Positions 1 through 64,000 of a stretch of DNA of 64,000 nt are shown here, piece after piece; the stretch's first letter is position 1, and every line of letters starts with the position of its first letter. Both the position numbers and the translations under genes were made by a program. The DNA is from Ornithinimicrobium pekingense DSM 21552 (GTDB lineage Bacteria > Actinomycetota > Actinomycetes > Actinomycetales > Dermatophilaceae), in the NCBI RefSeq assembly GCF_000421185.1, contig NZ_ATWJ01000014.1:186001-250000 (forward strand), read 5' to 3'. The notes beneath the pieces are model-generated. The model worked only from the letters and a program-made list of their open reading frames with translations. It had not been told where the DNA came from and did no database searches.

Positions 1-592
1 CCACATATGCGGTGTTGTCGAGGGCACGGGCGGTGCACAGGGTCATCCAGTGGTGCTCCTTGAGCGACCCGCGTACCCATGCGGCGGAGACGAGCAGGAC
101 CTGTGCACCGTTGAGTGCGAGGTGGCGCGAGTGCTCGGGGAAGCGCAGGTCGTAGCAGGTGACGAGGCCGAGTCGCACACCGTCGATCTCGACCACCGGC
201 GGGTAGTCGTCCCCGGCGGTCACCTTGTCGGACTCCTTGTCGTTGAAGGCGTCGTAGAGGTGCAGCTTGTCGTAGCGTGCGGCCAACGCCCCGCGATCAG
301 CGACGAGGAAGGCGTTCACCACCTTGTCCCCGTGCTTGAGATGGACGGTGCCGGCGAGTGCCATGCCGTGCCGACGTGAGATCTCGAGCAGCTCGGAGAC
401 AAACGGACCGTCCGGGTCCTGGGCCCCTGCCCGGGTCGCGTCAGGATCCTGGGCGTCACGCGAGATGAGCCCCTCGGGCAGGAGAAGGAGCCGAGCCCGG
501 GCGCCGGCCGCCTGTACCGTCAGGTCCTCGATGCGCTTCAGGTTCTCCTGCGGGTCGCGGGCGACCCTCAGCTGACCTACGGCGATCCTCAT
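1..592 (-). CDS. Carbon-nitrogen hydrolase (nitrilase superfamily), 3' end cut by window edge
   Basis: Reading leftward from ATG at 592, the protein starts MRIAVGQLRVARDP and shows all three members of the nitrilase-superfamily triad: Glu in LLPEG, Lys in YDKLHLYD and Cys in VTCYDLRFPE. These enzymes hydrolyse amides or nitriles through the cysteine. The spacing and the sequence around the cysteine resemble the deaminated-glutathione/omega-amidase branch, but the substrate cannot be read from sequence. About 197 residues are present of a usual 260-280; the C-terminus lies before position 1. The start overlaps the stop of the upstream gene as ATGA, so the two are probably translated together. 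Confidence 0.85.
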   Translation of the reverse strand, partial: MRIAVGQLRVARDPQENLKRIEDLTVQAAGARARLLLLPEGLISRDAQDPDATRAGAQDPDGPFVSELLEISRRHGMALAGTVHLKHGDKVVNAFLVADRGALAARYDKLHLYDAFNDKESDKVTAGDDYPPVVEIDGVRLGLVTCYDLRFPEHSRHLALNGAQVLLVSAAWVRGSLKEHHWMTLCTARALDNTAYV

Positions 593-1560
593 GCTGATTC
601 CTCCAGGTCGGTGATGTCCATGAACAGGTCGTGCAGGCTCGGCGCCGTGGGAATGATGCCGTCAGCCACCTGCAGATCGAGGAAGTCCTCGATCATGCGT
701 CGGTGCACCTGGATCCCGGGGCTGTCCCAGCCGGGTCGCAGGTGGCGTGCCTGTAGCTGGTACGCGGTGTCCGCACCCAGGGCGGGGTCGTCCAGCATCC
801 GGGCTCGCCGGCGGAGCCACTCCTGCCTGCTCGCGTCCAGCACCTGCACGACGGCTGCTGTCACCCCGCCCGGCAGAGCCGGGTCGGCGGTCAGAAGATG
901 TATGCCGGGCACGTAGCCACGCGCGGCGTAGTAGCGCAGCTCCGGCTCGGTCGACGCCGGGTACAGCGGGCGGAGCGGCGCGTCCGTGCCGTAGACCGCC
1001 GGAGGCATGAACGGCGTCAGCACGCCGTCGAGCACCCCCGCCAACAACAGTTCCACCAGGGTGGACCCACCCGTGTCGGACACGTCGTCGCGAGCTCTGC
1101 CCGGCCCGAGACGGTCGTAGATCGGACCGCCCGCCGAGAGCGGTCCAGCGAACCACCGTACGCCGGTGGTGTCCAGACCGTCGTGCCGCAGGGCGTCACG
1201 GGTCCAGATGTTGCCGCTGTCGTGCCAGCCGGTCAGCCCCAGACGGCCGTTGTCGAGGTCTGCGGCGGACTGCGCGGGGGTGTCCTCCCGGACCAGCACG
1301 CAGCGGCTGCGGAAGGCCTGCATGGCGAAGTATGGGACCCCCACCGCGTCGACCGAACCCGAGACTGTGTCGATCACATGCCGGCTCAGCGACGTCTCGG
1401 CGACATCGAAGCGGTCGCGCTCACCCGGCCCCGGCAGGGTCTGGACGCGCTCGATCGCGAGCTGCACGCCCTGCGCCCGCAGCGGTCCGGGGTCGATCTC
1501 GCCCAGCACGAGGGGAGTCAGCCAGCCCCAGTCGCGCATAGCCAGTGTGACGGTCTTCAC
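589..1560 (-). CDS. ABC-type substrate-binding/4,5-dihydroxyphthalate decarboxylase-like protein
   Basis: A 323-residue protein of the periplasmic-binding-protein-like fold annotated variously as NitT/TauT-like binding protein or 4,5-dihydroxyphthalate decarboxylase. Features seen are an N-terminal strand VKTVTLAMRDW, the segment VDAVGVPYFAMQAFRSR, and LLAGVLDGVLTPFMPP in the middle. There is no signal peptide or lipobox, so it probably acts in the cytoplasm, possibly as an enzyme rather than a transporter component. I chose the GTG at 1560 because a GAGGGAGAG stretch precedes it; an ATG 14 codons upstream would add a charged tail. It lies in one transcription unit with the nitrilase-family gene and faces the MocR regulator. 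Confidence 0.6.
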   Translation of the reverse strand: MKTVTLAMRDWGWLTPLVLGEIDPGPLRAQGVQLAIERVQTLPGPGERDRFDVAETSLSRHVIDTVSGSVDAVGVPYFAMQAFRSRCVLVREDTPAQSAADLDNGRLGLTGWHDSGNIWTRDALRHDGLDTTGVRWFAGPLSAGGPIYDRLGPGRARDDVSDTGGSTLVELLLAGVLDGVLTPFMPPAVYGTDAPLRPLYPASTEPELRYYAARGYVPGIHLLTADPALPGGVTAAVVQVLDASRQEWLRRRARMLDDPALGADTAYQLQARHLRPGWDSPGIQVHRRMIEDFLDLQVADGIIPTAPSLHDLFMDITDLEESA

Positions 1561-1656
1561 CGGTTCGCTCTCCCTCGGTCGGTGGTTCGGATCCCGACCC
1601 ACCTAAGTTCAGCGTCAGCGGTAACACAAGGCTTTATGTTCTTGTACATTGGGCCC
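1561..1656. promoter_or_regulatory. Divergent control region between binding-protein-like gene and MocR regulator
   Basis: This 96-bp gap must hold both divergent promoters. It contains a short dyad, ATGT-N6-ACAT, at 1636-1649, and a TACATT -10-like hexamer at 1645-1650 placed 6 bases before the regulator start, which would give a nearly leaderless mRNA. MocR-type regulators usually bind repeats in the gap shared with their target, so this is the likely operator region. No longer repeat stands out. Confidence 0.3.
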
Positions 1657-3024
1657 ATGGAACATGAGGTCCCGGCCCAGTGGCTGGCATCGTCGATCCG
1701 GGACCGCAGCGCCCAGGGCATCGCGAGCGAGGTCGCGCAGCTCATCAACTCCGGCGAGCTGCGCCCGGGCACCCGGTTGCCCAGCGTCCGCGACCTCGCC
1801 GCGCACCTCCGCGTCAGCCCGGCGACCGTCTCGTCCGCGTGGGGGACGCTCAAGCAGTTCGGCTCGGTCGAGGGACGCGGAAGAGCCGGCACGACGGTGC
1901 TCGGCCCTCAGACGCCCCATCCGCGCCGCTACGGTTCGGAAGGCGCCTTCGACGTGACCGCCAGGCTGGAGCTGGGCCTGTCGGTGCCGGACCCTGCCCT
2001 GCTGCCCGACGTGGCGGCATACCTGCGACCACGCGACGTCCCGGACCTGCACGAGTACCGCCGGATCGCCATCCACGAACCCCTCGAGCGAGCCGCTCGT
2101 GAACACTGGCCCTACCCGGGAGAGGCTTTCGCCGCCCTGAGCAGCGGCTACGAGGGGCTACTCATGAGCCTGCGCACCTTCGTCCGTCCGGGCGACAACG
2201 TCGTCGTGGAGGAACCGTCGCCGCCACGCATTCTCGACTCCCTCGAGCACGTGGGCTGCCGTCCGGTCTTCGTCGGCCGGGACGACGAGGGCATCCGCTT
2301 GGACGACCTCGAGCAGGCACTGGCCCGCAAGCCCACTGTGCTTGTCCTGCAGCCCGGCATCCACAACCCCGATGGAAGTGCGATGAGCGCCCAGCGGGCA
2401 GACGACATCGCGGACATGCTGCGAGACAGTGACCTCATCACCGTCGAGGACGACGGCATCGGTTTCCTGTCCACCGAACCACCGGAGAGCCTCGCCCAGC
2501 GCCGTCGCGACCGGCGCCACGTCTTCGTCCGCTCGTTCTCCAAGTCCCACGGTCCTGACCTGCGGCTGGCCATCATCGAGGGCGGCGAGCTCGAGGTCGA
2601 GCAGATCTCCAGCTACTGGGAATTCGGCGCCAGGTGGGCCAGCCGGCTGCTCCAGGACGCCCTCGCGCGAATGCTCGAGGACCCGGCGGCATGGCACACG
2701 GTGGAGGCTGCCAGGTCGGAGTACCACCAACGCCGCGAGGCGTTCTTGGACAGGTATGCCCTCCGGGAGGCCGTCTCAGGACGAGGGCTGCTCGACGTGT
2801 GGCTGCAGGTGCCCAACGAGCGCCGCGCCGTCGTGACGCTCGCCGCTCATGGGGTTCCGTCGCTCGGAGCCCACCTGTTCTACGCCTCCCGGCCGCCGGA
2901 TCGCATCAGGATGTCGACGTCGCGGCTGACCGAGGAGGCGTGGCCTGTCCTCGACCGGGTCATGCCCGCGGTGAGCATGCCCCACCTCCGCCAGCCCGGT
3001 CGTCTTGCGACGCACCAACCGTAA
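1657..3024 (+). CDS. MocR-family transcriptional regulator (GntR HTH fused to aminotransferase domain)
   Basis: A 455-residue two-domain regulator. Residues about 10-85 form a GntR winged helix (ELRPGTRLPSVRDLAAHL, then SPATVSSAWGTLKQFG). The rest is a fold-type I aminotransferase-like domain with ALSSGYEGLLMSL, QPGIHNPDGSAMS, EDDGIGFLS and the PLP-lysine region FVRSFSKSHGPDLRLA. Such proteins use PLP or an amino-compound adduct as effector. It is divergent from the binding-protein-like/nitrilase pair, its likely target. ATG 1657 is the chosen start; an in-frame ATG at 1636 with AAGG before it is possible. Galactokinase begins only 10 bases after its stop. Confidence 0.85.
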   Translation: MEHEVPAQWLASSIRDRSAQGIASEVAQLINSGELRPGTRLPSVRDLAAHLRVSPATVSSAWGTLKQFGSVEGRGRAGTTVLGPQTPHPRRYGSEGAFDVTARLELGLSVPDPALLPDVAAYLRPRDVPDLHEYRRIAIHEPLERAAREHWPYPGEAFAALSSGYEGLLMSLRTFVRPGDNVVVEEPSPPRILDSLEHVGCRPVFVGRDDEGIRLDDLEQALARKPTVLVLQPGIHNPDGSAMSAQRADDIADMLRDSDLITVEDDGIGFLSTEPPESLAQRRRDRRHVFVRSFSKSHGPDLRLAIIEGGELEVEQISSYWEFGARWASRLLQDALARMLEDPAAWHTVEAARSEYHQRREAFLDRYALREAVSGRGLLDVWLQVPNERRAVVTLAAHGVPSLGAHLFYASRPPDRIRMSTSRLTEEAWPVLDRVMPAVSMPHLRQPGRLATHQP

Positions 3025-3034
3025 ACTCCACACC

Positions 3035-4207
<1,173 letters not shown>

Positions 4208-4227
4208 GGGCGGCCGCACCCCGGCGC

Positions 4228-5622
4228 TCAGGTGGTCCCGTCCAGCACCGCACCGTCCTCGACGCTGCCTCCCTCGGGCCCCAGCGTCACGTCGCCGCGG
4301 ACCGTCACGTCGCGGCCGAAGGTCCAGTCCCCCTCGACGGTGAGCGAGCGCGCCTCGCGCAGCGACGGCATACCGGAGGGGAGGCGGGCGTCGAAGTCAC
4401 CGAGGTGGCCGTAGTGCTCCTTGGCGAGGGTGACGACGGGCGCAGGCGTCCGGACCGCGTCCAGCCGCAGGTCGTCGGTGAGCTCGTAGACGTCGGAGCG
4501 CAGCAGCATGAGCTCGTTGGTGGTCTTGACCGGCAGGAACCGCTCGCGGGTCACCCCCAGCGCGACCGCGTCGTCCACCAGCTCGACCGCCCCGCCCATC
4601 GCGCTCTCGACCTGGACGACGGGGGTGGAGCCGCTGTCGGTCGGGTCCACGGTCTTGCGGTTGCGGATCACCGGCAGGGGCAGGCTGCCCCCGTGCTCGG
4701 CGAGCAGGTCGCGCAGCCGGTCGAGGCGGAACCACAGGTTGTTGCAGTGCACCCACGGGTGGCGGGTCTCGTCGGTGAAGAGGTGCATCTCCTCCTCGGC
4801 GGTCTGCGCGGTGTCGCGCAGCACGAGCCGGCCGTCCGACCGCCGTCGCGCGAGGTGGCCGCCCTTGCGGTCCATGGGCGTGCGGGGGCACACCTCGGCG
4901 GCATACCCGGCGCCGGTCTGCGCGAACCAGCCGGCGACGCGGCCGTCGGGGACGGCGCCGACGTTGTCGATGTTGGCGACGAGGAGCTGGTCGAAGCCGG
5001 AGTCCAGCAGCCGGTCGACCAGGCCGGCGGTGAACAGCGCCGGGTAGAGGTCACCGTGCCCGGGCGGGCACCACTCGAGCCGCGGGTCGGCCGGCCACGA
5101 CACCGGGGTCAGGTCGTCCTCGCGCAGCTTGGGCTCCTGGCTCTGCAGCACCTCGACGGGGAGGTCGTCGACGGCCAGCTCGGGGTAGCGCTCCAGGTGC
5201 GCGAGGGTGTCCCGCCGGGTGCTGAACGAGTCGAGGAAGATCAGGGGCAGCCGCGCTCCCGTCCGCTCGCGCAGGGCGAGGACCTGCCGCACCGCGAGGT
5301 CGAGGAAGGTCAGCTCGCCCCGGACCGGCAGCAGGGACTTCGGGGCGGACAGGCCCATGGAGGTCCCCAGCCCGCCGTTGAGCCGGACGACGGCGGTGCG
5401 CGCGAGCGCCTCGTCCTGCGCCTCGGGGTCGACGTTCACGTCGGCCAGCAGCGGAGGGTCCTGCAGCGGGGCGATGGTCGACTCCCGGACGATCCCGGTC
5501 ACGCCCTCCTCCAGGTCGCGGTAGTGCCGCGCGAAGGCCTCCCGGGCGGGGCGCGCCACTCCGGCGTCGGTCATCAGCTCGAGGGCCTGCGCCAGGCCGG
5601 GTGCCACGGGGTGCTCGGTCAC
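4228..5622 (-). CDS. UTP-glucose-1-phosphate uridylyltransferase (UDPGP family, eukaryote-like)
   Basis: A 464-residue protein of the UDPGP family, unlike the ~300-residue bacterial GalU type. The diagnostic loop VRLNGGLGTSMGLSAPKS is present, followed by LVANIDNVGA, the metal/uridine region, and FLPVKTTNELMLLRSDVY near the C-terminus before a short left-handed beta-helix tail (GDVTLGPEGGSVEDGAVL). It makes UDP-glucose, and relatives also accept galactose-1-phosphate. The GTG at 5622 is chosen because the frame continues upstream only into sequence shared with the next gene. It is convergent with galactokinase, suggesting a role in galactose entry. Confidence 0.9.
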   Translation of the reverse strand: MTEHPVAPGLAQALELMTDAGVARPAREAFARHYRDLEEGVTGIVRESTIAPLQDPPLLADVNVDPEAQDEALARTAVVRLNGGLGTSMGLSAPKSLLPVRGELTFLDLAVRQVLALRERTGARLPLIFLDSFSTRRDTLAHLERYPELAVDDLPVEVLQSQEPKLREDDLTPVSWPADPRLEWCPPGHGDLYPALFTAGLVDRLLDSGFDQLLVANIDNVGAVPDGRVAGWFAQTGAGYAAEVCPRTPMDRKGGHLARRRSDGRLVLRDTAQTAEEEMHLFTDETRHPWVHCNNLWFRLDRLRDLLAEHGGSLPLPVIRNRKTVDPTDSGSTPVVQVESAMGGAVELVDDAVALGVTRERFLPVKTTNELMLLRSDVYELTDDLRLDAVRTPAPVVTLAKEHYGHLGDFDARLPSGMPSLREARSLTVEGDWTFGRDVTVRGDVTLGPEGGSVEDGAVLDGTT

Positions 5623-5664
5623 CGGCCCACCCTGGCACGACCGCCCGGCCGTCACAATGGCCCG

Positions 5665-6831
5665 ATGACCCGTGCCGCTGCCGTCCACGACCACACCCAG
5701 GCTCATGTCGAGGAGATGGTCGCCGACCTCGACCGGCTGGTGCGCCTCGAGACGCCCAGCAACCGCCGCGACCTGCTCGAGGCGGCGCTGCCGGAGATCG
5801 AGAGGTATGCCGTGGAGCGGCTCGGTGCGCCCGCCGCCCGGGTGCAGCACGACGGCGGGTCGCGGGGGGACGTGCTGGACCTCACCTGGGCCGGGTCCCC
5901 CGGCCTGGTGGGCACCGTGCTGGTCCTGTGCCACTACGACACGGTCTGGCCCGAGGGCACGGTCGCCTGCTGGCCGCTCACCCGGGACGGCGACGTCCTC
6001 ACCGGGCCGGGGGTCCTGGACATGAAGGCCGGCATCGTCCAGGCCGTGTGGATGCTGCGGGCGCTGCGCGAGCTGGATGTCCCCCACCCGTCGGTCCGCC
6101 TCCTGCTCACCGGCGACGAGGAGATCGGGTCTGTGGCCGGACGGCCGCACATCGAGGCCGCTGCCGCGGAGTCGCTGGTCACGCTCATCCCCGAGCCGAG
6201 CGCGGCGGGGGACGTCAAGGTGCAGCGCAAGGGCATGGTCTTCGCCGACCTGACGGTCCGCGGCGTCGAGTCGCACGCCGGGCTCGACCCCGACGCCGGT
6301 GCCAGCGCGGTGCACGAGCTGGCCGGCCTGATCCCCGCCGTCGTGGCGCTGGCCGACCGCGAGCGCGGCACGACCGTCAACGTGGGTGTCGTCACCGGCG
6401 GCAGCGGGCGCAACGTCGTGGCGGGTGTGGCCACCTGCGAGGTGGACGTGCGCGTCCAGGACCCGGACGAGGCGCGCCGCGTCGCCGACGCCCTGGAGGC
6501 GCTGGCCGTCAGCGACAGCCGGTGCACGCTCGAGGTGGTGGTCGACCACAACCGTCCGCCGATGAACCCGAGCCCCCGCACCGAGGAGATCCTCGAGCTG
6601 GTGCGGCGCACCGCTGCCGACCTCGGCGAGACGGTCGGGACCCAGGCGGTCGGCGGCGCGAGCGACGGCAACTTCGTCGCCGCCCTCGGGCTGCCGGTCA
6701 TCGACGGGCTCGGCGGCATCGGCGCCGGTCCGCACGCCCGCCACGAGCACATCACGGTCAGCGGCCTCCCGCGGCAGACCGCGCTGATGGCCGGGATCGT
6801 GGAGCTGCTCGCCACCGAGGCACGGGGGTGA
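5665..6831 (+). CDS. M20-family metallopeptidase, glutamate carboxypeptidase-like
   Basis: A 388-residue M20 peptidase that needs two zinc ions. Visible ligand motifs are LCHYDTVWPEG, VLDMKAGIVQ, LLTGDEEIGS, the dimerisation-domain region GVESHAGLDPDAGAS, and the terminal GPHARHEH. This layout is that of carboxypeptidase G2/glutamate carboxypeptidase relatives, which remove C-terminal glutamate from folates or peptides; the true substrate is unknown. There is no signal peptide, so it is cytosolic. It is divergent from the uridylyltransferase across 42 bases. A stem-loop repeat lies about 90 bases after its stop. Confidence 0.85.
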   Translation: MTRAAAVHDHTQAHVEEMVADLDRLVRLETPSNRRDLLEAALPEIERYAVERLGAPAARVQHDGGSRGDVLDLTWAGSPGLVGTVLVLCHYDTVWPEGTVACWPLTRDGDVLTGPGVLDMKAGIVQAVWMLRALRELDVPHPSVRLLLTGDEEIGSVAGRPHIEAAAAESLVTLIPEPSAAGDVKVQRKGMVFADLTVRGVESHAGLDPDAGASAVHELAGLIPAVVALADRERGTTVNVGVVTGGSGRNVVAGVATCEVDVRVQDPDEARRVADALEALAVSDSRCTLEVVVDHNRPPMNPSPRTEEILELVRRTAADLGETVGTQAVGGASDGNFVAALGLPVIDGLGGIGAGPHARHEHITVSGLPRQTALMAGIVELLATEARG

Positions 6832-6922
6832 CGGGGGCCTGAGCCCTCAGCGGGCAGTCCACGCCGGGCTCTGAGGTCCGCAGCGGCGCAGTGGCCTGCG
6901 TCCCACCCCGCCTCGGCGTCTC

Positions 6923-6988
6923 TACCGGCGTGTGCAATCGCGCAGGTCTCGCACTCCATACCCCTCGCGGGCGGTTGCGCACGCCCGG
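6923..6988. repeat. 66-bp stem-loop intergenic repeat, copy 1
   Basis: A palindromic element between two convergent genes. The left arm CCGGCGTGTGCAATCGC pairs with the right arm GCGGTTGCGCACGCCCGG through one bulge and two G-U wobbles. Copy 2 at 32274-32338 has the same length and the same flank CTACCGGCGTG, and differs in the stem by a compensatory change, A-T in place of G-C. It may act as a bidirectional terminator or be a small dispersed repeat. No T-run follows. The remainder of 6832-7007 shows nothing else. Confidence 0.6.
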
Positions 6989-7007
6989 AGAAGCACCCGT
7001 GGGCCGG

Positions 7008-8234
7008 TCAGCGCCCCAGCTGACCCACCAGCGCCGTGAGCGCGGCCCGCACCCCGGTGCGCAGGGCCGTCCCCACGTCGTCCGGCAGGAACATCGGTGA
7101 GTGGTTGCCCGGCACGCCTGCCTCGACCGACTCCGCCCGGTGGCCGCCGAAGAACCAGTAGGTGTAGGGCACCCCGATGGCGTCGCCGAAGCGCCCCACG
7201 TCCTCCGACCCGGTGACCGGCGGGGCCTCGGTGACCGCGTCCTGCCCCAGCTCCTCACGGAAGGACTCGATGAGCGAGCGGGTGAGCTCGGGGTCGTTGT
7301 AGCACCGCGGGAAGTCGTACATCCGGCGGATCTCCGGCTCGGGGGCACCGGCGGCCACGGCCTCGGCCCGGACGATCCGCTCGACGGCGGCGAGCGCCCT
7401 GGCCCGCACGTCCTCGTCGAAGGAGCGCATGTTGATCGTGAAGACCGCCTTGTCCGGGATGATGTTGTCCTTCAGCCCGGCGTGGAAGGTCGCGATCGTC
7501 AGCACGAGCATGTCGCGCGCGGACGTCTCGCGGGAGACCACCGTCTGCAGACGGGTCACCATGAAGGCGCCGAGCACGACCGGGTCGATCGAGCTCTCCG
7601 GCTGGGAGCCGTGCGCCTGCCTGCCGCGGACCGTGACCTCCAGCGAGTCGGCCATCGCCATCGCGGTGCCGACCGACACGTTCACGGTCCCGGCGGTGGC
7701 CGGCCACACGTGCTGGCCGAAGACCGCCGAGGGCTTCGGCGCCCTGTCCCACAGCCCGTCCTCGAGCATCGCCGCAGCGCCGGCGGAGGTCTCCTCCCCC
7801 GGCTGGAAGAGGAACACCGCGGTGCCGGCCCACAGGTCGCGGTGCTCGGCCAGCAGCCGTGCGGTCTCCAGGGCGACGGTGATGTGCGTGTCGTGGCCGC
7901 AGCCGTGCATCACCGGCACGTCGGTGCCGTCGGGCAGCGTCCCCCTGGCCGTGGAGGCGAAGTCGGCCCCGGTGTCCTCCTGGATCGGCAGGCCGTCGGT
8001 GTCGGCGCGGTAGGCGACCACCGGCCCGTCCCCGTTGCGCAGGGTGGCGACGACGCCCGTGCCGCCGCACACGAACGTCTCGTAGCCCCGCTCGTCCAGA
8101 AGGCCCTTGATCTTCTCCGCGGTCGCGTGCTCCTGCATCGACAGTTCGGGGGCGCGGTGGAAGTCCTGGTAGAGCTCGACCAGCGCCGCGAGGTTGCCGT
8201 CGAGGTCCTGGGTGAGAGCGGCAGCCAGTGCCAT
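7008..8234 (-). CDS. M20D-family amidohydrolase (hippurate/N-acyl amino acid hydrolase-like)
   Basis: A 408-residue amidohydrolase of the M20D group, which cleaves N-acyl or amide bonds of amino acids with a di-metal centre. Seen motifs are YRADTDGLPIQEDTG, the ligand cluster MHGCGHDTHI, FQPGEETSAGA, and the C-terminal GVPGNHSPMF. Start ATG 8234 is fixed by a clear GAAGGAG ribosome-binding site five bases upstream. No secretion signal. It is a single gene between a convergent M20 peptidase and the MurNAc salvage genes; substrate unknown. Confidence 0.88.
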   Translation of the reverse strand: MALAAALTQDLDGNLAALVELYQDFHRAPELSMQEHATAEKIKGLLDERGYETFVCGGTGVVATLRNGDGPVVAYRADTDGLPIQEDTGADFASTARGTLPDGTDVPVMHGCGHDTHITVALETARLLAEHRDLWAGTAVFLFQPGEETSAGAAAMLEDGLWDRAPKPSAVFGQHVWPATAGTVNVSVGTAMAMADSLEVTVRGRQAHGSQPESSIDPVVLGAFMVTRLQTVVSRETSARDMLVLTIATFHAGLKDNIIPDKAVFTINMRSFDEDVRARALAAVERIVRAEAVAAGAPEPEIRRMYDFPRCYNDPELTRSLIESFREELGQDAVTEAPPVTGSEDVGRFGDAIGVPYTYWFFGGHRAESVEAGVPGNHSPMFLPDDVGTALRTGVRAALTALVGQLGR

Positions 8235-8346
8235 GGGTCTCCTTCGGGTGCACAGGTATGCGGTGCCAGGCACGGCCGTCCCGCGCTGGCCTGTCGACCC
8301 ATCGTGCGCCATCCCACCGGGCCGTGTCAGCAGGCGTGCCGGCCGC

Positions 8347-9522
8347 TCAGCCCAGCAGCCGCAGGGCGCGGGGCGTCGTCCGGGCCGGTTCGGGCATCCG
8401 CAGCGGACCGTGCCCCGGGGTGATGCGTCCGGAGATCCTGCCCACCCGCGCGCCGGTGCCCGCCGGATGAGTCCCCGGCAGTCCGTGCCACGTCAGGAAG
8501 CCGAGGAGGGCGAACAGGCACGCCTCCTTGTCGTCCGGCGGCACCCCGTAGGCGTCGCTGGTCACGAGCTCGGTCCCGGCCGGGTCGAGCGCGACGCGCA
8601 AGCGGGCCAAGAGCGCGGGATTGCTGGCCCCACCACCGCTGACGACGACCTCCGCGGGACGGAAGCCCGTGACCGCTCCGGCGACCGTCACCGCGGTGAG
8701 CTCGGTCACCGTCGCGACCAGGTCTGCGGTGCCGACATCGCGGCCCAGCCGCTGGAGAGCGCGCTGCACGAGCCCCAGGTTGTAGTGCTCCTTGCCCGTG
8801 GTCTTCGGAGGCTCCAGGGAGTAGTAGGGGTCGTCGAGGAGCAGGGCCAGCAGCTCGTCGTCAACCGTCCCGCTCGAGGCGAGGGCGCCGTCGCGGTCCA
8901 GGGCCGCGCCGGTGCGCCACCCGACCACCGCGTCGACCAGCGCGTTGGCGGGGCCGGTGTCGAAGGCCACCAGCGGTCCCGACGGCGGCACGACCGTCAC
9001 GTTGGCGATCCCGCCGAGGTTGAGCGCCACCCGTGTGCGTAGGGTCCCGCCGAGCCACAGGGCGTCCCAGGTGCTCGCCAGCGGCGCTCCCTGCCCGCCC
9101 GCGGCGACGTCGGCCACCCGCAGGTCGGACACGACCGGCGCACCGGTCGCCTCGGCGATCCAGGCCGGCTGGCCAAGCTGCAGGGTCCCCGCCACCCGAC
9201 CCTCGACCACGTCGTGGAAGACCGTCTGCCCGTGCGAGGCGGCCAGGTCGACGGGCCGGTCACCGAGGACGGCCCGCGCGGTCGCGACCGCCGCCTCGGC
9301 GAAGGCCTGGCCCAGCCGGGTGTCCAGGCGGCACACCTCCTGCATGCCGACACGCCCGGGAGGGAACGCCGCCAGCACCGCGCTCCTCAGGGCCGGGTCG
9401 TAGGGGTGGGAACGGGTGCCGAGCACCCTGGCCTCCACGGTCCCGTCGACGAGACCGAGCTCGAGGACGGCCACGTCGACCCCGTCGACCGAGGTGCCCG
9501 ACCCCATACCCAGGACGATCAC
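8347..9522 (-). CDS. anmK: Anhydro-N-acetylmuramic acid kinase
   Basis: A 391-residue AnmK. It opens the 1,6-anhydro ring of anhydroMurNAc and phosphorylates it to MurNAc-6-phosphate. Typical features are the N-terminal GMGSGTSVDGVDVAV (the family pattern GxxSGTSxDG), ASHGQTVFH, LNLGGIANVTV, FDTGPANALVDA and VVSGGGASNPAL. Its ATG overlaps the stop of the kinase-MurQ gene as ATGA, so both come from one message and act on the same product. AnhydroMurNAc is normally made by lytic transglycosylases; none is seen in this window. Confidence 0.95.
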   Translation of the reverse strand: MIVLGMGSGTSVDGVDVAVLELGLVDGTVEARVLGTRSHPYDPALRSAVLAAFPPGRVGMQEVCRLDTRLGQAFAEAAVATARAVLGDRPVDLAASHGQTVFHDVVEGRVAGTLQLGQPAWIAEATGAPVVSDLRVADVAAGGQGAPLASTWDALWLGGTLRTRVALNLGGIANVTVVPPSGPLVAFDTGPANALVDAVVGWRTGAALDRDGALASSGTVDDELLALLLDDPYYSLEPPKTTGKEHYNLGLVQRALQRLGRDVGTADLVATVTELTAVTVAGAVTGFRPAEVVVSGGGASNPALLARLRVALDPAGTELVTSDAYGVPPDDKEACLFALLGFLTWHGLPGTHPAGTGARVGRISGRITPGHGPLRMPEPARTTPRALRLLG

Positions 9523-11384
9523 GGCCGCTCCTCCCCGTCCATCACGCGGAGGGCCTCACGGACCGAGCCCTCCGCGCGGTGCAGAGCCTCCCTTGCCCGC
9601 CCGGCGCCGAGGTCCTGCAGCACCATCAGCAGCGCCGTCTTGGTGTGCCAGCCGGCCTCCTCCAGCGCTTGCTCGGCGCGCGCCCGAGGACACCCGGTCA
9701 CCTGCCGCACCATGCGGACGGCCCGCTCGCGCAGCTTATCGTTGGAGGCCTGCATGTCGACCATGTACGGACCGTAGGTCTTGCCGAGCCCGACCATCGT
9801 GGTGGTCGACAACGCGTTGAGGAACAGCTTCTGCGCCGTGCCCGCCTTGAGCCGGGTCGAGCCGCTGATCACCTCCGGGCCGGTCTCCACCTCGAGCGCG
9901 TGCTGGGCCCACCGCGACACCTCGGCGTCCCGGTTGCCGGCGAAGGACACGGTGAGCGCTCCTCGTCGTCCGGCCTCCTGCAGCGCGGCGACGACGAAGG
10001 GGGTCCGGCCGGAGGCCGTCAGGCCCACCACGACGTCGTCGGCACCGACCCCGGCATCCTCCACGACCGATCGACCCGCAGCCCGGTCGTCCTCCGCGCC
10101 CTCCTTGGCGGCCAGGAACGACTCCGTGCCCCCGGCCGGCAGGGCCACGACGAGCGACCTGTCCGTGCCGTACGTCGGCGGCAGCTCGGAGGCGTCGACG
10201 AAGGCCAACCGTGCCGGTGTGCCCGCCCCGACGTAGAACATCCGCCCGCCGCGCCGCAGCCGTTCGACGACAGCGTCGACCACGGGTGCGACGTGGGGCA
10301 CGAGCTCGAGCAGGGCCGGCACCACGGTGGCCTCGGCGCTCCACAGCTCGCGGAGCACGGCTTCCGTGCCGCGCTCCTCCAGGTCCATGAGGTCCAGGCG
10401 GACCCCCTCGGTGCTGAGCTCGTCGAGATCACCGGTGAGGGACACCGGCCCGGCGCCCCCGTCGCCATGGACGCTGAGCAGGTCCTGCAGGTATGCCGGG
10501 ACCTCACCCGCCCGCACCATCTCGCCCAGCCGCACGGCACCGTCCAGCGCACCGCCGCGGGGCGCGACCACCTCACCGCCCACCGCCTGCGCGAAGGACG
10601 TGGTCAGCGGGGCCCCGGCGCCGACCAGCCCACCCGCCAGGCACAGCGGCAGGGCGGCGTCCACCGCGGCCCGGGCGGCCAGCCCCGTCCGGGCCAGGGC
10701 CCGGCCCGCCTCCTCGAGGATGCCGGCGCTCACGCCGTCCCCCTCCCGTGCCGCCGCCACGACGTCGGGGACGAACCCGGCCACCAACCGGGACGGATGC
10801 GCGGCGGAGTGGACCACCGAGGGCAAGGACGCCAGGTCTCCGTATCGGTCTCGCGCCCTGCCCGCCAGTGCTGCTGACCCCCCGGGGCGGCCCTCCACGT
10901 GCAGCAGGGCGGCACGAAGCCCGTCCCGGCCCACCGCATACCCGCTGCCGTCGTCCCCGAGGAGGAAGCCCCACCCGTCGCGCACCGCGGACCTTCCGGC
11001 GTCGTCCACCGCGAGGGCGACAGCCCCTGTGCCGGCCGCGACCACCGCGCCCGGTCGGCCACCGAGCGCCCCGACGTGCGTGGTCGCGACGTCACCGGTG
11101 AGCACCACCTGCGACGCCCAGCGCCGCAGCAGCCGCTGTCCGAGCTGGTCCCGCCGGGCGGAGGCCGCGTGGTAGCCGACCAGTCCCACGACCAGCACCT
11201 CGGCCCGGTCCGCGGCGCCGAGGCCGGCGTCTCGAGCGGCCGCGTCGACGGCGCGGCACACCTGCTGCACCCCGTCCGCGGCAGCCAGCCCCACCGCTCC
11301 CGGGCCCGCGCCCTCGCGGGTGCGTCCGTCGGGGCCGCTCGCCCTCAGCCGGCAGCCGGTCTTGCCCAGGTCCACCGCGATCAT
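9519..11384 (-). CDS. murQ: Fusion of BadF/MurK-type sugar kinase and N-acetylmuramic acid 6-phosphate etherase
   Basis: A 621-residue two-enzyme protein. Residues about 1-300 are an ASKHA kinase of the BadF/BadG/NAGK group (phosphate loops MIAVDLGKTGCRL and AAGTGAVAL, then LGDDGSGYAVGRDGL), the family of clostridial MurK that phosphorylates MurNAc and GlcNAc. Residues about 310-621 are MurQ: YVGAGTPARLAFVDASELPP with the catalytic Glu, LTASGRTPFVVAAL, and the signature STRLKAGTAQKLFLNALS. MurQ removes the lactyl ether of MurNAc-6-phosphate, giving GlcNAc-6-phosphate and D-lactate. Stand-alone MurQ is about 300 residues. ATG 11384 fits the kinase N-terminus; a GTG at 11405 is possible. Transcribed with anmK. 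Confidence 0.9.
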   Translation of the reverse strand: MIAVDLGKTGCRLRASGPDGRTREGAGPGAVGLAAADGVQQVCRAVDAAARDAGLGAADRAEVLVVGLVGYHAASARRDQLGQRLLRRWASQVVLTGDVATTHVGALGGRPGAVVAAGTGAVALAVDDAGRSAVRDGWGFLLGDDGSGYAVGRDGLRAALLHVEGRPGGSAALAGRARDRYGDLASLPSVVHSAAHPSRLVAGFVPDVVAAAREGDGVSAGILEEAGRALARTGLAARAAVDAALPLCLAGGLVGAGAPLTTSFAQAVGGEVVAPRGGALDGAVRLGEMVRAGEVPAYLQDLLSVHGDGGAGPVSLTGDLDELSTEGVRLDLMDLEERGTEAVLRELWSAEATVVPALLELVPHVAPVVDAVVERLRRGGRMFYVGAGTPARLAFVDASELPPTYGTDRSLVVALPAGGTESFLAAKEGAEDDRAAGRSVVEDAGVGADDVVVGLTASGRTPFVVAALQEAGRRGALTVSFAGNRDAEVSRWAQHALEVETGPEVISGSTRLKAGTAQKLFLNALSTTTMVGLGKTYGPYMVDMQASNDKLRERAVRMVRQVTGCPRARAEQALEEAGWHTKTALLMVLQDLGAGRAREALHRAEGSVREALRVMDGEERP

Positions 11385-11395
11385 CGTCCACGTCG

Positions 11396-11425
11396 TTGAC
11401 AGCACTCGCGCAGTATGCCAATACT
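11396..11425 (+). promoter_or_regulatory. Promoter for the GHL10-GntR-ABC-nagZ operon
   Basis: A perfect -35 TTGACA at 11396-11401 is followed, after 17 bases, by CAATAC(T) at 11419-11425. Transcription would start near 11432, which places the GGTCTA repeats directly on the start site. It overlaps the 5' end of the divergent kinase-MurQ gene. Confidence 0.6.
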
Positions 11426-11434
11426 GTGGACCGT

Positions 11435-11455
11435 TGGTCTAGCACCAGCGGTCTA
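11435..11455. promoter_or_regulatory. DasR/dre-like operator with two GGTCTA half sites
   Basis: GGTCTA occurs at 11436-11441 and again at 11450-11455. The first lies in TGGTCTAGCACCA, one base longer than the core TGGTCTAGACCA of the published DasR (dre) consensus. The site sits at the predicted transcription start of the rightward operon and between the two divergent MurNAc operons, as expected for repression by the GntR/UTRA protein encoded at 13101-13838. The match is by eye. Confidence 0.55.
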
Positions 11456-11482
11456 ACTTCCGACACGAGGACGTGACGAACG

Positions 11483-13087
11483 ATGACGAGGATCCCACTC
11501 TCCCGTACCGCCACCCTGGTCGCCGCCGCGGCCCTCGGCCTGGGCGCTGCAGCCACCGGCCACGCCGCACCGGGCCCCGCAGCCCCTCCGGGCGCGAGCC
11601 CTACCTGCGTGCCGGAGGCGACCCACCCGCTGCACGAGATGCGGGGCACCTGGATCGCCTCCGTCGCCAACATCGACTGGCCCTCGCGGCCCGGGCTGAG
11701 CCCGCAGGAGGCACAGGCCGAGCTCACCGCGTGGTACGACGACGCGGCGGCCGCCGGCCTCAACAGCGTCTTCGTGCAGGTGCGGCCCACGGCCGACACC
11801 TTCTGGCCGTCCGACCTCGAGCCGAGCAGCCACTGGATCACCGGTGAGCAGGGCGCGGACTTCGGCGGCTGGGACCCCATGGCCTTCGCCGTCGACGAGG
11901 CCCACCGGCGCGGGCTGGACTTCCACGCCTGGTTCAACCCCTACCGCATCACCCTGACGGGCACGGACCCGTCCGTGCTGGCCGAGGACCACCCCGCGCG
12001 CCAGCACCCGGAGTGGGTCGTCGAGTACGGCGGCAAGCTCTACTACGACCCGGGCGTGCCCGCGGCACGTGAGCACACCGAGGCGGTCATCATGGAGGCC
12101 GTCGAGCGCTACGACATCGACGGTGTCCACTTCGACGACTACTTCTACCCCTACCCCGTGGTCGGCGAGGAGTTCCCGGACGCCGAGACCTTCGCGACCT
12201 ACGGCGAGGGGTACGACGACATCGGCGACTGGCGCCGCGACAACGTCACGACCCTGATCCAGAACCTCGACACCCGGATCCAGGCGACCAAGCCCTGGGT
12301 GTCCTTCGGCGTGAGCCCGTTCGGGGTGTGGCGCAACAGCTCGACCGACCCCGAGGGTTCGGCCACGACGGCCGGCGCCCAGACCTACGACGACCTCTAC
12401 GCCGACACGAAGCTGTGGACCGAGCAGGGCATGGTCGACTACATCCTGCCGCAGGTCTACTGGGCCATCGGGTTCGCGCCGGCCGCCTACGACGTGCTCG
12501 TCCCGTGGTGGGACGAGGTCGCCGAGGGCAGCGACACAGCCCTGTGGATCGGCCAGGCCACCTACAAGGTCGGCACGTCGACCCAGTCGCCGGAGTGGGC
12601 CGACCCGGAGGAGATGGTGCGCCACCTCGACCTCAACGAGGACTACGCCAACGTCACCGGTGACGTGTACTTCTCGGCCAAGGACGTCCGGGCGAACCGT
12701 CTCGACCACTGGTCGCTGCTGCAGGCTGAGCACTACCCCCGCCCGGCGCTGCCGCCGGTCACCGATGCCGGCAGCGCGCCCACGGCGGTCGCGCCGCTGG
12801 GCGTGTCCGTGGAGGCGGTCGACGGCGGCACCGAGGTGCGCTGGAACCAGCGCGGCCCGGCCGCCGACAGTGCCGTCTACCGGGTGCGCGGTGTCGACGC
12901 GCCCGGCCGCAGCGGCCACGTGGACGCCTGCGCGGCGGTCGAGGCCGACAACCTCGTCGCGGTCGTCGGGCACGGCACCACGACCTGGGTGGACCCGGAC
13001 GGCCGTCCGGGCGACGTCTACGTGGTCACCACGCTGGCTGACGACAACACCCAGAGCGCACCCTCGCGCCCCAGCCGCAGCCTGTGA
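11483..13087 (+). CDS. Secreted glycoside hydrolase-like protein, GHL10 (DUF187) family
   Basis: A 534-residue exported protein. It has a Sec signal peptide (residues 1-28, cleavage likely after GHA), a TIM-barrel GHL10 domain (EMRGTWIASVANIDWPSRP, NSVFVQVRPTADTFW, FHAWFNPYRIT, YDIDGVHFDDYFYPYP, VDYILPQVYW), and a C-terminal fibronectin-III-like domain from about residue 430. GHL10 proteins are predicted glycosidases, often linked to cell-wall sugars, with few tested activities. First gene of an operon that continues into a regulator, a sugar importer and NagZ, so it probably releases the imported muropeptide sugar outside the cell. ATG 11483 has GACGAAC upstream, a weak site. Confidence 0.8.
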   Translation: MTRIPLSRTATLVAAAALGLGAAATGHAAPGPAAPPGASPTCVPEATHPLHEMRGTWIASVANIDWPSRPGLSPQEAQAELTAWYDDAAAAGLNSVFVQVRPTADTFWPSDLEPSSHWITGEQGADFGGWDPMAFAVDEAHRRGLDFHAWFNPYRITLTGTDPSVLAEDHPARQHPEWVVEYGGKLYYDPGVPAAREHTEAVIMEAVERYDIDGVHFDDYFYPYPVVGEEFPDAETFATYGEGYDDIGDWRRDNVTTLIQNLDTRIQATKPWVSFGVSPFGVWRNSSTDPEGSATTAGAQTYDDLYADTKLWTEQGMVDYILPQVYWAIGFAPAAYDVLVPWWDEVAEGSDTALWIGQATYKVGTSTQSPEWADPEEMVRHLDLNEDYANVTGDVYFSAKDVRANRLDHWSLLQAEHYPRPALPPVTDAGSAPTAVAPLGVSVEAVDGGTEVRWNQRGPAADSAVYRVRGVDAPGRSGHVDACAAVEADNLVAVVGHGTTTWVDPDGRPGDVYVVTTLADDNTQSAPSRPSRSL

Positions 13088-13100
13088 GGCGGAGACACGC

Positions 13101-13838
13101 ATGACGGTGGAGGAGGCGCGCGGGCGCAAGTCGGACCACGTCCGGGTGCAGCTGGAGGACCTCATCGCCCAGATGCACCCGGGTGAGCCGCTGCCGGCCG
13201 AGCGCGAGCTCGCGGCCCGGATCGGGGTGGCGCGGATGACGCTGCGCCGTGCCGTCGACGCGCTCGTCGCGGAGCACCGGCTGCTGCGGCGGCCGGGGGC
13301 CGGGACGTTCGTGGCGCCGCCGCGTGTGGACCAGCAGCTGTCCGCGACCTCCTTCTCCACCGACATGCGCTCGCGCGGCATGGTCCCGGGCGCGCACACC
13401 GCACTCGCCCGGCTCCGGCCCGCGGGCATGATGCTCGCCTCCGTCCTGCAGATCCGGCCCAACGCGATGACCCTGCACGTGCGACGGGTCCGCACGGCCG
13501 ACGGGGAACCGATGGCGCTGGAGGACCTGCACGTCCCGGCGGACCTCGTGCCCGGGCTCACCGGGGACGACCTCGAGGACTCCTCCTTCTACACGCTGCT
13601 GGAGTCCCGCTACGGCCTGCTCATCGCCTCCGGCACCCAGTCCGTCGAGCCCCATCTGGTCACCGTCGAGGAGGCCGAGCTGCTCCATACCCAGCCCGGG
13701 TCCGCAGCCTTCCTGTTCGAGCGCACCTCCCGCGTGCAGGACGGAAGGGTGGTCGAGTTCGTCCGTTCCGTCTACCGCGGCGACCGCTACCGGATCGTCG
13801 TCGACCTCAACCCCCGCAACCCCCAGACCACCGGCTGA
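13101..13838 (+). CDS. GntR-family (HutC/UTRA) transcriptional regulator
   Basis: A 245-residue regulator with an N-terminal winged helix (GEPLPAERELAARIGVARMT, RRPGAGTFVAPP) and a C-terminal UTRA effector domain from about residue 90 (LHVRRVRTADGEPMALED, SFYTLLESRYGL, FLFERTSRVQDGRVVEFVRS, YRIVVDL). This is the architecture of NagR/YvoA and DasR, which sense amino-sugar phosphates such as GlcNAc-6-phosphate, the end product of this pathway. It starts 13 bases after the GHL10 stop with GGCGGAGA upstream. The GGTCTA repeats at 11435-11455 are the likely binding site. Confidence 0.88.
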   Translation: MTVEEARGRKSDHVRVQLEDLIAQMHPGEPLPAERELAARIGVARMTLRRAVDALVAEHRLLRRPGAGTFVAPPRVDQQLSATSFSTDMRSRGMVPGAHTALARLRPAGMMLASVLQIRPNAMTLHVRRVRTADGEPMALEDLHVPADLVPGLTGDDLEDSSFYTLLESRYGLLIASGTQSVEPHLVTVEEAELLHTQPGSAAFLFERTSRVQDGRVVEFVRSVYRGDRYRIVVDLNPRNPQTTG

Positions 13839-13868
13839 GCGCCGGTCCGAACCGAGAGGACACACACC

Positions 13869-15182
13869 ATGTCACGCACCACCCGCAGCACGCGTCTCCT
13901 GGCCCTGGTGGCCGGAGCCAGCCTGGTGCTCACCGCCTGCGGCGGAGACGCCACCGAGGACGGCGGCGACGGCGCCGAGGGCACCGCCGGCGGCCAGGGC
14001 GGCGGCGACGCGCTGACCGTCTGGATCATGGAGGGCACCAACCCCGACGCCACGCCGTTCTTCGAGGAGGTCAGCACGGCCTTCGAGGAGCAGACCGGGG
14101 CCACCCTCGACGTCCAGTTCGTCCCGTGGGCCTCCGCCCACGACCAGTTCACCAACGCCATCGCGGGTGGCACCGGCCCGGACGTCGCCGAGGTCGGCAC
14201 CACGTGGACGCCGGAGTTCGGCGACGCGGGCGCCCTCATGGACCTCTCCGACCAGATCGGCGAGGCGGGCCTGGCCGAGCAGTACCTGCCCAGCCTCATG
14301 GAGGCCGGCACCCTCGACGAGTCGGTCTACGGCGCTCCCTGGTACGCCGGTGTGCGCAGCCTCGTCTACAACACCGAGATGCTCGAGGCCGCCGGTGTGG
14401 AGGCCCCGACCACCTGGGACGAGCTCGTCGAGGTCGGTACGGCCCTGAAGGAGGCGGACCCGGACGTCATCCCCTTCCCCGTCCCCGCGTCCGTGCACAC
14501 CACCACCCCCTTCATCTGGGGCGCCGGCGGCGAGGTCGCCGTGCAGGAGGGTGACACGTGGACCTCCGGCCTGGACTCCGCCGAGTCCCGGGAGGGCCTG
14601 GACTACCTGGTCAGCCTCGTCGACGAGCACGGGCTGTCCACCCCCGCGGCGAGCACCTGGAACGAGGCGGACACCCGGGACGCCTTCGCCCAGGAGGACG
14701 CCGCGATGATCATCAGCGGGTCCTGGACCCCCAAGTCGATCATCGAGGCCAACGCCGACCTGGAGGGCAAGCTCGGCGTCGTGCCGATCCCCGGCCAGGA
14801 CGGCGGTATGGCGCCCAGCTTCGCCGGCGGGTCGCACCTGAGCGTCTTCGAGACCACCGACCAGCCCGACCTGGCCTGGCAGTTCGTGGAGATGATGACC
14901 TCCGGTGAGTTCGCCCAGAAGTGGGGCGAGCAGACCGGCTTCTTCCCCGGCACCAACGACCTGCTCAGCGAGCTGGAGGAGGCCGACGACCCGCTGGTGG
15001 CACCCTTCGCCACCCAGATGAAGGACGCCAGCAAGACGCTGCCCGTGACGCCGATGTGGGGCCAGGTCGAGGGCGCCCAGGTGCTGCCGGCCATGATGGG
15101 CACCCTGCTCAGCGGTGACGCCACCGTCGAGGAGGCCACCCAGACCGCGGCGGACGAGATGAACGAGATCTTCGGTTCGTGA
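13869..15182 (+). CDS. Sugar ABC transporter substrate-binding lipoprotein (MurNAc island)
   Basis: A 437-residue CUT1-type binding protein. Its signal peptide ends in the lipobox LTAC (Cys about 24) and is followed by a Gly/Asp-rich linker, so it is anchored to the outer face of the membrane. The mature domain shows TVWIMEGTNPDATPFF, NAIAGGTGPDVAEVGTTW, YGAPWYAGVRSLVYNTEML and GSHLSVFETTDQPDLAWQF. Its place before two permeases and NagZ, and after a secreted GHL10 enzyme, suggests MurNAc, GlcNAc-MurNAc or a related wall saccharide as ligand; that is inference from context. Ribosome-binding site GAGAGGA lies 12 bases before the ATG. Confidence 0.85.
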   Translation: MSRTTRSTRLLALVAGASLVLTACGGDATEDGGDGAEGTAGGQGGGDALTVWIMEGTNPDATPFFEEVSTAFEEQTGATLDVQFVPWASAHDQFTNAIAGGTGPDVAEVGTTWTPEFGDAGALMDLSDQIGEAGLAEQYLPSLMEAGTLDESVYGAPWYAGVRSLVYNTEMLEAAGVEAPTTWDELVEVGTALKEADPDVIPFPVPASVHTTTPFIWGAGGEVAVQEGDTWTSGLDSAESREGLDYLVSLVDEHGLSTPAASTWNEADTRDAFAQEDAAMIISGSWTPKSIIEANADLEGKLGVVPIPGQDGGMAPSFAGGSHLSVFETTDQPDLAWQFVEMMTSGEFAQKWGEQTGFFPGTNDLLSELEEADDPLVAPFATQMKDASKTLPVTPMWGQVEGAQVLPAMMGTLLSGDATVEEATQTAADEMNEIFGS

Positions 15183-16084
15183 GCGCACCGTCCCTGGGGT
15201 CGGCGCGGCGGCCGTGGTGGCTGCTCGCGCCGACCCTGCTCGTCCTCGGCGTCCTGCTCCTGTGGCCGATCGTGCGGGTCGTGGTCCTGTCGTTGCAGGA
15301 CTTCGGCCTGCGCGAGCTGGTCCGCGGCGGAGCCGAGTTCATCGCCCTCGACAACTACGTCGCAGTGCTCACCAACGAGCGGCTGTGGCGGATCGCGCTG
15401 CCGAACACGGTCGTCTTCGCCGCGGCCTGCGTGGTGCTCACCGTGGTCGTCGGCACCCTCATCGCGCTGGTCCTGCACCAGCTCAGCGGCGTCTGGCGCA
15501 CCCTCGTGACGATGGCGATCATGGCCGCCTGGGCCGTTCCGGCCGTGACGGGAACCTACGTCTGGGTCTACCTCTTCGACGCGCGCGAGGGCTTCCTCAC
15601 CGGGCTGCTCGCCCAGGCGGGACTCATCGACCTGGCGACGCAGAACCTCTTCTCCGACCGCGGGTGGTTCTACGCGATCGCCACGCTCAACGTCGTGCAC
15701 CACGGGTTCCCGTTCGTCGCGGTCACGGTGCTGGCCGGTCTGACGACGATCCCCCAGGAGCTGCACGAGGCGGCGATGATCGACGGGGCGACCGCCTGGC
15801 AACGGTTCCGGCAGATCACGCTCCCGCTGCTCAAGCCGGTCTTCGCGATCGTGACCATCCTGTCGACGATCTGGGACTTCAAGGTCTTCACCCAGATCTA
15901 CCTCATGCCCGGCGGGGACGGGGCCAACCGCAGCGTGCTCAACCTCGGCACGTGGTCCTACGTCACCGCGATGTCGCAGAACAACTACGGGATGGGCGCC
16001 GCGATCGCGGTCCTGCTCACGCTGCTGCTGCTCGCCGTCACCGTCATCTACCTGCGCACCCTGTTCCGCGAGGAGGAGCTGTGA
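15179..16084 (+). CDS. Sugar ABC transporter permease, MalF/UgpA type (MurNAc island)
   Basis: A 301-residue integral membrane permease with six predicted membrane segments. The conserved cytoplasmic EAA loop, which docks the ATPase, reads HEAAMIDGATAWQRFRQI. It starts at a GTG that overlaps the binding-protein stop (GTGA), showing tight coupling. It pairs with the next permease. No ATPase gene follows. Confidence 0.88.
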   Translation: MSAPSLGSARRPWWLLAPTLLVLGVLLLWPIVRVVVLSLQDFGLRELVRGGAEFIALDNYVAVLTNERLWRIALPNTVVFAAACVVLTVVVGTLIALVLHQLSGVWRTLVTMAIMAAWAVPAVTGTYVWVYLFDAREGFLTGLLAQAGLIDLATQNLFSDRGWFYAIATLNVVHHGFPFVAVTVLAGLTTIPQELHEAAMIDGATAWQRFRQITLPLLKPVFAIVTILSTIWDFKVFTQIYLMPGGDGANRSVLNLGTWSYVTAMSQNNYGMGAAIAVLLTLLLLAVTVIYLRTLFREEEL

Positions 16085-16905
16085 GGAAGAGTCCCCTGCA
16101 GATCGCCGGCCTGACGCTCGCCTCGCTGGCCATCGTCGTGTTCAGCCTGTTCCCGGTCTGGGTGATGGTGACCCGTGCCTTCGACCCCGGGGCGGGTTCC
16201 GGGCGGCGCAGCGTCATCCCCTCGGGCTTCAGCCTCGAGCACTTCGTGACGGTCCTGGAACGGTCGAGCTTTCCCACCTACCTGATGAACTCCCTGGTCG
16301 TGGCGCTCGTCACCGTGGTCGCCAGCGGGCTGCTGGCCCTCTTCGCCGCGGTGGCGGTCGCCCGGTTCAGGTTCAGCGGGCGGACCAAGATCCTCATGAT
16401 GATCCTCATCATCCAGATGATCCCGATCGAGGCCCTGGTGATCCCCCTGTTCCTGCAGGCCAAGACGCTCGGGCTGCTCAACAGCCTGCTCGGGCTGTCG
16501 GTCATCTACATCGCCTTCAGCCTGTCCTTCGCCATCTGGACCCTGCGCGGCTTCGTGGCCGGCATACCCGTGGAGCTGGAGGAGGCCGCATACCTCGACG
16601 GCGCCTCCTGGTGGCAGATGTTCTGGCGGGTGCTCTTCCCGCTGGTGGCCCCGGGGCTGGTGGCCGTCAGCGTGTTCAGCTTCATCCTGGCCTGGAACGA
16701 GTTCATCTTCGCCCTCACCTTCATGAGCGACGGCGACAAGTACACCGCTGCCGTGGGCCTGCGCACCTTCTTCACCCGCGGCGGCACGGACTGGGGCTCG
16801 GTGATGGCCGCGTCGACGCTCATCACGATGCCCGTGCTGCTCTTCTTCGTGGCGGTGCAGTCGCGGCTGTCCTCCGGGCTCATGTCGGGGGCGACCAAGG
16901 GATGA
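16081..16905 (+). CDS. Sugar ABC transporter permease, MalG/UgpE type (MurNAc island)
   Basis: A 274-residue permease with six membrane segments and the EAA loop EEAAYLDGASWWQMFWRV. It begins at a GTG overlapping the previous stop by 4 nt. The sequence around 16561 uses the rare Ile codon ATA inside GGCATACC, one of many copies of that 8-mer in the window. Forms the transmembrane channel with the preceding permease. Confidence 0.88.
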   Translation: MRKSPLQIAGLTLASLAIVVFSLFPVWVMVTRAFDPGAGSGRRSVIPSGFSLEHFVTVLERSSFPTYLMNSLVVALVTVVASGLLALFAAVAVARFRFSGRTKILMMILIIQMIPIEALVIPLFLQAKTLGLLNSLLGLSVIYIAFSLSFAIWTLRGFVAGIPVELEEAAYLDGASWWQMFWRVLFPLVAPGLVAVSVFSFILAWNEFIFALTFMSDGDKYTAAVGLRTFFTRGGTDWGSVMAASTLITMPVLLFFVAVQSRLSSGLMSGATKG

Positions 16906-18416
16906 GGGGTATGCCGTCACGCGAGGAGCTGCGCACCGCCGCCCTGGGCGTGCTCACACCGGGGTTCGTCGGCACCGAGCTGCCGGCCTGGCTGTCGGGC
17001 CTGCTGGGCGAGGGCCTGGCGGGAGTGTGGCTCTTCGGGCACAACATCACCGACGCCGCGCAGTGCCGCGAGCTGACGGGCCGGGTCCACGACGCAGCCC
17101 CGCACGCGTTGGTCTGCGCCGACGAGGAAGGCGGCACCGTCACCCGTCTGAACCACCAGGAGGGCTCGCCCTGGCCGGGTGCGTGGGCGCTGGGCGTCGT
17201 CGACGACGTCGGGACGACCCGCTCGGTGGCCGCGGGGCTCGGCAGCAGGCTGACCGCCGCGGGCATCGACCTCGGCGCCGCGCCGGTGGCGGACGTCAAC
17301 ACCGAGCCGCAGAACCCGGTCATCGGCGTCCGGTCCTTCGGCGCCGACCCGCAGCTGGCGGCCCGGCACGTGGCGGCCACGGTGGCGGGGTTGCGCGAGG
17401 CCGGCGTCCTGTCGTGCGCCAAGCACTTCCCGGGCCACGGGTCGACCCGCCAGGACTCCCACCTGACGCTGCCCACCCTCGAGGTGCCGGCCGACCTGCT
17501 CCGGTCGCGCGAGCTCGTGCCCTTCCGCGCCGCGGTCGAGGCGGGGGTGGACGTCGTCATGACCGGTCACCTGGTCGTGCCGGAGCACGGCCCGCTGCCG
17601 GCCACCCTCAACCCGGCGTTGGTCAGGATGCTGCGCGAGGACCTCGGCTTCACCGGTGTGGTGTGCACGGACGCCATCGACATGGAGGCGGTGGCGGGCA
17701 CGGTCGGCCGGGCCCGTGCCGCGGTCCTGGCGCTCGTGGCCGGCGTCGACCTGGTCTGCGTCGGCAACCCGGTCTTCCCCGGTGACTACGACGCGCGGCA
17801 GGACGTCCTGGACCTGGTCGACGCGCTGGTGCGCTCGGTCGAGGTGGGCGAGCTCGCCGCGGAGCGGCTCACCGAGGCGGCCGCCCGTGTCCGCGCTCTC
17901 GGGCTCCGGCAGGCCGGTCGGCGGGGCGCACCCACCAGGGGTGCCCCGCCGGCTGACGGAGTGTCCGGAGCCGGGGAGACGGTCGGCCTCGACGCCGCCC
18001 GCCGGGCTGTCCGCAGCAGCGGAGCTCCCGCACGGCTCACGGCGCCCCTCGTCGTCGGGGCCAGCGCGGCCGGCAACATCGCCAGCGGCGCACGTCAGGA
18101 GGTCATGCTCCAGGTGCTCGCGGAGCGGCTCGGCGGGCGTACGGTGCCGGACCTGTCGAGCCTGGCCGGCGCGGCGCCGCACGAGGGTGGGGCCCCGGTT
18201 GTCCTGGTCACGGACGACCACTCGGACCTCTCCGACCCGCTGGTACGGGACGCCGTGGCGCAAGCGGCTGCCGTCGTGCACGCAGGCATCCGGGACCTGC
18301 CGGCGGATCTTCCGGCGCGATGGGTCGTGCGCACCTTCGGCGGCGGCAGGGCCAGCGCGACGGCCGCAGCAGAGACCTTGGCGTCTGCCGGCCAGGACAC
18401 CAGGAGCCGCCACTAG
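16902..18416 (+). CDS. nagZ: Beta-N-acetylhexosaminidase, GH3 NagZ family
   Basis: A 504-residue cytosolic GH3 enzyme that splits GlcNAc from MurNAc or anhydroMurNAc. The NagZ-specific acid/base loop CAKHFPGHGSTRQDSH (His/Asp pair) and the nucleophile Asp in GVVCTDAIDMEA are present, as are CADEEGGTVTRL and VMTGHLVVP. The catalytic domain ends near residue 330; about 170 further residues resemble a GH3 C-terminal domain and make it longer than Gram-negative NagZ (~340). No signal peptide. The ATG overlaps the permease stop (ATGA); an ATG at 16911 is an alternative. Last gene of the rightward MurNAc operon. Confidence 0.9.
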   Translation: MRGMPSREELRTAALGVLTPGFVGTELPAWLSGLLGEGLAGVWLFGHNITDAAQCRELTGRVHDAAPHALVCADEEGGTVTRLNHQEGSPWPGAWALGVVDDVGTTRSVAAGLGSRLTAAGIDLGAAPVADVNTEPQNPVIGVRSFGADPQLAARHVAATVAGLREAGVLSCAKHFPGHGSTRQDSHLTLPTLEVPADLLRSRELVPFRAAVEAGVDVVMTGHLVVPEHGPLPATLNPALVRMLREDLGFTGVVCTDAIDMEAVAGTVGRARAAVLALVAGVDLVCVGNPVFPGDYDARQDVLDLVDALVRSVEVGELAAERLTEAAARVRALGLRQAGRRGAPTRGAPPADGVSGAGETVGLDAARRAVRSSGAPARLTAPLVVGASAAGNIASGARQEVMLQVLAERLGGRTVPDLSSLAGAAPHEGGAPVVLVTDDHSDLSDPLVRDAVAQAAAVVHAGIRDLPADLPARWVVRTFGGGRASATAAAETLASAGQDTRSRH

Positions 18417-18455
18417 TCACGCCCCGGTCAGCGGGCATGGTGCCTGACGTCCCGG

Positions 18456-19403
18456 TCAGCGCCCCTCCGCCAGCAGCTCCGGCACGGTGACGAACCCGTA
18501 GCCCTCCTCCCGCAGGTCCTCGATCATCCCGGGCAGCGCGTCCGCGTCGAGCGTCGAGCCGTCCTCGGGGTGGGCTCCGACGTGCATGAGGACGACCTGC
18601 CCCGGGCGGAGGGTGTCGAGCACGCGCCGGCGCACGAGGGCCGTGGTGATGCCCTCCGTGGTGCCCTTCCACCCCAGCGTGTCGACGGTCCACCGGACCG
18701 GGACGTAGCCCGCCTCGTTGACGACCTCGATGTCCAACGGGGTGCGGTCGCCGAAGGGGAACCGGAAGAGCGGCTGCGTCGTGGTGCCGGTCAGCGCGGA
18801 GATCGACGCCTCCGCGGCGCTGAGCTCGGCCCGGATCTGCTCGTTCGTGGAGTCCGGGAACGAGGGGTGGGTGTCGCTGTGGTTGCCCACCGGGTGGCCG
18901 CCGCGCGCCATCGCCCGGACGCTGTCGGGGTAGGTCCGCGCGAAGGTGCCGGTGACGAAGAAGGTGGCGGGCACGTCCTCCTCGGCCAGCGTCGCGAGGA
19001 TGTCCGTCACCGCGGCGTTCGAGGCCCCGCCGTCGAAGGTCAGGGCGACGACCCGGCGCTGCGTGTCGAAGGCCTCGACGTCCAGCCCCCACCACGCGTC
19101 GACGAGGTCGGACGCGGGCGGGACGGGAGCCGTTGGCGTCGACGTCGTGGGTGTCGGTGTCGGCGAGGGCGTCGGCGTCGCTGTCCCGGTCGGCTCGGAG
19201 GTATGCGGCGGCGCAGGCGTGGGCGTGACCGTCGCCGCGGGCGCCGAGCTCGTCGGGGCCACCGCGTCGCCGCCGTCCACACCCTCGCCGTCCCCACCGC
19301 ACCCCGTCAGCACCAGCCCGAGGGCCAGGACCACGGCCGTGACCGCGTGTCGCGACCCCCGTGACCGGGTGGGTCGTCGTGCCTCCTGCGGGCCCATCGT
19401 CAT
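18456..19403 (-). CDS. Polysaccharide deacetylase (NodB domain) lipoprotein
   Basis: A 315-residue lipoprotein: signal peptide with lipobox VLTGC (Cys about 36), a long Thr/Pro/Ser-rich tether, and a NodB/CE4 domain from about residue 110. CE4 motifs are VALTFDGGAS (motif 1, with Gly at the usual second Asp), NHSDTHPSF (metal-binding H-x3-H), FRFPFGDR, VDTLGWKG and VVLMHVGAH. Such enzymes remove acetyl groups from GlcNAc or MurNAc in surface polymers. The change TFDD to TFDG occurs in other family members. ATG 19403 has a GAGGAAG site just upstream. It lies back to back with the MurNAc island and may act on the same wall polymer. Confidence 0.85.
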   Translation of the reverse strand: MTMGPQEARRPTRSRGSRHAVTAVVLALGLVLTGCGGDGEGVDGGDAVAPTSSAPAATVTPTPAPPHTSEPTGTATPTPSPTPTPTTSTPTAPVPPASDLVDAWWGLDVEAFDTQRRVVALTFDGGASNAAVTDILATLAEEDVPATFFVTGTFARTYPDSVRAMARGGHPVGNHSDTHPSFPDSTNEQIRAELSAAEASISALTGTTTQPLFRFPFGDRTPLDIEVVNEAGYVPVRWTVDTLGWKGTTEGITTALVRRRVLDTLRPGQVVLMHVGAHPEDGSTLDADALPGMIEDLREEGYGFVTVPELLAEGR

Positions 19404-19466
19404 CACTTCCTCGTGGACGGCCCCAAGGCCAGGATACGCCGGTTGACCGGCCCGTATGCTGCGCTC

Positions 19467-19895
19467 GTGACCGTTCCCGAGATCAGCTACCTGGCCGTCG
19501 CCGGCGCCGTCGTCGCCTCCATGGTGGTGGGCTTCGTCTACTACCACCCGAAGGTCATGGGCAGCCGCTGGATGCGCGCGATCGAGCACGACGAGGAGTC
19601 GGTCGCCGCAGGTGCGGGCAGCTGGGTCTACGGCGTGGTCGTCCTCGCCAGCTTCGTCACCGCCTGGGTGCTCGCCGGCGCGACGTGGCTGTCCTACGAA
19701 TTCTACGGCGGGTCCTTCCTGGTCAACGCCCTGGTCACAGGCGTGGTCCTGTGGTTGGGCTTCACCGCCGCCCGCGTCGTGGTGCACGACGGGTTCGACC
19801 CGCGCGGCTTCCGCGTCACGCCATACACGCTGCTCAACGGTCTCGTGACGGTGCTGGCGATGGCGCTGGTCATCGGCCTGCTGCCGCCCGGCTGA
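19467..19895 (+). CDS. DUF1761 family membrane protein
   Basis: A 142-residue protein with four predicted membrane segments and the DUF1761 hallmark near its N-terminus (VVGFVYYHPKVMGSRWMRA), then FVTAWVLAGATWL and YTLLNGLVTVLAMALVIGLL. Function of the family is unknown. GTG 19467 is chosen because the protein then starts with TVPEISYLAVAG directly before the first membrane helix; there is no clear ribosome-binding site. It stands alone, divergent from the deacetylase and followed by a strong hairpin. Confidence 0.75.
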   Translation: MTVPEISYLAVAGAVVASMVVGFVYYHPKVMGSRWMRAIEHDEESVAAGAGSWVYGVVVLASFVTAWVLAGATWLSYEFYGGSFLVNALVTGVVLWLGFTAARVVVHDGFDPRGFRVTPYTLLNGLVTVLAMALVIGLLPPG

Positions 19896-19923
19896 GTGGT
19901 GCCGACGCCGACGGCGCCGCACC

Positions 19924-19963
19924 GTCACGTGAGAGTCGGGACAGCTCCCGAGTCCCACGTGAC
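19924..19963. terminator. 18-bp inverted repeat after the DUF1761 gene
   Basis: Arms 19924-19941 and 19946-19963 match at 16 of 18 positions around a 4-base loop CAGC; the outer part is the palindrome-forming GTCACGTG/CACGTGAC. It starts 28 bases after the DUF1761 stop and ends 33 bases before the lactate permease. A terminator is most likely, but an operator for the permease is possible because the outer arms form a CACGTG-type dyad. No T-run follows. Confidence 0.6.
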
Positions 19964-19996
19964 GACCATCACGGGACGACCCGGAGAGCCCCAGAG

Positions 19997-21427
19997 ATGA
20001 TGCTGGCCGCCCTCGCGAGCCTGCCGCTCGTCGTCGTCTCGGTCCTCCTGGCCGTGCGCGTCTCGGCCCTGCGCGCCGCGCTGGCCGGCATCCTCATCGC
20101 CCTCGGCCTCGTCGCGACCGTCTTCCGCGACCGGACCGACGACCTCCTGCCGGGCCTCGTCTCGTGGCTGCCCACCGCCGTGGAGGTGGTGGTCATCATC
20201 GGCGGCGGCATCGCCCTGGCGCGGGTCATGATCGTCTCCGGCGCGCAGGACGTGCTGGCCCGCTGGCTGGGGCGGATGACCGGGGGCGCGGTCACCACGG
20301 CGCTGCTGGTCGTCCACGGGGTGACGCCGTTCGCGGAGTCGGTGACCGGCTTCGGCGTCGGCGTCCTGGTCGGTGTCCCGCTCCTGGCCGCGGCCGGCTT
20401 CAGCCCGCACCGGGCCGCCGTGCTGGGCCTGCTCGGGCTGTGCGCCGTGCCCTGGGGCGCCCTCGGTCCGGGAAACATCGTCGCGGCCCGCCTCATCGGC
20501 TCGACACCCGAGGCGGTCGGCCTCGCCACCGCCTGGCCCAACGTGGTCGTCACCGTCGGCGTGGGCGTCGCCGCGGTGCTGATGATCCCGCAGGGCCGCA
20601 CCGTCCGGGCCGTCGTGGCCGCGGTCGCCTCCGGCCTCGTGCTGGCGACGGGGATCCTCCTGTCCAGCCTCCTCATCGGCATGGCGCCCTCCGGGGCGCT
20701 CGGCGGCCTGCTAGCCGTGGCCGTCCACCTCGCCTGGCGCCGCCTGCACGGCGCGCCCGTCACCCTCCCGCGCGAGGTATGCCGTGCGCTGGCGCCCTAC
20801 GCGGTCCTCCTCGTCGGCATCCTGGCCAGCACGCTGGCGGTGACCCGGCTCGACCTGACCGGCCCCTGGTCGGCCGTGTCCTCCCCCGCCCTCTGGCTCG
20901 TCCTGACGTGCGTCTTCGCGGTGCGCTGGCTGGGGCTCGACGCCGGCACGACCCGCCCCCTGCTCGGTGAGGTGGCCCACCTGTGGCGCCAGACCGCCCT
21001 GCCCACGGCGGCCTTCCTGGGGCTGGGCGTCCTCATGGTCCTCGGCGGGCTCACGGTCCCGATCGGCGACGCGATCGAGGCCAGCGGCCCCGTCGCCCTC
21101 GTCGTGGGGCCGGCGGTGGGCGCCTTCGGCGGCTTCGTCACCGGCTCCGGTGCGGGGTCCAATTCGATGTTCGCCGCGGCACAGGCCGCGGTCGCCGAGG
21201 GGATCGGTGTGTCGCAGCTGGCGTTCGTCGGCGTGCAGAACGCCGCCGCGGGCATGCTGACGATGGCCTCCCCCGCCCGCGTGCTCCTCGCCGTGCGGTG
21301 CGCCCCGACGACGGGCGTGGCACCGCAGGACCGGGCCACCCTGCCGCGCGTCACCCGCAGCGTGCTCGTGGTCGACGTCGTCCTCGTGGCGGCGCTCGCG
21401 GCGTGGAACCTCGCCCTGCTCCGATAA
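19997..21427 (+). CDS. L-lactate permease family (LctP) transporter
   Basis: A 476-residue membrane protein of the LctP family with about 12 membrane segments. Typical segments are VHGVTPFAESVTGFGVGVLVG near residue 100, GALGPGNIVAARLIGSTPE, and GGFVTGSGAGSNSMFAAAQ near residue 390, equivalent to the conserved TGS-SN loop of LldP. It imports or exports lactate or glycolate with protons. It lies 1.5 kb beyond the MurNAc operon, whose etherase releases D-lactate, but a link is only suggestive. Two ATGs occur in tandem (19997 and 20000); GGAGAG precedes them. Confidence 0.8.
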   Translation: MMLAALASLPLVVVSVLLAVRVSALRAALAGILIALGLVATVFRDRTDDLLPGLVSWLPTAVEVVVIIGGGIALARVMIVSGAQDVLARWLGRMTGGAVTTALLVVHGVTPFAESVTGFGVGVLVGVPLLAAAGFSPHRAAVLGLLGLCAVPWGALGPGNIVAARLIGSTPEAVGLATAWPNVVVTVGVGVAAVLMIPQGRTVRAVVAAVASGLVLATGILLSSLLIGMAPSGALGGLLAVAVHLAWRRLHGAPVTLPREVCRALAPYAVLLVGILASTLAVTRLDLTGPWSAVSSPALWLVLTCVFAVRWLGLDAGTTRPLLGEVAHLWRQTALPTAAFLGLGVLMVLGGLTVPIGDAIEASGPVALVVGPAVGAFGGFVTGSGAGSNSMFAAAQAAVAEGIGVSQLAFVGVQNAAAGMLTMASPARVLLAVRCAPTTGVAPQDRATLPRVTRSVLVVDVVLVAALAAWNLALLR

Positions 21428-21458
21428 GAAGGACGCTTCTGCGCCGAGGCCGCGCGGG

Positions 21459-22391
21459 CTACGGCCGGCGCACCTCGGCATACCTCCTGAGCACCTCGCG
21501 CGTCGGCGCCACCTCCACCCCCAGCGGCCGCAGCCGCGACGCGTCGAGGACGGGTCGGTGGGCCAGGAAGACGGTCTGCTCCGGGCCGTACTCCGTCAGC
21601 CCCAGCCGCCGGCCGACCGCGAGCGCCCCGCGCAGCAGCGGCTCGGGCACGACCAGCGTCCGCCGCCCCAGCGCGCGCGCGATCTCCGGCACCCCGACCG
21701 TGCCCTCGCCCGCGACGTTGAAGACGCCGGTCACCGGCGAGGTCACGGCGGCCAGCACGACCCGCACCACGTCCTCGTCCCACACGAGCACGAAGGGCGA
21801 CTCCGCCCCGGCCAGCCGCAGGATGAACCGCCCCGACCACAGCCGCGTGATCTGGTTGTCGACCCGCTCGCCCAGGATCGTGCCGATGCGCAGCACCACC
21901 TGCTCCAGCCCCGGCGTGCGCTCCCGCTCGGCGGCGAGCATCTCCTCGACCTGCCGCTTGTGGTCGGCGTAGGCGAACTCGACGTTGCCGCGCAGCGGGT
22001 GCTCCTCGGTCAGCGGCACGGGGTTGTCGGCGTGGTAGCCGTAGGCCGCCCCGCTGGAGCTGACGACGACCCGCCGCACCCCGTGCTCGCGGCACGCGTC
22101 GAGCACGTGCCGGGTGCCGTCCACGTCGACGGCCCGCTCCCGCGCCCGGTCGGACCCCTTGCCGGGCGTCACGATGCTGGCCAGGTGCACGACCACCTCG
22201 GGGCGGTGCTCACCCACGACACGCTCGACGGTATGCCGCTCGCTCACGTCCATCCGCACGTGCGTCGCCCCCGGCGTCGGCCGGGCGGGGTCGCGCACGT
22301 CGGCGCTGACGACGTCGTGCCCGCCCGCGACCAGGCCGGGGACGACGGAGGAGCCGAGGAAGCCGGAGCCGCCGGTGACGAGGACCTTCAC
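21459..22391 (-). CDS. NAD-dependent epimerase/dehydratase (extended SDR)
   Basis: A 310-residue extended SDR with the NAD-binding loop VTGGSGFLGSSVVPGL at its N-terminus, VVHLASIVTPGKG, VVVSSSGAAYG, and a Tyr-x3-Lys pair in FAYADHKRQVEE. The sugar or other substrate is unknown. GTG 22391 is the start because the Rossmann strand VKVLVTG follows at once. Convergent with the lactate permease; divergent from the alpha/beta hydrolase at 22477. Confidence 0.8.
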   Translation of the reverse strand: MKVLVTGGSGFLGSSVVPGLVAGGHDVVSADVRDPARPTPGATHVRMDVSERHTVERVVGEHRPEVVVHLASIVTPGKGSDRARERAVDVDGTRHVLDACREHGVRRVVVSSSGAAYGYHADNPVPLTEEHPLRGNVEFAYADHKRQVEEMLAAERERTPGLEQVVLRIGTILGERVDNQITRLWSGRFILRLAGAESPFVLVWDEDVVRVVLAAVTSPVTGVFNVAGEGTVGVPEIARALGRRTLVVPEPLLRGALAVGRRLGLTEYGPEQTVFLAHRPVLDASRLRPLGVEVAPTREVLRRYAEVRRP

Positions 22392-22476
22392 GCCGCGCAC
22401 GGTACCCGCCGGCCGGGTGCATGATGGGAGGAGGACGCCGGCGGGGCGCCGCCGGCGGTGGTGACGGAGGCGCACC

Positions 22477-23406
22477 ATGGGCACGAGACGGACCCGGACC
22501 GCCCGGTGGGCGGTCCCGGCTGCGGCAGCGGTGGCCGCCACGGCCGTGGGGCTGCGGCGAGCGCTGGCCACGCCGCCGATCACGCGCCGGTGGGGCGTGT
22601 CGTCGAACGGTATGGAGTACGAGGTGCTCGGTGACGGGCCCCGCACCCTGCTCTTTCTCCCCGGAGGGCCGGGCAGCGAGATCCCCTCGGGCCGGCTGGG
22701 CCGGCTGATGAGCCGCCAGCTGCTGCCGTACGTCCGCGCCGGCTACGCGGTCTGGCAGGTCACCCGACGCCGCCACATGCCTCCCGGCCACACGGTCTCG
22801 GACATGGCCGACGACTACGCGCGCTTCGTGGAGGAGGAGCTGGGCGGGCATGTGGACCTGGTCGTCGGCGAGTCCTACGGCGGCGTGATCGCCCCCTACC
22901 TCGCCGCGAACCACCCCCACCTGGTCGGCCGCGTGGTCATGGCCCTGGCCGCGGCCACCATCACCGACCGCGGCAAGGAGCTCGACGTGCGCTGGGCGAC
23001 GGCCCGGGCCGAGGGCCGTCACGCGGACGCCGGAGAGGTCTTCCTGGAGTACGTCCTGCCCGGCGAGGAGCGTGCCGGGCTGCGCCGCCGCCTCGGCCCG
23101 CTGGCGGGCCGCGTGTTCGCCCGCTCCTCGGTGCCGGCCGGCGACCTGCTGGTGGAGGCGGAGGCCGAGGCCGCCTTCGACTGCCGCGACGTCCTGTCCC
23201 GCATCGAGGTCCCGGTGCTGCTGGCCTGCGGCGACCGGGACGAGTTCTTCACCCCCGAGGCCGTCCGGGAGACGGCGCGTCGCATCCCCGGCTCCACCCT
23301 GCGCCTCTACGAGGGCAAGAACCACATGGGTGCGGCGACGAGCGGCCGCATCCCCCGGGACGTCCTCGCGTGGGTGGCGGCCGAGGAGGCGTCAGCCACG
23401 GCCTGA
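22477..23406 (+). CDS. Alpha/beta hydrolase
   Basis: A 309-residue alpha/beta hydrolase. It has an N-terminal hydrophobic stretch (about residues 10-30) that could anchor it in the membrane, the oxyanion region LLFLPGGPGSE, the nucleophile elbow VVGESYGGV, an Asp in CGDRDEFFTP and His in GKNHMGA. Natural substrate unknown. ATG 22477 is preceded by a GGAGGCG-type site. It is not in an operon: the next gene runs the opposite way. Confidence 0.75.
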   Translation: MGTRRTRTARWAVPAAAAVAATAVGLRRALATPPITRRWGVSSNGMEYEVLGDGPRTLLFLPGGPGSEIPSGRLGRLMSRQLLPYVRAGYAVWQVTRRRHMPPGHTVSDMADDYARFVEEELGGHVDLVVGESYGGVIAPYLAANHPHLVGRVVMALAAATITDRGKELDVRWATARAEGRHADAGEVFLEYVLPGEERAGLRRRLGPLAGRVFARSSVPAGDLLVEAEAEAAFDCRDVLSRIEVPVLLACGDRDEFFTPEAVRETARRIPGSTLRLYEGKNHMGAATSGRIPRDVLAWVAAEEASATA

Positions 23407-23423
23407 CTGACCTCGTCGACCGC

Positions 23424-24356
23424 TCAGGCGCGGGCGGCGACCTCGTCGGTCCGTGGGCTCACCCCCGAGCGCCGCCGCCACACCGCGGCGACCACGAGCC
23501 CGGCGACGATGTCCCAGATCCCCCACCAGGCGGCGACGAGCGCCATACCCCCGAGGCCGCCGAAGAAGCTGAAGACGAGCAGCAGGCCCAGGCCCGCGTT
23601 GCGGATGCCCACCTCGAAGGTCGACGCCTTGACCGACCCCTCCGGCAGCCGTGCGGCGCGCCCGATGACGTAGCCGAGGAGCAGCGCGAGCGCGTCGTGC
23701 AGGAACACCGCGACCACGACGAGGCCGATGTAGGCGGTGAAGATCGCCCAGTTGTTGGCGACGCCGACGAGGATGACGGCACCGAGGCCGAGGAAGGCGA
23801 CCGGCCCGACGACCCGCCGCGCCCGGTCGGCGAAGCGCGGGAAGCGGTGCGCGAGATAGATGCCCACGACGAACGGCAGCCCGATGACCAGCAGGACCTC
23901 GGCCAGCATCGCCAGCGGGCTGAGCGAGATCTCGCGCAGCAGCTCGCGCCCGGTGGGGTGCATCGACCCCCAGAAGGCCACGTTGACCGGCATGAGGAAG
24001 ATCGCCAGCACGTTGCCGACCGCCGTCATCGACACCGACATCGCCACGTCGCCGCCGGCCCGGTGGGTGAGGATGTTGGAGACGTTGCCCGGCGGGCAGC
24101 ACGCCACGAGGATCAGCCCGAGCGCGAGCGAGCCGCGCAGGTCCAGCGCCAGCGTGAGCACGAAGGTGATCGCCGGCAGCACGAGGAACTGCGCGACGAC
24201 CGCCACGAGGATCGCCCACGGCCGCCGCGCCGCCCGCCGGAAGTCGGCCACCCGCGTGTCCAGCGCCACCCCGAGCAGGATCAGCCCGAGCACGATGCGC
24301 AGGGTCGTCAGCGACCCCTCGTCGAAGGCGATCCGGATGTCGTCGACGTCCGTCAC
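23424..24356 (-). CDS. Bile acid:sodium symporter (BASS/SBF) family transporter
   Basis: A 310-residue membrane protein with nine to ten membrane segments. The BASS hallmarks are LILVACCPPGNVSNILTHRAGGD and FEVGIRNAGLGLLLVFSFF, the two crossed-helix regions. Members move bile acids, pantoate, keto acids or other organic anions with sodium. The GTG start overlaps the stop of the FMO gene (GTGA), so it is the last gene of an SDR-FMO-BASS operon and probably moves that pathway's substrate or product. Confidence 0.85.
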   Translation of the reverse strand: MTDVDDIRIAFDEGSLTTLRIVLGLILLGVALDTRVADFRRAARRPWAILVAVVAQFLVLPAITFVLTLALDLRGSLALGLILVACCPPGNVSNILTHRAGGDVAMSVSMTAVGNVLAIFLMPVNVAFWGSMHPTGRELLREISLSPLAMLAEVLLVIGLPFVVGIYLAHRFPRFADRARRVVGPVAFLGLGAVILVGVANNWAIFTAYIGLVVVAVFLHDALALLLGYVIGRAARLPEGSVKASTFEVGIRNAGLGLLLVFSFFGGLGGMALVAAWWGIWDIVAGLVVAAVWRRRSGVSPRTDEVAARA

Positions 24357-25690
24357 GGGGCCACCCCCAGCTCGGCGGTCTGCGCGCGCACGGCGCGCCG
24401 GTAGGCGTCCTTGTTGACGTAGTAGGCCATCCGCTCCAGCCCCAGGTAGTCGTAGCCGCCGCTCAGGTCGGGCCAGGCCGACGGGTCGGCGACCCTGGCC
24501 CGCATCCGCTCCGCCGCCTGCGGGTCACGCTCGCGCGCGGCGAGGTATGCCGCCACCAGCTCGGCCTGCTCCCAGCGCCCCTGCCAGCCGATCCCCGACG
24601 CCTCGACCATGCCCACGACATACAGGCCCTCGGCGGCGGGGCTGACGATCTGCAGGTAGAGGGCCGGCGCGCCCGTGCCCTCGGGCCAGGCGAGCAGCGA
24701 GCGGTCGAGGAAGGGGTAGTGCAGGCGGTAGCCGGTGGCGAGGACGACCACGTCGTAGGGGCGGCGCGTGCCGTCGCGGAAGACGACGCCGTCGCCGTCG
24801 AGCCGCTCCACGTCCGGCCGCACGCTCGCGTCGCCGTGCCCGAGGTGGTGCAGGACCAGGCTGTTGACGATCGGGTGCGACTCGTAGAGCCGGTGGTCGG
24901 GCTCGGGGAAGCCGAACCGGGTCGGGTCGCCGGTGAACATCCGCAGCAGGCGGCTGTCGACGGCCTGCTTGACCCGCGGCGGCAGCGGCCGGCCCTGGTT
25001 GAGGGTGTCGGCGGGCCGGCCGAAGACGTACTTCGGCACGAAGTGGTAGCCGCGCCGCACGCTGAGGTCGACGCTGGCCGCGTGGTGGACGGCGTCGACG
25101 ACGATGTCGCAGCCGGAGTTGCCCGCGCCGACGACGAGCACCCGTTTGCCGGCGAAGATCTGCGGGCGCTTGTAGTCGGCCGTGTGGAGGATCTCCCCGT
25201 CGAAGTGCCCGGGCAGCTGGGGCACGTTGGGCTCGGACAGGGTGCCGTTGGCCACGACGACCCCCGCGTGCTCGGTCTCGACGGGTATGCCGTCGCGCCC
25301 GGTCGCGCGCACGACCCACCGCGGCGGCGCCGCCGGGTCGGCCGGGTCGCCCACCGGCTCGACCGAGGTCACCTCGGTGCCGAAGCGGTAGTGCTCGCGC
25401 AGGCCGAACCGGTCGGCGTAGGAGCGGAAGTAGGCCAGCAGGTGCCGGTGCGAGGGGTAGTCGGGCGTGCCGGCCGGCATCGGGTGCTCGGTGAACTCCG
25501 TGGTCGTCCGGCTCGAGATGAGGTGGGCCGACTCGTAGACCGTGGACCGCGGGGCGTTGATGTCCCACAGCCCGCCCACGTCGTCGGCCAGCTCGTAGCC
25601 GACCCACGGCAGCCCGAACCGCTGCAGGTTGCGGGCCGCGGCCAGCCCGGAGGGGCCGGCGCCGATCACGGCATACGGGAGGGAGGTCAT
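24353..25690 (-). CDS. Flavin-containing monooxygenase (class B)
   Basis: A 445-residue class B flavoprotein monooxygenase. It has the FAD loop VIGAGPSGLAA (residues 8-18), the NADPH loop VVGAGNSGCDI (about 187-197), and between them the FMO fingerprint FDGEILHTADY (163-173), with Tyr rather than Trp at the end, which points to an N/S-oxygenating FMO rather than a Baeyer-Villiger enzyme. It uses NADPH and O2. Its start overlaps the SDR stop (ATGA). Context with an SDR and an organic-anion transporter suggests oxidation of a small organic compound. Confidence 0.88.
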   Translation of the reverse strand: MTSLPYAVIGAGPSGLAAARNLQRFGLPWVGYELADDVGGLWDINAPRSTVYESAHLISSRTTTEFTEHPMPAGTPDYPSHRHLLAYFRSYADRFGLREHYRFGTEVTSVEPVGDPADPAAPPRWVVRATGRDGIPVETEHAGVVVANGTLSEPNVPQLPGHFDGEILHTADYKRPQIFAGKRVLVVGAGNSGCDIVVDAVHHAASVDLSVRRGYHFVPKYVFGRPADTLNQGRPLPPRVKQAVDSRLLRMFTGDPTRFGFPEPDHRLYESHPIVNSLVLHHLGHGDASVRPDVERLDGDGVVFRDGTRRPYDVVVLATGYRLHYPFLDRSLLAWPEGTGAPALYLQIVSPAAEGLYVVGMVEASGIGWQGRWEQAELVAAYLAARERDPQAAERMRARVADPSAWPDLSGGYDYLGLERMAYYVNKDAYRRAVRAQTAELGVAP

Positions 25691-26454
25691 GCAGGGGTCC
25701 CCTGTCGCAGGCGGCGGGTCATCAGGCGGGCGTAGGTGCGCGGCGCCAGGCGGGCGGCGTGCCAGGCGAGGTGGGCGGTGCGCCCCACGAGGGCGCGGTC
25801 GCGCCGGCGCCGCAGCACGTCGACCACCGCGGCGGCCACGTCGTCCGGGCTGACCTGGGCGCCGGTGGTCGAGCGCTCGGCGCTGCCCTCGGCGGTCGCC
25901 AGGCGGGTGGTCACGAAGGTGGGGTGGACGAGCCCGACGTGCACCCCGTCGGCCGCCAGCTCGGGGCGCAGCGCTTCCATCAGCCCGGTGACGGCGTGCT
26001 TGGCCGCGACGTAGGCCGGGCGCCCCACGACCGGGGCGAAGCCCGCGACCGAGCCGATGGTCACGACGCTGCCGCGGCTCGCGCGCAGGTGCGGCAGGGC
26101 GGCCAGGGTGCAGGCGAGCGCGCCAAGGTGGTTCACCTCGAGCACGCGCCGGTGGGTCGCGAGGTCGTGGTCGTCGACACCGCCGATCGCGGAGATGCCG
26201 GCATTGTTGACCAGCACGTCGAGCCGCCCGTGGGCGCCGACGACCTTCTCGACCGCGGCCCGGACCTGCGCCTCGTCGGTGATGTCGCAGGCGAGGATGC
26301 CGGCGCCGGGGTCGGCGGCCAGGTCCAGCCCCACGACGACCGCGCCCTCGGCGGCCAGCCGCCGACGCAGCGCGGTGCCGATGCTGCCGGAGGCGCCGGT
26401 CAGCAGCACCACGGATGCGCGCAGGTCAGCAGGGGTGGGTGTCGTCGTCGTCAC
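25687..26454 (-). CDS. Short-chain dehydrogenase/reductase
   Basis: A 255-residue classical SDR: cofactor loop LLTGASGSIGTALRRRL, VNNAGISAIGG, catalytic Ser in TIGSVAGFAP and the Tyr-x3-Lys of PAYVAAKHAV. The acidic residue after strand 2 (GLDLAAD) suggests NAD(H). The C-terminus is basic (RTYARLMTRRLRQ). It starts at a GTG and is the first gene of the SDR-FMO-BASS operon. Substrate unknown. Confidence 0.85.
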   Translation of the reverse strand: MTTTTPTPADLRASVVLLTGASGSIGTALRRRLAAEGAVVVGLDLAADPGAGILACDITDEAQVRAAVEKVVGAHGRLDVLVNNAGISAIGGVDDHDLATHRRVLEVNHLGALACTLAALPHLRASRGSVVTIGSVAGFAPVVGRPAYVAAKHAVTGLMEALRPELAADGVHVGLVHPTFVTTRLATAEGSAERSTTGAQVSPDDVAAAVVDVLRRRRDRALVGRTAHLAWHAARLAPRTYARLMTRRLRQGTPA

Positions 26455-26552
26455 GGTGGGGGAAGGCTAGCCGATCGTCGCCGGCTCCTCCCCGGCTCAC
26501 CCGCGCTTCGACCGTCACCGTCCCCGCCCAGCCGCGGGTCCCACGCCAGGCC

Positions 26553-26592
26553 GTGGTGACCTCGTGCTGCCAGGGCGACACGAAGTCACCAC
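26553..26592 (-). terminator. 14-bp inverted repeat, likely terminator of the phosphofructokinase unit
   Basis: Arms GTGGTGACCTCGTG (26553-26566) and CACGAAGTCACCAC (26579-26592) match at 13 of 14 positions around a 12-base loop. Read on the minus strand it comes 45 bases after the small membrane-protein gene and about 100 bases before the SDR start. There is no T-run, as is common in G+C-rich actinobacteria. The rest of 26455-26636 shows no other signal. Confidence 0.55.
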
Positions 26593-26636
26593 ACCTACGC
26601 ACCGGGCGCAGGACCCCCGGCCCGTGCGCGGCCCGG

Positions 26637-26765
26637 TCAGCCCCCGCGCTCTTCCCTCCGGCGGCGCGTCTGGGAGACCGCCCGGCGCACCGCGAGCCAG
26701 CGCAGCAGGAGGAAGACCGGGATCGCCACGGCGACGAGCAGCACGACGGTCCAGAGGTCGTTCAC
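26637..26765 (-). CDS. Small single-pass membrane protein, 42 residues
   Basis: A short frame starting at GTG 26765 with a strong AAGGAG site six bases upstream. The product begins VNDLWTVVLLVAVAIPVF, which forms one membrane helix, and ends in a basic tail RRRREERGG that would stay in the cytoplasm. It lies 43 bases after the phosphofructokinase stop and before a hairpin, so it is probably the second gene of that unit. No family recognised; the good ribosome-binding site and the clean helix-plus-basic-tail pattern argue that it is real. Confidence 0.55.
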   Translation of the reverse strand: MNDLWTVVLLVAVAIPVFLLLRWLAVRRAVSQTRRRREERGG

Positions 26766-26808
26766 GTCTCACTCCTTGCGGTGGGGTTGTCCTGCGGGGG
26801 CCATCGTC

Positions 26809-27957
26809 TCAGTAGAGGAACATCGGCTTGCCGCGGACGTGCCGCACCTTGGGCACGTAGTTCGGCGCGTCGTAGAGCTCGCCGACGTCGACCCGCTTGA
26901 CCCCCTCGCCGGTCACCGAGATCGGCACGCTGCTGTAGCTGCCGTTGCGCAGCGCCACCATGCGGCCGGTCGACCCGTCGAGCGCGAGGTCGGCGGCCAT
27001 GACGGCATAGTTGGTGGCGACCATGAGGTCGAGGGAGTCGGGGCTGCCGGAGCGCATCAGGTAGCCGACCTGCTGGTAGACGATGCCCTCGCCCGTCCGC
27101 TCCTTGATGAGCTCGCCGGTCACCTGCCCGATGCCACCGAGCTTGCGGTGACCGTAGGCGTCCTCCTCCCCCGACAGCATCATGTCGCCACCCCGGATCG
27201 TGGCGCCCTCGGAGATGGTGAGCATCGCGTAGTTGGAGGGGTTGCGGGCCTTGTCGGCCATGAGCAGCTCGCAGACCCGGTCGACGTCGAAGGGCACCTC
27301 GGGGATCAGCGCCCGGTCCACGCCCGCCAGGTATGCCGTGATCAGCGAGGTCTCCCCGGAGTAGCGGCCGAAGAGCTCGACCACCGCGATCCGCTCGTGC
27401 GAGCCGGTGGAGGTGCGCAGGTTGTGGATGAACTGCACGCCACGGGTGACCGCGGTGGAGAAGCCGATGCAGTAGTCGGTGCCGTTGACGTCGTTGTCCA
27501 TCGTCTTGGGGATGGCGATCGTGGGCACCCCCTCCTCGTGCATCCGCAGCCCGTAGGACAGGGTGTCGTCACCGCCGATCGGGATGAGCACGTCGATGCC
27601 GGCGGCCTCGATCACCCGCAGCACGTGCGCGGTCAGGTCGTGCGGGCCGTCGCCGCTGACCGAGCCGGCCAGGAAGTCGGGCACGTCGGAGGTCTTGACC
27701 TTGCCTGGGTTGGTGCGCGAGCTGTGCAGGAAGGTGCCGCCGGTCCGGTCGACGGTGCGGACCGCCACCGGGTCGAGCTCGACGAGGTTGGTCGCCATCG
27801 ACCCGGGGTCGTCGAGGTCGGTGCCGAGCAGCCCGCCCCACCCGCGCCGGATGCCGGTGACCTGGTGCCCGTGCTCGTGGACGCGGTTGACCACGGCCTT
27901 GATGCAGGGGTTCAGCCCGGGGACGTCACCGCCCCCGGTGAGGATGCCGATGCGCAC
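26809..27957 (-). CDS. 6-phosphofructokinase, probably pyrophosphate-dependent
   Basis: A 382-residue phosphofructokinase, longer than the ~320-residue E. coli type. N-terminal loop [16 protein letters not shown]; fructose-6-phosphate residues in [34 protein letters not shown]. The phosphoryl-donor loop reads [10 protein letters not shown] (residues 125-134). ATP enzymes have Gly where Asp131 is, and Asp there plus Lys151 in PKTMDND is the pattern of PPi-using enzymes. It would run F6P to FBP reversibly with PPi. No other glycolytic gene is nearby. The start is at the conserved MRIGILT. Confidence 0.85.
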
Positions 27958-28069
27958 GTCAGTCTCCGTCCTGCCGGGGGTGGCACGGACCGGTCGGCCC
28001 GCGCCGCTCGTTCGGTGCGCCTCACGTTAGCCGTCGGCCCGCGTCAGGCGCAGCAGCGACAATGACGCG

Positions 28070-29374
28070 GTGACGTCCCACCTGCGGCCCACCCGCCACT
28101 TCACGCCCCGCTCGACGTGGATGAACGACCCCAACGGGCTCGTCCACGTCGACGGGCTCTGGCACCTGTTCTTCCAGACCAACCCCGAGGGCGTCGACTG
28201 GGGGAACATGTCGTGGGGGCACGCCACCTCCCCCGACCTGCTTACCTGGACCGAGCACGACGTGGCACTGCGCTTCTCCGAGCACGAGGCGGTCTTCTCC
28301 GGCAGCGTCGTGGTCGACCACGACAACACCTCCGGGCTGGGCGAGGGCGACGCGCCGCCGCTGGTCGCGCTCTACACGAGCCACTACAAGCCGACCTCCC
28401 CGCGTGCGGGCACCCAGGCGCAGTCGCTCGCCTGGAGCACCGACGGGGGTATGACGTGGCGCCGCTTCGCGGGCAACCCGGTGCTGTGCCGCCAGAGCGC
28501 CGACTTCCGCGACCCGAAGGTGTTCCGGCACGCCACCGGCTGGGTGATGGTGGCGGTTGAGGCGGACCACCGCCAGGTGGTCCTCTACCGCTCCGGCGAC
28601 CTGCTGGCCTGGGAGCACCTGTCCACGTTCGGGCCGCTGGGGGCCACCGAGGGGGTGTGGGAGTGCCCCGACCTGTTCGAGCTGCCGGTCGAGGGCGGGC
28701 CCGGGACCGCGTGGGTGCTCGTCGTCAGCCTGGGCGCGGGCGGGCCGGCGGGCGGCTCGGGCACGCAGTACTTCGTCGGCGACTTCGACGGCACCACCTT
28801 CACGCCGCTGCCCGGGGACACCGGCCGGTGGCTGGACGTCGGCCCCGACCACTACGCCGCCGTGTCCTTCGACAACACCGGCGAGCGGCGCGTCATGATC
28901 GGCTGGGCCAGCAACTGGGCCTACGCGCACCGCACCCCGACCCCGACGTGGCGCTCCTCGATGTCCCTGGCCCGGGAGGTGTCGTTGCGCCGCTCACGCG
29001 AGGGCCGGCCGGTCCTCCACCAGCACCCCGTCCTGCCGGAGGACCTGCTCCAGCAGCGCCTCGTCGTCCCCGCCGGTGGCCGGACCACCCTGACGCTGAC
29101 GACCGAGGACGGCCGCGACCCGCTCGTCCTGACCGTCGACGCCGGGCAGGACCGCATCACCCTCGACCGCTCCCGCTGCGGGGACGTCACCTTCTCCCCC
29201 GACTTCCCGACGCTCGTCGAGGCACCCCTGCCCGGGCACGCGGGCGCTGTCGACGTCCTCGTCGTCGTGGACGCCTCGGTGGTGGAGGTCTACGCCCTCG
29301 ACGGCGCGCTCACGCTCACCGCGCAGGTCTTTCCCGCGGCGCCGCTGACCACCGCGCAGGTCCGGGACGACTGA
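28070..29374 (+). CDS. Glycoside hydrolase family 32 beta-fructosidase
   Basis: A 434-residue GH32 enzyme that cleaves beta-fructosides such as sucrose or fructans. The three catalytic signatures are present: WMNDPNGLVH with the nucleophile Asp (about residue 20), FRDPKVF with the transition-state Asp, and ECPDLFEL with the acid/base Glu. A C-terminal beta-sandwich follows (LTLTTEDGRDPLVLTVDAG). There is no signal peptide, so it acts inside the cell. The GTG 28070 is used since an ATG eight bases earlier is out of frame and closes at once. No sugar transporter adjoins it. Confidence 0.9.
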   Translation: MTSHLRPTRHFTPRSTWMNDPNGLVHVDGLWHLFFQTNPEGVDWGNMSWGHATSPDLLTWTEHDVALRFSEHEAVFSGSVVVDHDNTSGLGEGDAPPLVALYTSHYKPTSPRAGTQAQSLAWSTDGGMTWRRFAGNPVLCRQSADFRDPKVFRHATGWVMVAVEADHRQVVLYRSGDLLAWEHLSTFGPLGATEGVWECPDLFELPVEGGPGTAWVLVVSLGAGGPAGGSGTQYFVGDFDGTTFTPLPGDTGRWLDVGPDHYAAVSFDNTGERRVMIGWASNWAYAHRTPTPTWRSSMSLAREVSLRRSREGRPVLHQHPVLPEDLLQQRLVVPAGGRTTLTLTTEDGRDPLVLTVDAGQDRITLDRSRCGDVTFSPDFPTLVEAPLPGHAGAVDVLVVVDASVVEVYALDGALTLTAQVFPAAPLTTAQVRDD

Positions 29375-29387
29375 CGGGCCGCCGGCC

Positions 29388-29735
29388 TCAGGTGTTGTCG
29401 CCCAGGCGGTGGACGCTCACGCCGTCGGCGTCCACCAGCAGGAGCACGGGCTCCGCATCGGGCCCGCCGCGCACGACGACCACGGTCTCGCCGCGGTGCC
29501 GGTCGGCGATGTCCTCCATGCCCTCCGAGCCGTCGCCGAGCAGCCCGTGACCGCTGCGGCACGGCACCCCGAGGTCCTCGGCCAGGGTCTCCACCGGCCC
29601 GCTGTCCGGGACGTCGTCGGCGGCATAGACCACCTGCACGTTCTCCCGGTAGAGCGCCGAGGCCAGCCACGGCACGTCGGTCAGCCCGGGCGGGTTGACG
29701 ACGATGATCCGAGCCGCGCACTGCAGGTCGCTCAT
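29388..29735 (-). CDS. Degenerate histidine-phosphatase-like protein
   Basis: A 115-residue protein whose pattern (LTDVPWLASALYRENVQVVY, then VETLAEDLGVPCR, then ETVVVVRGG) follows the fold of phosphoglycerate-mutase-like histidine phosphatases. The catalytic RHG motif is absent, the first strand reading IIVVNPPG instead, and the second catalytic His is replaced by Arg (VVVRGG). It is also short (family 180-220). It may be a non-catalytic binding protein or a decayed gene. It is divergent from ctlX and convergent with GH32. Confidence 0.45.
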   Translation of the reverse strand: MSDLQCAARIIVVNPPGLTDVPWLASALYRENVQVVYAADDVPDSGPVETLAEDLGVPCRSGHGLLGDGSEGMEDIADRHRGETVVVVRGGPDAEPVLLLVDADGVSVHRLGDNT

Positions 29736-29800
29736 GGCCCGACTCTATGCCGCCACCGGCCGGTTCGTCAGGTCTCGGCGCGGAGCCGTACATTCTGCTC

Positions 29801-30829
29801 GTGAGTGCGCAGTCCCCCTCCTCCGTCATCCTCGTCCGCGCGACGAAGTTCGTCCCCAACCCCGCGACGGCGGCCGACAACGCCTTCCAGCACGTCATAC
29901 CCGAGGGGCAGCCGACCGAGGAGACCTCGCGCCAGGCCCTGGCCGAGATGGACGCCCTCGCCCAGGCGCTGCGCGACGTCGGCGTGCGGGTCCACGTCTT
30001 CGACGACGACGACCACACCCGGCCCGACAGCGTCTTCCCCAACAACTGGCTGTCCACCCACCAGGGCGGCTACGTCGCGGTCTACCCGATGTACGCCTCC
30101 AACCGCCGCCACGAGCGCCGCGCCGACGTCCTGGAGATGCTCAAGTCGGCCTACCGGGTGCAGACGATCATCGACTACTCCGGCCTGGAGCCCGACGGCA
30201 TCTTCCTCGAGGGCACCGGCGCGATGGTGCTCGACCACGTCTCCCGGGTGGCCTACGCCGCCGTCAGCCACCGCGCCGACACCAACGTGCTGGAGCGCTT
30301 CTGCACCGACTTCCGCTACGAGCCGATGGCCTTCGAGGCGGTCGACTCCGGCGGCGTGCCGGTCTACCACACCAACGTCATCGCCTGCATCGGCACCGAC
30401 GTCGCCCTCGTGGCCCTGGGGATGATCCCCGACGCCCAGCGCCGCGCCGAGGTCCGCGACCGGCTGGAGGTCAACGGCCGCCGCGTCGTGGAGATCACCG
30501 AGGAGCAGGTGCGCCAGTTCGCCGGCAACGCCGTCGAGCTGTGCGGCCGCCACCCCGACGGCACCAAGCGTTATGTGATGGCGATGTCCGGCAGCGCTTG
30601 CCGCAGCCTGCGCCCCGACCAGGTGGCCGAGATCGAGCGCTCCTGCGAGATCGTCGCCGTGGACGTCCCCACGATCGAGCTCGCCGGCGGGTCGGTGCGC
30701 TGCATGATCGCCGGCGTCCACCTCGACCCGCGCCCCGTCGCCCCCTCCGAGCCGACGGCCACCGCCGAGGCCATCGACGAGCACCCGCACACCGCGGACG
30801 GCCAGGACATCGCGGAGGGTATGGCGTAG
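29801..30829 (+). CDS. ctlX: Citrulline utilisation hydrolase-type protein CtlX (arginine deiminase-related)
   Basis: A 342-residue member of the amidinotransferase/dimethylarginine-hydrolase superfamily, CtlX type. Conserved parts are VRATKFVPNPATAADNAFQ, DSVFPNNWLSTH, DGIFLEGTGAMVLDH, the His in VYHTNVIACIG and the nucleophilic Cys in GGSVRCMIAGVHL. It is expected to hydrolyse guanidino or ureido groups; E. coli-type relatives are linked to citrulline use. GTG 29801 is preferred: a TACATT box six bases upstream suggests a leaderless message, and the family starts at this strand. Confidence 0.82.
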   Translation: MSAQSPSSVILVRATKFVPNPATAADNAFQHVIPEGQPTEETSRQALAEMDALAQALRDVGVRVHVFDDDDHTRPDSVFPNNWLSTHQGGYVAVYPMYASNRRHERRADVLEMLKSAYRVQTIIDYSGLEPDGIFLEGTGAMVLDHVSRVAYAAVSHRADTNVLERFCTDFRYEPMAFEAVDSGGVPVYHTNVIACIGTDVALVALGMIPDAQRRAEVRDRLEVNGRRVVEITEEQVRQFAGNAVELCGRHPDGTKRYVMAMSGSACRSLRPDQVAEIERSCEIVAVDVPTIELAGGSVRCMIAGVHLDPRPVAPSEPTATAEAIDEHPHTADGQDIAEGMA

Positions 30830-30941
30830 CGCCCGCGCCGGGCACGACGGCACTTCATCCGGCCTACCGCCTGGTCACTCCGTAGCATCGCCGGGTCCCC
30901 GCACCCGCGACGGCGCGTGCACGGCATACCAGGAGGTCCCC

Positions 30942-32240
30942 TTGAGCACCCAGGACTCAGGACGCAAGGTCGGCCACGACGAGAGGGTCGACGACGACCA
31001 GGGCAAGAAGGCCCGCTGGAAGCTCGTCGGCCCTGGCCTGGTGGTCGCGGCGACCGGCGTGGGCGCGGCCGACATGGTGGCGACGCTGGCGGCCGGGTCG
31101 CGCTACGGCTACACCCTGCTGTGGGCGGTCATCGTCGGTGTGATCCTCAAGATCGTGCTGGTCGAGGGTGCCGGGCGCTACACCCTGGCCACCGGCTACA
31201 CGATCTTCGAGGGCTGGCGCAGCCTCGGGCGCTGGACGACCTGGTACTTCGGGCCGTACATCATCGTCTGGGGCTTCGTCTACGGCGCCTCGGCGATGTC
31301 GTCGACGGCGCTGCCGCTGGCCGCGCTGTTCCCGCAGGTGCCGCTCACCGTCTGGGCGATCGCGATGGGCCTGCTCGGTTTCGTCATGGTGTGGTTCAAC
31401 CGCTACGCCGTCTTCGAGAAGATCACCGCCGCCCTGGTCGGGGTCATGTTCGTGACGGTCGTCGGGCTGGCGGTCATCGCGCTGCCCAACGTGCCGGAGA
31501 TGCTCACCGGGCTGGTGCCGCGCATCCCCGACGGCGGCCTGGTCTACACCCTGGCGCTGGCCGGTGGCGTCGGCGGCACCATCACCCTGGCGGCCTACGG
31601 CTACTGGCTGCGGGAGAAGGGCTGGTACACCCCCAAGTGGATGAAGGTCATGCGCATCGACAACACGATGGCCTACGTCCTGACCGGTGTCTTCGTCATC
31701 TCGATGCTCATCGTCGGCGCGGAGGTGGTGCGCGCCGCCGGCGCCGCCATCAGCGCCGGTGACGAGGGCCTGCTCGACCTCTCCGACGTGCTCAACGCCC
31801 GGTACGGCGACGTGGTCGGCACGTGGTTCCTCATCGGCTTCTGGGCCGCGGCGTTCTCCTCGATCATCGGCGTGTGGAACGGCGTCTCGCTGATGTTCGC
31901 CGACTTCTGGGGCAACATGCGCGGTGTCGGGTCGGGCCACCCCGACACCCGCGTGGGCGGGAAGTACTTCAAGTTCTACCTGCTGTGGCTGACCTTCCCG
32001 CCGATGCTGCTGCTCTTCCTCGGCCGGCCGATCGGGCTGATCCTCGCCTACGGCGTGCTCGGCGCCCTCTTCATGCCGTTCCTGGCGGTGACCCTGCTCG
32101 GCCTGCTCAACGGGCGGCGGATCCCGAAGGAGTGGGCCAACAAGTGGTGGCTCAACGCGGCGCTGGGCATCACCACGCTGATCTTCCTCGTGCTGGGCGT
32201 CAACCAGCTGTGGGGCGCGGTCGGCGACCTCGTCGGGTAG
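30942..32240 (+). CDS. Nramp-family transporter lacking canonical metal ligands
   Basis: A 432-residue membrane protein with about 11 membrane segments and overall Nramp layout (VGPGLVVAATGVGAAD near residue 30-44; FSSIIGVWNGVSLMFADFWG). In true Nramp metal transporters helix 1 carries DPGN and helix 6 carries MPH. Here the aligned sites read GAAD and TLAA, so the known Mn/Fe ligands are missing and the substrate is open. The start is TTG 30942, fixed by a full AGGAGG site five bases upstream. Single gene. Confidence 0.8.
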   Translation: MSTQDSGRKVGHDERVDDDQGKKARWKLVGPGLVVAATGVGAADMVATLAAGSRYGYTLLWAVIVGVILKIVLVEGAGRYTLATGYTIFEGWRSLGRWTTWYFGPYIIVWGFVYGASAMSSTALPLAALFPQVPLTVWAIAMGLLGFVMVWFNRYAVFEKITAALVGVMFVTVVGLAVIALPNVPEMLTGLVPRIPDGGLVYTLALAGGVGGTITLAAYGYWLREKGWYTPKWMKVMRIDNTMAYVLTGVFVISMLIVGAEVVRAAGAAISAGDEGLLDLSDVLNARYGDVVGTWFLIGFWAAAFSSIIGVWNGVSLMFADFWGNMRGVGSGHPDTRVGGKYFKFYLLWLTFPPMLLLFLGRPIGLILAYGVLGALFMPFLAVTLLGLLNGRRIPKEWANKWWLNAALGITTLIFLVLGVNQLWGAVGDLVG

Positions 32241-32273
32241 GCGAGCACGCGGCGTCCCTCCCGGGGGGGTCAC

Positions 32274-32338
32274 TACCGGCGTGCACAACGGACGGAAGGG
32301 CGGGCTATAAGGCCCTGGCGGACGGTTGTGCACGCCGG
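32274..32338. repeat. 65-bp stem-loop intergenic repeat, copy 2
   Basis: A perfect 14-bp inverted repeat, CCGGCGTGCACAAC (32276-32289) with GTTGTGCACGCCGG (32325-32338), around a 35-base loop. It starts 33 bases after the Nramp-like gene and has the length and flank of copy 1 at 6923-6988. The stem differs between copies by paired changes, as expected for a conserved RNA or cruciform fold. The rest of 32241-32416 carries only the ribosome-binding site of the Uma2 gene. Confidence 0.6.
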
Positions 32339-32416
32339 CCGGGTCGGGTGTGGACAGCCATCACGGGGTGGACCTCAGCCGTGCCACGCTGGCCGCCATG
32401 TCGGAGGGGGGACACA

Positions 32417-32998
32417 ATGACGGGTATGCAGCTGCTCACCGACCGCGCCGACGCGTTCCGGGTGGGCCGTGCCGAGTTCGAGGCGATCAGGGACCGGCCG
32501 TCCGACCCGGACCGCTACGAGCTGCTCGACGGTGAGGTCCTTGTGACACCCGCACCCAGCCCGGTGCACCAGGAGGTCGTCAGCGAGCTCACCGCGCTCC
32601 TCCGCCCTCTGGTCCCTCCGCACTGGTCCGTGCTCTCAGGACCGCTCGACGTGGAGCTGGCGACGGGCGAGGGCGACACGGTCCTGCAGCCTGACCTCCT
32701 GATCGCCCATCGCGGCCGGCTGACCGCCACCGGGCACGACGGTGCTCCTGTCCTGGTCGTCGAGATCCTCTCCCCCACCACCTGGCAGCGTGATCTCGGC
32801 GGCAAGATGGCCGCCTACGCCCGCGCCGGCGTGCAGCACTACTGGGTCGTCGCGCCGACCACGCCGTCCGTCACGGTCTACGAGCTGGGCGAGGAGGGGA
32901 CGTACGTCGAGCGACACCACGCCGAGGGCGACCAGCAGGTGGACGTCGCAGCACCCGTTCAGGTCATGCTCAATCCCAAGCGCCTGACCGGAGACTGA
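32417..32998 (+). CDS. Uma2-family (DUF820) putative restriction endonuclease
   Basis: A 193-residue Uma2/DUF820 protein with a PD-(D/E)xK nuclease core: YELLDGEVLVTPAP, the active-site Asp in VLQPDLLIAHRG, and VLVVEILSPTTWQRDLGGKMAAYARAG, where Glu and Lys complete the site. The biological role of these proteins is unsettled; they are common as scattered paralogs. ATG 32417 has GGAGGGGG nine bases upstream. Single gene. Confidence 0.85.
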   Translation: MTGMQLLTDRADAFRVGRAEFEAIRDRPSDPDRYELLDGEVLVTPAPSPVHQEVVSELTALLRPLVPPHWSVLSGPLDVELATGEGDTVLQPDLLIAHRGRLTATGHDGAPVLVVEILSPTTWQRDLGGKMAAYARAGVQHYWVVAPTTPSVTVYELGEEGTYVERHHAEGDQQVDVAAPVQVMLNPKRLTGD

Positions 32999-33013
32999 GC
33001 CACCCGACGCACG

Positions 33014-33480
33014 TCAGGCACGTCGGTCCCCCTCCCCGAAGGCCGGGCCGACCGTCCCCGGCGGCAGATCGGACATCGTGCGCAGGTAGCTGCTGCCGGA
33101 GACGTAGGGCTTGGCGGTGATCGCCGCCTCGGCGGCGACCCGGCTCATGGCGTAGACATCGGAGACCATCACCCAGTCGTGGGCGTCGACGAACACCACC
33201 ATGAACCAGCGCCACACCTCCTCGAGGTCGACCCGCAGCAGGCACAGCGCGTCGCCGAGCACCATCAGCCGCTCGATGTGGTGCGCCCACCCCCGCTCCA
33301 GCACGCGCCGGATGACCAGGTCGCCGGCTCGAGCCCGGTGGAGCCGTCCCACCACCCCTGCGGCATCGACCGCCCGTGGCCCATTACGTCGTCAGACGTC
33401 GAGCCCCGCCTGGCGCGCCCGGTCGACGAAGCGGCCCACCGAGGCGCGGTGCAGGACGAGGGCGGGGTCGACCAGCCGCA
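33014..33480 (-). pseudogene. Remnant of a PhrB-type (FeS) photolyase/cryptochrome gene
   Basis: Two pieces of one family read leftward. The first (about 33480-33390) gives PALVLHRASVGRFVDRARQ and then a stop, matching the N-terminal region of photolyase-related proteins. The second (33355-33014) gives AHHIERLMVLGDALCLLR, EEVWRWFMVVFVDAHDWVMV and KPYVSGSSYLRTMS, the C-terminal FAD/Fe-S domain. Of a normal ~500 residues only about 140 remain, so most of the middle is deleted. The retained C-terminal frame of about 113 codons is open but lacks a plausible start. Confidence 0.6.
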
Positions 33481-33533
33481 CGTTCCTCAGGCGTGGACCC
33501 TGACGTTCCCGCCTCTCCTCACGCCGGCTGTGC

Positions 33534-34004
33534 TCACCGCTGCGGGACGAGCTCCGCCGTGGCGGGCGCGCAGGCCTGCAGCGTGAGCTGAGCCGCGTTG
33601 GAGTTGAGGAACCACCACGTCCCCTCCTCAAGGTCCACCACCGCCGGCTCGTCCTCGACGACGTCCGCCGCTCCGCTGGCACCTGTCGCCGTCGCCGAGC
33701 CCGCGTCGTAGCGCGGCGGCGTCTCCTTCGGCCCCCAGACCACCTTGGTCCGCCCGACCTCCGGGTCGAACGGGCCGCCGTGCACGAAGCCCGTCGCCGT
33801 GAGCAGGTAGCGGCCACCACTGACCTTCACGTGGTCCTGAGGAGCCACGTCGAACGCGTGCGCACCGAGGTCGAGCGCAGCGCCGGAGGGCTGGCAGGGC
33901 GCCTGCGTGGCACGTCCCTCACCTGCTCCGGGGGACAGCGAGCAGCCTCCCGGGAGCAGCGTCGTCGCGGCCAGGATCAGCCCGAGCCCCGTCCGCACCC
34001 TCAC
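33534..34004 (-). CDS. Lipoprotein of unknown function
   Basis: A 156-residue lipoprotein. The signal peptide is VRVRTGLGLILAATTLLPGG with lipobox Cys straight after it. The mature part contains FDVAPQDHVKVSGGRYLLTA and EEGTWWFLNSNAAQLTLQA, likely beta-strands. No family recognised. GTG 34004 overlaps the stop of the large SGNH gene as GTGA; a GTG at 34019 would also be in frame. It probably works with the large secreted protein at the cell surface. Confidence 0.65.
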   Translation of the reverse strand: MRVRTGLGLILAATTLLPGGCSLSPGAGEGRATQAPCQPSGAALDLGAHAFDVAPQDHVKVSGGRYLLTATGFVHGGPFDPEVGRTKVVWGPKETPPRYDAGSATATGASGAADVVEDEPAVVDLEEGTWWFLNSNAAQLTLQACAPATAELVPQR

Positions 34005-37000
34005 CGAGACAGGCACCACTCACCCACCGTCACGCTGACGTCCGCGCCGCTGACCCGGATAGTGTCGGCGACCGCGCCGCAGGAGAGCTCGCTACGGGCT
34101 CCGTGCACGTCCAGGCCCCCTGCCGCCACGAGTTGGCCGAGGATCGCGGCGTCGGACGCGGTGAGGACGACGTCGCCGCCGCTGACGACGGCCGGCTCGC
34201 CGTGCGCTGCTGTGCCTCGTCCGACCCTGATGCCGTTGCCTCGCACCGTCACGTCGCCCTCCGCCGCGATGGTCCCGGCGTAGGTCCCGGCCTGTCGAAG
34301 GTCGACGGCGCAGGGCACGTAGACGACACCGGTCACGCTCCCGGCCTCGGGCGGCGTCCATACCCCGTCGACGCAGTCGGTCTCCGGGACCGCCCGGTAG
34401 TTGCTGCTGCCGGCGGACGCGCCACCGGGTCGGTACTGGGCGACCGTCGCCGCGCGCGGACCTCCCTGACCCGCGGTGACCTGTGACGGGGCTGGGTCGA
34501 CGGTGATGCGGCCCCTCGTCTCCAGCGCCCCCGCGTGCTCCACCCCGCCGACCAGCTCGGTGTGGGCTCCACGCAGGGCCAGCGACCCCTCCGAGTGCAC
34601 GAGTCCTTGGGCCGAGAACCTCGCCCCGGTGATCGTGAGAGCGTCAGGTGCCGTCGCAGCCGCCCAGAGGGCGGGCCGTGAGGTTACCGGTGAGACGGTC
34701 TCGCTGACCGTGCTCCCTGTGAGCTGGCTCGTCGCCTCGATGACGAGGGTGCCGCGCGCGAGCATCTCCACGCTGGGCACGCTCACCAGCACCCCTCCGT
34801 GGACGTCCACCTGGAACTCGCCGACCGGGGCACCGTTGACCGTGACGGTGACGTGCTCGATCGGCACGTCCGGCGTCGGCGAGGTCGGCCGGGTCTCAAA
34901 GCCCGTGAGGTATGTGGTGTAGGAGCCGGTGGGCCGGCCGTCGACCCGCAGCAGGATCTCCTGGACCAGCTGGGACCCGTCCGCGCCCTCGCCGCTGAGC
35001 TGCAGCCGGTGGATCCCGGGGTTGAGGTCGGGCACGACGACGGTGGTGTCGACGACGCCGTCGGCGTCCGCTGTCACCTCACCCAGGTCGGTCGGCGTCG
35101 AGAACAGCGTGAGCCGCACCGGGGTGCGCGGCGCGAAGTTGCGCACGATGACGCGCAGGAGATCCTCGAAGAAGGTCTCCAGCGGGTTTCCGTCCGCCCC
35201 TGCGGGCGGCGCCGTAGGCGTCGAGGGCGCGGCACAGCCGGAGGTGCCCCGGTACTGCGTGAGCACCTCGCACGCCATCGTCTCGAAGCCGGCCGCGTTG
35301 GGGTGGAACAGGCCGCGGGAGCGGTCGAACGCCACCTGGACGGAGTCGTCGCTCGTCCCGGGCGGCGACATGATGTTGCCGAAGATGGCGTTCTGCTGCG
35401 TCTGAAGGTAGGCCAGCAGGTCCTGCGCGGACTCGATCACCCGCTGGTTGGCGGCATCGACGTCGCAGGTGGCGCCGAAGGGCACGTAGTGCTGGGCGTA
35501 GCAGGTCTTGGCGTCGGCGTACTCTTCGACGAGCGCATCCAGCTTCTGGCGGGCGACCGCGTCGCCGGTGCCGTCGAGGTTGAGCAGCCTCGTCACCTCG
35601 GTGTCGAAGTTGTCCTTGTCGATGCCGATGGCGAGCTGGTCGCCGCTGTGCCCCGGGCACAGGGCGTTGGGCCCGAAGGAGGACTCGATATCGACCACCT
35701 CCGTGCCGGTGCTGGCAGCGGCTTGGTCGATGCGGGCGTTGATGTCGGTGATGCGCTGCCTCGCGTAGTCAATGTCCTTGGCGCGCAGGCCGCCGCACCA
35801 GGCGGGACTGTCACCGGCCGGCAGGACCCCGGGGTAGTTCACCTGCATGACGCGGGCGAAGGGGAAAGCGCCGGAGATCTGCTCCTGGCCGAACTGCTCC
35901 GCGGCGGCGAGCGTCGTGAGGGCGTCCCCGGTCTTGAGGAACCACCCGTCCACCCGACTGCACGTGGCCTGTTGAGCGATCCAGTTGATCTCCCCGGGCG
36001 CGTTCGGATACCTCGCCAGCAGCGACTCGATCAGGGCCGGGCCAACGCAGGCGGCCACGATGTCGCTGAAGCGTGCGTCGTTGCCTCCCATGCCGACGGT
36101 CACCAGTCCGACGTCGGCACCGGAGAGACCCTGCCCCTCGAGGGTGTCAAGGGCTGTCTGGACCTGGGAGTTCGCCGCGATGCCGCCGCCGATGGGCCCC
36201 ACGATCGGCGGCTTGCTGCCGGCGTCGATCTCGGCGCCGCTGCACGTGCGGTCGACGAGCAGGACGGGCAGGCCGGGAGCCAGCAGGTCCCTGTTGATCT
36301 TGGCGTAGTTGCGCAGGGCCCGGTGGCACCCGTTGGGGTCGAGGTGGCTGCCGAACCGAGCGGTGTAGGTGTTTTCCTGCGCGCCGGCGGCGAGCGGGAA
36401 GTTGGAGCCGTTCTCGTATCCCTCGGAAAGATAGCGCGACGCCGGCCGGATGTCTGCGGCAGCGCCCTCGCCGGACTGGTATGAGTCACCGAGCGCGACG
36501 TAGACCAGCTCGTCACCGATGTCGACGGTGGCCGGCGGGTTCATGGTGAACGTCGCCAGGAAGATGTTGTCGTCAGCGGACGGGTTCTGCGTCGTCACCG
36601 TGATGTCGGTGTCCCCGTCCTCGACGTACGGCAGCAGGTCGTACCTCTCATCGTCGGAGCGAGGCTCTCGGGGGGTGGCGAACGGGTCGTCCGGGTTGCC
36701 CGGCCGGTCGCCCAGGCCCCCGACGGTGATGAGTGCGCCGTTGGCGGTGGCGCCGTCGTCCTCACCGCCGGCGGCGGTGGTCAGACGCTGACCGTTCACC
36801 TCCACGGTGCTGTACTGCTGGACCCCGCCCGCCTGGGCGGAGAAGGAGATCCCCAGGGACATCTCCATCGTCGTCACCGGGTCCGCGGTGTCGATCGGCG
36901 ACGCCAGCCGCAGCGTGTAGGTGTCCCCGGACGTCTTGAGGGCTCCGTACAGGATGGCGACGCTCTGGTCGATCTCCACGTTCGGGTCGTCCCAGATGAC

Positions 37001-37513
37001 CGTCAGGATGCTGCCGTCCACCAGCCAGCCGACCGGCTCCTGGTAGGTCAGGACGGCCAGACCGGGTGCGGCCGCGTCCAGGGTGTCGGCCACCAGGTCC
37101 GTCACGTCGGCGAGGTAGTTGTAGCTGTCGATGCCGCTGGGGATCTCTCCGGTCATCGGGACGTCCTGGTCCGCCAGTCGCACAGGCTGGGTCATCGGCG
37201 TCCCTGTGAAGCCCGTCGTGGCGGTGGCGAGGTATGCCGCGCGGACCTGCGCCCCCTCGGGCTTGAGGATGGTCAGGCCCGCCACCTCGCCGCGCGAGGT
37301 GACGCCGGCCGAGGACTGGGAGACCTTGCCCCGCTCGTTGACGGCCACCATCAGCCCGTCCGTGGTGTCCGCTGGTGTCATCGACATGGACACCCGCGCG
37401 TCCGCCGGACGGGTGCCCGGCACGTTCTCACCGTTCGCCTGTGGGACCGTTGTCAGCGCCCCCGTCATCACGATCGACAGTATCGGCACGAGTGCCATCT
37501 TCCAGAGCCGCAT
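34001..37513 (-). CDS. Large secreted SGNH/GDSL hydrolase with beta-rich N- and C-terminal regions
   Basis: A 1170-residue exported protein. Residues 1-28 are a signal peptide. About 45-330 form a beta-rich domain resembling DUF3344-type surface modules (YLADVTDLV, NPSADDNIFLATF). The SGNH hydrolase core has YVALGDSYQSGEG (Ser344), VTVGMGGNDARF (Asn478) and GLFHPNAAGFE (His737). Ig-like strands follow. The last ~210 residues alternate short strands with Gly (GLVHSEGSLALRGAHTELVG, TIAAEGDVTVRGNGIRVGRG, QLVAAGGLDVHGARSEL), like polymer-forming beta-helix proteins. It is likely a wall-associated esterase or lipase; the substrate is unknown. ATG 37513 has GGGGAGG upstream. Coupled to the lipoprotein gene. 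Confidence 0.8.
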   Translation of the reverse strand: MRLWKMALVPILSIVMTGALTTVPQANGENVPGTRPADARVSMSMTPADTTDGLMVAVNERGKVSQSSAGVTSRGEVAGLTILKPEGAQVRAAYLATATTGFTGTPMTQPVRLADQDVPMTGEIPSGIDSYNYLADVTDLVADTLDAAAPGLAVLTYQEPVGWLVDGSILTVIWDDPNVEIDQSVAILYGALKTSGDTYTLRLASPIDTADPVTTMEMSLGISFSAQAGGVQQYSTVEVNGQRLTTAAGGEDDGATANGALITVGGLGDRPGNPDDPFATPREPRSDDERYDLLPYVEDGDTDITVTTQNPSADDNIFLATFTMNPPATVDIGDELVYVALGDSYQSGEGAAADIRPASRYLSEGYENGSNFPLAAGAQENTYTARFGSHLDPNGCHRALRNYAKINRDLLAPGLPVLLVDRTCSGAEIDAGSKPPIVGPIGGGIAANSQVQTALDTLEGQGLSGADVGLVTVGMGGNDARFSDIVAACVGPALIESLLARYPNAPGEINWIAQQATCSRVDGWFLKTGDALTTLAAAEQFGQEQISGAFPFARVMQVNYPGVLPAGDSPAWCGGLRAKDIDYARQRITDINARIDQAAASTGTEVVDIESSFGPNALCPGHSGDQLAIGIDKDNFDTEVTRLLNLDGTGDAVARQKLDALVEEYADAKTCYAQHYVPFGATCDVDAANQRVIESAQDLLAYLQTQQNAIFGNIMSPPGTSDDSVQVAFDRSRGLFHPNAAGFETMACEVLTQYRGTSGCAAPSTPTAPPAGADGNPLETFFEDLLRVIVRNFAPRTPVRLTLFSTPTDLGEVTADADGVVDTTVVVPDLNPGIHRLQLSGEGADGSQLVQEILLRVDGRPTGSYTTYLTGFETRPTSPTPDVPIEHVTVTVNGAPVGEFQVDVHGGVLVSVPSVEMLARGTLVIEATSQLTGSTVSETVSPVTSRPALWAAATAPDALTITGARFSAQGLVHSEGSLALRGAHTELVGGVEHAGALETRGRITVDPAPSQVTAGQGGPRAATVAQYRPGGASAGSSNYRAVPETDCVDGVWTPPEAGSVTGVVYVPCAVDLRQAGTYAGTIAAEGDVTVRGNGIRVGRGTAAHGEPAVVSGGDVVLTASDAAILGQLVAAGGLDVHGARSELSCGAVADTIRVSGADVSVTVGEWCLSR

Positions 37514-37632
37514 GAGTGCCTCCCCGACAGGCGAGGCGCTACCCCCCGCTCCCGTGGGAAGCGTGGCAGCAACCCGTCCGGCTTGGCAAGGGTTTGCTCA
37601 GAAAACTCTCAGGTGGCGGACAGGGAGCCGCC

Positions 37633-39330
37633 TCATGCGGAGAGCCACAGCACGTCATACCCCTGGAGGGTGACGGCACCCGCGCCGCTGGTGCCGTCGA
37701 GGAGGTCGCGCCACGCACCCTCCCAGGGGACGGTGACCGCCTCGCCCGTCACGTTGGTCAGGCTGACCACGCTCGAGCCGTCGTCGGCGGTCCGCCGCAC
37801 GGCGAAGACCCGTGGGTCCAGCTCGAGCACCTCCTGGTCGCACCAGGGTGAGAACGCCGCGACCTCCCGGCGTCGACGCAGCAGGCCGGTGATGCCGTCG
37901 AGCACCTGACGCCGACGCCCTTGCGTGGCGAGGTCGAAGTCGAGCTCGTCGGCGTCGAGCACCGCGCGGTTGATGCGCCGGGCGATGCCGCTCTCGGCGA
38001 CGGCGGCGAGGTCGGAGCGGCTGCCGAGGAGGGAGTGGACGTAGATCGCGGGCACGCCGACGACCGACAGCAGGATGTTGTGCGCGGCGACGGCCTTGCG
38101 GGCGAAGGTCGCGTCGTCCGCGGCCTCCTGCGGGGTGCACAGCGCGTCGAGGTAGCTGATGTTGAGCTCGTAGACGGTGGTGCTGCCGTCGGGCTGGTCG
38201 GCGAGCGAGACCTGCCCGCCGTGGGCGAGCACCCGGTCGGCGAGCGCCTGCCGCTCCGGCTCGGTCAGCAGCCCCTGGGTGGGCCGCAGCCCGATGCCGT
38301 CGTGGCTGGCCAGGAAGTTGAACCAGGTCGCGCTGTCGCTGACCGGCCCGACCGTCGCCGCCCATCGCGACAAGGCCCCGGTGTCGCCGGCGACGAAGGA
38401 GTGCAGGACCAGCGGCGGCAGGGCGAACTGGTAGACCATGTGCGCCTCGTCGGTGCCGTCGCCGAAGTAGGAGATGTTGTCGGCGTGCGGCACGTTGGTC
38501 TCGGTCAGCAGCCGCGCGCCGGGGCGGGCGTGGTCGACCAGCGCGCGCCACAGCTGGACGATCGCGTGGGTCGCGGGCAGGTGGATGCAGGAGGTGCCGC
38601 TCTCCTTGACCAGGTAGCCGATGGCGTCCAGGCGCACCGTGGTCGCACCGTGCGCGAGATAGCTGAGCAGCACCTCGGTCAGCTCGACCAGCACGGCCGG
38701 CGTCCCGACGTTGACGTCGACCTGGTCGGCGCCGAACGTCGTCCACGCCGAGCGCACGGTGCCGTCGGGCGCCTCGTAGTCGTGGAAGAGCGGGGTCGTG
38801 CGCGGGCGCACGACCTGGGAGACGTCGCGGTGGTCGCCCTGCTCGATGTAGAACCCGCGGCGGCCCGGCAGCCCCGCGAGCCAGCCGACGAACCACGGGG
38901 AGCTCGCGGAGGTGTGGTTGGCGACGAAGTCGAAGGCGAGGTCGTGGTGTCGCCGCAGCGCGTGGACGTCGTCCCACTCCCCGACCGCAGGGTTGACCGA
39001 GCGGTGGTCGACCACGCCGAAGCCGTCGTCGGAGGTCCACGGGAAGAACGGCAGCAGGTGGATGTCGGTGACCAGGTCACCCACGTGCTCCTCGACGACC
39101 TCGCCCAGCGCCCGCAGGGGCACCTCGCCCGCCCGCTGCACCGAGTCGGCGTAGGTGATGAGGAAGGCGCTGCGCTGGTCGAAGCGGCGCACCGGCGGCG
39201 CGGCCCGCAGCGCGAAGCGGTAGCGCTCGGCCAGCCCGACCAGCTCGGGCGCCAGGTTGTTGGGCACCCACCGGTAGACGACCGCGAGCAGCTCCTCCAC
39301 CCGACGCTGCAGGTCCTCCAGCTCGCTCAC
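37633..39330 (-). CDS. GH13_18 sugar phosphorylase, glucosylglycerate phosphorylase (YcjM)-like
   Basis: A 565-residue GH13 subfamily 18 phosphorylase, which splits alpha-glucosides with phosphate to give glucose-1-phosphate. Motifs: ITYADSVQR, DIHLLPFFPWTSDDGFGV, nucleophile in TVRLDAIGYLVKESGTSCIH, acid/base Glu in LLTETNVPHADNISYFG, and FLASHDGIGLRPT. The TETNVPH and LALPPLVL-type segments match the YcjM/glucosylglycerate phosphorylase branch better than sucrose phosphorylase (which has a V-x-VHSYY-like segment there); this is from memory of the families. GTG 39330 overlaps the GH36 stop (GTGA). Last gene of the operon. Confidence 0.82.
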   Translation of the reverse strand: MSELEDLQRRVEELLAVVYRWVPNNLAPELVGLAERYRFALRAAPPVRRFDQRSAFLITYADSVQRAGEVPLRALGEVVEEHVGDLVTDIHLLPFFPWTSDDGFGVVDHRSVNPAVGEWDDVHALRRHHDLAFDFVANHTSASSPWFVGWLAGLPGRRGFYIEQGDHRDVSQVVRPRTTPLFHDYEAPDGTVRSAWTTFGADQVDVNVGTPAVLVELTEVLLSYLAHGATTVRLDAIGYLVKESGTSCIHLPATHAIVQLWRALVDHARPGARLLTETNVPHADNISYFGDGTDEAHMVYQFALPPLVLHSFVAGDTGALSRWAATVGPVSDSATWFNFLASHDGIGLRPTQGLLTEPERQALADRVLAHGGQVSLADQPDGSTTVYELNISYLDALCTPQEAADDATFARKAVAAHNILLSVVGVPAIYVHSLLGSRSDLAAVAESGIARRINRAVLDADELDFDLATQGRRRQVLDGITGLLRRRREVAAFSPWCDQEVLELDPRVFAVRRTADDGSSVVSLTNVTGEAVTVPWEGAWRDLLDGTSGAGAVTLQGYDVLWLSA

Positions 39331-40694
39331 CCCAGGTCTCCTCTCGCTCCGCGGGCGCGCACCTCGCCGGCCGCGACACCCAGCCCCTCCGCCACCGTCG
39401 CCTCGTCGAACCGCGGCGCAGGCGGGTCCGACAGCACGCCGCGGACGAGGCTGCGCCCGCGCTCGTCGAGCTCGTCCCACCGGTCCGACCAGGACCGCAT
39501 ACCCCCGAAGCGCCGGCTCTCGGCCGCCCACCGCTCCCGCAGCGCGAAGCCGGGCCGCGCCACGACGACGTCGGGGTCGTCGGTCCACAGCCGACCGTGC
39601 GTCCAGGCCCGCGCGGCCGTCGACATCAGCCCCCGCAGCCCGCGCGACCCGTCGGCGGCACCCTCGTGGAAGGTGTCGGGCGAGACCCGCATCGCGTCGA
39701 CCAGCCCGACGCTCGGCAGCAACGGCGCGCCGCACGCGAGGAGGGTGCAGTCCTGCCCCATCACCTCCCGGACCAGGGACAGGCCAGCGCGGTATGCGGT
39801 GACCGCCTCGGCGCGGTCGCGCCCGGGCCCGGGGAGCGCGCCGGCGTAGAGGAAGTCGAGCTTGAGGTAGTCGACGCCGAGCCGGCGCAGGGCGGTCAGG
39901 TGGCCGCGCAGCAGGTCCTGGACGCCGGGGTGGAGCAGGTCGAGGCCGACGAGGTCCTGGCCCCAGTTGCGCCCGGCGTCGCCGGTCAGCCACCCGGGGT
40001 GGTCGCGGGCGAGCTCGGTGTCGCGGCCGACGAGGAAGGGCGCCAGCCAGATGCCCGCCCGCAGCCCGGCCTGCCGCACCTCGGCGACGACGCGCTCGAG
40101 GTCGCCGAAGCCGGGGCGGGTCCGCAGGCCGTCGCCCAGGCCCGTGCTCCAGCCGTCGTCGACCTGCACGATGTCGGTGGGCAGGTCGTGCTCGCGGATG
40201 TCGGTGAGCGCGGCGCGGACGTCGTCGGCCGTGACCTGCTCGAAGTAGCGGTACCACGAGCACCACACCCGCGGCTGCTGACCGGTGCGGGCGCCGAGCC
40301 GTTCGCCGATCGTCGTGCCGGCGGCGACGAGGGCCGCAGCTGCGGTCGGGGCGGTCCACCGCTCCACCTGCCCCGACGCCTCGACGGCCAGGTGCCAGCC
40401 GCGCTCCTGCACGGTGATGGTGGCCGGGTCGCGCAGGTCGGCGCTGAGGTATGCCGTGACCGGCCCCCCGTCGCCGGGGTCGACGACCGCCAGCCCCTCC
40501 GCCTGGTATGCCGTGGGGTGCAGGTCCGTTCCGGGCCGGTAGCGCATCACGTGCTGCCAGGGCTCCTCGGGCAGCAGCGGTGGGACGCCCGCGGGGTAGC
40601 AGGTGGCGGGGCTCCAGCTCTGCCACCCCTCGGCGTAGACGCGCCAGCGGCCGGCGGTGGCGGGCAGCTCGTCGACGGTCTGCAGGTCGGTCAC
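39327..40694 (-). CDS. GH36-type alpha-galactosidase-like glycosidase
   Basis: A 455-residue GH36-like enzyme, cytosolic. The catalytic nucleophile is Asp280 in YLKLDFLYAG and the acid/base Asp340 in MRVSPDT; WCSWYRYF and IVQVDDGWSTGLGD line the pocket. It is shorter than classic GH36 enzymes (~700), since most of the N-terminal sandwich is missing. It probably removes an alpha-linked galactosyl or similar residue. Translation starts at GTG 40694, which overlaps the stop of the last of three mini-ORFs in the upstream tandem repeat, so its initiation may depend on them. Confidence 0.82.
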   Translation of the reverse strand: MTDLQTVDELPATAGRWRVYAEGWQSWSPATCYPAGVPPLLPEEPWQHVMRYRPGTDLHPTAYQAEGLAVVDPGDGGPVTAYLSADLRDPATITVQERGWHLAVEASGQVERWTAPTAAAALVAAGTTIGERLGARTGQQPRVWCSWYRYFEQVTADDVRAALTDIREHDLPTDIVQVDDGWSTGLGDGLRTRPGFGDLERVVAEVRQAGLRAGIWLAPFLVGRDTELARDHPGWLTGDAGRNWGQDLVGLDLLHPGVQDLLRGHLTALRRLGVDYLKLDFLYAGALPGPGRDRAEAVTAYRAGLSLVREVMGQDCTLLACGAPLLPSVGLVDAMRVSPDTFHEGAADGSRGLRGLMSTAARAWTHGRLWTDDPDVVVARPGFALRERWAAESRRFGGMRSWSDRWDELDERGRSLVRGVLSDPPAPRFDEATVAEGLGVAAGEVRARGARGDLG

Positions 40695-40790
40695 ACCACG
40701 TCCTCGGTGGGGCTGGGGGCGGTCATACGGCGTCCTCGGTGGGGCTGGGGGCGGTCATACGGCGTCCTCGGTGGGGCGGGGGGCGGTCAT
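40691..40790 (-). other. Chain of three 11-codon mini-ORFs linking the oxidoreductase and GH36 genes
   Basis: Minus-strand frames 40790-40755, 40758-40723 and 40726-40691 each read ATG, then TAPRPTEDAV, TAPSPTEDAV and TAPSPTEDVV, then TGA. Each stop overlaps the next ATG in ATGA. The first ATG overlaps the oxidoreductase stop, and the last stop overlaps the GH36 GTG. The peptides echo the oxidoreductase C-terminus (PTEDAG). They have no evident function as peptides; a relay for ribosome re-initiation is the likely effect. Confidence 0.6.
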
Positions 40791-40804
40791 CCGGCGTCCT
40801 CGGT
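40699..40804. repeat. 32-bp tandem repeat at a gene junction (three copies plus a partial)
   Basis: Full copies lie at 40699-40730, 40731-40762 and 40763-40794, each starting CGTCCTCGGTGGGG and ending GGTCATACGG or GGTCATCCGG; a 10-base partial copy follows. The unit holds the end of one reading frame and the start of the next. Because 32 is not a multiple of three, each copy shifts frame. Copies 1 and 2 are almost identical, so the duplication looks recent. A G-rich simple repeat (GAGAGGGGTG units, 40808-40845) adjoins it and encodes the PLPT repeats of the oxidoreductase tail. Confidence 0.85.
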
Positions 40805-41860
40805 CGGGAGAGGGGTGGTGGGGAGAGGGGTGGGGAGAGGGGTGACGGGGGTGCCGCCCTGCGCGGCGGAGTCGCGGGCGGCGAACATCAGGCGGAGGGA
40901 GGCGATGGCGGAGGTCAGGGAGTTCTCGGGCTCGCGGTCCTCCGCGATGGCGGTGAGCAGCTCGCCCATGGCGCCGGCGAAGCCGTCGACGAACCACGCA
41001 CCGGTCAGCGGCAGCTGCTCCTCGGCGGTCCCGTCGTCGAGGCTGAGGCGGTCGGAGTCGAGCAGGACGCTCCCCCTCAGCGTCCCCGTGGTGCCGTGCA
41101 CCCAGAACGCGCAGCCCGGCGTCGTCGCGACGCCGCTGCCGGGGATGCGGATCGTCGCGGTCGCGCCGGAGCGGGCCTGCATCACGATCGTCGCCGACCA
41201 CGGGTTGAGCGAGTCCGCCGGCTGGCCCGGGAGGCGGGAGTCGAGGGCGATCACGTTGACCACCTCGCCCTGACCCTCGGCCGACCCGTCGAGCAGCCAC
41301 ATCCTCGTGATGTCGACCCAGTGCAGCAGGTAGTCGGTGAGCAGCATGTGCTCGACCCGGTCGAAGTGGGTGCCGGTCAGCGGAGGCAGAGCCTTGTCGT
41401 GCACGTGCGTCACGCCGACCACCTCCCCGACGCGACCCTCGCGCAGCAGCAGGCTGGCCGACCGCCAGGGCGGGGCCCAGCGCGCGTTGTGGTTGACCGC
41501 GACACGCAGCCCACGGCGGGAGGCGTCGCGGACCAGCTCCTCGAGCACCGGCAGCTCGCCCGCGTCGAGCGTCACCGGCTTCTGGGCCAGCACGTGCTTG
41601 CCCGCCTCCAGGCAGCGGCGGACCAGCGCCACCCGGCCCTCCGGCCCGGTCGCGATGTCGACCACCCGCACTTCGGGGTCCGACAGCAGGTCGCCCACGT
41701 CGTCGTAGACCCGCCCGACGAAGGGGAACCGTTCCAGCACGTCGGCGGTCCGCTCCGGCCGCCCGCACACGCCGACGACACCGATGCCGTGCTGCTCGTA
41801 GGCCGGCAGGTGCGCCGACGCGGCGATGCCGCCGTAGCCCAGGACGGCCACGCCGCTCAT
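40787..41860 (-). CDS. Gfo/Idh/MocA-family oxidoreductase
   Basis: A 357-residue NAD(P)-dependent sugar oxidoreductase. The N-terminal Rossmann loop is VLGYGGIAASAHLPAY and the conserved lysine motif AQKPVTL corresponds to the family EKP; the C-terminal domain includes HWVDITRMWLLDG. In the E. coli ycj operon a protein of this family (YcjS) oxidises C3 of glucosides. The tail is a Pro/Leu/Thr repeat (TPLPTPLPTTPLPTEDAG), unusual for the family and made by a G-rich microsatellite. Its ATG overlaps the MDR stop (ATGA). Confidence 0.85.
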   Translation of the reverse strand: MSGVAVLGYGGIAASAHLPAYEQHGIGVVGVCGRPERTADVLERFPFVGRVYDDVGDLLSDPEVRVVDIATGPEGRVALVRRCLEAGKHVLAQKPVTLDAGELPVLEELVRDASRRGLRVAVNHNARWAPPWRSASLLLREGRVGEVVGVTHVHDKALPPLTGTHFDRVEHMLLTDYLLHWVDITRMWLLDGSAEGQGEVVNVIALDSRLPGQPADSLNPWSATIVMQARSGATATIRIPGSGVATTPGCAFWVHGTTGTLRGSVLLDSDRLSLDDGTAEEQLPLTGAWFVDGFAGAMGELLTAIAEDREPENSLTSAIASLRLMFAARDSAAQGGTPVTPLPTPLPTTPLPTEDAG

Positions 41861-42906
41861 GCCGGTGCCCCCGGGAAGCGGAGCAGCACCTGCAGCACCT
41901 CAGGGTCGCCCTCGTCGAGCCGCCGGAACGCCTCCCCCACCTCCGAGGCGTCGACCACGTCGGTGATGAGCGGGTCCACGTCGACCCGGCCGGCCAGCAC
42001 CAGCTCCATGAAGACCTGCACCAGCCGCGCCTGGTCCCAGCTGGTCGACAGCCCGACGGGCACGCCGCCGATCTGGCTGGCGACGATCCGCACCCGGTTG
42101 TGGTGGAACTCCTCACCGAGCCGCAGCCCCTCGGCCCCGCCCTGGTAGAAGCCCGCGGCCGCGACCACCCCGTCGACCCGCACCGCGCGGATCGCCTCGT
42201 GCAGCGCCGCGACGGCCCCGCTCAGCTCGACCGCGCCGTCCACCCCGCCGTCGGACCACCGCCGCAGCAGCGGGCCCACGCCGCCCTCCGCGCGCGGGTC
42301 CAGGGTGAGCTCGGCGCCATACCCCTGCGCGACCTCGAGGCGGCGCGGCGCCATGTCGACCGCGGCCACCCTCGCCCCGGCGAGCACGCCGAGCCGCGTC
42401 GCGAGCAGCCCGATGACGCCCTGGCCGAAGACCGCGACGCGCGAGCCGAGGCGGGTGTCGGCGGCGAGCACGCCGTTGAGCGCGATGGCGCCGACCCGGG
42501 CGAAGCAGCCGGTCCGCGGGTCGACGTCCTGGCCCAGGGTCCGGCCGACGAGCGTGCGCGCGGGCCGCACGGCCTCGCTGCGGTGCCCCCAGATGCCGTG
42601 GACGAGGTCGCCCACGCCCAGCCCCACCACGCCCGGGCCGACCTCGACCACCTCCCCCATCTCCGAGTAGCCCCACCCGGCCACCGGGTAGGCGAAGCTC
42701 GGCGGGCCGTCGCGGAAGATCCGCTCCTCGGCGTCCCAGGTGCGGGTGAGGTAGGGGTTGGAGCCGCGGTAGGCGGTCAGCTCGGTGCCGGCGGAGATGC
42801 CGGAGTACCACGTGCGCACGCGGACGTCACCGGGGCCGACCTCCTCGACCGGGCACTCCTGCAGCTCCACGACGCGCGGTGCGGTGAACGTGACCACGGA
42901 GGGCAC
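41857..42906 (-). CDS. Zinc-type medium-chain dehydrogenase, YcjQ-like
   Basis: A 349-residue MDR protein. It starts MPSVVTFTAPRVVELQE, then GISAGTELTAYRGSNPY, the cofactor loop VFGQGVIGLLATRLGV, and the C-terminal LGEEFHHNRVRIVASQ. These segments resemble E. coli YcjQ, a guloside 3-dehydrogenase. The usual catalytic Cys-His-Glu zinc site and the four-Cys structural zinc lobe of alcohol dehydrogenases are not visible, so metal use is uncertain. It lies between the permeases and the Gfo/Idh gene in one operon. Confidence 0.75.
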   Translation of the reverse strand: MPSVVTFTAPRVVELQECPVEEVGPGDVRVRTWYSGISAGTELTAYRGSNPYLTRTWDAEERIFRDGPPSFAYPVAGWGYSEMGEVVEVGPGVVGLGVGDLVHGIWGHRSEAVRPARTLVGRTLGQDVDPRTGCFARVGAIALNGVLAADTRLGSRVAVFGQGVIGLLATRLGVLAGARVAAVDMAPRRLEVAQGYGAELTLDPRAEGGVGPLLRRWSDGGVDGAVELSGAVAALHEAIRAVRVDGVVAAAGFYQGGAEGLRLGEEFHHNRVRIVASQIGGVPVGLSTSWDQARLVQVFMELVLAGRVDVDPLITDVVDASEVGEAFRRLDEGDPEVLQVLLRFPGAPA

Positions 42907-42957
42907 GGGGGACCTTTCTGCTGGGGTATGGGGTGCAGGGGCGGGCGAGGTGGGTGC

Positions 42958-43824
42958 TCAGCCCTTCTCGGCGCCGGCGGTCAGGCCGCCGGCCAGCCAC
43001 TTCTCGGACAGGAAGAACATCACGATGATCGGCAGGGTGAGGATGACCGAGCCGGCCATCAGCACCGTGGTCGGCACCTCGATGCTGCCCGACAGCTGGG
43101 CCAGGCCCAGGGAGACGGTCCAGTTGTCGCGCCGCTCGACGAGGAAGAGCAGGGCGAAGAGGAACTCGTTCCAGGCGATCATGAAGATGAACAGCGCGTT
43201 GGAGGCGATCGCCGGCAGCGCCAGCGGCAGGCTGACCTTGCGCATCGCCTGCAGACGGGTGCAGCCGTCGACGGCCGCGGCCTCCTCCAGGCTGGCCGGG
43301 ATGGTGTCGAAGTAGTTGCGCAACATGTAGATCGACACCGCCGCGACCTGCGCGACGTAGACGATGAGCAGCGCGACCAGCGACCCGCGCAGCCCGACCC
43401 GGGTGAAGAACACGAAGAGCGGGATGGCCAGCAGGATCGCCGGGAAGAAGTAGACCGAGAGGAACAGCGCGCCGATCTGGCGGCGGCCGAAGAACTCCAG
43501 CCGGCTCACGGCATACGCCCCCGGGATGGCGACGAAGAGCGTGATCGCGACCGTGCCGAGGGCGACGAGGCCGCTGTTGCGGATGAAGCGCAGGAAGCCC
43601 TGACCGCCGTCGGACTGCGACTTCAGCACGTCGATGTAGGTGGTGAAGTTGAGCTCGTCGAGGTTGGGCCACAGGGCGCCGGGGTTGGCCAGGACGCCTC
43701 CCAGGGAGCGGAAGGACAGCATGAGCATGTAGTAGAAGGGGAAGGCCGCGGCGAGCACCAGCAGCCCGATGACGACGGGGCGCAGCACGCGCAGGGCGCG
43801 ACGCTCGAGCTGGTCGCGGCTCAT
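42958..43824 (-). CDS. Sugar ABC transporter permease, MalG type (ycj-like operon)
   Basis: A 288-residue CUT1 permease with six membrane helices and the EAA loop EEAAAVDGCTRLQAMRKV. ATG 43824 overlaps the previous permease stop (ATGA) and is backed by an AGGAGG site. A 51-base gap with GGACC-type site separates it from the YcjQ-like gene downstream. Confidence 0.88.
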   Translation of the reverse strand: MSRDQLERRALRVLRPVVIGLLVLAAAFPFYYMLMLSFRSLGGVLANPGALWPNLDELNFTTYIDVLKSQSDGGQGFLRFIRNSGLVALGTVAITLFVAIPGAYAVSRLEFFGRRQIGALFLSVYFFPAILLAIPLFVFFTRVGLRGSLVALLIVYVAQVAAVSIYMLRNYFDTIPASLEEAAAVDGCTRLQAMRKVSLPLALPAIASNALFIFMIAWNEFLFALLFLVERRDNWTVSLGLAQLSGSIEVPTTVLMAGSVILTLPIIVMFFLSEKWLAGGLTAGAEKG

Positions 43825-44816
43825 GCCACCTCCTCCTTGCGGCCGAAGAGCTTGAGGTAGACGAAGACCAGGACCGCCAGGATCGCGGCGAGCACGATCG
43901 CCAGCGCCGCGGCCTGGCCGATGTTGCCGCGGGCGATGAGGTAGTTGAAGACGCGGACGGTGACGACCTGGGTGCCGGCGGCGCCGCCGGTCAGCAGGTA
44001 GATGTCGTCGAAGTTGTTGAAGGTCCAGATGAAGCGCAGCACCGTCAGCACGGCGATGGTCGGCATGAGCTGGGGCAGGATGATGTGGCGGAACTGCTGG
44101 GTCGGCGTCGCCCCGTCCACGGTCGCGGCCTCCTCGAGCGCGCCCGGCATACCCTCCAGCCGTGCGGTGATGAAGAGGAAGGCGAAGGGGAAGGAGCGCC
44201 ACGCCTCGAAGGCGATGACGGTGGCCAGCGCCGTGGTGATCGGCAGGTCGACGAGGCCGAAGAGGGAGACCGGGGTGCTCTCGGAGAGGAAGGCGATCGG
44301 GCGCTCCCACAGGTTGAGCTCGGTGCCCCAGTAGTTGACGAGGCCGAACTGCGGGTTGAGCAGCGTGGACCACACGAACGCGCAGGCGACGACCGGCGCG
44401 ACGTAGGGCAGGAGGAGCACCGAGCGCACCAGGCCCCGGCCGCGGAAGGGCTTGCGCAGCGCCAGCGCCGCGAGCAGGCCGAAGCCGATCGCGCCGGCGG
44501 TGCCGAGCACGGAGTAGGTCAACGTGACCGTCAGGGCCTCGACGAAGCCGTCGGCGGTGATGACCGCGCGGAAGTTGTCGAGGCTGTAGTCGCCGAGCAG
44601 CCCGGTCTGGCGCAGGTTGAGCAGGCGGACGTTCTGGAACGCCAGGGAGAAGGTCCACAGGATCGGCAGGACCACCATCACGAAGACGATGATGAAGGTG
44701 GGGCTGATCAGCAGGTAGCCCGCGCGGCGGTCCTCCTTGACACGGGCGGACCGTGGGCGCCGACGGGTCTGCGGCGCAGGCCGCTCGACCGCCGGCGCCC
44801 CGTGCCCGACGCTCAT
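43821..44816 (-). CDS. Sugar ABC transporter permease, MalF type (ycj-like operon)
   Basis: A 331-residue CUT1 permease with an N-terminal cytoplasmic Pro/Arg-rich tail (about 30 residues), six membrane helices and EAA loop EEAATVDGATPTQQFRHI. ATG 44816 overlaps the binding-protein stop. It forms the channel with the next permease. No ATPase gene is in the operon. Confidence 0.88.
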   Translation of the reverse strand: MSVGHGAPAVERPAPQTRRRPRSARVKEDRRAGYLLISPTFIIVFVMVVLPILWTFSLAFQNVRLLNLRQTGLLGDYSLDNFRAVITADGFVEALTVTLTYSVLGTAGAIGFGLLAALALRKPFRGRGLVRSVLLLPYVAPVVACAFVWSTLLNPQFGLVNYWGTELNLWERPIAFLSESTPVSLFGLVDLPITTALATVIAFEAWRSFPFAFLFITARLEGMPGALEEAATVDGATPTQQFRHIILPQLMPTIAVLTVLRFIWTFNNFDDIYLLTGGAAGTQVVTVRVFNYLIARGNIGQAAALAIVLAAILAVLVFVYLKLFGRKEEVA

Positions 44817-46240
44817 CGCATCGAGTCCGCGACCGAGCTGATGGTCTCGGCCGCGCTCTGCGCGGCCTCCTCGGCCGGGGTGCCGGTCGTGACCGCGTTG
44901 ACCGCGCCGGCGACCGGCTGCTCGCCCTGCAGCGCGCCGAGGAGGTTGCCCTGGCCCTGCGGGATCGCCCAGCGGTTGAGGTTGGACGCGCCCTCGGTGA
45001 GGGCGGTGATGACGTCCTCGCCGTAGAAGTCGGTCAACGGCGCCTTGGTGTCGACGCCGACCTCGAGCTCGGCCCACTGCTCGGAGTAGGTCTCCGGCTC
45101 CTCCGGGGTGCCGGTGCGGACCGGGACCTTGCCCTCGGGGGCGATCGCGATCCACGGCATGTAGCCGTCGTTCATCATGTAGGTGATGAACTCCGAGGCG
45201 CCCTCGGTGTCGGCCTCGGCCGGCACCAGCCAGGAGGTGATCTCACCGAAGGTCACCGGCTCGGTGCCCGAGGGGCCGGAGATGGAGGTGACGATGCCGC
45301 TGTTCTCCGCCAGCCAGCCCGGGTCGTCGGCGCACTCCTCGCAGGTGGGCAGGGCGTCGTCGCGCAGGCCGGCCAGCTCGTCGAGGATGAAGGTCGACCA
45401 GACCATCATCGCGGCCTCGCCGGCGAAGTACTGCGCGCGGACGGTGTCGACGTCCTGGATGCCGGAGACCGAGTAGTCAGAGATGAGGGTGCCGTAGAAG
45501 TCGAGCGCCTCGACGCACTCGGGGTTACCGAAGGTGACCTCGCCCGCGTCGTCGACGAGCTGGCAGTTGTTGCCCAGCGCGATGTGCTCGAAGGTCTGCT
45601 CGGTGAAGGCGTCGGCCGGGGCGTTGGCGCCGACGAAGCCGGCCATGCCGTCGCCGTTGAGCTCCTCGGCGGCCGCGGTGATCGCCTCGTAGGTCTCCGG
45701 CGGCTCCAGGCCGGCCTCCTCGAAGAGGTCGGCGCGGTAGACGAGCAGCTGGGTCCACGACTCGCTCGGCACGGCCAGCGCGGTGCCCTCGTCGGAGACC
45801 AGCTCGATCGCGCTCTCGTTGAAGGTGCCCGCGTCCAGGCCCTCGATGATCTGCCCGGCGACGTCGGGCTCGATGAGCTCGTTGGCCGACAGCGAGCGCA
45901 CCTGCGGCAGCGAGGCGCCGCCGATGACGTCGGGCAGGTCGCCGGCCGCGGCGGAGCTGGTCAGCAGCTGGTTGAACTGGTCCTCGGCGACCGGCACCAG
46001 CTCGACCTCGGTGCCGGTGGCCTCGACGTAGTCGTCGACGATCGCCTGGGTCGCGGCGACGCGGTCGGGCAGGTCCTCCTGGATCCACACCGTGATGCCG
46101 GCGCCGTCACCGCCTGCGGTGCCCTCGCCGCCGTCTCCCCCGTCACCTCCTCCGTCGCAGGCCGCGAGCGGGACGGCCAGCGCGGCCGCGGCGAGCACGG
46201 CGAGCCTGGGGCGGGAGCTGAAGCGGGTATGACGTGCCAT
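44813..46240 (-). CDS. Sugar ABC transporter substrate-binding lipoprotein (ycj-like operon)
   Basis: A 475-residue CUT1 binding protein with lipobox LAAC (Cys about 28) and a Gly/Asp linker. Mature motifs include ITVWIQEDLPDRV, SAAAGDLPDVIGGASLP, LLVYRADLFEEAGLEPPET and FAGEAAMMVWSTF. Four Cys (CQLVDDAGEVTFGNPEC and CEEC) could form disulfides. First gene of the leftward operon; ATG 46240 has GGAGG eight bases upstream. Ligand unknown, probably an alpha-glycoside given GH36 and a GH13_18 phosphorylase downstream. Confidence 0.88.
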   Translation of the reverse strand: MARHTRFSSRPRLAVLAAAALAVPLAACDGGGDGGDGGEGTAGGDGAGITVWIQEDLPDRVAATQAIVDDYVEATGTEVELVPVAEDQFNQLLTSSAAAGDLPDVIGGASLPQVRSLSANELIEPDVAGQIIEGLDAGTFNESAIELVSDEGTALAVPSESWTQLLVYRADLFEEAGLEPPETYEAITAAAEELNGDGMAGFVGANAPADAFTEQTFEHIALGNNCQLVDDAGEVTFGNPECVEALDFYGTLISDYSVSGIQDVDTVRAQYFAGEAAMMVWSTFILDELAGLRDDALPTCEECADDPGWLAENSGIVTSISGPSGTEPVTFGEITSWLVPAEADTEGASEFITYMMNDGYMPWIAIAPEGKVPVRTGTPEEPETYSEQWAELEVGVDTKAPLTDFYGEDVITALTEGASNLNRWAIPQGQGNLLGALQGEQPVAGAVNAVTTGTPAEEAAQSAAETISSVADSMR

Positions 46241-46281
46241 GAGCGGGTCCTCCGGTGTGGTCGTCCTTGACTTCTGCTCAA

Positions 46282-46310
46282 GCATTAGGCAATAAAGAGG
46301 CGCACGTCAA
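46282..46310 (-). promoter_or_regulatory. Promoter of the ycj-like operon
   Basis: On the minus strand TTGACG (46310-46305) and TAATGC (46287-46282) are separated by exactly 17 bases, giving a start near 46275 and a leader of about 35 bases. Two GCAATAA direct repeats (46289 and 46311, 22 bp or two helical turns apart) flank or overlap the -35 region and are candidate binding sites for the ROK regulator encoded on the other side of the gap. Confidence 0.55.
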
Positions 46311-46385
46311 GCAATAATGGGTCACGATCTAGTCTCGACGGACCGCACCGCCGGGTGCGGGCCCACACCACGGAGGTGAGCGCGC

Positions 46386-47528
46386 GTGCCCGTGCAGGCC
46401 GGCGACATCCTGCAGCTCATCCGCTCCGGCGAGGCCACGACCAGGGGCGACCTGCTCGAGGCGACGGGCCTGTCGCGGATGACCGTGGCCCAGCGGGTCG
46501 CGCTCCTGCTCGACGCCGGCCTGGTGGTCGAGACCTCGGCGGCGACGGCGGGGCGGGGCCGGCCGCGCAAGAGCCTGCGCTTCAACCACGAGCACGCGGT
46601 CGTGGCCGTGGCGGCCGTCGACACCACCCACACGGTCACCGCCGTCACCGACCTCGAGGGCCGCGTCCTGGCCCGTGAGCGGATCGAGCCGCGCGTGGCC
46701 GACGGGCCGCTGCCGACGCTTAGCGCGATCAGCGAGTCGCTGGCCGGGCTAATGACGCCGGACCTGCCGCCGCTGGCCGGCATCGGGATCAGCGTGCCGG
46801 GGCCGGTCGACCCGGCGACCGGACGTCCGTCGGAGCCGCCGATCATGCCCGGCTGGGACGCCTACCCGATCGCCGAGCACCTGCAGGAGCACGTGGCGGA
46901 GGTGCCCGTCCACACCGCCAACGACGCCGACGCCGCGGCGGTCGGTGAGTATGTCGCGGAGTTCCGCGGGTGCCGGTCGCTGGTCATGGTCAAGGTCTCG
47001 ACCGGCATCGGCACCGGGATCGTGCTGGGCGGGCAGCGCTACACCGGCGCCGACGGCGGCGCCGGCGACATCGGGCACGTGCGCGTCGAGCACCCGGTCC
47101 CCACGAGGTGCATGTGCGGGGCCAGCGGGTGCCTGGCCGCCGTGGCCAGCGGTCGCGCCGTGGCTGCCCAGCTGCGCGAGCTCGGCCGGGACGCGACGGC
47201 CGGCCACGACGTCGGCACCCTGCTGCGGGCCGGTGACCACGACGCCCTGCGCCTGACCCGGGAGGCCGGACGGCGGATCGGCGAGGTGCTGGCCACCGTC
47301 GTCTGCGTGCTCAACCCCGAGGTGGTCGTCGTCGGTGGAGACCTGGCGTCGACGTCGCTGATCACCGGCATCCGGGAGACGCTCTACGGCCGCTCGCTCC
47401 CCCGCGCGACACGGCACCTGCGGCTGGCGCTGGGGTCGCTGCGCGAGGACGCCGCGGTGATCGGGCTGAACCGGGTCGTCGTCGACGCGGAGTTCGGCCC
47501 GGAGGCGGTCACCGCGCGGCTGCCGTGA
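46386..47528 (+). CDS. ROK-family transcriptional regulator
   Basis: A 380-residue ROK regulator. A winged helix occupies residues about 5-65 (TTRGDLLEATGLSRMTVAQR, GRGRPRKSLRF), followed by the ROK domain with IGISVPGPVDPATG, NDADAAAVGEY, VKVSTGIGTGIVLGG and the zinc motif CMCGASGCLAAVAS, where the usual Glu after GCL is Ala. It probably senses a sugar and controls the divergent ycj-like operon through the repeats at 46289-46317. GTG 46386 has a GGAGG site upstream. Confidence 0.88.
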   Translation: MPVQAGDILQLIRSGEATTRGDLLEATGLSRMTVAQRVALLLDAGLVVETSAATAGRGRPRKSLRFNHEHAVVAVAAVDTTHTVTAVTDLEGRVLARERIEPRVADGPLPTLSAISESLAGLMTPDLPPLAGIGISVPGPVDPATGRPSEPPIMPGWDAYPIAEHLQEHVAEVPVHTANDADAAAVGEYVAEFRGCRSLVMVKVSTGIGTGIVLGGQRYTGADGGAGDIGHVRVEHPVPTRCMCGASGCLAAVASGRAVAAQLRELGRDATAGHDVGTLLRAGDHDALRLTREAGRRIGEVLATVVCVLNPEVVVVGGDLASTSLITGIRETLYGRSLPRATRHLRLALGSLREDAAVIGLNRVVVDAEFGPEAVTARLP

Positions 47529-47573
47529 CGACCGACGGCTCCGACCTGGCCCACGGGCCGTCCCCCGACGGCC

Positions 47574-48521
47574 TCACGGCGACAGCTCGAGCAGCGCCTC
47601 GGCGACCTCCGCCGTGACGACCAGGGCCGTCACGAGCCCGCCCCGCACCGCAGCCGCCAGGGCCGGCGCCCTCGCCGGCTGGTGGCAGCTGGCGAGCACC
47701 GTCGGGATGGCGGACAGCTGCTCCCCGCTCAGCGCTATCACCCGTCGCGACACGGAAGTCTGCACCAGCCGGCCGCGGTCGTCGAAGAAGACCCCGGCGA
47801 TCTCGCCGACGGCGCCGGCCGCGGCCACCTTCTCTCGCGCCGCGTCGTCGACGAGGTCGTGGATCGTGGACTCCCCCGGGGCCCAGGCCCCGACGCCGAC
47901 CATCGCCACCGTCACCGTGCTCGCGGCGCCCAGGGTGTCGCGCACCGCGACGTCACGGCGCACCGCCTCGGCCGCCTCCGCGTCGGGCATGACCAGGGGC
48001 GCGAAGAAGACCTGACGCCCACCCCCGGCGATCCTCGACGCACGACGGACGATGTCGACCGTGCTGCTGTCCACGGGGGTCGTGGCCGCCGCACCGCTGA
48101 GCTGCACGACCGGCACGCGGGGCAAGGTGGTCAGCGCGTCGACCATGGCGTGCCCCGACCGGCTCCACGGCATACCCAGGACGTCCTGCGGACCGAGCAA
48201 CCGGCCCAGCAGCTCGCCGGCGGCGCGCCCCACGTCCTGCTGCGGCGCGTCCGAGTCGGGCACGACCCAGCACTCCCGCAGGCCCCACCTGTCCCTGACC
48301 TGGGCGGCGAGCTCGAGGACGGCGTCGTCCACCGGCTCGACGACCTCGATCCGCACCATCCCCGACCGCTTGGCCTGGTCCAGCAGGCGGGCCACCTTGA
48401 AGCGGCTCAGCCCCAGGTCCGCCGCGATGTCGACCTTGGACTCGCCGTCCAGGTAGTACCTGCGCGCCACGGCCGCGGCCGTGCGTCGCTCTGCCTGGTC
48501 CAGGACGTCTTCCCGTCCCAT
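47574..48521 (-). CDS. SorC/DeoR-type sugar-binding transcriptional regulator
   Basis: A 315-residue SorC-family regulator: N-terminal HTH with YLDGESKVDIAADLGLSRFK and VARLLDQAKRSG, then the sugar-binding domain (QDVLGMPWSRSGHAMVDAL, VVQLSGA, MVGVGAWAPGESTIHDL, GEIAGVFFDDRGRLV, ALSGEQLSAIPTVLA). Such proteins sense phosphorylated sugars or polyols. It is divergent from the polyol operon, with a dyad operator between. ATG 48521 fits the family N-terminus and has GGAGGGAAGG upstream. Confidence 0.88.
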   Translation of the reverse strand: MGREDVLDQAERRTAAAVARRYYLDGESKVDIAADLGLSRFKVARLLDQAKRSGMVRIEVVEPVDDAVLELAAQVRDRWGLRECWVVPDSDAPQQDVGRAAGELLGRLLGPQDVLGMPWSRSGHAMVDALTTLPRVPVVQLSGAAATTPVDSSTVDIVRRASRIAGGGRQVFFAPLVMPDAEAAEAVRRDVAVRDTLGAASTVTVAMVGVGAWAPGESTIHDLVDDAAREKVAAAGAVGEIAGVFFDDRGRLVQTSVSRRVIALSGEQLSAIPTVLASCHQPARAPALAAAVRGGLVTALVVTAEVAEALLELSP

Positions 48522-48612
48522 CGCACGCCGCCTTCCCTCCTCGGTCCGACCTCGTCGGCCGCAGGACCCCTTGACACCCAGAGCAGAAAGATAGTTGACT
48601 CGGGTCCCTGCG

Positions 48613-48643
48613 CTCAAACGTGCAGTCTAGTTGCTCGTTTGAG
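48613..48643. promoter_or_regulatory. Dyad operator for the SorC-type regulator
   Basis: CTCAAACG (48613-48620) and CGTTTGAG (48636-48643) form a perfect 8-bp inverted repeat with a further GCA/TGC match inside, giving a 31-bp dyad centred at 48628. It lies about 20 bases before the binding-protein start, downstream of -35-like TTGACA (48571) and TTGACT (48595). Its place in the divergent gap fits SorC-type control of the polyol operon. Confidence 0.65.
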
Positions 48644-48663
48644 ACCACGGAAGGGTGGAGACA

Positions 48664-50061
48664 GTGCAACGACGCAGACGGACGCGCATGGCCACGGCTC
48701 TGGGGCTCTGCCTCACCGCCTCCCTCTCGCTCAGCGCCTGCACCCTGGGCTGGGCGGGCGGAGGTGCGGGGGCCGAGGGGTCGCTGAACGTGATCATGGT
48801 GAACAACCCCCAGATGACCGACCTCCAGCGGCTCACCGAGGAGCACTTCACCGCGGAGACGGGGATCGCGGTCAACTACACGATCCTGCCGGAGAACGAC
48901 CTGCGCGACCTCGTGAGCCAGGAGTTCACCAGCCAGTCGGGGCAGTACGACGTGGCGACCCTGTCCAACTTCGAGATCCCGATCTACGCCCGGGCCGGCT
49001 GGGTCGCCGCCCTCGACGACTACATCGCGGCCGACCCGGACTTCGACCAGGACGACATCCTGCAGTCGATGACGACCTCGCTGACCGTCGACGGCAGCGT
49101 CTACGGGGAGCCGTTCTACGGGGAGTCCTCGTTCCTGATGTACCGCAAGGACATCTTCGAGCGCGAGGGCATCGAGATGCCGGAGGAGCCGACCTGGCAG
49201 GAGGTCGCCGAGATCGCCGCCCAGGTCGACGGCGCCGAGCCGGGCATGTCCGGGATCTGCCTGCGCGGCCAGCCCGGCTGGGGTCAGATCTTCGCCCCGC
49301 TGACCACCGTGGTCAACACCTTCGGCGGCACCTGGTTCGCGTCCGAGGAGCAGAACTCCACGCGCGGGATGCAGCCGATGGTCGACTCGCCCGAGTTCAC
49401 CGAGGCCGTCACCTTCTACGTCGACCTGGTCCGCGAGCACGGCCAGCGCGGTGCCCCCAACTCCGGCTTCGTCGAGTGCCTGAACAACCTGACCCAGGGC
49501 AACTCGGCGATGTGGTACGACGCCACGTCCGCCGCGGGGTCGCTGGAGGCCGACGGCTCCCCGGTCCAGGGCCTGCTCGGCTACGCGCCCGCGCCGGTGG
49601 TCGAGACCGAGAGCTCGGGATGGCTCTACGCCTGGTCCTTCGCGATCCAGGAGGCCTCGGAGAACAAGGACGACGCCTGGGAGTTCATCTCCTGGGCCTC
49701 GAGCAAGGAGTACGAGGAGCTCGTCGGCGAGGAGGTCGGCTGGGCCCAGGTGCCGTCCGGCAAGCGGGCCTCCACCTACGACAACCCCGACTACCTCGAG
49801 GTCGCCGGGGCGTTCGCCGAGCCGACGAGGCGGGCGATCGAGGCAGCGGACCCGCAGGACCCCGGGCTCCAGCCCCGACCGGCGATGGGCATCCAGTTCA
49901 TCGGCCTGCCGGAGTTCCCCGAGCTGGGCACCCAGGTCAGCCAGGACATCAGCGCCGCGATCGCGGGGCGGATGAGCGTCGAGGAGGCCCTGGACCGTGG
50001 CCAGCAGCTGGCCGAGGACATCGCCGAGCGTTACCAGGCTCGAGAGGAGCGCGACCGATGA
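48664..50061 (+). CDS. Polyol ABC transporter substrate-binding lipoprotein (SmoE-like)
   Basis: A 465-residue CUT1 binding protein with lipobox LSAC (Cys about 26). Mature segments LNVIMVNNPQMTDLQRL, QYDVATLSNFEIPIYA, YGEPFYGESSFLMYRKDIF, GQPGWGQIF and AMWYDATSAAGSLE resemble sorbitol/mannitol-binding proteins such as SmoE. Downstream dehydrogenases for mannitol and a second polyol support that. GTG 48664 (with GGAAGG nine bases before) is preferred over GTG 48655. Confidence 0.85.
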   Translation: MQRRRRTRMATALGLCLTASLSLSACTLGWAGGGAGAEGSLNVIMVNNPQMTDLQRLTEEHFTAETGIAVNYTILPENDLRDLVSQEFTSQSGQYDVATLSNFEIPIYARAGWVAALDDYIAADPDFDQDDILQSMTTSLTVDGSVYGEPFYGESSFLMYRKDIFEREGIEMPEEPTWQEVAEIAAQVDGAEPGMSGICLRGQPGWGQIFAPLTTVVNTFGGTWFASEEQNSTRGMQPMVDSPEFTEAVTFYVDLVREHGQRGAPNSGFVECLNNLTQGNSAMWYDATSAAGSLEADGSPVQGLLGYAPAPVVETESSGWLYAWSFAIQEASENKDDAWEFISWASSKEYEELVGEEVGWAQVPSGKRASTYDNPDYLEVAGAFAEPTRRAIEAADPQDPGLQPRPAMGIQFIGLPEFPELGTQVSQDISAAIAGRMSVEEALDRGQQLAEDIAERYQAREERDR

Positions 50062-51005
50062 GCACCGAGGTGGCCGAGGACGCCGTCCGGACGGGGGCGC
50101 CGCCGCCCGCCGAGCGACGGCAGAGCGGGATGTCGGAGAAGTGGCGCCGCAGGCTGCCCCTGCTCCCCGCCCTCATCTTCGTGATCGTGCTGACCCAGCT
50201 GCCCTTCCTGGGCACGCTGATCGTCTCCTTCATGGACTGGAACTCCTACTACCCCGACGACCGCGGGTTCGCCGGGTTCAGCAACTACGCCCGGGTCTTC
50301 ACCGACGTCAACGCCCGCTCGGCCGTGCTCGTCACCGTCATGCTGACCGTGAGCGTGGTGGTCATCTGCCTCGTCCTGGGCCTGCTCATCGCGCTGCTGC
50401 TCGACCGGAAGTTCCCCGGTCGCGGCGTGGTCCGCACGATGATGATCACGCCCTTCCTGCTCGTGCCGATCGCGGCGGCCCTGCTGTGGAAGCACGCGCT
50501 CTACAACCCCGAGTACGGACTGCTCAACGGCCTGCTCACGGTCTTCCTCGGTGACGACGCGCCCCAGCCCGACTGGGTCGGCAGCATGCCGCTGCCGGCG
50601 CTGATCGCGGCGATCTCCTGGCAGTGGACGCCGTTCATGATGCTCATCCTGCTCGCCGGGCTGCAGAGCCGGCCGATGGACGTGGTCGAGGCCGCGCGCA
50701 TCGACGGCGCCAGCAGCTGGCAGATCTTCATACACATGACGCTGCCGCACCTGCGCCCCTACATCGAGCTCAGCGTGCTGCTCGGCACGATCTACGTGGT
50801 GCAGAACTTCGACCACGTCTTCACCATCACCGCCGGCGCCACCGGCAGCGCCAACCTGCCCTACTTCGTCTACCAGACCTTCTACACCGCGCAGGACTAC
50901 GGGCGGGCCTCGGCCGCCGGGGTGGTCACGGTGGCGGGCACGCTGGTCGTGGCGATGCTCGCGCTGCGGACCGTCTTCACCGTCTTCCAGGAGGAGTCAC
51001 GATGA
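50058..51005 (+). CDS. Polyol ABC transporter permease, MalF type
   Basis: A 315-residue permease with an N-terminal cytoplasmic tail of about 35 residues, six membrane helices and EAA loop VEAARIDGASSWQIFIHM. Its ATG overlaps the binding-protein stop (ATGA). The GAA of the usual EAA is followed by a typical IDGAS, so it should dock a normal CUT1 ATPase, which must be encoded elsewhere. Confidence 0.88.
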   Translation: MSTEVAEDAVRTGAPPPAERRQSGMSEKWRRRLPLLPALIFVIVLTQLPFLGTLIVSFMDWNSYYPDDRGFAGFSNYARVFTDVNARSAVLVTVMLTVSVVVICLVLGLLIALLLDRKFPGRGVVRTMMITPFLLVPIAAALLWKHALYNPEYGLLNGLLTVFLGDDAPQPDWVGSMPLPALIAAISWQWTPFMMLILLAGLQSRPMDVVEAARIDGASSWQIFIHMTLPHLRPYIELSVLLGTIYVVQNFDHVFTITAGATGSANLPYFVYQTFYTAQDYGRASAAGVVTVAGTLVVAMLALRTVFTVFQEESR

Positions 51006-51865
51006 CCATCGCCCTGAAGCCCTCGAGCCGGCGCCGGGCACCGTTCCGCGACAAGGCGGACCGCCAGGGGCTCGGTCTGACGGTCCTGGCCTGGGCCATC
51101 GGCCTGTTCTTCTTCATCCCGTTCCTGTGGATGGTCCTGGTGTCCTTCCGCAGCGAGACCGACGCCGCGACCAACCCGCCCCAGCTCTTCGCCCCCTTCA
51201 GCGTGGAGGGCTACCGCAACTTCTTCGGGGCCGACCCGTGGGGGCCGCTGCTCAACTCCGCGACGGCCAGCGTGCTGTCCACGGCGCTGGTCATCGCGCT
51301 GGCCTTCCCCGCGGCCTACGCGCTGTCGATCCGGCCGGTGAAGAAGTGGCAGGACGTGCTCTTCTTCATGCTCTCCACCAAGATGCTGCCCATCGTCGCC
51401 GCGATCCTGCCGATCTACCTGTTCGCCCAGTTCTCCGGGCTGCTCGACAACATCCTGCTGCTGACAATCTTCTACACCTCCATGAACCTGCCGATCGCCA
51501 TCTGGATGCTGCGCTCCTTCCTCGCGGAGGTCCCGGTGGAGATGATCGAGGCGGCGCAGATCGACGGGGCCAACCTGCGCACCACCCTGCGCCAGGTGAT
51601 CGCCCCGGTGGTGATGCCCGGCATCGCCGCCGCGGCGCTCATCTGCTTCATCTTCAGCTGGAACGAGCTGCTGCTGGCGCGGGTGCTGACCAGCACCGTC
51701 GCCCAGACCGCACCGGTCTACCTCACCGGTTTCGTCACCAGCCAGGGGCTGTTCCTGGCCCAGGTGTGCGCGGCCAGCCTGGTCGTGTCGATACCGGTGC
51801 TGACGGCCGGCTTCGCCGCCCAGGACAAGCTCGTCCAGGGCCTGTCGATGGGAGCGGTGAAGTGA
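51002..51865 (+). CDS. Polyol ABC transporter permease, MalG type
   Basis: A 287-residue permease with six membrane helices and EAA loop IEAAQIDGANLRTTLRQV. ATG 51002 overlaps the preceding stop, and its own stop overlaps the GTG of the mannitol dehydrogenase gene, so transporter and catabolic enzymes are translated as one chain. Confidence 0.88.
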   Translation: MTIALKPSSRRRAPFRDKADRQGLGLTVLAWAIGLFFFIPFLWMVLVSFRSETDAATNPPQLFAPFSVEGYRNFFGADPWGPLLNSATASVLSTALVIALAFPAAYALSIRPVKKWQDVLFFMLSTKMLPIVAAILPIYLFAQFSGLLDNILLLTIFYTSMNLPIAIWMLRSFLAEVPVEMIEAAQIDGANLRTTLRQVIAPVVMPGIAAAALICFIFSWNELLLARVLTSTVAQTAPVYLTGFVTSQGLFLAQVCAASLVVSIPVLTAGFAAQDKLVQGLSMGAVK

Positions 51866-53355
51866 CCCGGCTCGGCGACGCCACGCTCCATGAGCTGCCC
51901 GAGACGGTCGGACGGCCCACCTACGACCGCTCCGCGCTGACGCCCGGCATCGTCCACCTCGGCGTCGGCGGCTTCCACCGGGCGCACGAGGCGATGTACC
52001 TCGACCGGTTGATGGAGGGCGGCCGGGACCACGACTGGGCGATCGTGGGGGTCGGCACGATGCCCGGCGACGTGCGCATGCGCGACGCGCTCAAGGGGCA
52101 GGACTGCCTCTACACCCTCGTGCTCAAGCACCCCGACGGGACGCTGGAGCCACGGGTCATCGGGTCCATGGTCGACTACCTCTTCGCCCCGGACGACCCC
52201 GAGGCGGTGCTGGCCGCCATGGTCGACCCGCGGGTGCGTGTCGTCTCCCTGACCATCACCGAGGGCGGCTACCACGTCAACCAGGTGACCGGGCGCTTCG
52301 ACCCCGACGACCCGGCCCTGCAGGCCGACCTCGGCTCCCCCGGCACCCCCCGCAGCGCCTTCGGGTTCGTCACCGAGGCGCTGCGCCGGCGCCGGGCGGC
52401 CGGGACCGAGCCGTTCACCGTGATGTCCTGCGACAACCTGCCCGGCAACGGCGACGTCGCCCGGGACATGATCGGCGCCTTCGCCACCCTCCAGGACGAC
52501 CGGTCACCTGACGGGGAGCCGCTGGCACCCTGGCTGGCCGAGCACGTCGCCTTCCCCAACTCGATGGTCGACCGCATCACCCCCGTCACCAGCGAGGAGG
52601 ACATCGCGGCCCTGGCCGAGCGGTTCGGGGTCGAGGACGCCTGGCCCGTGGTGTGCGAGCCGTTCACCCAGTGGGTGCTGGAGGACTCCTTCCCCACCGG
52701 CCGGCCGGCCTTCGAGCAGGCCGGCGCCCAGGTCGTCGACGACGTCGTCCCCTACGAGCTGATGAAGCTGCGCCTGCTCAACGCCAGCCACCAGGCGCTG
52801 TGCTACCTGGGCTACCTCGCGGGCTACCGCTACGCCCACGAGGTGTGCCAGGACCCGGTGTTCGTCGACTTCCTCCTCGGCTACATGGAGCACGAGGGCA
52901 CGCCCACTCTGCCCGAGGTCCCCGGCGTCGACCTCGACGCCTACCGCCGCGAGCTCATCGAGCGCTTCGCCAACCCCGAGGTGCGCGACACCCTGGCGCG
53001 CCTGTGCGCGGAGTCCAGCGACCGCATACCCAAGTGGCTGGTGCCGGTCATCCGGCACAACCTCGAGCACGGCGGGCGGATCGAGGCCTCCGCGCTCGTC
53101 GTCGCCTCCTGGGCGCGGTATGCCGAGGGCGTGGACGAGCAGGGTGAGCCGATCGAGGTGGTCGACCGGTTCAAGGACAAGGTCATGGCCGCAGCCGCCC
53201 GCCAGCACGAGGACCCGCTGGCCTTCCTGCAGGACGAGTCCTTCTTCGGCGACCTGCGGCACGACGAGCGGTTCACCACCGCCTACCTGGAGTCCCTGCG
53301 GTCGCTGCACGAGAAGGGGGCCCGGGCGACCCTGGAGGACCAGGTCCGTGGCTGA
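51862..53355 (+). CDS. Mannitol 2-dehydrogenase-type polyol dehydrogenase
   Basis: A 497-residue polyol-specific long-chain dehydrogenase. It has GIVHLGVGGFHRAHEAMY for NAD binding at the N-terminus, SCDNLPGNGDVARDM, and the catalytic K-x4-N-x2-H in ELMKLRLLNASHQAL. It oxidises D-mannitol to fructose or D-arabinitol to xylulose; both fit the kinases downstream. Starts at GTG overlapping the permease stop and overlaps the next gene by 8 nt. Confidence 0.88.
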   Translation: MTRLGDATLHELPETVGRPTYDRSALTPGIVHLGVGGFHRAHEAMYLDRLMEGGRDHDWAIVGVGTMPGDVRMRDALKGQDCLYTLVLKHPDGTLEPRVIGSMVDYLFAPDDPEAVLAAMVDPRVRVVSLTITEGGYHVNQVTGRFDPDDPALQADLGSPGTPRSAFGFVTEALRRRRAAGTEPFTVMSCDNLPGNGDVARDMIGAFATLQDDRSPDGEPLAPWLAEHVAFPNSMVDRITPVTSEEDIAALAERFGVEDAWPVVCEPFTQWVLEDSFPTGRPAFEQAGAQVVDDVVPYELMKLRLLNASHQALCYLGYLAGYRYAHEVCQDPVFVDFLLGYMEHEGTPTLPEVPGVDLDAYRRELIERFANPEVRDTLARLCAESSDRIPKWLVPVIRHNLEHGGRIEASALVVASWARYAEGVDEQGEPIEVVDRFKDKVMAAAARQHEDPLAFLQDESFFGDLRHDERFTTAYLESLRSLHEKGARATLEDQVRG

Positions 53356-54391
53356 GGCCAGGGAGACGACGCGGACGGCCGTCCTGCGCGAGCCCGGCAC
53401 GATCGAGGTGCAGGAGCGGCCGCGTCCGCAGCCCGCCGCGGACGAGGTGCTCGTGCAGGTCACCTCGGTCGGGGTGTGCGGGTCCGACACCCACTACTTC
53501 ACGCACGGGCGGATCGGGTCGTATGCCGTCACCGCGCCGCTGGTCCTCGGCCACGAGGCGGCCGGGGTGATCGTCGAGGTCGGCACCGACGTCGACCCCG
53601 CCCGCGTCGGGCAGCGGGTCTCGATCGAGCCCGGGGTGCCGTGCCGGCAGTGCGAGCAGTGCCTTGCTGGTCGCTACAACCTGTGCCCCGACATGGTCTT
53701 CCACGCCACCCCGCCGGTCGACGGCTCGCTGAGCGAGGTCATCGCCCACCACCACGCCTTCGCCCACCCCGTGCCCGACACGGTCGGCGACGACGCCGCC
53801 GCGATGGTCGAGCCGCTCTCGGTGGCGCTGTGGGCCTGCCGCAAGGCCGGTGTCAGCGCCGGCGACCGGGTGCTCGTCACCGGGGCGGGGCCGGTCGGGC
53901 TGCTGTGCGCCCAGGTCGCCCGCGTCGCGGGGGCGGTGGAGGTCGTGGTCACCGACGTCAACCCGCACCGGCTCGCGGTGGCCGCCGCGCACGGGGCGAC
54001 GGACACCGTGGACGCCCGCGAGGTGACGCTTGCCGACCACTACGACGGACGCCCCGCCCCTCAGGTGCTGCTGGAGTGCAGCGGCCACGCCGGCTCGACG
54101 CTGGCCGGGCTGCGGTCACTGGCCCCGGCCGGACGGGCGGTGCTGGTCGGCATGGGCGGCGACACCCTCGACCTGCCGCTGTCGCTGGTCCAGGAGCGGG
54201 AGCTGCTGGTGACCGGGGTCTTCCGCTACGCCAACACCTGGCCTCCGGCGATCGCCCTGGTCGCGGCCGGGCAGGTGCGCCTCGACGACCTGGTCACCGG
54301 GCACTTCGACCTCGACCAGACCGCCGCGGCCCTCACCGCCGCGGCGGACGACCCGCGGGCCATCAAGTCGATGATCCACCCGCAGGACTGA
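53348..54391 (+). CDS. Zinc-dependent alcohol dehydrogenase, sorbitol/xylitol dehydrogenase-like
   Basis: A 347-residue MDR enzyme with intact zinc sites: catalytic Cys in [28 protein letters not shown], and four structural Cys in [15 protein letters not shown]. The cofactor loop is [15 protein letters not shown]; the Asp in [10 protein letters not shown] suggests NAD. It resembles sorbitol/xylitol dehydrogenases and would feed fructose or xylulose to the kinases. GTG 53348 lies inside the end of the previous gene. Confidence 0.88.
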
Positions 54392-54423
54392 CCGTCCCAC
54401 GTCCTCCCAGGAGAGCTCACACG

Positions 54424-55848
54424 ATGAACGCCCCCACCCTGGTCGCCGGGGTCGACAGCTCCACGCAGTCGTGCAAGGTGATGGTCTGCGACGCCCGCAC
54501 CGGTGAGGTGGTGCGCACGGGCCGCGCGGCCCACCCCGACGGCACCGAGGTGCACCCGGACCACTGGTGGACCGCGCTGCAGGAGGCGACCTCCGGCGGG
54601 CTGCTGGAGGGGGTGTCGGCGGTCTCCGTCGCCGGGCAGCAGCACGGCATGGTCTGCCTCGACGAGGACCAGCGCGTGGTCCGCCCGGCGCTGCTGTGGA
54701 ACGACACCCGCTCGGCGCCCGACGCCCTCGACCTCATCGACGAGCTCGGCGGGCCGCAGGCGTGGGCGGAGGCGATCGGCGTCGTGCCGGTGGCCGCGAT
54801 CACGGTCACCAAGCTGCGCTGGCTGGCCCGCCACGAGCCCGAGCACCTTGCCCGCACGCGCACCTGCGTGCTGCCCCACGACTGGCTGACCAGCCGGCTG
54901 CTCGCCGGGGACGGGCCGGTGGGGCGGTGGGTCACCGACCGGTCCGACGCGTCGGGCACCGGCTACTTCTCCGCCTCGACGGGCGCCTACCGCCCTGACC
55001 TCCTGCGGCTGGCGACCGGCCGCGACGACCTCGAGCTGCCGGAGGTGCTCGGCCCCGGCACCGCTGCCGGCCGCACCCGCGCAGGGCTGGTGCTCGGGCC
55101 GGGGGCCGGTGACAACGCGGCGGCGGCGCTCGGGCTCGGCCTGGTAGCCGGGGACGTGGCGGTCTCGCTCGGCACCAGCGGCACGGCCTTCGCCTCCCAC
55201 CCCCGTCCCACCCACGACCCGACGGGGGAGGTCGCCGGCTTCGCCGACGCCGCCGGCGGGCACCTGCCGCTCATGTGCACCCTCAACGCCGCCCGCGTGC
55301 TCGGCGCCGGGGCGGCGGCGCTGGGCACCGACCTGGCCGGCCTGGAGCGCCTGGCGCTCGAGGCGGAGCCCGGTGCGGGCGGTCTGACGCTGCTGCCCTA
55401 CCTCGACGGCGAGCGGACCCCCAACCTGCCGACGGCGACCGGCACCCTGTCCGGCATGACCCGGGACAACCTGACCCCGGCCAACGTGGCCCGGGCGTTC
55501 GTCGAGGGGATGCTGCTCAACGTCGCCGCCGGCGTCGACGCCCTGCGCCGCGAGGGGGTGGACGCCCAGCGGGTGCTCCTCATCGGCGGGGCGACCGGGT
55601 CGGCGGCCGTGCGGGAGATCGCCGCGACCTTCATCGGGGTCCCGCTCGTCGTGCCTCCTCCCGGTGAGTACGTCGCGCGCGGCGCCGCCCGCCAGGCCGC
55701 CTGGGTCCTCTCGGGCGAGGACGCCTGCCCGCGGTGGGCGGACGCGGGCCACCTCGTGCGCGCGGACCCGGTCACCGACCCGGTGGTCGAGGAGATCAAG
55801 GGGCGGTATGCCGAGCTGCTCGCCACCGTGCACGGGGTGCGGCAGTGA
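54424..55848 (+). CDS. xylB: Xylulokinase
   Basis: A 474-residue FGGY-family kinase that phosphorylates D-xylulose. Features: [71 protein letters not shown]-type loop [14 protein letters not shown] and [19 protein letters not shown] precedes ATG 54424. Its presence shows that at least one imported polyol (D-arabinitol or xylitol) becomes xylulose. Confidence 0.92.
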
Positions 55849-55879
55849 GGTCGTCCGCCGGGACGCTGCGGTGCCGGCC

Positions 55880-56518
55880 GTGACGTCCGGGCCGCCTGCG
55901 GACACGCTCGCCGCGCTGGTCGAGGACGCGCGCCGTCTGGCGGCGCGCCCCGGCCGCACGATCCTCGGGCTGACCGGAGCACCCGGCGCAGGCAAGTCGA
56001 CGCTGGCGACCGCCCTGGCGGAGTCGCTCGGGCCGGAGGTGGTCGCGCTCGCGCCGATGGACGGCTTCCACCTCGACGACCCGATCCTGCACGCGTGCGG
56101 CGCCCGCGGCCGCAAGGGCGCCATCGACACCTTCGACGACGCCGGGTATGCCGCCCTCCTCACCCGCCTGCGCGCCCAGGGCCCGGACGAGGTCGTCTAC
56201 GCCCCGCGCTACGACCGCGACCTCGAGACCTCGGTCGGCTCGGCCCTGCCGATCCTGCCCTCGGTGCCGCTCGTGGTCACCGAGGGCAACTATCTGCTCG
56301 CCACCACCGGTGCCTGGCCCCGGGTGCGGGCCGCCCTGGACGAGGTGTGGTTCCTCGACCTGGACCCACAGGTGCGTCAGGCCCGTCTCGTCGAGCGGCA
56401 CGTGCGGCACGGGGAGGACCCGGCGCGGGCGCACGAGCGTGCGCTGGGGCCCGATCACGCCAACGCGGTCGCGGTCGAGTCGCTCAGGGAGGGCGCGACC
56501 CGCGTCGTGCGGCTGTGA
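55880..56518 (+). CDS. P-loop sugar kinase of the uridine-kinase-like/FrcK group
   Basis: A 212-residue P-loop kinase: Walker A LTGAPGAGKSTLATAL, PMDGFHLDDPIL, VYAPRYDRDLE, VVTEGNYLL. Relatives include FrcK of rhizobial fructose operons, so it may phosphorylate the fructose made from mannitol; this is inference. The start is uncertain: GTG 55880 or GTG 55871, neither with a strong ribosome-binding site. Last gene of the polyol operon. Confidence 0.7.
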   Translation: MTSGPPADTLAALVEDARRLAARPGRTILGLTGAPGAGKSTLATALAESLGPEVVALAPMDGFHLDDPILHACGARGRKGAIDTFDDAGYAALLTRLRAQGPDEVVYAPRYDRDLETSVGSALPILPSVPLVVTEGNYLLATTGAWPRVRAALDEVWFLDLDPQVRQARLVERHVRHGEDPARAHERALGPDHANAVAVESLREGATRVVRL

Positions 56519-56549
56519 CCCCCGTGCGCAGCGCCTGGACGACGCACGC

Positions 56550-57695
56550 TCACGCGTCGACCGGGCGCCGGTGCGGGTAGGCCGCCTCTCGCCCCTGGAA
56601 CGCCAGGATGGCGGGGTTGCGGATCTGGCCGTCCTGGATCTCGACGGCCCGCCCGACCGTCGGCTCGGCCTGCCAGGCGTCCGGTCCGGACAGGACCGTG
56701 CGCAGGTGCGGCAGCAGCGCCAGGCTGATCTCCCAGGTCGCCGAGCTCCACAGGTAGGACGGGGTGTGGTCCACGGCGTAGTAGGTGATGTTGTCGCCGA
56801 CGACGAAGGTGGGCGCCTCGAACGTCGTGGGCCGGGCCCAGCCGAAGCCCATCCCCTCGTCGCAGGACACGTCGACGACCAGGCTGCCCGGGCGGAAGAG
56901 CGGCAGGTCCGCCTCGGTGAGGAAGGTCCAGGGCGCGGCCGTGTCCTGCAGCACGCAGTTGACGACGATGTCGTTGTCGGCGAGGTAGGGCGCCAGCGGC
57001 ACCGGGCCCTCGGTGGTGACGACGGTCGTCAGCGCCGGGTCCTCGTCGTGGTCGACGTGGACGATGTCGACGGAGTGAATCGGGGAGGCGACCGCGGCGA
57101 CCTTGCGCTGGGTGAGCACGCGCACGTCGGCGACCCCGAGGGCGCTCAGCGCCGTCACCGCGCCGCGGGCCGTGGCCCCGAAGCCGATGACGACCGCACG
57201 CCGTTTGCGGCCGTAGCTGCCGGTCGAGCCGACGAGCTGCAGGGCGTGCAGCACCGAGCAGTAGCCGGCCAGCTCGTTGTTCTTGTGGAAGACGTGCAGC
57301 AGGTGGTTGCCGCTGCGCGACCAGTGGTTCATCGCCTCGAACGCGATGAGCGTCTGGCGCCGGTCGACCGCCTCTTGGGTGATCCCGACGTCCTGGACGC
57401 AGTGCGGCCAGCCCCAGACCACCTGCCCGTCGCGCAGCTCGGCGAGGTCCTCGGCCTGCACCTTGGGCAGCAGGATGACGTCGCACTGCGCGATGAGCTC
57501 GGCACGGGTCCGCACGCCGCCGACGAGGCCCGCGAGCGCCTCGTCGGACATGCCGAAGGGCACGCCATACCCGTGCTCGAGGAAGATCCGGTCGCGCAGG
57601 TCCTCGTCGATCGCGTGCAGGTGCTCGGGGTGGATCGGCAGGCGCTGCTCGTTCTCCTTGCGGGAGCGAGCCATCACCCCGACCGTGAGCAGCAC
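56550..57695 (-). CDS. N5-(carboxyethyl)ornithine synthase-like dehydrogenase (AlaDH/PNT family)
   Basis: A 381-residue enzyme of the alanine dehydrogenase/transhydrogenase family. SRKENEQRLPIHPEHL, HGYGVPFGMSDEALAG, CDVILLPK, HKNNELAGYCSVLHAL, VVIGFGATARGAV and VVDVSCDEGMGF followed by TYYAVDHTPSYLWSSAT match the Lactococcus carboxyethylornithine synthase pattern. That enzyme joins pyruvate and ornithine (or lysine) with NADPH. GTG 57695 is chosen so that the first strand TVGVMARS is kept. It is 4 bases downstream of a 44-residue basic protein gene. Confidence 0.78.
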   Translation of the reverse strand: MLLTVGVMARSRKENEQRLPIHPEHLHAIDEDLRDRIFLEHGYGVPFGMSDEALAGLVGGVRTRAELIAQCDVILLPKVQAEDLAELRDGQVVWGWPHCVQDVGITQEAVDRRQTLIAFEAMNHWSRSGNHLLHVFHKNNELAGYCSVLHALQLVGSTGSYGRKRRAVVIGFGATARGAVTALSALGVADVRVLTQRKVAAVASPIHSVDIVHVDHDEDPALTTVVTTEGPVPLAPYLADNDIVVNCVLQDTAAPWTFLTEADLPLFRPGSLVVDVSCDEGMGFGWARPTTFEAPTFVVGDNITYYAVDHTPSYLWSSATWEISLALLPHLRTVLSGPDAWQAEPTVGRAVEIQDGQIRNPAILAFQGREAAYPHRRPVDA

Positions 57696-57699
57696 CCGG

Positions 57700-57834
57700 T
57701 CAGCGCTTCTTGGGGTGGACGGCCTGTTCGACCTGGGACGTGTCGTCCTCCTTGGCCCGTTTCTCGGCCCGCTTCTCCTTGATGGTCTTGCCGGACTTCT
57801 TGGAGAGGGACTGGCGCGGCGACTTGTCTGTCAT
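57700..57834 (-). CDS. Small basic protein, 44 residues
   Basis: A short frame from ATG 57834 reading MTDKSPRQSLSKKSGKTIKE and continuing KRAEKRAKEDDTSQVEQ to a basic end. It is rich in Lys, Arg and Ser and probably disordered or helical. Similar short Lys-rich proteins with a K-SGKTIKEKRA core are widespread in actinobacteria, with no known role. It ends 4 bases before the carboxyethylornithine synthase-like gene, so the two are likely cotranscribed. No strong ribosome-binding site is seen. Confidence 0.6.
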   Translation of the reverse strand: MTDKSPRQSLSKKSGKTIKEKRAEKRAKEDDTSQVEQAVHPKKR

Positions 57835-57946
57835 GGCGTGGCCTTCGGTGGGGAGACCTGAACGGTCTCGCTACCTGCGACAGTACGCCCTCGGGCTGGG
57901 AGCGCGCCGCTGTCCGTCGGGCCGGCCGGACGGGCAGGATGTCCCC

Positions 57947-58423
57947 ATGACACAGCTCGAGCGTGCCCAGGTCATCGCCGTCGACGACCCGGAGGGCCGG
58001 GGACGAGTCCTCGTCACGTCCCCGGGCCGGGGCCGCTCCCGTCGCGAGGTCTGGGCCGAGGTGTGCGCCCCGCTCGGCGCCGGCCCGTGGCAGACCCCGT
58101 CCCTCGGGGAGAGCGTGCTCGTGGGGTTCGAGGGCCGTGGTGCGGGCAGTCCCGTCGTCCTGGGGCGCCTCGGCCCGCCGGACGAGGGCTCGCCGGACGA
58201 GGGCTCGCAGGAGGTGCGGCTGACGCACGCCGGCCACAGCGTCGTCATCGACAACGACGGCATCACGCTGCGGCTCGCCGACGGCTCGACCGAGCTGACC
58301 CTCTCCCCCGCCGGGGCGACGCTGCGGGCCGGCGCCACCCTGCGGCTCGAGTCGGGGGCGGTGACGACGCTGCGCTCCTCGGGCACGTGCGAGGTCACCG
58401 GCTCCCTCGTCCGGATCAACTAG
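57947..58423 (+). CDS. gpV/VgrG-like spike protein (phage baseplate assembly protein V type)
   Basis: A 158-residue protein with an N-terminal OB-fold segment (RAQVIAVDDPEGRGRVLVTS, GPWQTPSLGESVLVGFEG, VVLGRLGPPDE) and a C-terminal stack of short strands (VRLTHAGHSVVIDNDGITLR, TELTLSPAGATLRAG, LRLESGAVTTLRS), as in the spike beta-helix of gpV/gp5. A 15-base tandem repeat encodes PDEGSPDEGS between them. It is followed after 10 bases by a PAAR tip gene. No sheath, tube or baseplate genes are present in the window. Confidence 0.7.
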   Translation: MTQLERAQVIAVDDPEGRGRVLVTSPGRGRSRREVWAEVCAPLGAGPWQTPSLGESVLVGFEGRGAGSPVVLGRLGPPDEGSPDEGSQEVRLTHAGHSVVIDNDGITLRLADGSTELTLSPAGATLRAGATLRLESGAVTTLRSSGTCEVTGSLVRIN

Positions 58424-58433
58424 GGGCCGGGGT

Positions 58434-58718
58434 ATGCCGCTCGCCGCCCGCATCGCCGACGCCACCAGCCACGGTGGCGTGGTCGTGCCGCCCGGCGTCC
58501 CGACCGTGCTCATCGGTGGCCTTCCCGCCGCCGTCGTGGGGACGGCGACCACCTGTCCCCAGCAGTGGGCACCGGGCGTCCTGCACGGGGAGTCCGCCGT
58601 CACCGTCGGCAGCAGCACGGTGCTGATCGGCGGACGGCCCGCCGCTCGCGCGGGGGACGGCACAGGCTGCGGCGCGGTTCTGGTGCAGGGCTGCCCCACC
58701 GTGCTCATCGAGGGTTGA
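58434..58718 (+). CDS. PAAR-domain spike tip protein
   Basis: A 94-residue PAAR protein. Repeats of the fold are seen in PPGVPTVLIGGLPAAVVG, SSTVLIGGRPAARAGDGTGC and LVQGCPTVLIEG, with the PAAR-like motif GGRPAARAGD. His, Cys residues (CP, HG, CG, GC) could bind the tip metal. These proteins sharpen contractile-injection spikes and may carry effectors. Starts 10 bases after the gpV-like gene. Confidence 0.8.
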   Translation: MPLAARIADATSHGGVVVPPGVPTVLIGGLPAAVVGTATTCPQQWAPGVLHGESAVTVGSSTVLIGGRPAARAGDGTGCGAVLVQGCPTVLIEG

Positions 58719-58802
58719 GCGCGTCGTCGCTGGTCACGAAACCGTGACAACCGGTGTGCCGGGCGCCTTCCGGAGACGGGTCGGCCGCTACTGTGCGCAA
58801 CC

Positions 58803-59498
58803 ATGAGCGACGAGGCCGTTCCACCACCCAGCCGTGAGCGTGGGCCCTCACGCGTCCTCTCCACCGCCTTCGGCTGCTTCGGAGTGGTGGTGGTCGCGAC
58901 CGCGCTCGTCGTGGGCGTCTTCGTCGCCGCGGCGGTGGCGTTCACCGGCTGGCCGCCGAAGTTCAACCCCTTCGCCGAGGAGACGGTGGACCGCACCGGG
59001 CCCTCGGTGCTGAGGTCGCTGACCGAGATCAGCGAGTTCCACGCCGCGACCGGACACTACGAGACCGTCGTCGACATCGAGAAGGACGTCCGGTTCGTCC
59101 CCGGGTGGGTCAGCGGCGAACGGGTGCTCTATGTCGGCAAGGGCGAGGTCGACGCCGTCGTCGACTTCAGCGAGCTCGACGAGCGTCGCGTGGAGCTGTC
59201 CGAGGACGGCACGTCGGTGGCGGTCACCCTGCCCCAGCCGACCGTCGACGAGCCGGCGCTCGACGTAGAGGGCAGCTACGTCGCCCACCGCGACGAGGGC
59301 CTGGTCGACCGCTTCCGGGGGTCCGAGCTTGAGCGGGAGGCCCAGCTGAGGGCGATCGAGCAGATGACGGCCGCCGCGACGGAGGGGACCACGCTCGTCG
59401 ACCTCGCCAAGGAGAACACCACGGCGATGCTGCGGGGACTGTTCGGGTCGCTCGGATACACCGACGTCACGGTGACCTACGACGACGACCCGAGCTGA
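58803..59498 (+). CDS. DUF4230-containing membrane-anchored protein
   Basis: A 231-residue protein with a single N-terminal membrane helix (about residues 27-50) and an extracytoplasmic DUF4230 domain (HYETVVDIEKDVRFVPGWVS, GKGEVDAVVDFSEL, VAVTLPQPTVDEPALD, NTTAMLRGLFGSLGYTDVTV). Function of the family is unknown. It is a separate unit after the PAAR gene (84-base gap) and has no visible link to the spike pair. Confidence 0.75.
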   Translation: MSDEAVPPPSRERGPSRVLSTAFGCFGVVVVATALVVGVFVAAAVAFTGWPPKFNPFAEETVDRTGPSVLRSLTEISEFHAATGHYETVVDIEKDVRFVPGWVSGERVLYVGKGEVDAVVDFSELDERRVELSEDGTSVAVTLPQPTVDEPALDVEGSYVAHRDEGLVDRFRGSELEREAQLRAIEQMTAAATEGTTLVDLAKENTTAMLRGLFGSLGYTDVTVTYDDDPS

Positions 59499-59507
59499 GG
59501 GGCGGCG

Positions 59508-59591
59508 GTGCGGCGCCACGGGCGCGCGGTGCACGAGGAGTCGGTGCTGACCAGCGTGCTCGAGGCCATGGCACGCAGCAACGAGAACTGA
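59508..59591 (+). CDS. Possible 27-residue peptide downstream of DUF4230
   Basis: GTG 59508 follows the DUF4230 stop by 9 bases and is preceded by GAGGGG. It reads VRRHGRAVHEESVLTSVLEA and seven more residues to a TGA at 59591. It could be a real small protein or a fragment left after gene loss. Nothing similar is recognised. Confidence 0.25.
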   Translation: MRRHGRAVHEESVLTSVLEAMARSNEN

Positions 59592-59592
59592 C

Positions 59593-60027
59593 CTATCGGG
59601 TCAGCGGGTTCACCACCCGCAGAGCGGGGAACCACGAGAAGTCTCGGTCTGCCGACCACAGGGCGTCCACACCGTGACCGAGGCAGATCGCGGCGATCCG
59701 CGCGTCGTGGACCTTGGGACCGACCAGCCCCGGCGTGACGATGAGGCCCCTCAGGATCCGGAGGTGGTCGGACGTCTCCGACAGCAGCTGGATGGTCCTC
59801 ACGTCGACGAGGGCCTGGACGGCCTCGACAGCGAGCGCCGGGGCCGTCGGTGGTCGGTAGATCCTCGGGTGCGTCACCACGGCGAGGAACTCGTGCAGGC
59901 ACGGCCAGGGGACCGCCCAGGGACGCGGACCGGTGGCGAGCCCGTGGAGGATCTCCGACGCTCGTGCGTGGTGCGGGCTGTCGGTGCGGTGCGCGTAGAC
60001 GAGCAGGTTGGTGTCGACCGCGATCAC
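59593..60027 (-). CDS. vapC: PIN-domain ribonuclease toxin, VapC type
   Basis: A 144-residue PIN-domain protein. The four acidic active-site positions are seen: Asp in MIAVDTNLLVYA, Glu in CLHEFLAVV, Asp in KVHDARIAAIC and Asp in WSADRDFSWF. VapC toxins cut tRNA or rRNA. GTG 60027 overlaps the antitoxin stop (GTGA), the normal vapBC order. Its 3' end lies 1 base from the small peptide frame on the other strand. Confidence 0.88.
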   Translation of the reverse strand: MIAVDTNLLVYAHRTDSPHHARASEILHGLATGPRPWAVPWPCLHEFLAVVTHPRIYRPPTAPALAVEAVQALVDVRTIQLLSETSDHLRILRGLIVTPGLVGPKVHDARIAAICLGHGVDALWSADRDFSWFPALRVVNPLTR

Positions 60028-60257
60028 GACGGCAACCCGTAGGAGCGGGCCACCACGTCCTCGGGGACCAGCTCCGCTGCGAGCCCGTCGCCACCGGCGG
60101 TCGGGAAGTGGAAGTCGACCGGGGCCGCCGTCTCGCGGCGGGACACCTCCGCCCGCAGACCAGCCACGACCAGTTCGCGCAGGGTGGCACCCGAGCGCCG
60201 GGCTACGGCCTTGGCCTCCTCCGCCAAGGCGTCAGGGATGTCTATCGTGGTCTTCAT
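60024..60257 (-). CDS. vapB: Antitoxin, VapB type (ribbon-helix-helix)
   Basis: A 77-residue antitoxin: MKTTIDIPDALAEEAKAVAR is the ribbon-helix-helix DNA-binding part, and the C-terminal half (VDFHFPTAGGDGLAAELVPE) would wrap VapC. ATG 60257 is chosen because a TACAGT -10 box ends 7 bases before it, which suggests a leaderless message; an ATG at 60275 is possible. Controls itself through the dyad at 60257-60284. Confidence 0.85.
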   Translation of the reverse strand: MKTTIDIPDALAEEAKAVARRSGATLRELVVAGLRAEVSRRETAAPVDFHFPTAGGDGLAAELVPEDVVARSYGLPS

Positions 60258-60284
60258 ACGGGTGACTGTACTCATCGACCCGTA
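60257..60284 (-). promoter_or_regulatory. vapBC promoter and dyad operator
   Basis: TACGGGT (60257-60263) and ACCCGTA (60278-60284) form a perfect 7-bp inverted repeat with a 14-base spacer. Between them, on the minus strand, lies TACAGT (60270-60265), a -10 box placed 7 bases from the VapB ATG. Binding of VapB-VapC here would block the promoter. Confidence 0.55.
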
Positions 60285-60631
60285 CTCCCGTAAATCCCGT
60301 CCCTATCCCGGGCCGCGCCCACCTCCTGCCCCTGGGCGATCAGGGTCAGGGCGGCCATGTGCCGGTCGAGCGCGCTGCGGCCGGTCGGGGTCAGGGTCAC
60401 CCACGCGACGCGCCTGGCGTCGCGGCGATCGGGGGACGTGGTCTTGCTGACCGACACGTAACCGGCCTCGGCCATCGCCTTGAGATGACGTGACAGCTGC
60501 GACGCCGGCAGCTCGAGCGCGTCCTCGAGCGTCCGGAACGCGACGGCGTCGGCGCGGCGCAGCAGCCCGCAGATCCGCAACCTGGCCGGGAAGTGGATCA
60601 GCTCGTCGAAGACGGCCTCGTCGGCGTTCAC
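60272..60631 (-). CDS. Winged-helix transcriptional regulator (MarR/ArsR-like, PF13601 type)
   Basis: A 119-residue single-domain regulator: DELIHFPARLRICGLLRRAD, FRTLEDALELPASQLSRHLK (recognition helix), AGYVSVSKTTSPDRRDARRV (wing), TPTGRSALDRHMAAL. GTG 60631 overlaps the stop of the membrane-protein gene upstream (GTGA), so it probably controls its own two-gene unit. Its 3' end reaches into the vapBC operator. Confidence 0.82.
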   Translation of the reverse strand: MNADEAVFDELIHFPARLRICGLLRRADAVAFRTLEDALELPASQLSRHLKAMAEAGYVSVSKTTSPDRRDARRVAWVTLTPTGRSALDRHMAALTLIAQGQEVGAARDRDGIYGSTGR

Positions 60632-61065
60632 ACCCTCAGGCTCTCGCGCGCCCACCGGTCGGAGACGACGGCCAGCCCGTAGGTCACCACGCCCGCGACG
60701 ACGGCCGGAAGGACGGTCCAGATCTCCCGGTCGAGCGAGACCAGGCCGAGCGCCACGGAGTAGAGCAGCAGGGTGACCAGCAACCACAGGGCACCCAGCA
60801 CCAGCTGGCGGGCCCCGGCCCCCCGCAGGCGGATCCCGGTCCTCACCCGCACCAGGTGGACGACCACGACCGCGGCGACGAGGGCGAAGAGGTAGTTCGT
60901 CGTCCGGTCGCCGACAGCCGGCGAGGCGACCCACAGTCCGACGACCAGCCCGAGGAGCGCAGAGGCCCACCACGGCGTCGCCGTGAGCCCGGCCAGCCGG
61001 GACCGGTCCTCGTCCAGCTGCCGGAGCAGGTCGGTGGCGTCGGTCGGCGACGGGGAGGAACTCAC
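60628..61065 (-). CDS. Four-helix membrane protein of unknown function
   Basis: A 145-residue protein with about four membrane helices (WWASALLGLVVGLWVAS, TTNYLFALVAAVVVVHLV, QLVLGALWLLVTLLLYSVAL, IWTVLPAVVAGVVTYGLAVV). Such small membrane proteins often accompany PF13601 regulators. GTG 61065 is the likely start; a GTG three codons earlier is also possible. Coupled to the regulator downstream. Confidence 0.6.
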   Translation of the reverse strand: MSSSPSPTDATDLLRQLDEDRSRLAGLTATPWWASALLGLVVGLWVASPAVGDRTTNYLFALVAAVVVVHLVRVRTGIRLRGAGARQLVLGALWLLVTLLLYSVALGLVSLDREIWTVLPAVVAGVVTYGLAVVSDRWARESLRV

Positions 61066-61086
61066 ACCCAGCACCCTAGGGAGTTT

Positions 61087-61119
61087 CTTGCGGCAGATGC
61101 AAGTCACTTGACGCAAGTC
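61087..61119 (-). promoter_or_regulatory. Likely operator with CTTGC/GCAAG repeats
   Basis: The gap before the membrane protein-regulator pair holds CTTGCG (61087), GCAAGTC (61099-61105) and GCAAGTC (61113-61119), with the palindrome CAAGTCACTTG at 61100-61110. The repeated 14-bp spacing suggests binding of the winged-helix regulator encoded downstream. Confidence 0.45.
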
Positions 61120-61130
61120 TCCTGGCGAGG

Positions 61131-61751
61131 TCACTCCCCTCGTGCGGCCTCCCGGACGCGTCGCATCTCGTCGGCGAGTCCGGCGTTGTGCTCCCCCACG
61201 TGGTCGATCACGTTGTCGACGACCTCCGGCGCCTTGTTCTGGCTGAGCTTGGCGCGGGCGTCGAACCGGTCGACCCGCATTCGGAAGCTCACCGCGCCCC
61301 TGGCCTCCCGCCGGGTGGAAGCCTCGTCCTCGGCAAGCGAGCGCCCGCCGGGGCGGCCCCGCTCGAAGTGGTCGGTCAGCAGGGAGAGCGCCGTGTAGTT
61401 CTCCTCCTCGTCGAGGATCTCCGGCGTCCCGTAGAGGTGCGCCGTCACATGGTTCCAGGTCGGCACGAGGTCGCCGGGTGCGTACCAGCTGGGCGAGATG
61501 TAGTCGTGCGGCCCCTGGACGATGACCAGGATCTCGTGGCGGCCGAGCTCGTGCAGCCGGTCGTCCGGGCGTCCGAAGTGGCTGAGGATCGTGATGTCCG
61601 GGCCGTCGGCGCTCTCGTCAAGGATCACCGGGTAGTGCGACGCGACCAGCCCGGTGCCGGCCGGCGACACGATCGTGGCCCACGGATGGGCCCGGACCAG
61701 GCGCCGGACCTCGTCGGGGTCGGTCATCAGATAGTGCGGGGTATGCCGCAT
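61131..61751 (-). CDS. PaiB-family FMN-binding negative transcriptional regulator
   Basis: A 206-residue PaiB-like split-barrel flavoprotein: MRHTPHYLMTDPDEVRRLVR, LVASHYPVILD, ITILSHFGRPDDRLHEL, ISPSWYAPGDLVPTWNHVTA (highly typical) and LSQNKAPEVVDNVI. Relatives repress sporulation and protease genes in Bacillus or bind flavin or haem. Role here unknown. Single gene; ATG 61751 fits the family start. Confidence 0.88.
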   Translation of the reverse strand: MRHTPHYLMTDPDEVRRLVRAHPWATIVSPAGTGLVASHYPVILDESADGPDITILSHFGRPDDRLHELGRHEILVIVQGPHDYISPSWYAPGDLVPTWNHVTAHLYGTPEILDEEENYTALSLLTDHFERGRPGGRSLAEDEASTRREARGAVSFRMRVDRFDARAKLSQNKAPEVVDNVIDHVGEHNAGLADEMRRVREAARGE

Positions 61752-61832
61752 CGCGCCTCCGTCGTCGTCCGCGGCCGTCTCCCCGGCCCGTCCTGGTTTC
61801 CGCCATTCTCCTCGGTGTCTCGCTCCACGGGG

Positions 61833-62738
61833 TCACCCGCTGTCGTGCAGCCAGTTGGCGACGTACGCCGGTGCGGTGTCGGCAGCCTCAAGGGCAAAGG
61901 CGAGGTGCGACCCGTCCATCCAGTAGAGCTCGGAACCGGTGATGTGTGCGTGGGCATGCTCGGCGTGGGCCGGCGGCACGACCTTGTCCCGGCGGCCGTG
62001 GACGATCAGGGTGGGGCACGTGATGCGCTCCAGCGGTGCGGGAGTGCCGGAACCGGTGAAGTCGTTCTTCAGTCCCTGACGCCGCCGGGCGACGCCGAGT
62101 GAGGCGGCAAGGGTGGCCTCCAGCCACGCAGTTCGGCCCGGGACCGCTGCGATCATCGCAGCGATTTCCGAGGCGTCGTGCCGGGTGTAGGTGCCGAAAG
62201 AACGCAACAGCGCGGTGAGTGTCGGCCTCGTCGCGTGCCGCAGCAGCCAGAGCACCCCCTGGACGGGGAAGTCCCGTGCCGCCATCTGCGCGAGCCGGCT
62301 CGGACCCCGGTCGGTCAGGCATACGGCGTCGACCTGGACCAGCTTGCTGACGCGATCACCGTGCCGGGCAGCGAGCTCGTAACCTGCCGGGCCACCGCCC
62401 GAGGTAGCGATCACCATGATGCGATCGATCCCGAGTGCGTCCAGGAGTGCCGCCAGCGCATCCCCCTGCTGCGCGAACGTCCGCCCGGTCGAGAGCGGTG
62501 TGCCGAGATATCCCGGCCTGCTCGGAGCGATGATCTGGAAGCCGTTGACGCGCAGGTACTCACCCGCCACGAGACCCTGGTCCCACCCGCCCTGTGACCC
62601 GTGGATCATGAGGATCGCCTCACCATGCCCCCGCTCTGCATACTCGACCGGGCCCTGCACCGTGTGGACGATGCGTGGAACCTCCGCCCTGGCCGCGCGG
62701 AAGTCGTCCGCCATCGGTGATCTCTGCGAGGTCGCCAT
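61833..62738 (-). CDS. Alpha/beta hydrolase
   Basis: A 301-residue alpha/beta hydrolase: oxyanion region ILMIHGSQGGWDQG, nucleophile elbow VIATSGGGPAGYE, acid region VHGRRDKVVPPAHAEH and His in DGSHLAFALEA. Esterase or dehalogenase-like; substrate unknown. ATG 62738 is used; an ATG at 62714 is also in frame, and neither has a clear ribosome-binding site. Divergent from the AAA+ gene. Confidence 0.75.
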   Translation of the reverse strand: MATSQRSPMADDFRAARAEVPRIVHTVQGPVEYAERGHGEAILMIHGSQGGWDQGLVAGEYLRVNGFQIIAPSRPGYLGTPLSTGRTFAQQGDALAALLDALGIDRIMVIATSGGGPAGYELAARHGDRVSKLVQVDAVCLTDRGPSRLAQMAARDFPVQGVLWLLRHATRPTLTALLRSFGTYTRHDASEIAAMIAAVPGRTAWLEATLAASLGVARRRQGLKNDFTGSGTPAPLERITCPTLIVHGRRDKVVPPAHAEHAHAHITGSELYWMDGSHLAFALEAADTAPAYVANWLHDSG

Positions 62739-62839
62739 GGTCAACGGTCTCAGGAGCTCACCGCCTCGACAACAGTCCGGTGTTCCTGCAGGCTCCCCGA
62801 CGGACGGCGACAAGCGCCCGGTGCTGGTTGACTCAGGGC

Positions 62840-64000
62840 ATGACCCTCACTGACGAGCGGACCGACGACGAGCACCCGGCACCTGAGCTTCGCGACCTGC
62901 GCCGTCTCGTCGACCGGGCGGTCCGCCTCACCGTCAAGGCCGCCAGGGCGGACGAGCAGCCGAACGTCGCGCGGCGGCTCCGGTTGTTCCTGGGCCGCCT
63001 CGACGATGCGCCGGTGGTGGACGACAGCTGGCCCGTCTACGACCACGTCAACGTGCAACGGGCGCTGGACGCCTGGCTGGCGGAGCCCGGACGCGATGCC
63101 GAGGTGATGGGGCTGGCGGGCTTCCAGCACATGGAGTTCGGGCTCAGCGAGCTTCTGCACCTCGGGCCCGACTTCATGCCCGTCCGGCTGGGTGGGCTGG
63201 CGACCGTGAACCTGCCCAGCGGACCGGACGGCGAGACGCTGCGGTGCATCCACACGGGAGTCCTGCTGGTGACCGAGCCTGACGGTACCCGTCTGGCGAT
63301 GCTCGTGCGGTCGGGCGAGATGATGGACCGGCGCGTCCACGTGCAGGTCGTGTGCGCGGACACCGCGCGCGCCGAGGCCGTCGCCGGGCGGTTGCGCGAG
63401 CTGGTGATCGAGCGGAACGTCTTTCGCGGTCGGGTGGTGAGCTTCGGTGACGACATCTTCGGGCAGGACCGTGGAGCGAGCCTGCTGACCTTCCAGACCC
63501 GGCCGCACGTGCCGCGCGAGCACCTGGTCCTGCCCGAGGAGGTGCTCGCCCAGATCCGGCGTCAGGTGCTCACGGTCGCCGAGCATCGGGACGCCTTGCG
63601 GGCCGGCGGGCAGCACCTGCGACGGGGCATCCTGCTCTACGGCCCGCCGGGCACCGGCAAGACCCACACGATCCGGCACCTGATGGGCCTGTTGCCCGAC
63701 ACCACCGTGCTGCTGATCAGCGGACCGGCCGTCCGGTTCGTGGGCGAGGCGTGCGCCATCGCCCGCAACCTGCAGCCGGCGATGGTCGTGGTCGAGGACG
63801 TCGACCTGATCGCCATGGACCGGCACCTGGCGCACGAGGCGCAGCCGATGCTGTTCGAGCTGATGAACCAGATGGATGGCCTCGCCGCCGAGGCCGACGT
63901 CGTCTTCGTGCTCACGACCAACCGCGCCGACCTGCTCGAGCAGGCTCTCACCACCCGCCCCGGGCGCATCGACCAGGCGGTCGAGATGGAGCTGCCCGAC
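62840..64000 (+). CDS. AAA+ ATPase with uncharacterised N-terminal domain, 3' end cut by window edge
   Basis: Reading from ATG 62840, 387 codons remain open to the window end. Residues about 15-230 are an N-terminal region without a recognised family (VYDHVNVQRALDAWL, MLVRSGEMMDRRVHVQVVCA). The AAA+ module follows: Walker A LLYGPPGTGKTHT (268-275), Walker B MVVVEDVDLI (315-322), sensor VFVLTTNRAD and the arginine-finger motif TRPGRIDQ. It is closest to the Cdc48/FtsH-type classic AAA clade but carries no membrane helix. Partners unknown. Confidence 0.8.
   Translation, partial: MTLTDERTDDEHPAPELRDLRRLVDRAVRLTVKAARADEQPNVARRLRLFLGRLDDAPVVDDSWPVYDHVNVQRALDAWLAEPGRDAEVMGLAGFQHMEFGLSELLHLGPDFMPVRLGGLATVNLPSGPDGETLRCIHTGVLLVTEPDGTRLAMLVRSGEMMDRRVHVQVVCADTARAEAVAGRLRELVIERNVFRGRVVSFGDDIFGQDRGASLLTFQTRPHVPREHLVLPEEVLAQIRRQVLTVAEHRDALRAGGQHLRRGILLYGPPGTGKTHTIRHLMGLLPDTTVLLISGPAVRFVGEACAIARNLQPAMVVVEDVDLIAMDRHLAHEAQPMLFELMNQMDGLAAEADVVFVLTTNRADLLEQALTTRPGRIDQAVEMELPD

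Follow-up and report, generated by a model that had tools for sequence, protein, structure and literature searches.

How would ribosomes pass from an oxidoreductase gene to a GH36-type gene in Ornithinimicrobium pekingense DSM 21552, where the two genes are joined by a row of short reading frames each ending in the start of the next, and how did this row come to lie in an operon? The junction is part of a stretch of 64,000 nucleotides (assembly GCF_000421185.1, contig NZ_ATWJ01000014.1, positions 186,001 to 250,000), here called the window; coordinates given without a further label are positions in the window.

Geometry of the junction and its start sites

The junction was reported by TRF as a tandem repeat (40688-40808, period 32, 3.8 copies, 93% matches, score 200). 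Read on the minus strand, 40684-40811 consists of four 32-bp units (Table 1), each of which contains GAGG, 7 nt and then NTGA. Translation from the first three starts gives the three mini-ORFs of Table 1, each of which closes in the following NTGA; the chain begins with the TGA that is the oxidoreductase stop (40787-40789) and ends with the GTG that is the GH36 start (40694). The stop-start relay of three 11-codon ORFs between these two points, as described in the initial annotation, was therefore recovered. Its details were revised in two respects: four repeat units were found instead of three, the first of them lying within the oxidoreductase C-terminus, where it codes for PTEDAG, and the GH36 start codon, previously taken as ATG, is read as GTG.

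Table 1. Operon genes, repeat units and mini-ORFs at the oxidoreductase/GH36 junction. All features are on the minus strand, so that the first base of each has the higher coordinate.
Feature	Position	Strand	Remarks
Zinc-type dehydrogenase (ADH_zinc_N)	41857-42906	-	Stop overlaps oxidoreductase start as ATGA
GFO/IDH/MocA oxidoreductase (GFO_IDH_MocA)	40787-41860	-	C-terminus reads through C-rich leader and unit 1
C/T-rich, G-poor leader before array	40812-40848 (edges approximate)	-	In frame as oxidoreductase end
Repeat unit 1	40780-40811	-	GAGG 40798-40801; ATGA 40787-40790
Repeat unit 2	40748-40779	-	GAGG 40766-40769; ATGA 40755-40758
Repeat unit 3	40716-40747	-	GAGG 40734-40737; ATGA 40723-40726
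Repeat unit 4	40684-40715	-	GAGG 40702-40705; GTGA 40691-40694 (GH36 start)
Mini-ORF 1, MTAPRPTEDAV	40755-40790	-	11 codons
Mini-ORF 2, MTAPSPTEDAV	40723-40758	-	11 codons
Mini-ORF 3, MTAPSPTEDVV	40691-40726	-	11 codons
GH36-type gene (Melibiase)	39327-40694	-	GTG start; stop overlaps next start as GTGA
GH13 gene (Alpha-amylase), sucrose phosphorylase-like	37633-39330	-	TIGR03852 below its cut-off

A profile of the unit scored 31.2 to 35.4 bits on the four window units, which had themselves been in its training set, compared with a maximum of 6.7 bits on the reversed sequence, and the window array matched a second array of the same genome with an E value of 4.9e-26. By these two measures the array is far beyond chance. 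The ATGA and GAGG common to its four units count as about one event, the units being tandem copies.

Genes were called with a simple codon-score script instead of a standard gene finder. The NTGA overlap is also present at the dehydrogenase/oxidoreductase and GH36/GH13 junctions of the operon and was found in 66 of 350 co-directional gene pairs on two contigs of the same genome. Shine-Dalgarno-like 4-mers precede 213 of 536 called genes (40%), compared with 12% of random sites; GAGG itself precedes 118 of the 536 and is a plausible Shine-Dalgarno sequence in this host. Because the GH36 gene has its own GAGG in unit 4, the four re-initiations that had been proposed as obligatory are not required: with GAGG 7 nt before the start in every unit, the last included, GH36 could be initiated de novo. 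As regards an independent promoter or ribosome-binding site for GH36, the initial annotation had named both as evidence that would speak against it; a candidate binding site (GAGG) is present in unit 4, and a consensus scan of 40400-41200 for sigma-70-type sites returned no promoter, so that this candidate was rejected. A hairpin terminator was also considered and rejected, since no terminator-like site was found in 40400-41200 and the repeat family has no consistent fold.

The RNA of the junction is weakly folded. Compared with 200 shuffles in each case, a 141-nt sense RNA was less stably folded than all of them (z +3.3), the 128-nt array by itself less than 199 (z +3.0) and the 81 nt around the GH36 start less than all (z +2.0). 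The sense z of the window array is the highest of 50 arrays of the genome, which is weak evidence, being one extreme picked from 50. Over the family the sense z has a mean of -0.23 (s.d. 1.63; coding control -0.15), and short partial palindromes were seen by eye in some cores.

Distribution of the 32-bp class in the genome and the genus

The unit had been described as a tandem duplication of a gene junction; it is not private to this junction and belongs to a genome-wide 32-bp family. A search of the genome with the window array gave 37 matches, including itself, on nine contigs, among 40 of 102 candidates scored, and the core pattern with at most one mismatch occurs at 564 unit sites, compared with 120 for a reversed control. 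In the stretches of the genome that were examined, 50 arrays of at least two units were collected (159 units in total, mostly in 32-bp steps), a set drawn from two whole contigs and from stretches picked from match lists, some of them partial, and not a full census. A profile scan, with a profile trained on units from the very stretches scanned, gave 45 arrays in 30 stretches, and the set of 50 overlaps these in part. Arrays in the genome comprise two to eight units. The sense consensus of the type found here (type A) is approximately CCSACCGRSGACGYSGNRYGCACGCCC plus a variable linker. Linkers are similar within many arrays and unlike between arrays (by eye), a pattern as expected from local tandem growth. 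Taking type A together with a second type found in congeners (type B), 72 of 81 arrays lie outside called genes: the repeats are interspersed, intergenic and tandem.

Array sites are uneven across contigs, with one array listed on C7 (702 kb) and thirteen found on C14 (259 kb). Among the 50 arrays, 14 facing pairs (plus then minus strand; 0 to ~1.2 kb apart) were counted by eye, with examples on contigs C14 and C11 and at loci L010, L011, L012, L016, L025, L027 and L036; back-to-back pairs within 1.5 kb were looked for by eye in the same set and none was seen. A cassette or island between facing arrays was considered and rejected, as seven such segments hold different ordinary-looking proteins (by eye). 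A tandem array at C11:204035-204133 has a G-rich 34-bp unit and is unlike the 32-bp class.

The arrays are found mainly behind stop codons. In 34 of the 50, the array start falls between -40 and +80 nt relative to a stop on the same strand; on the 3' side, 13 show an opposite-strand stop within this range, and these may overlap the 34. The median distance from stop to array is 13 nt among the 38 arrays with a same-strand stop as 5' neighbour, and between co-directional genes 22 arrays lie in sense and eight in antisense. Type-B arrays are post-stop in sense in 17 of 31 cases compared with eight in the other orientation, and in a sample from five congeners (G003, G007, G009, G021 and G026) the corresponding counts are 16 of 27 compared with four that have an opposite-strand 3' stop; the type-B stretches (G028) and the loci of the five-congener sample were chosen for holding arrays. 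Directly behind 15 array-bearing stops, the composition over the first 15 nt is C 0.60 and G 0.17, compared with C 0.41 and G 0.38 behind 178 other convergent stops. A leader like that of the window array precedes several other arrays (by eye).

An element acting at transcript ends would account for some of these features. C-rich post-stop arrays might function there, for example in Rho loading, and at the window junction the relay would then protect the operon from premature termination by keeping the RNA occupied by ribosomes. The sense post-stop position in all three samples, the C-richness behind array-bearing stops and the weak folding of the window array are consistent with such an element. 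We nevertheless consider it most improbable, as an apparent hairpin already precedes some arrays (by eye), several arrays lie between close co-directional genes and the sense folding of the family is ordinary in comparison with the coding control.

One array of the genome lies behind a peptidase gene. A similar downstream small gene is kept at eight of 23 congener loci for this peptidase and no array was found within 400 nt of the peptidase stop at any of the 23, so that the array in this genome looks like a gain in its own lineage.

Type A was found in its own species only, among 58 genomes. The core pattern occurs 77 times in the own genome (G000) and not in the other 57; the tandem pattern occurs 85 times in the own genome, not at all in 30 congeners and five other family members, and as one chance-like match in 22 genomes of the order. 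Congener arrays have the same 32-bp period and a similar head, and the remainder differs. Type B (sense consensus approximately CCCACCGAGCGYCGCGAATGGTTGCCC) has 12 to 335 sites with at most one mismatch in each of nine congeners, where the control gave 0 or 1 per genome; two further congeners have one site each; none was found in the remaining genomes among the 31 of the genus, or in any of nine named relatives. The shared-head motif occurs in tandem at 32 bp as at least four pairs in 17 of these 31 genomes and as 0 or 1 pair in the other 14, among them G013, the closest congener by the peptidase query; in each of 155 other family genomes 0 to 2 pairs were found, with controls giving 0 or 1 in these and at most 2 overall. 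The 32-bp class is spread through the genus yet not universal in it, and within the family it was seen in the genus only. In G009 and G014, TRF on 80-kb chunks revealed additional intergenic arrays (L193-L200) that differ in sequence and retain the 32-bp period; they are AT-richer, with the pattern CGAAACC...GCGGGG. No description of the class was found in the literature searched, most subscription papers being outside the reach of that search.

Step length, reading frame and relays in other arrays

A step of 33 bp keeps an array in its reading frame. Among the in-gene arrays of types A and B, eight of nine step mainly by 33 (one being a 33/32 tie), compared with two of 72 arrays outside genes (Fisher p 1.2e-8); in the five-congener sample one of two in-gene arrays does so. 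Exceptions to the in-gene step of 33 are L228, with a single step of 32, and G010 87651, with one step of 32. In-gene arrays for which a step of 33 was mostly observed are those at L014 4579-4643, L025 2064-2384, G010 (chunk 59848 and 148047), L215 15900 and L219 9816. A period-32 array at C11:252716-252811 (L021/L004), scored as outside genes, continues into a transporter-like open frame (named by eye) at the 5' end of the latter, whose product it may extend at the N-terminus.

The window array has a period of 32 although at least its first unit lies in a gene frame. As 32 is 2 modulo 3, an NTGA in one unit lies in frame with that in the next, and a relay follows automatically, barring any other in-frame stop. 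From these step lengths, translated arrays seem to be held to a frame rule, which the relay meets by a different route. The relay need not have been specially designed: the period suffices, and other arrays form relays that do not link genes. Such NTGA chains in 32-nt steps were found in sense in L094, in antisense in three arrays, in arrays of G029 (L223/L225) and G030, in L227 and in L234 3024-3147 (G009); gene calls and reading gave no linkage of genes by any of them. In a search of 186 family genomes for the relay pattern, which covered the register of the window only, matches were limited to the window array and those of G029 and G030.

These accidental relays speak for a further reading, which we regard as possible but unlikely: the array could be a passive passenger of neutral expansion, the GH36 gene being started de novo at GAGG-N7-GTG and the mini-ORFs mattering little. 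The period of 32 is a family trait in any case, and unit 4 supplies the GAGG that such a start would need. Several properties that set the window array apart from the others are not expected of a passenger. TGA stands at unit positions 18-20 in four of four window units, compared with two of 155 others, and among the 50 arrays only that of the window has it there in every unit. GAGG is present in every unit in just three of the 50 arrays, a relay joins two genes at the window array only, and this array is the least folded of the 50 by sense z.

Origin of the junction and its probable function

An NTGA overlap at this junction is common in relatives. Eleven loci of other actinobacterial genera have an oxidoreductase gene beside a GH36 gene. 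In eight of them the oxidoreductase stop forms part of an NTGA from which the GH36 frame can be entered (L048, L049, L050, L052, L053, L056 and L060 by script; L051 by eye), and in three it does not (L054, L057 and L061). The NTGA codon is a candidate GH36 start in these cases, the weakest being L049, L050 and L053, where it lies 44 to 68 nt before the match. At L055 the GH36 gene overlaps a dehydrogenase gene as NTGA, and at L058 and L059 neither an oxidoreductase nor a dehydrogenase gene lies upstream of GH36. TRF found no 32-bp array at the oxidoreductase/GH36 junctions of the relatives. Among congeners, a near full-length GH36 match (43% identity) is confined to G027, the other matches in the genus being short, so that the array-free state of the junction is known from other genera. 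On the simplest history, the array and its C-rich leader would have arisen where a single NTGA already coupled the two genes; insertion of the array and its local growth at the junction are indistinguishable from one case.

In the initial annotation no described case of this exact layout was known. This does not hold for its kind: mycobacterial MIRUs are described as dispersed repeats whose small ORFs overlap the adjoining ORFs (PMC4473831; PMC12548453). In the former source, MIRUs are set apart by two features: they lack dyad symmetry, and their small ORFs, read in the direction of the contiguous ORFs, overlap these. The latter, where Supply et al. (1997) is cited for MIRUs as ref. 77, describes them as apparently mobile and inserting at start codons, with a -4 nt coupling between the MIRU ORF and the gene that likely limits the effect of the MIRU on the gene. 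The window array resembles them, as so described, in that its small ORFs overlap contiguous ORFs of the same direction and the units of its class are dispersed and intergenic. It differs in having a unit of 32 bp and in that one of 50 arrays in the genome forms a gene-linked relay and the other 49 do not, whereas overlap with neighbours belongs to the MIRU description. The likeness is one of layout; membership of the mycobacterial family is not claimed, the searches for the class having covered its own family, the order and nine named records. The overlap is also identical to that of NTGA (-4 nt) termination-reinitiation coupling, with the difference that four overlaps in series and three dummy ORFs take the place of one overlap.

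The explanation that we consider somewhat favoured is that a coupled junction has accommodated a MIRU-like array, in which each unit would restore a stop, a start and an SD-like GAGG, and copy number need not matter. The array is then one member of an interspersed 32-bp tandem repeat that has spread among genomes of the genus, where it mostly lies in sense behind stops and outside genes. Two properties would have made it tolerable at the present junction: the presence in each unit of GAGG, a start and the stop overlapping it, and a unit length that is 2 modulo 3. A ribosome that finishes the oxidoreductase would meet the overlapping start, make 11 codons and repeat this until it reaches GH36, while fresh 30S subunits would be able to start at any unit; units could then be gained or lost without a shift of either flanking frame. 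The relay would work as in the MIRU coupling model. We infer that the array inserted at, or grew on, an NTGA junction, and that the mini-ORFs are probably translated, coupling being kept and copy number having little effect. The gene-linked relay is a single case from one strain of the species.

In the initial annotation copy number was instead seen as a rheostat, each added unit bringing a re-initiation cost and slippage tuning the output of GH36 and the phosphorylase. Copy number can change, as the arrays of two to eight units in the genome indicate, and the geometry of the relay is right for this. However, the GAGG in each unit means that fresh initiation can refill the chain, and coupling is reported to be most efficient at a spacing of -4 to +3 nt (PMC12548453). 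The anatomy of the array fits insensitivity to copy number at least as well as a rheostat, and the latter appears very unlikely.

Bacterial VNTR or minisatellite families are tandem and intergenic, with a copy number that differs between sites, and the class described here is like them in these respects. It is unlike them in three respects: the 32-bp step is conserved between species although much of the repeat sequence is not, the sense post-stop position is preferred, and arrays inside genes mostly step by 33. A more speculative and rather doubtful idea is that retention of the step, which is about three helical turns, and of the sense position, with much of the sequence replaced between species, points to so far undescribed machinery by which steps of 32 bp are produced or read. 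In coding sequence the repeat would then survive mainly as a 33-bp array or as a junction relay, with translation setting the repeat length, and the relay in the window would also shield the array from its normal 3'-end role.

The relay is real and unusual; its parts are explained by the 32-bp repeat class of the genus, by a period from which relays follow automatically and by NTGA coupling of the junction in most of the relatives examined. The less expected result is the 32-bp repeat class itself, not the relay. Its four successive, near-identical overlaps share one GAGG arrangement, so that the junction offers a clean natural test of serial termination-reinitiation, and it illustrates a way in which the copy number of a repeat within an operon could change with no reading frame broken. 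It also exposes a large, species-varying class of 32-bp post-stop arrays and raises the questions of how these arrays spread and why their step is 32.
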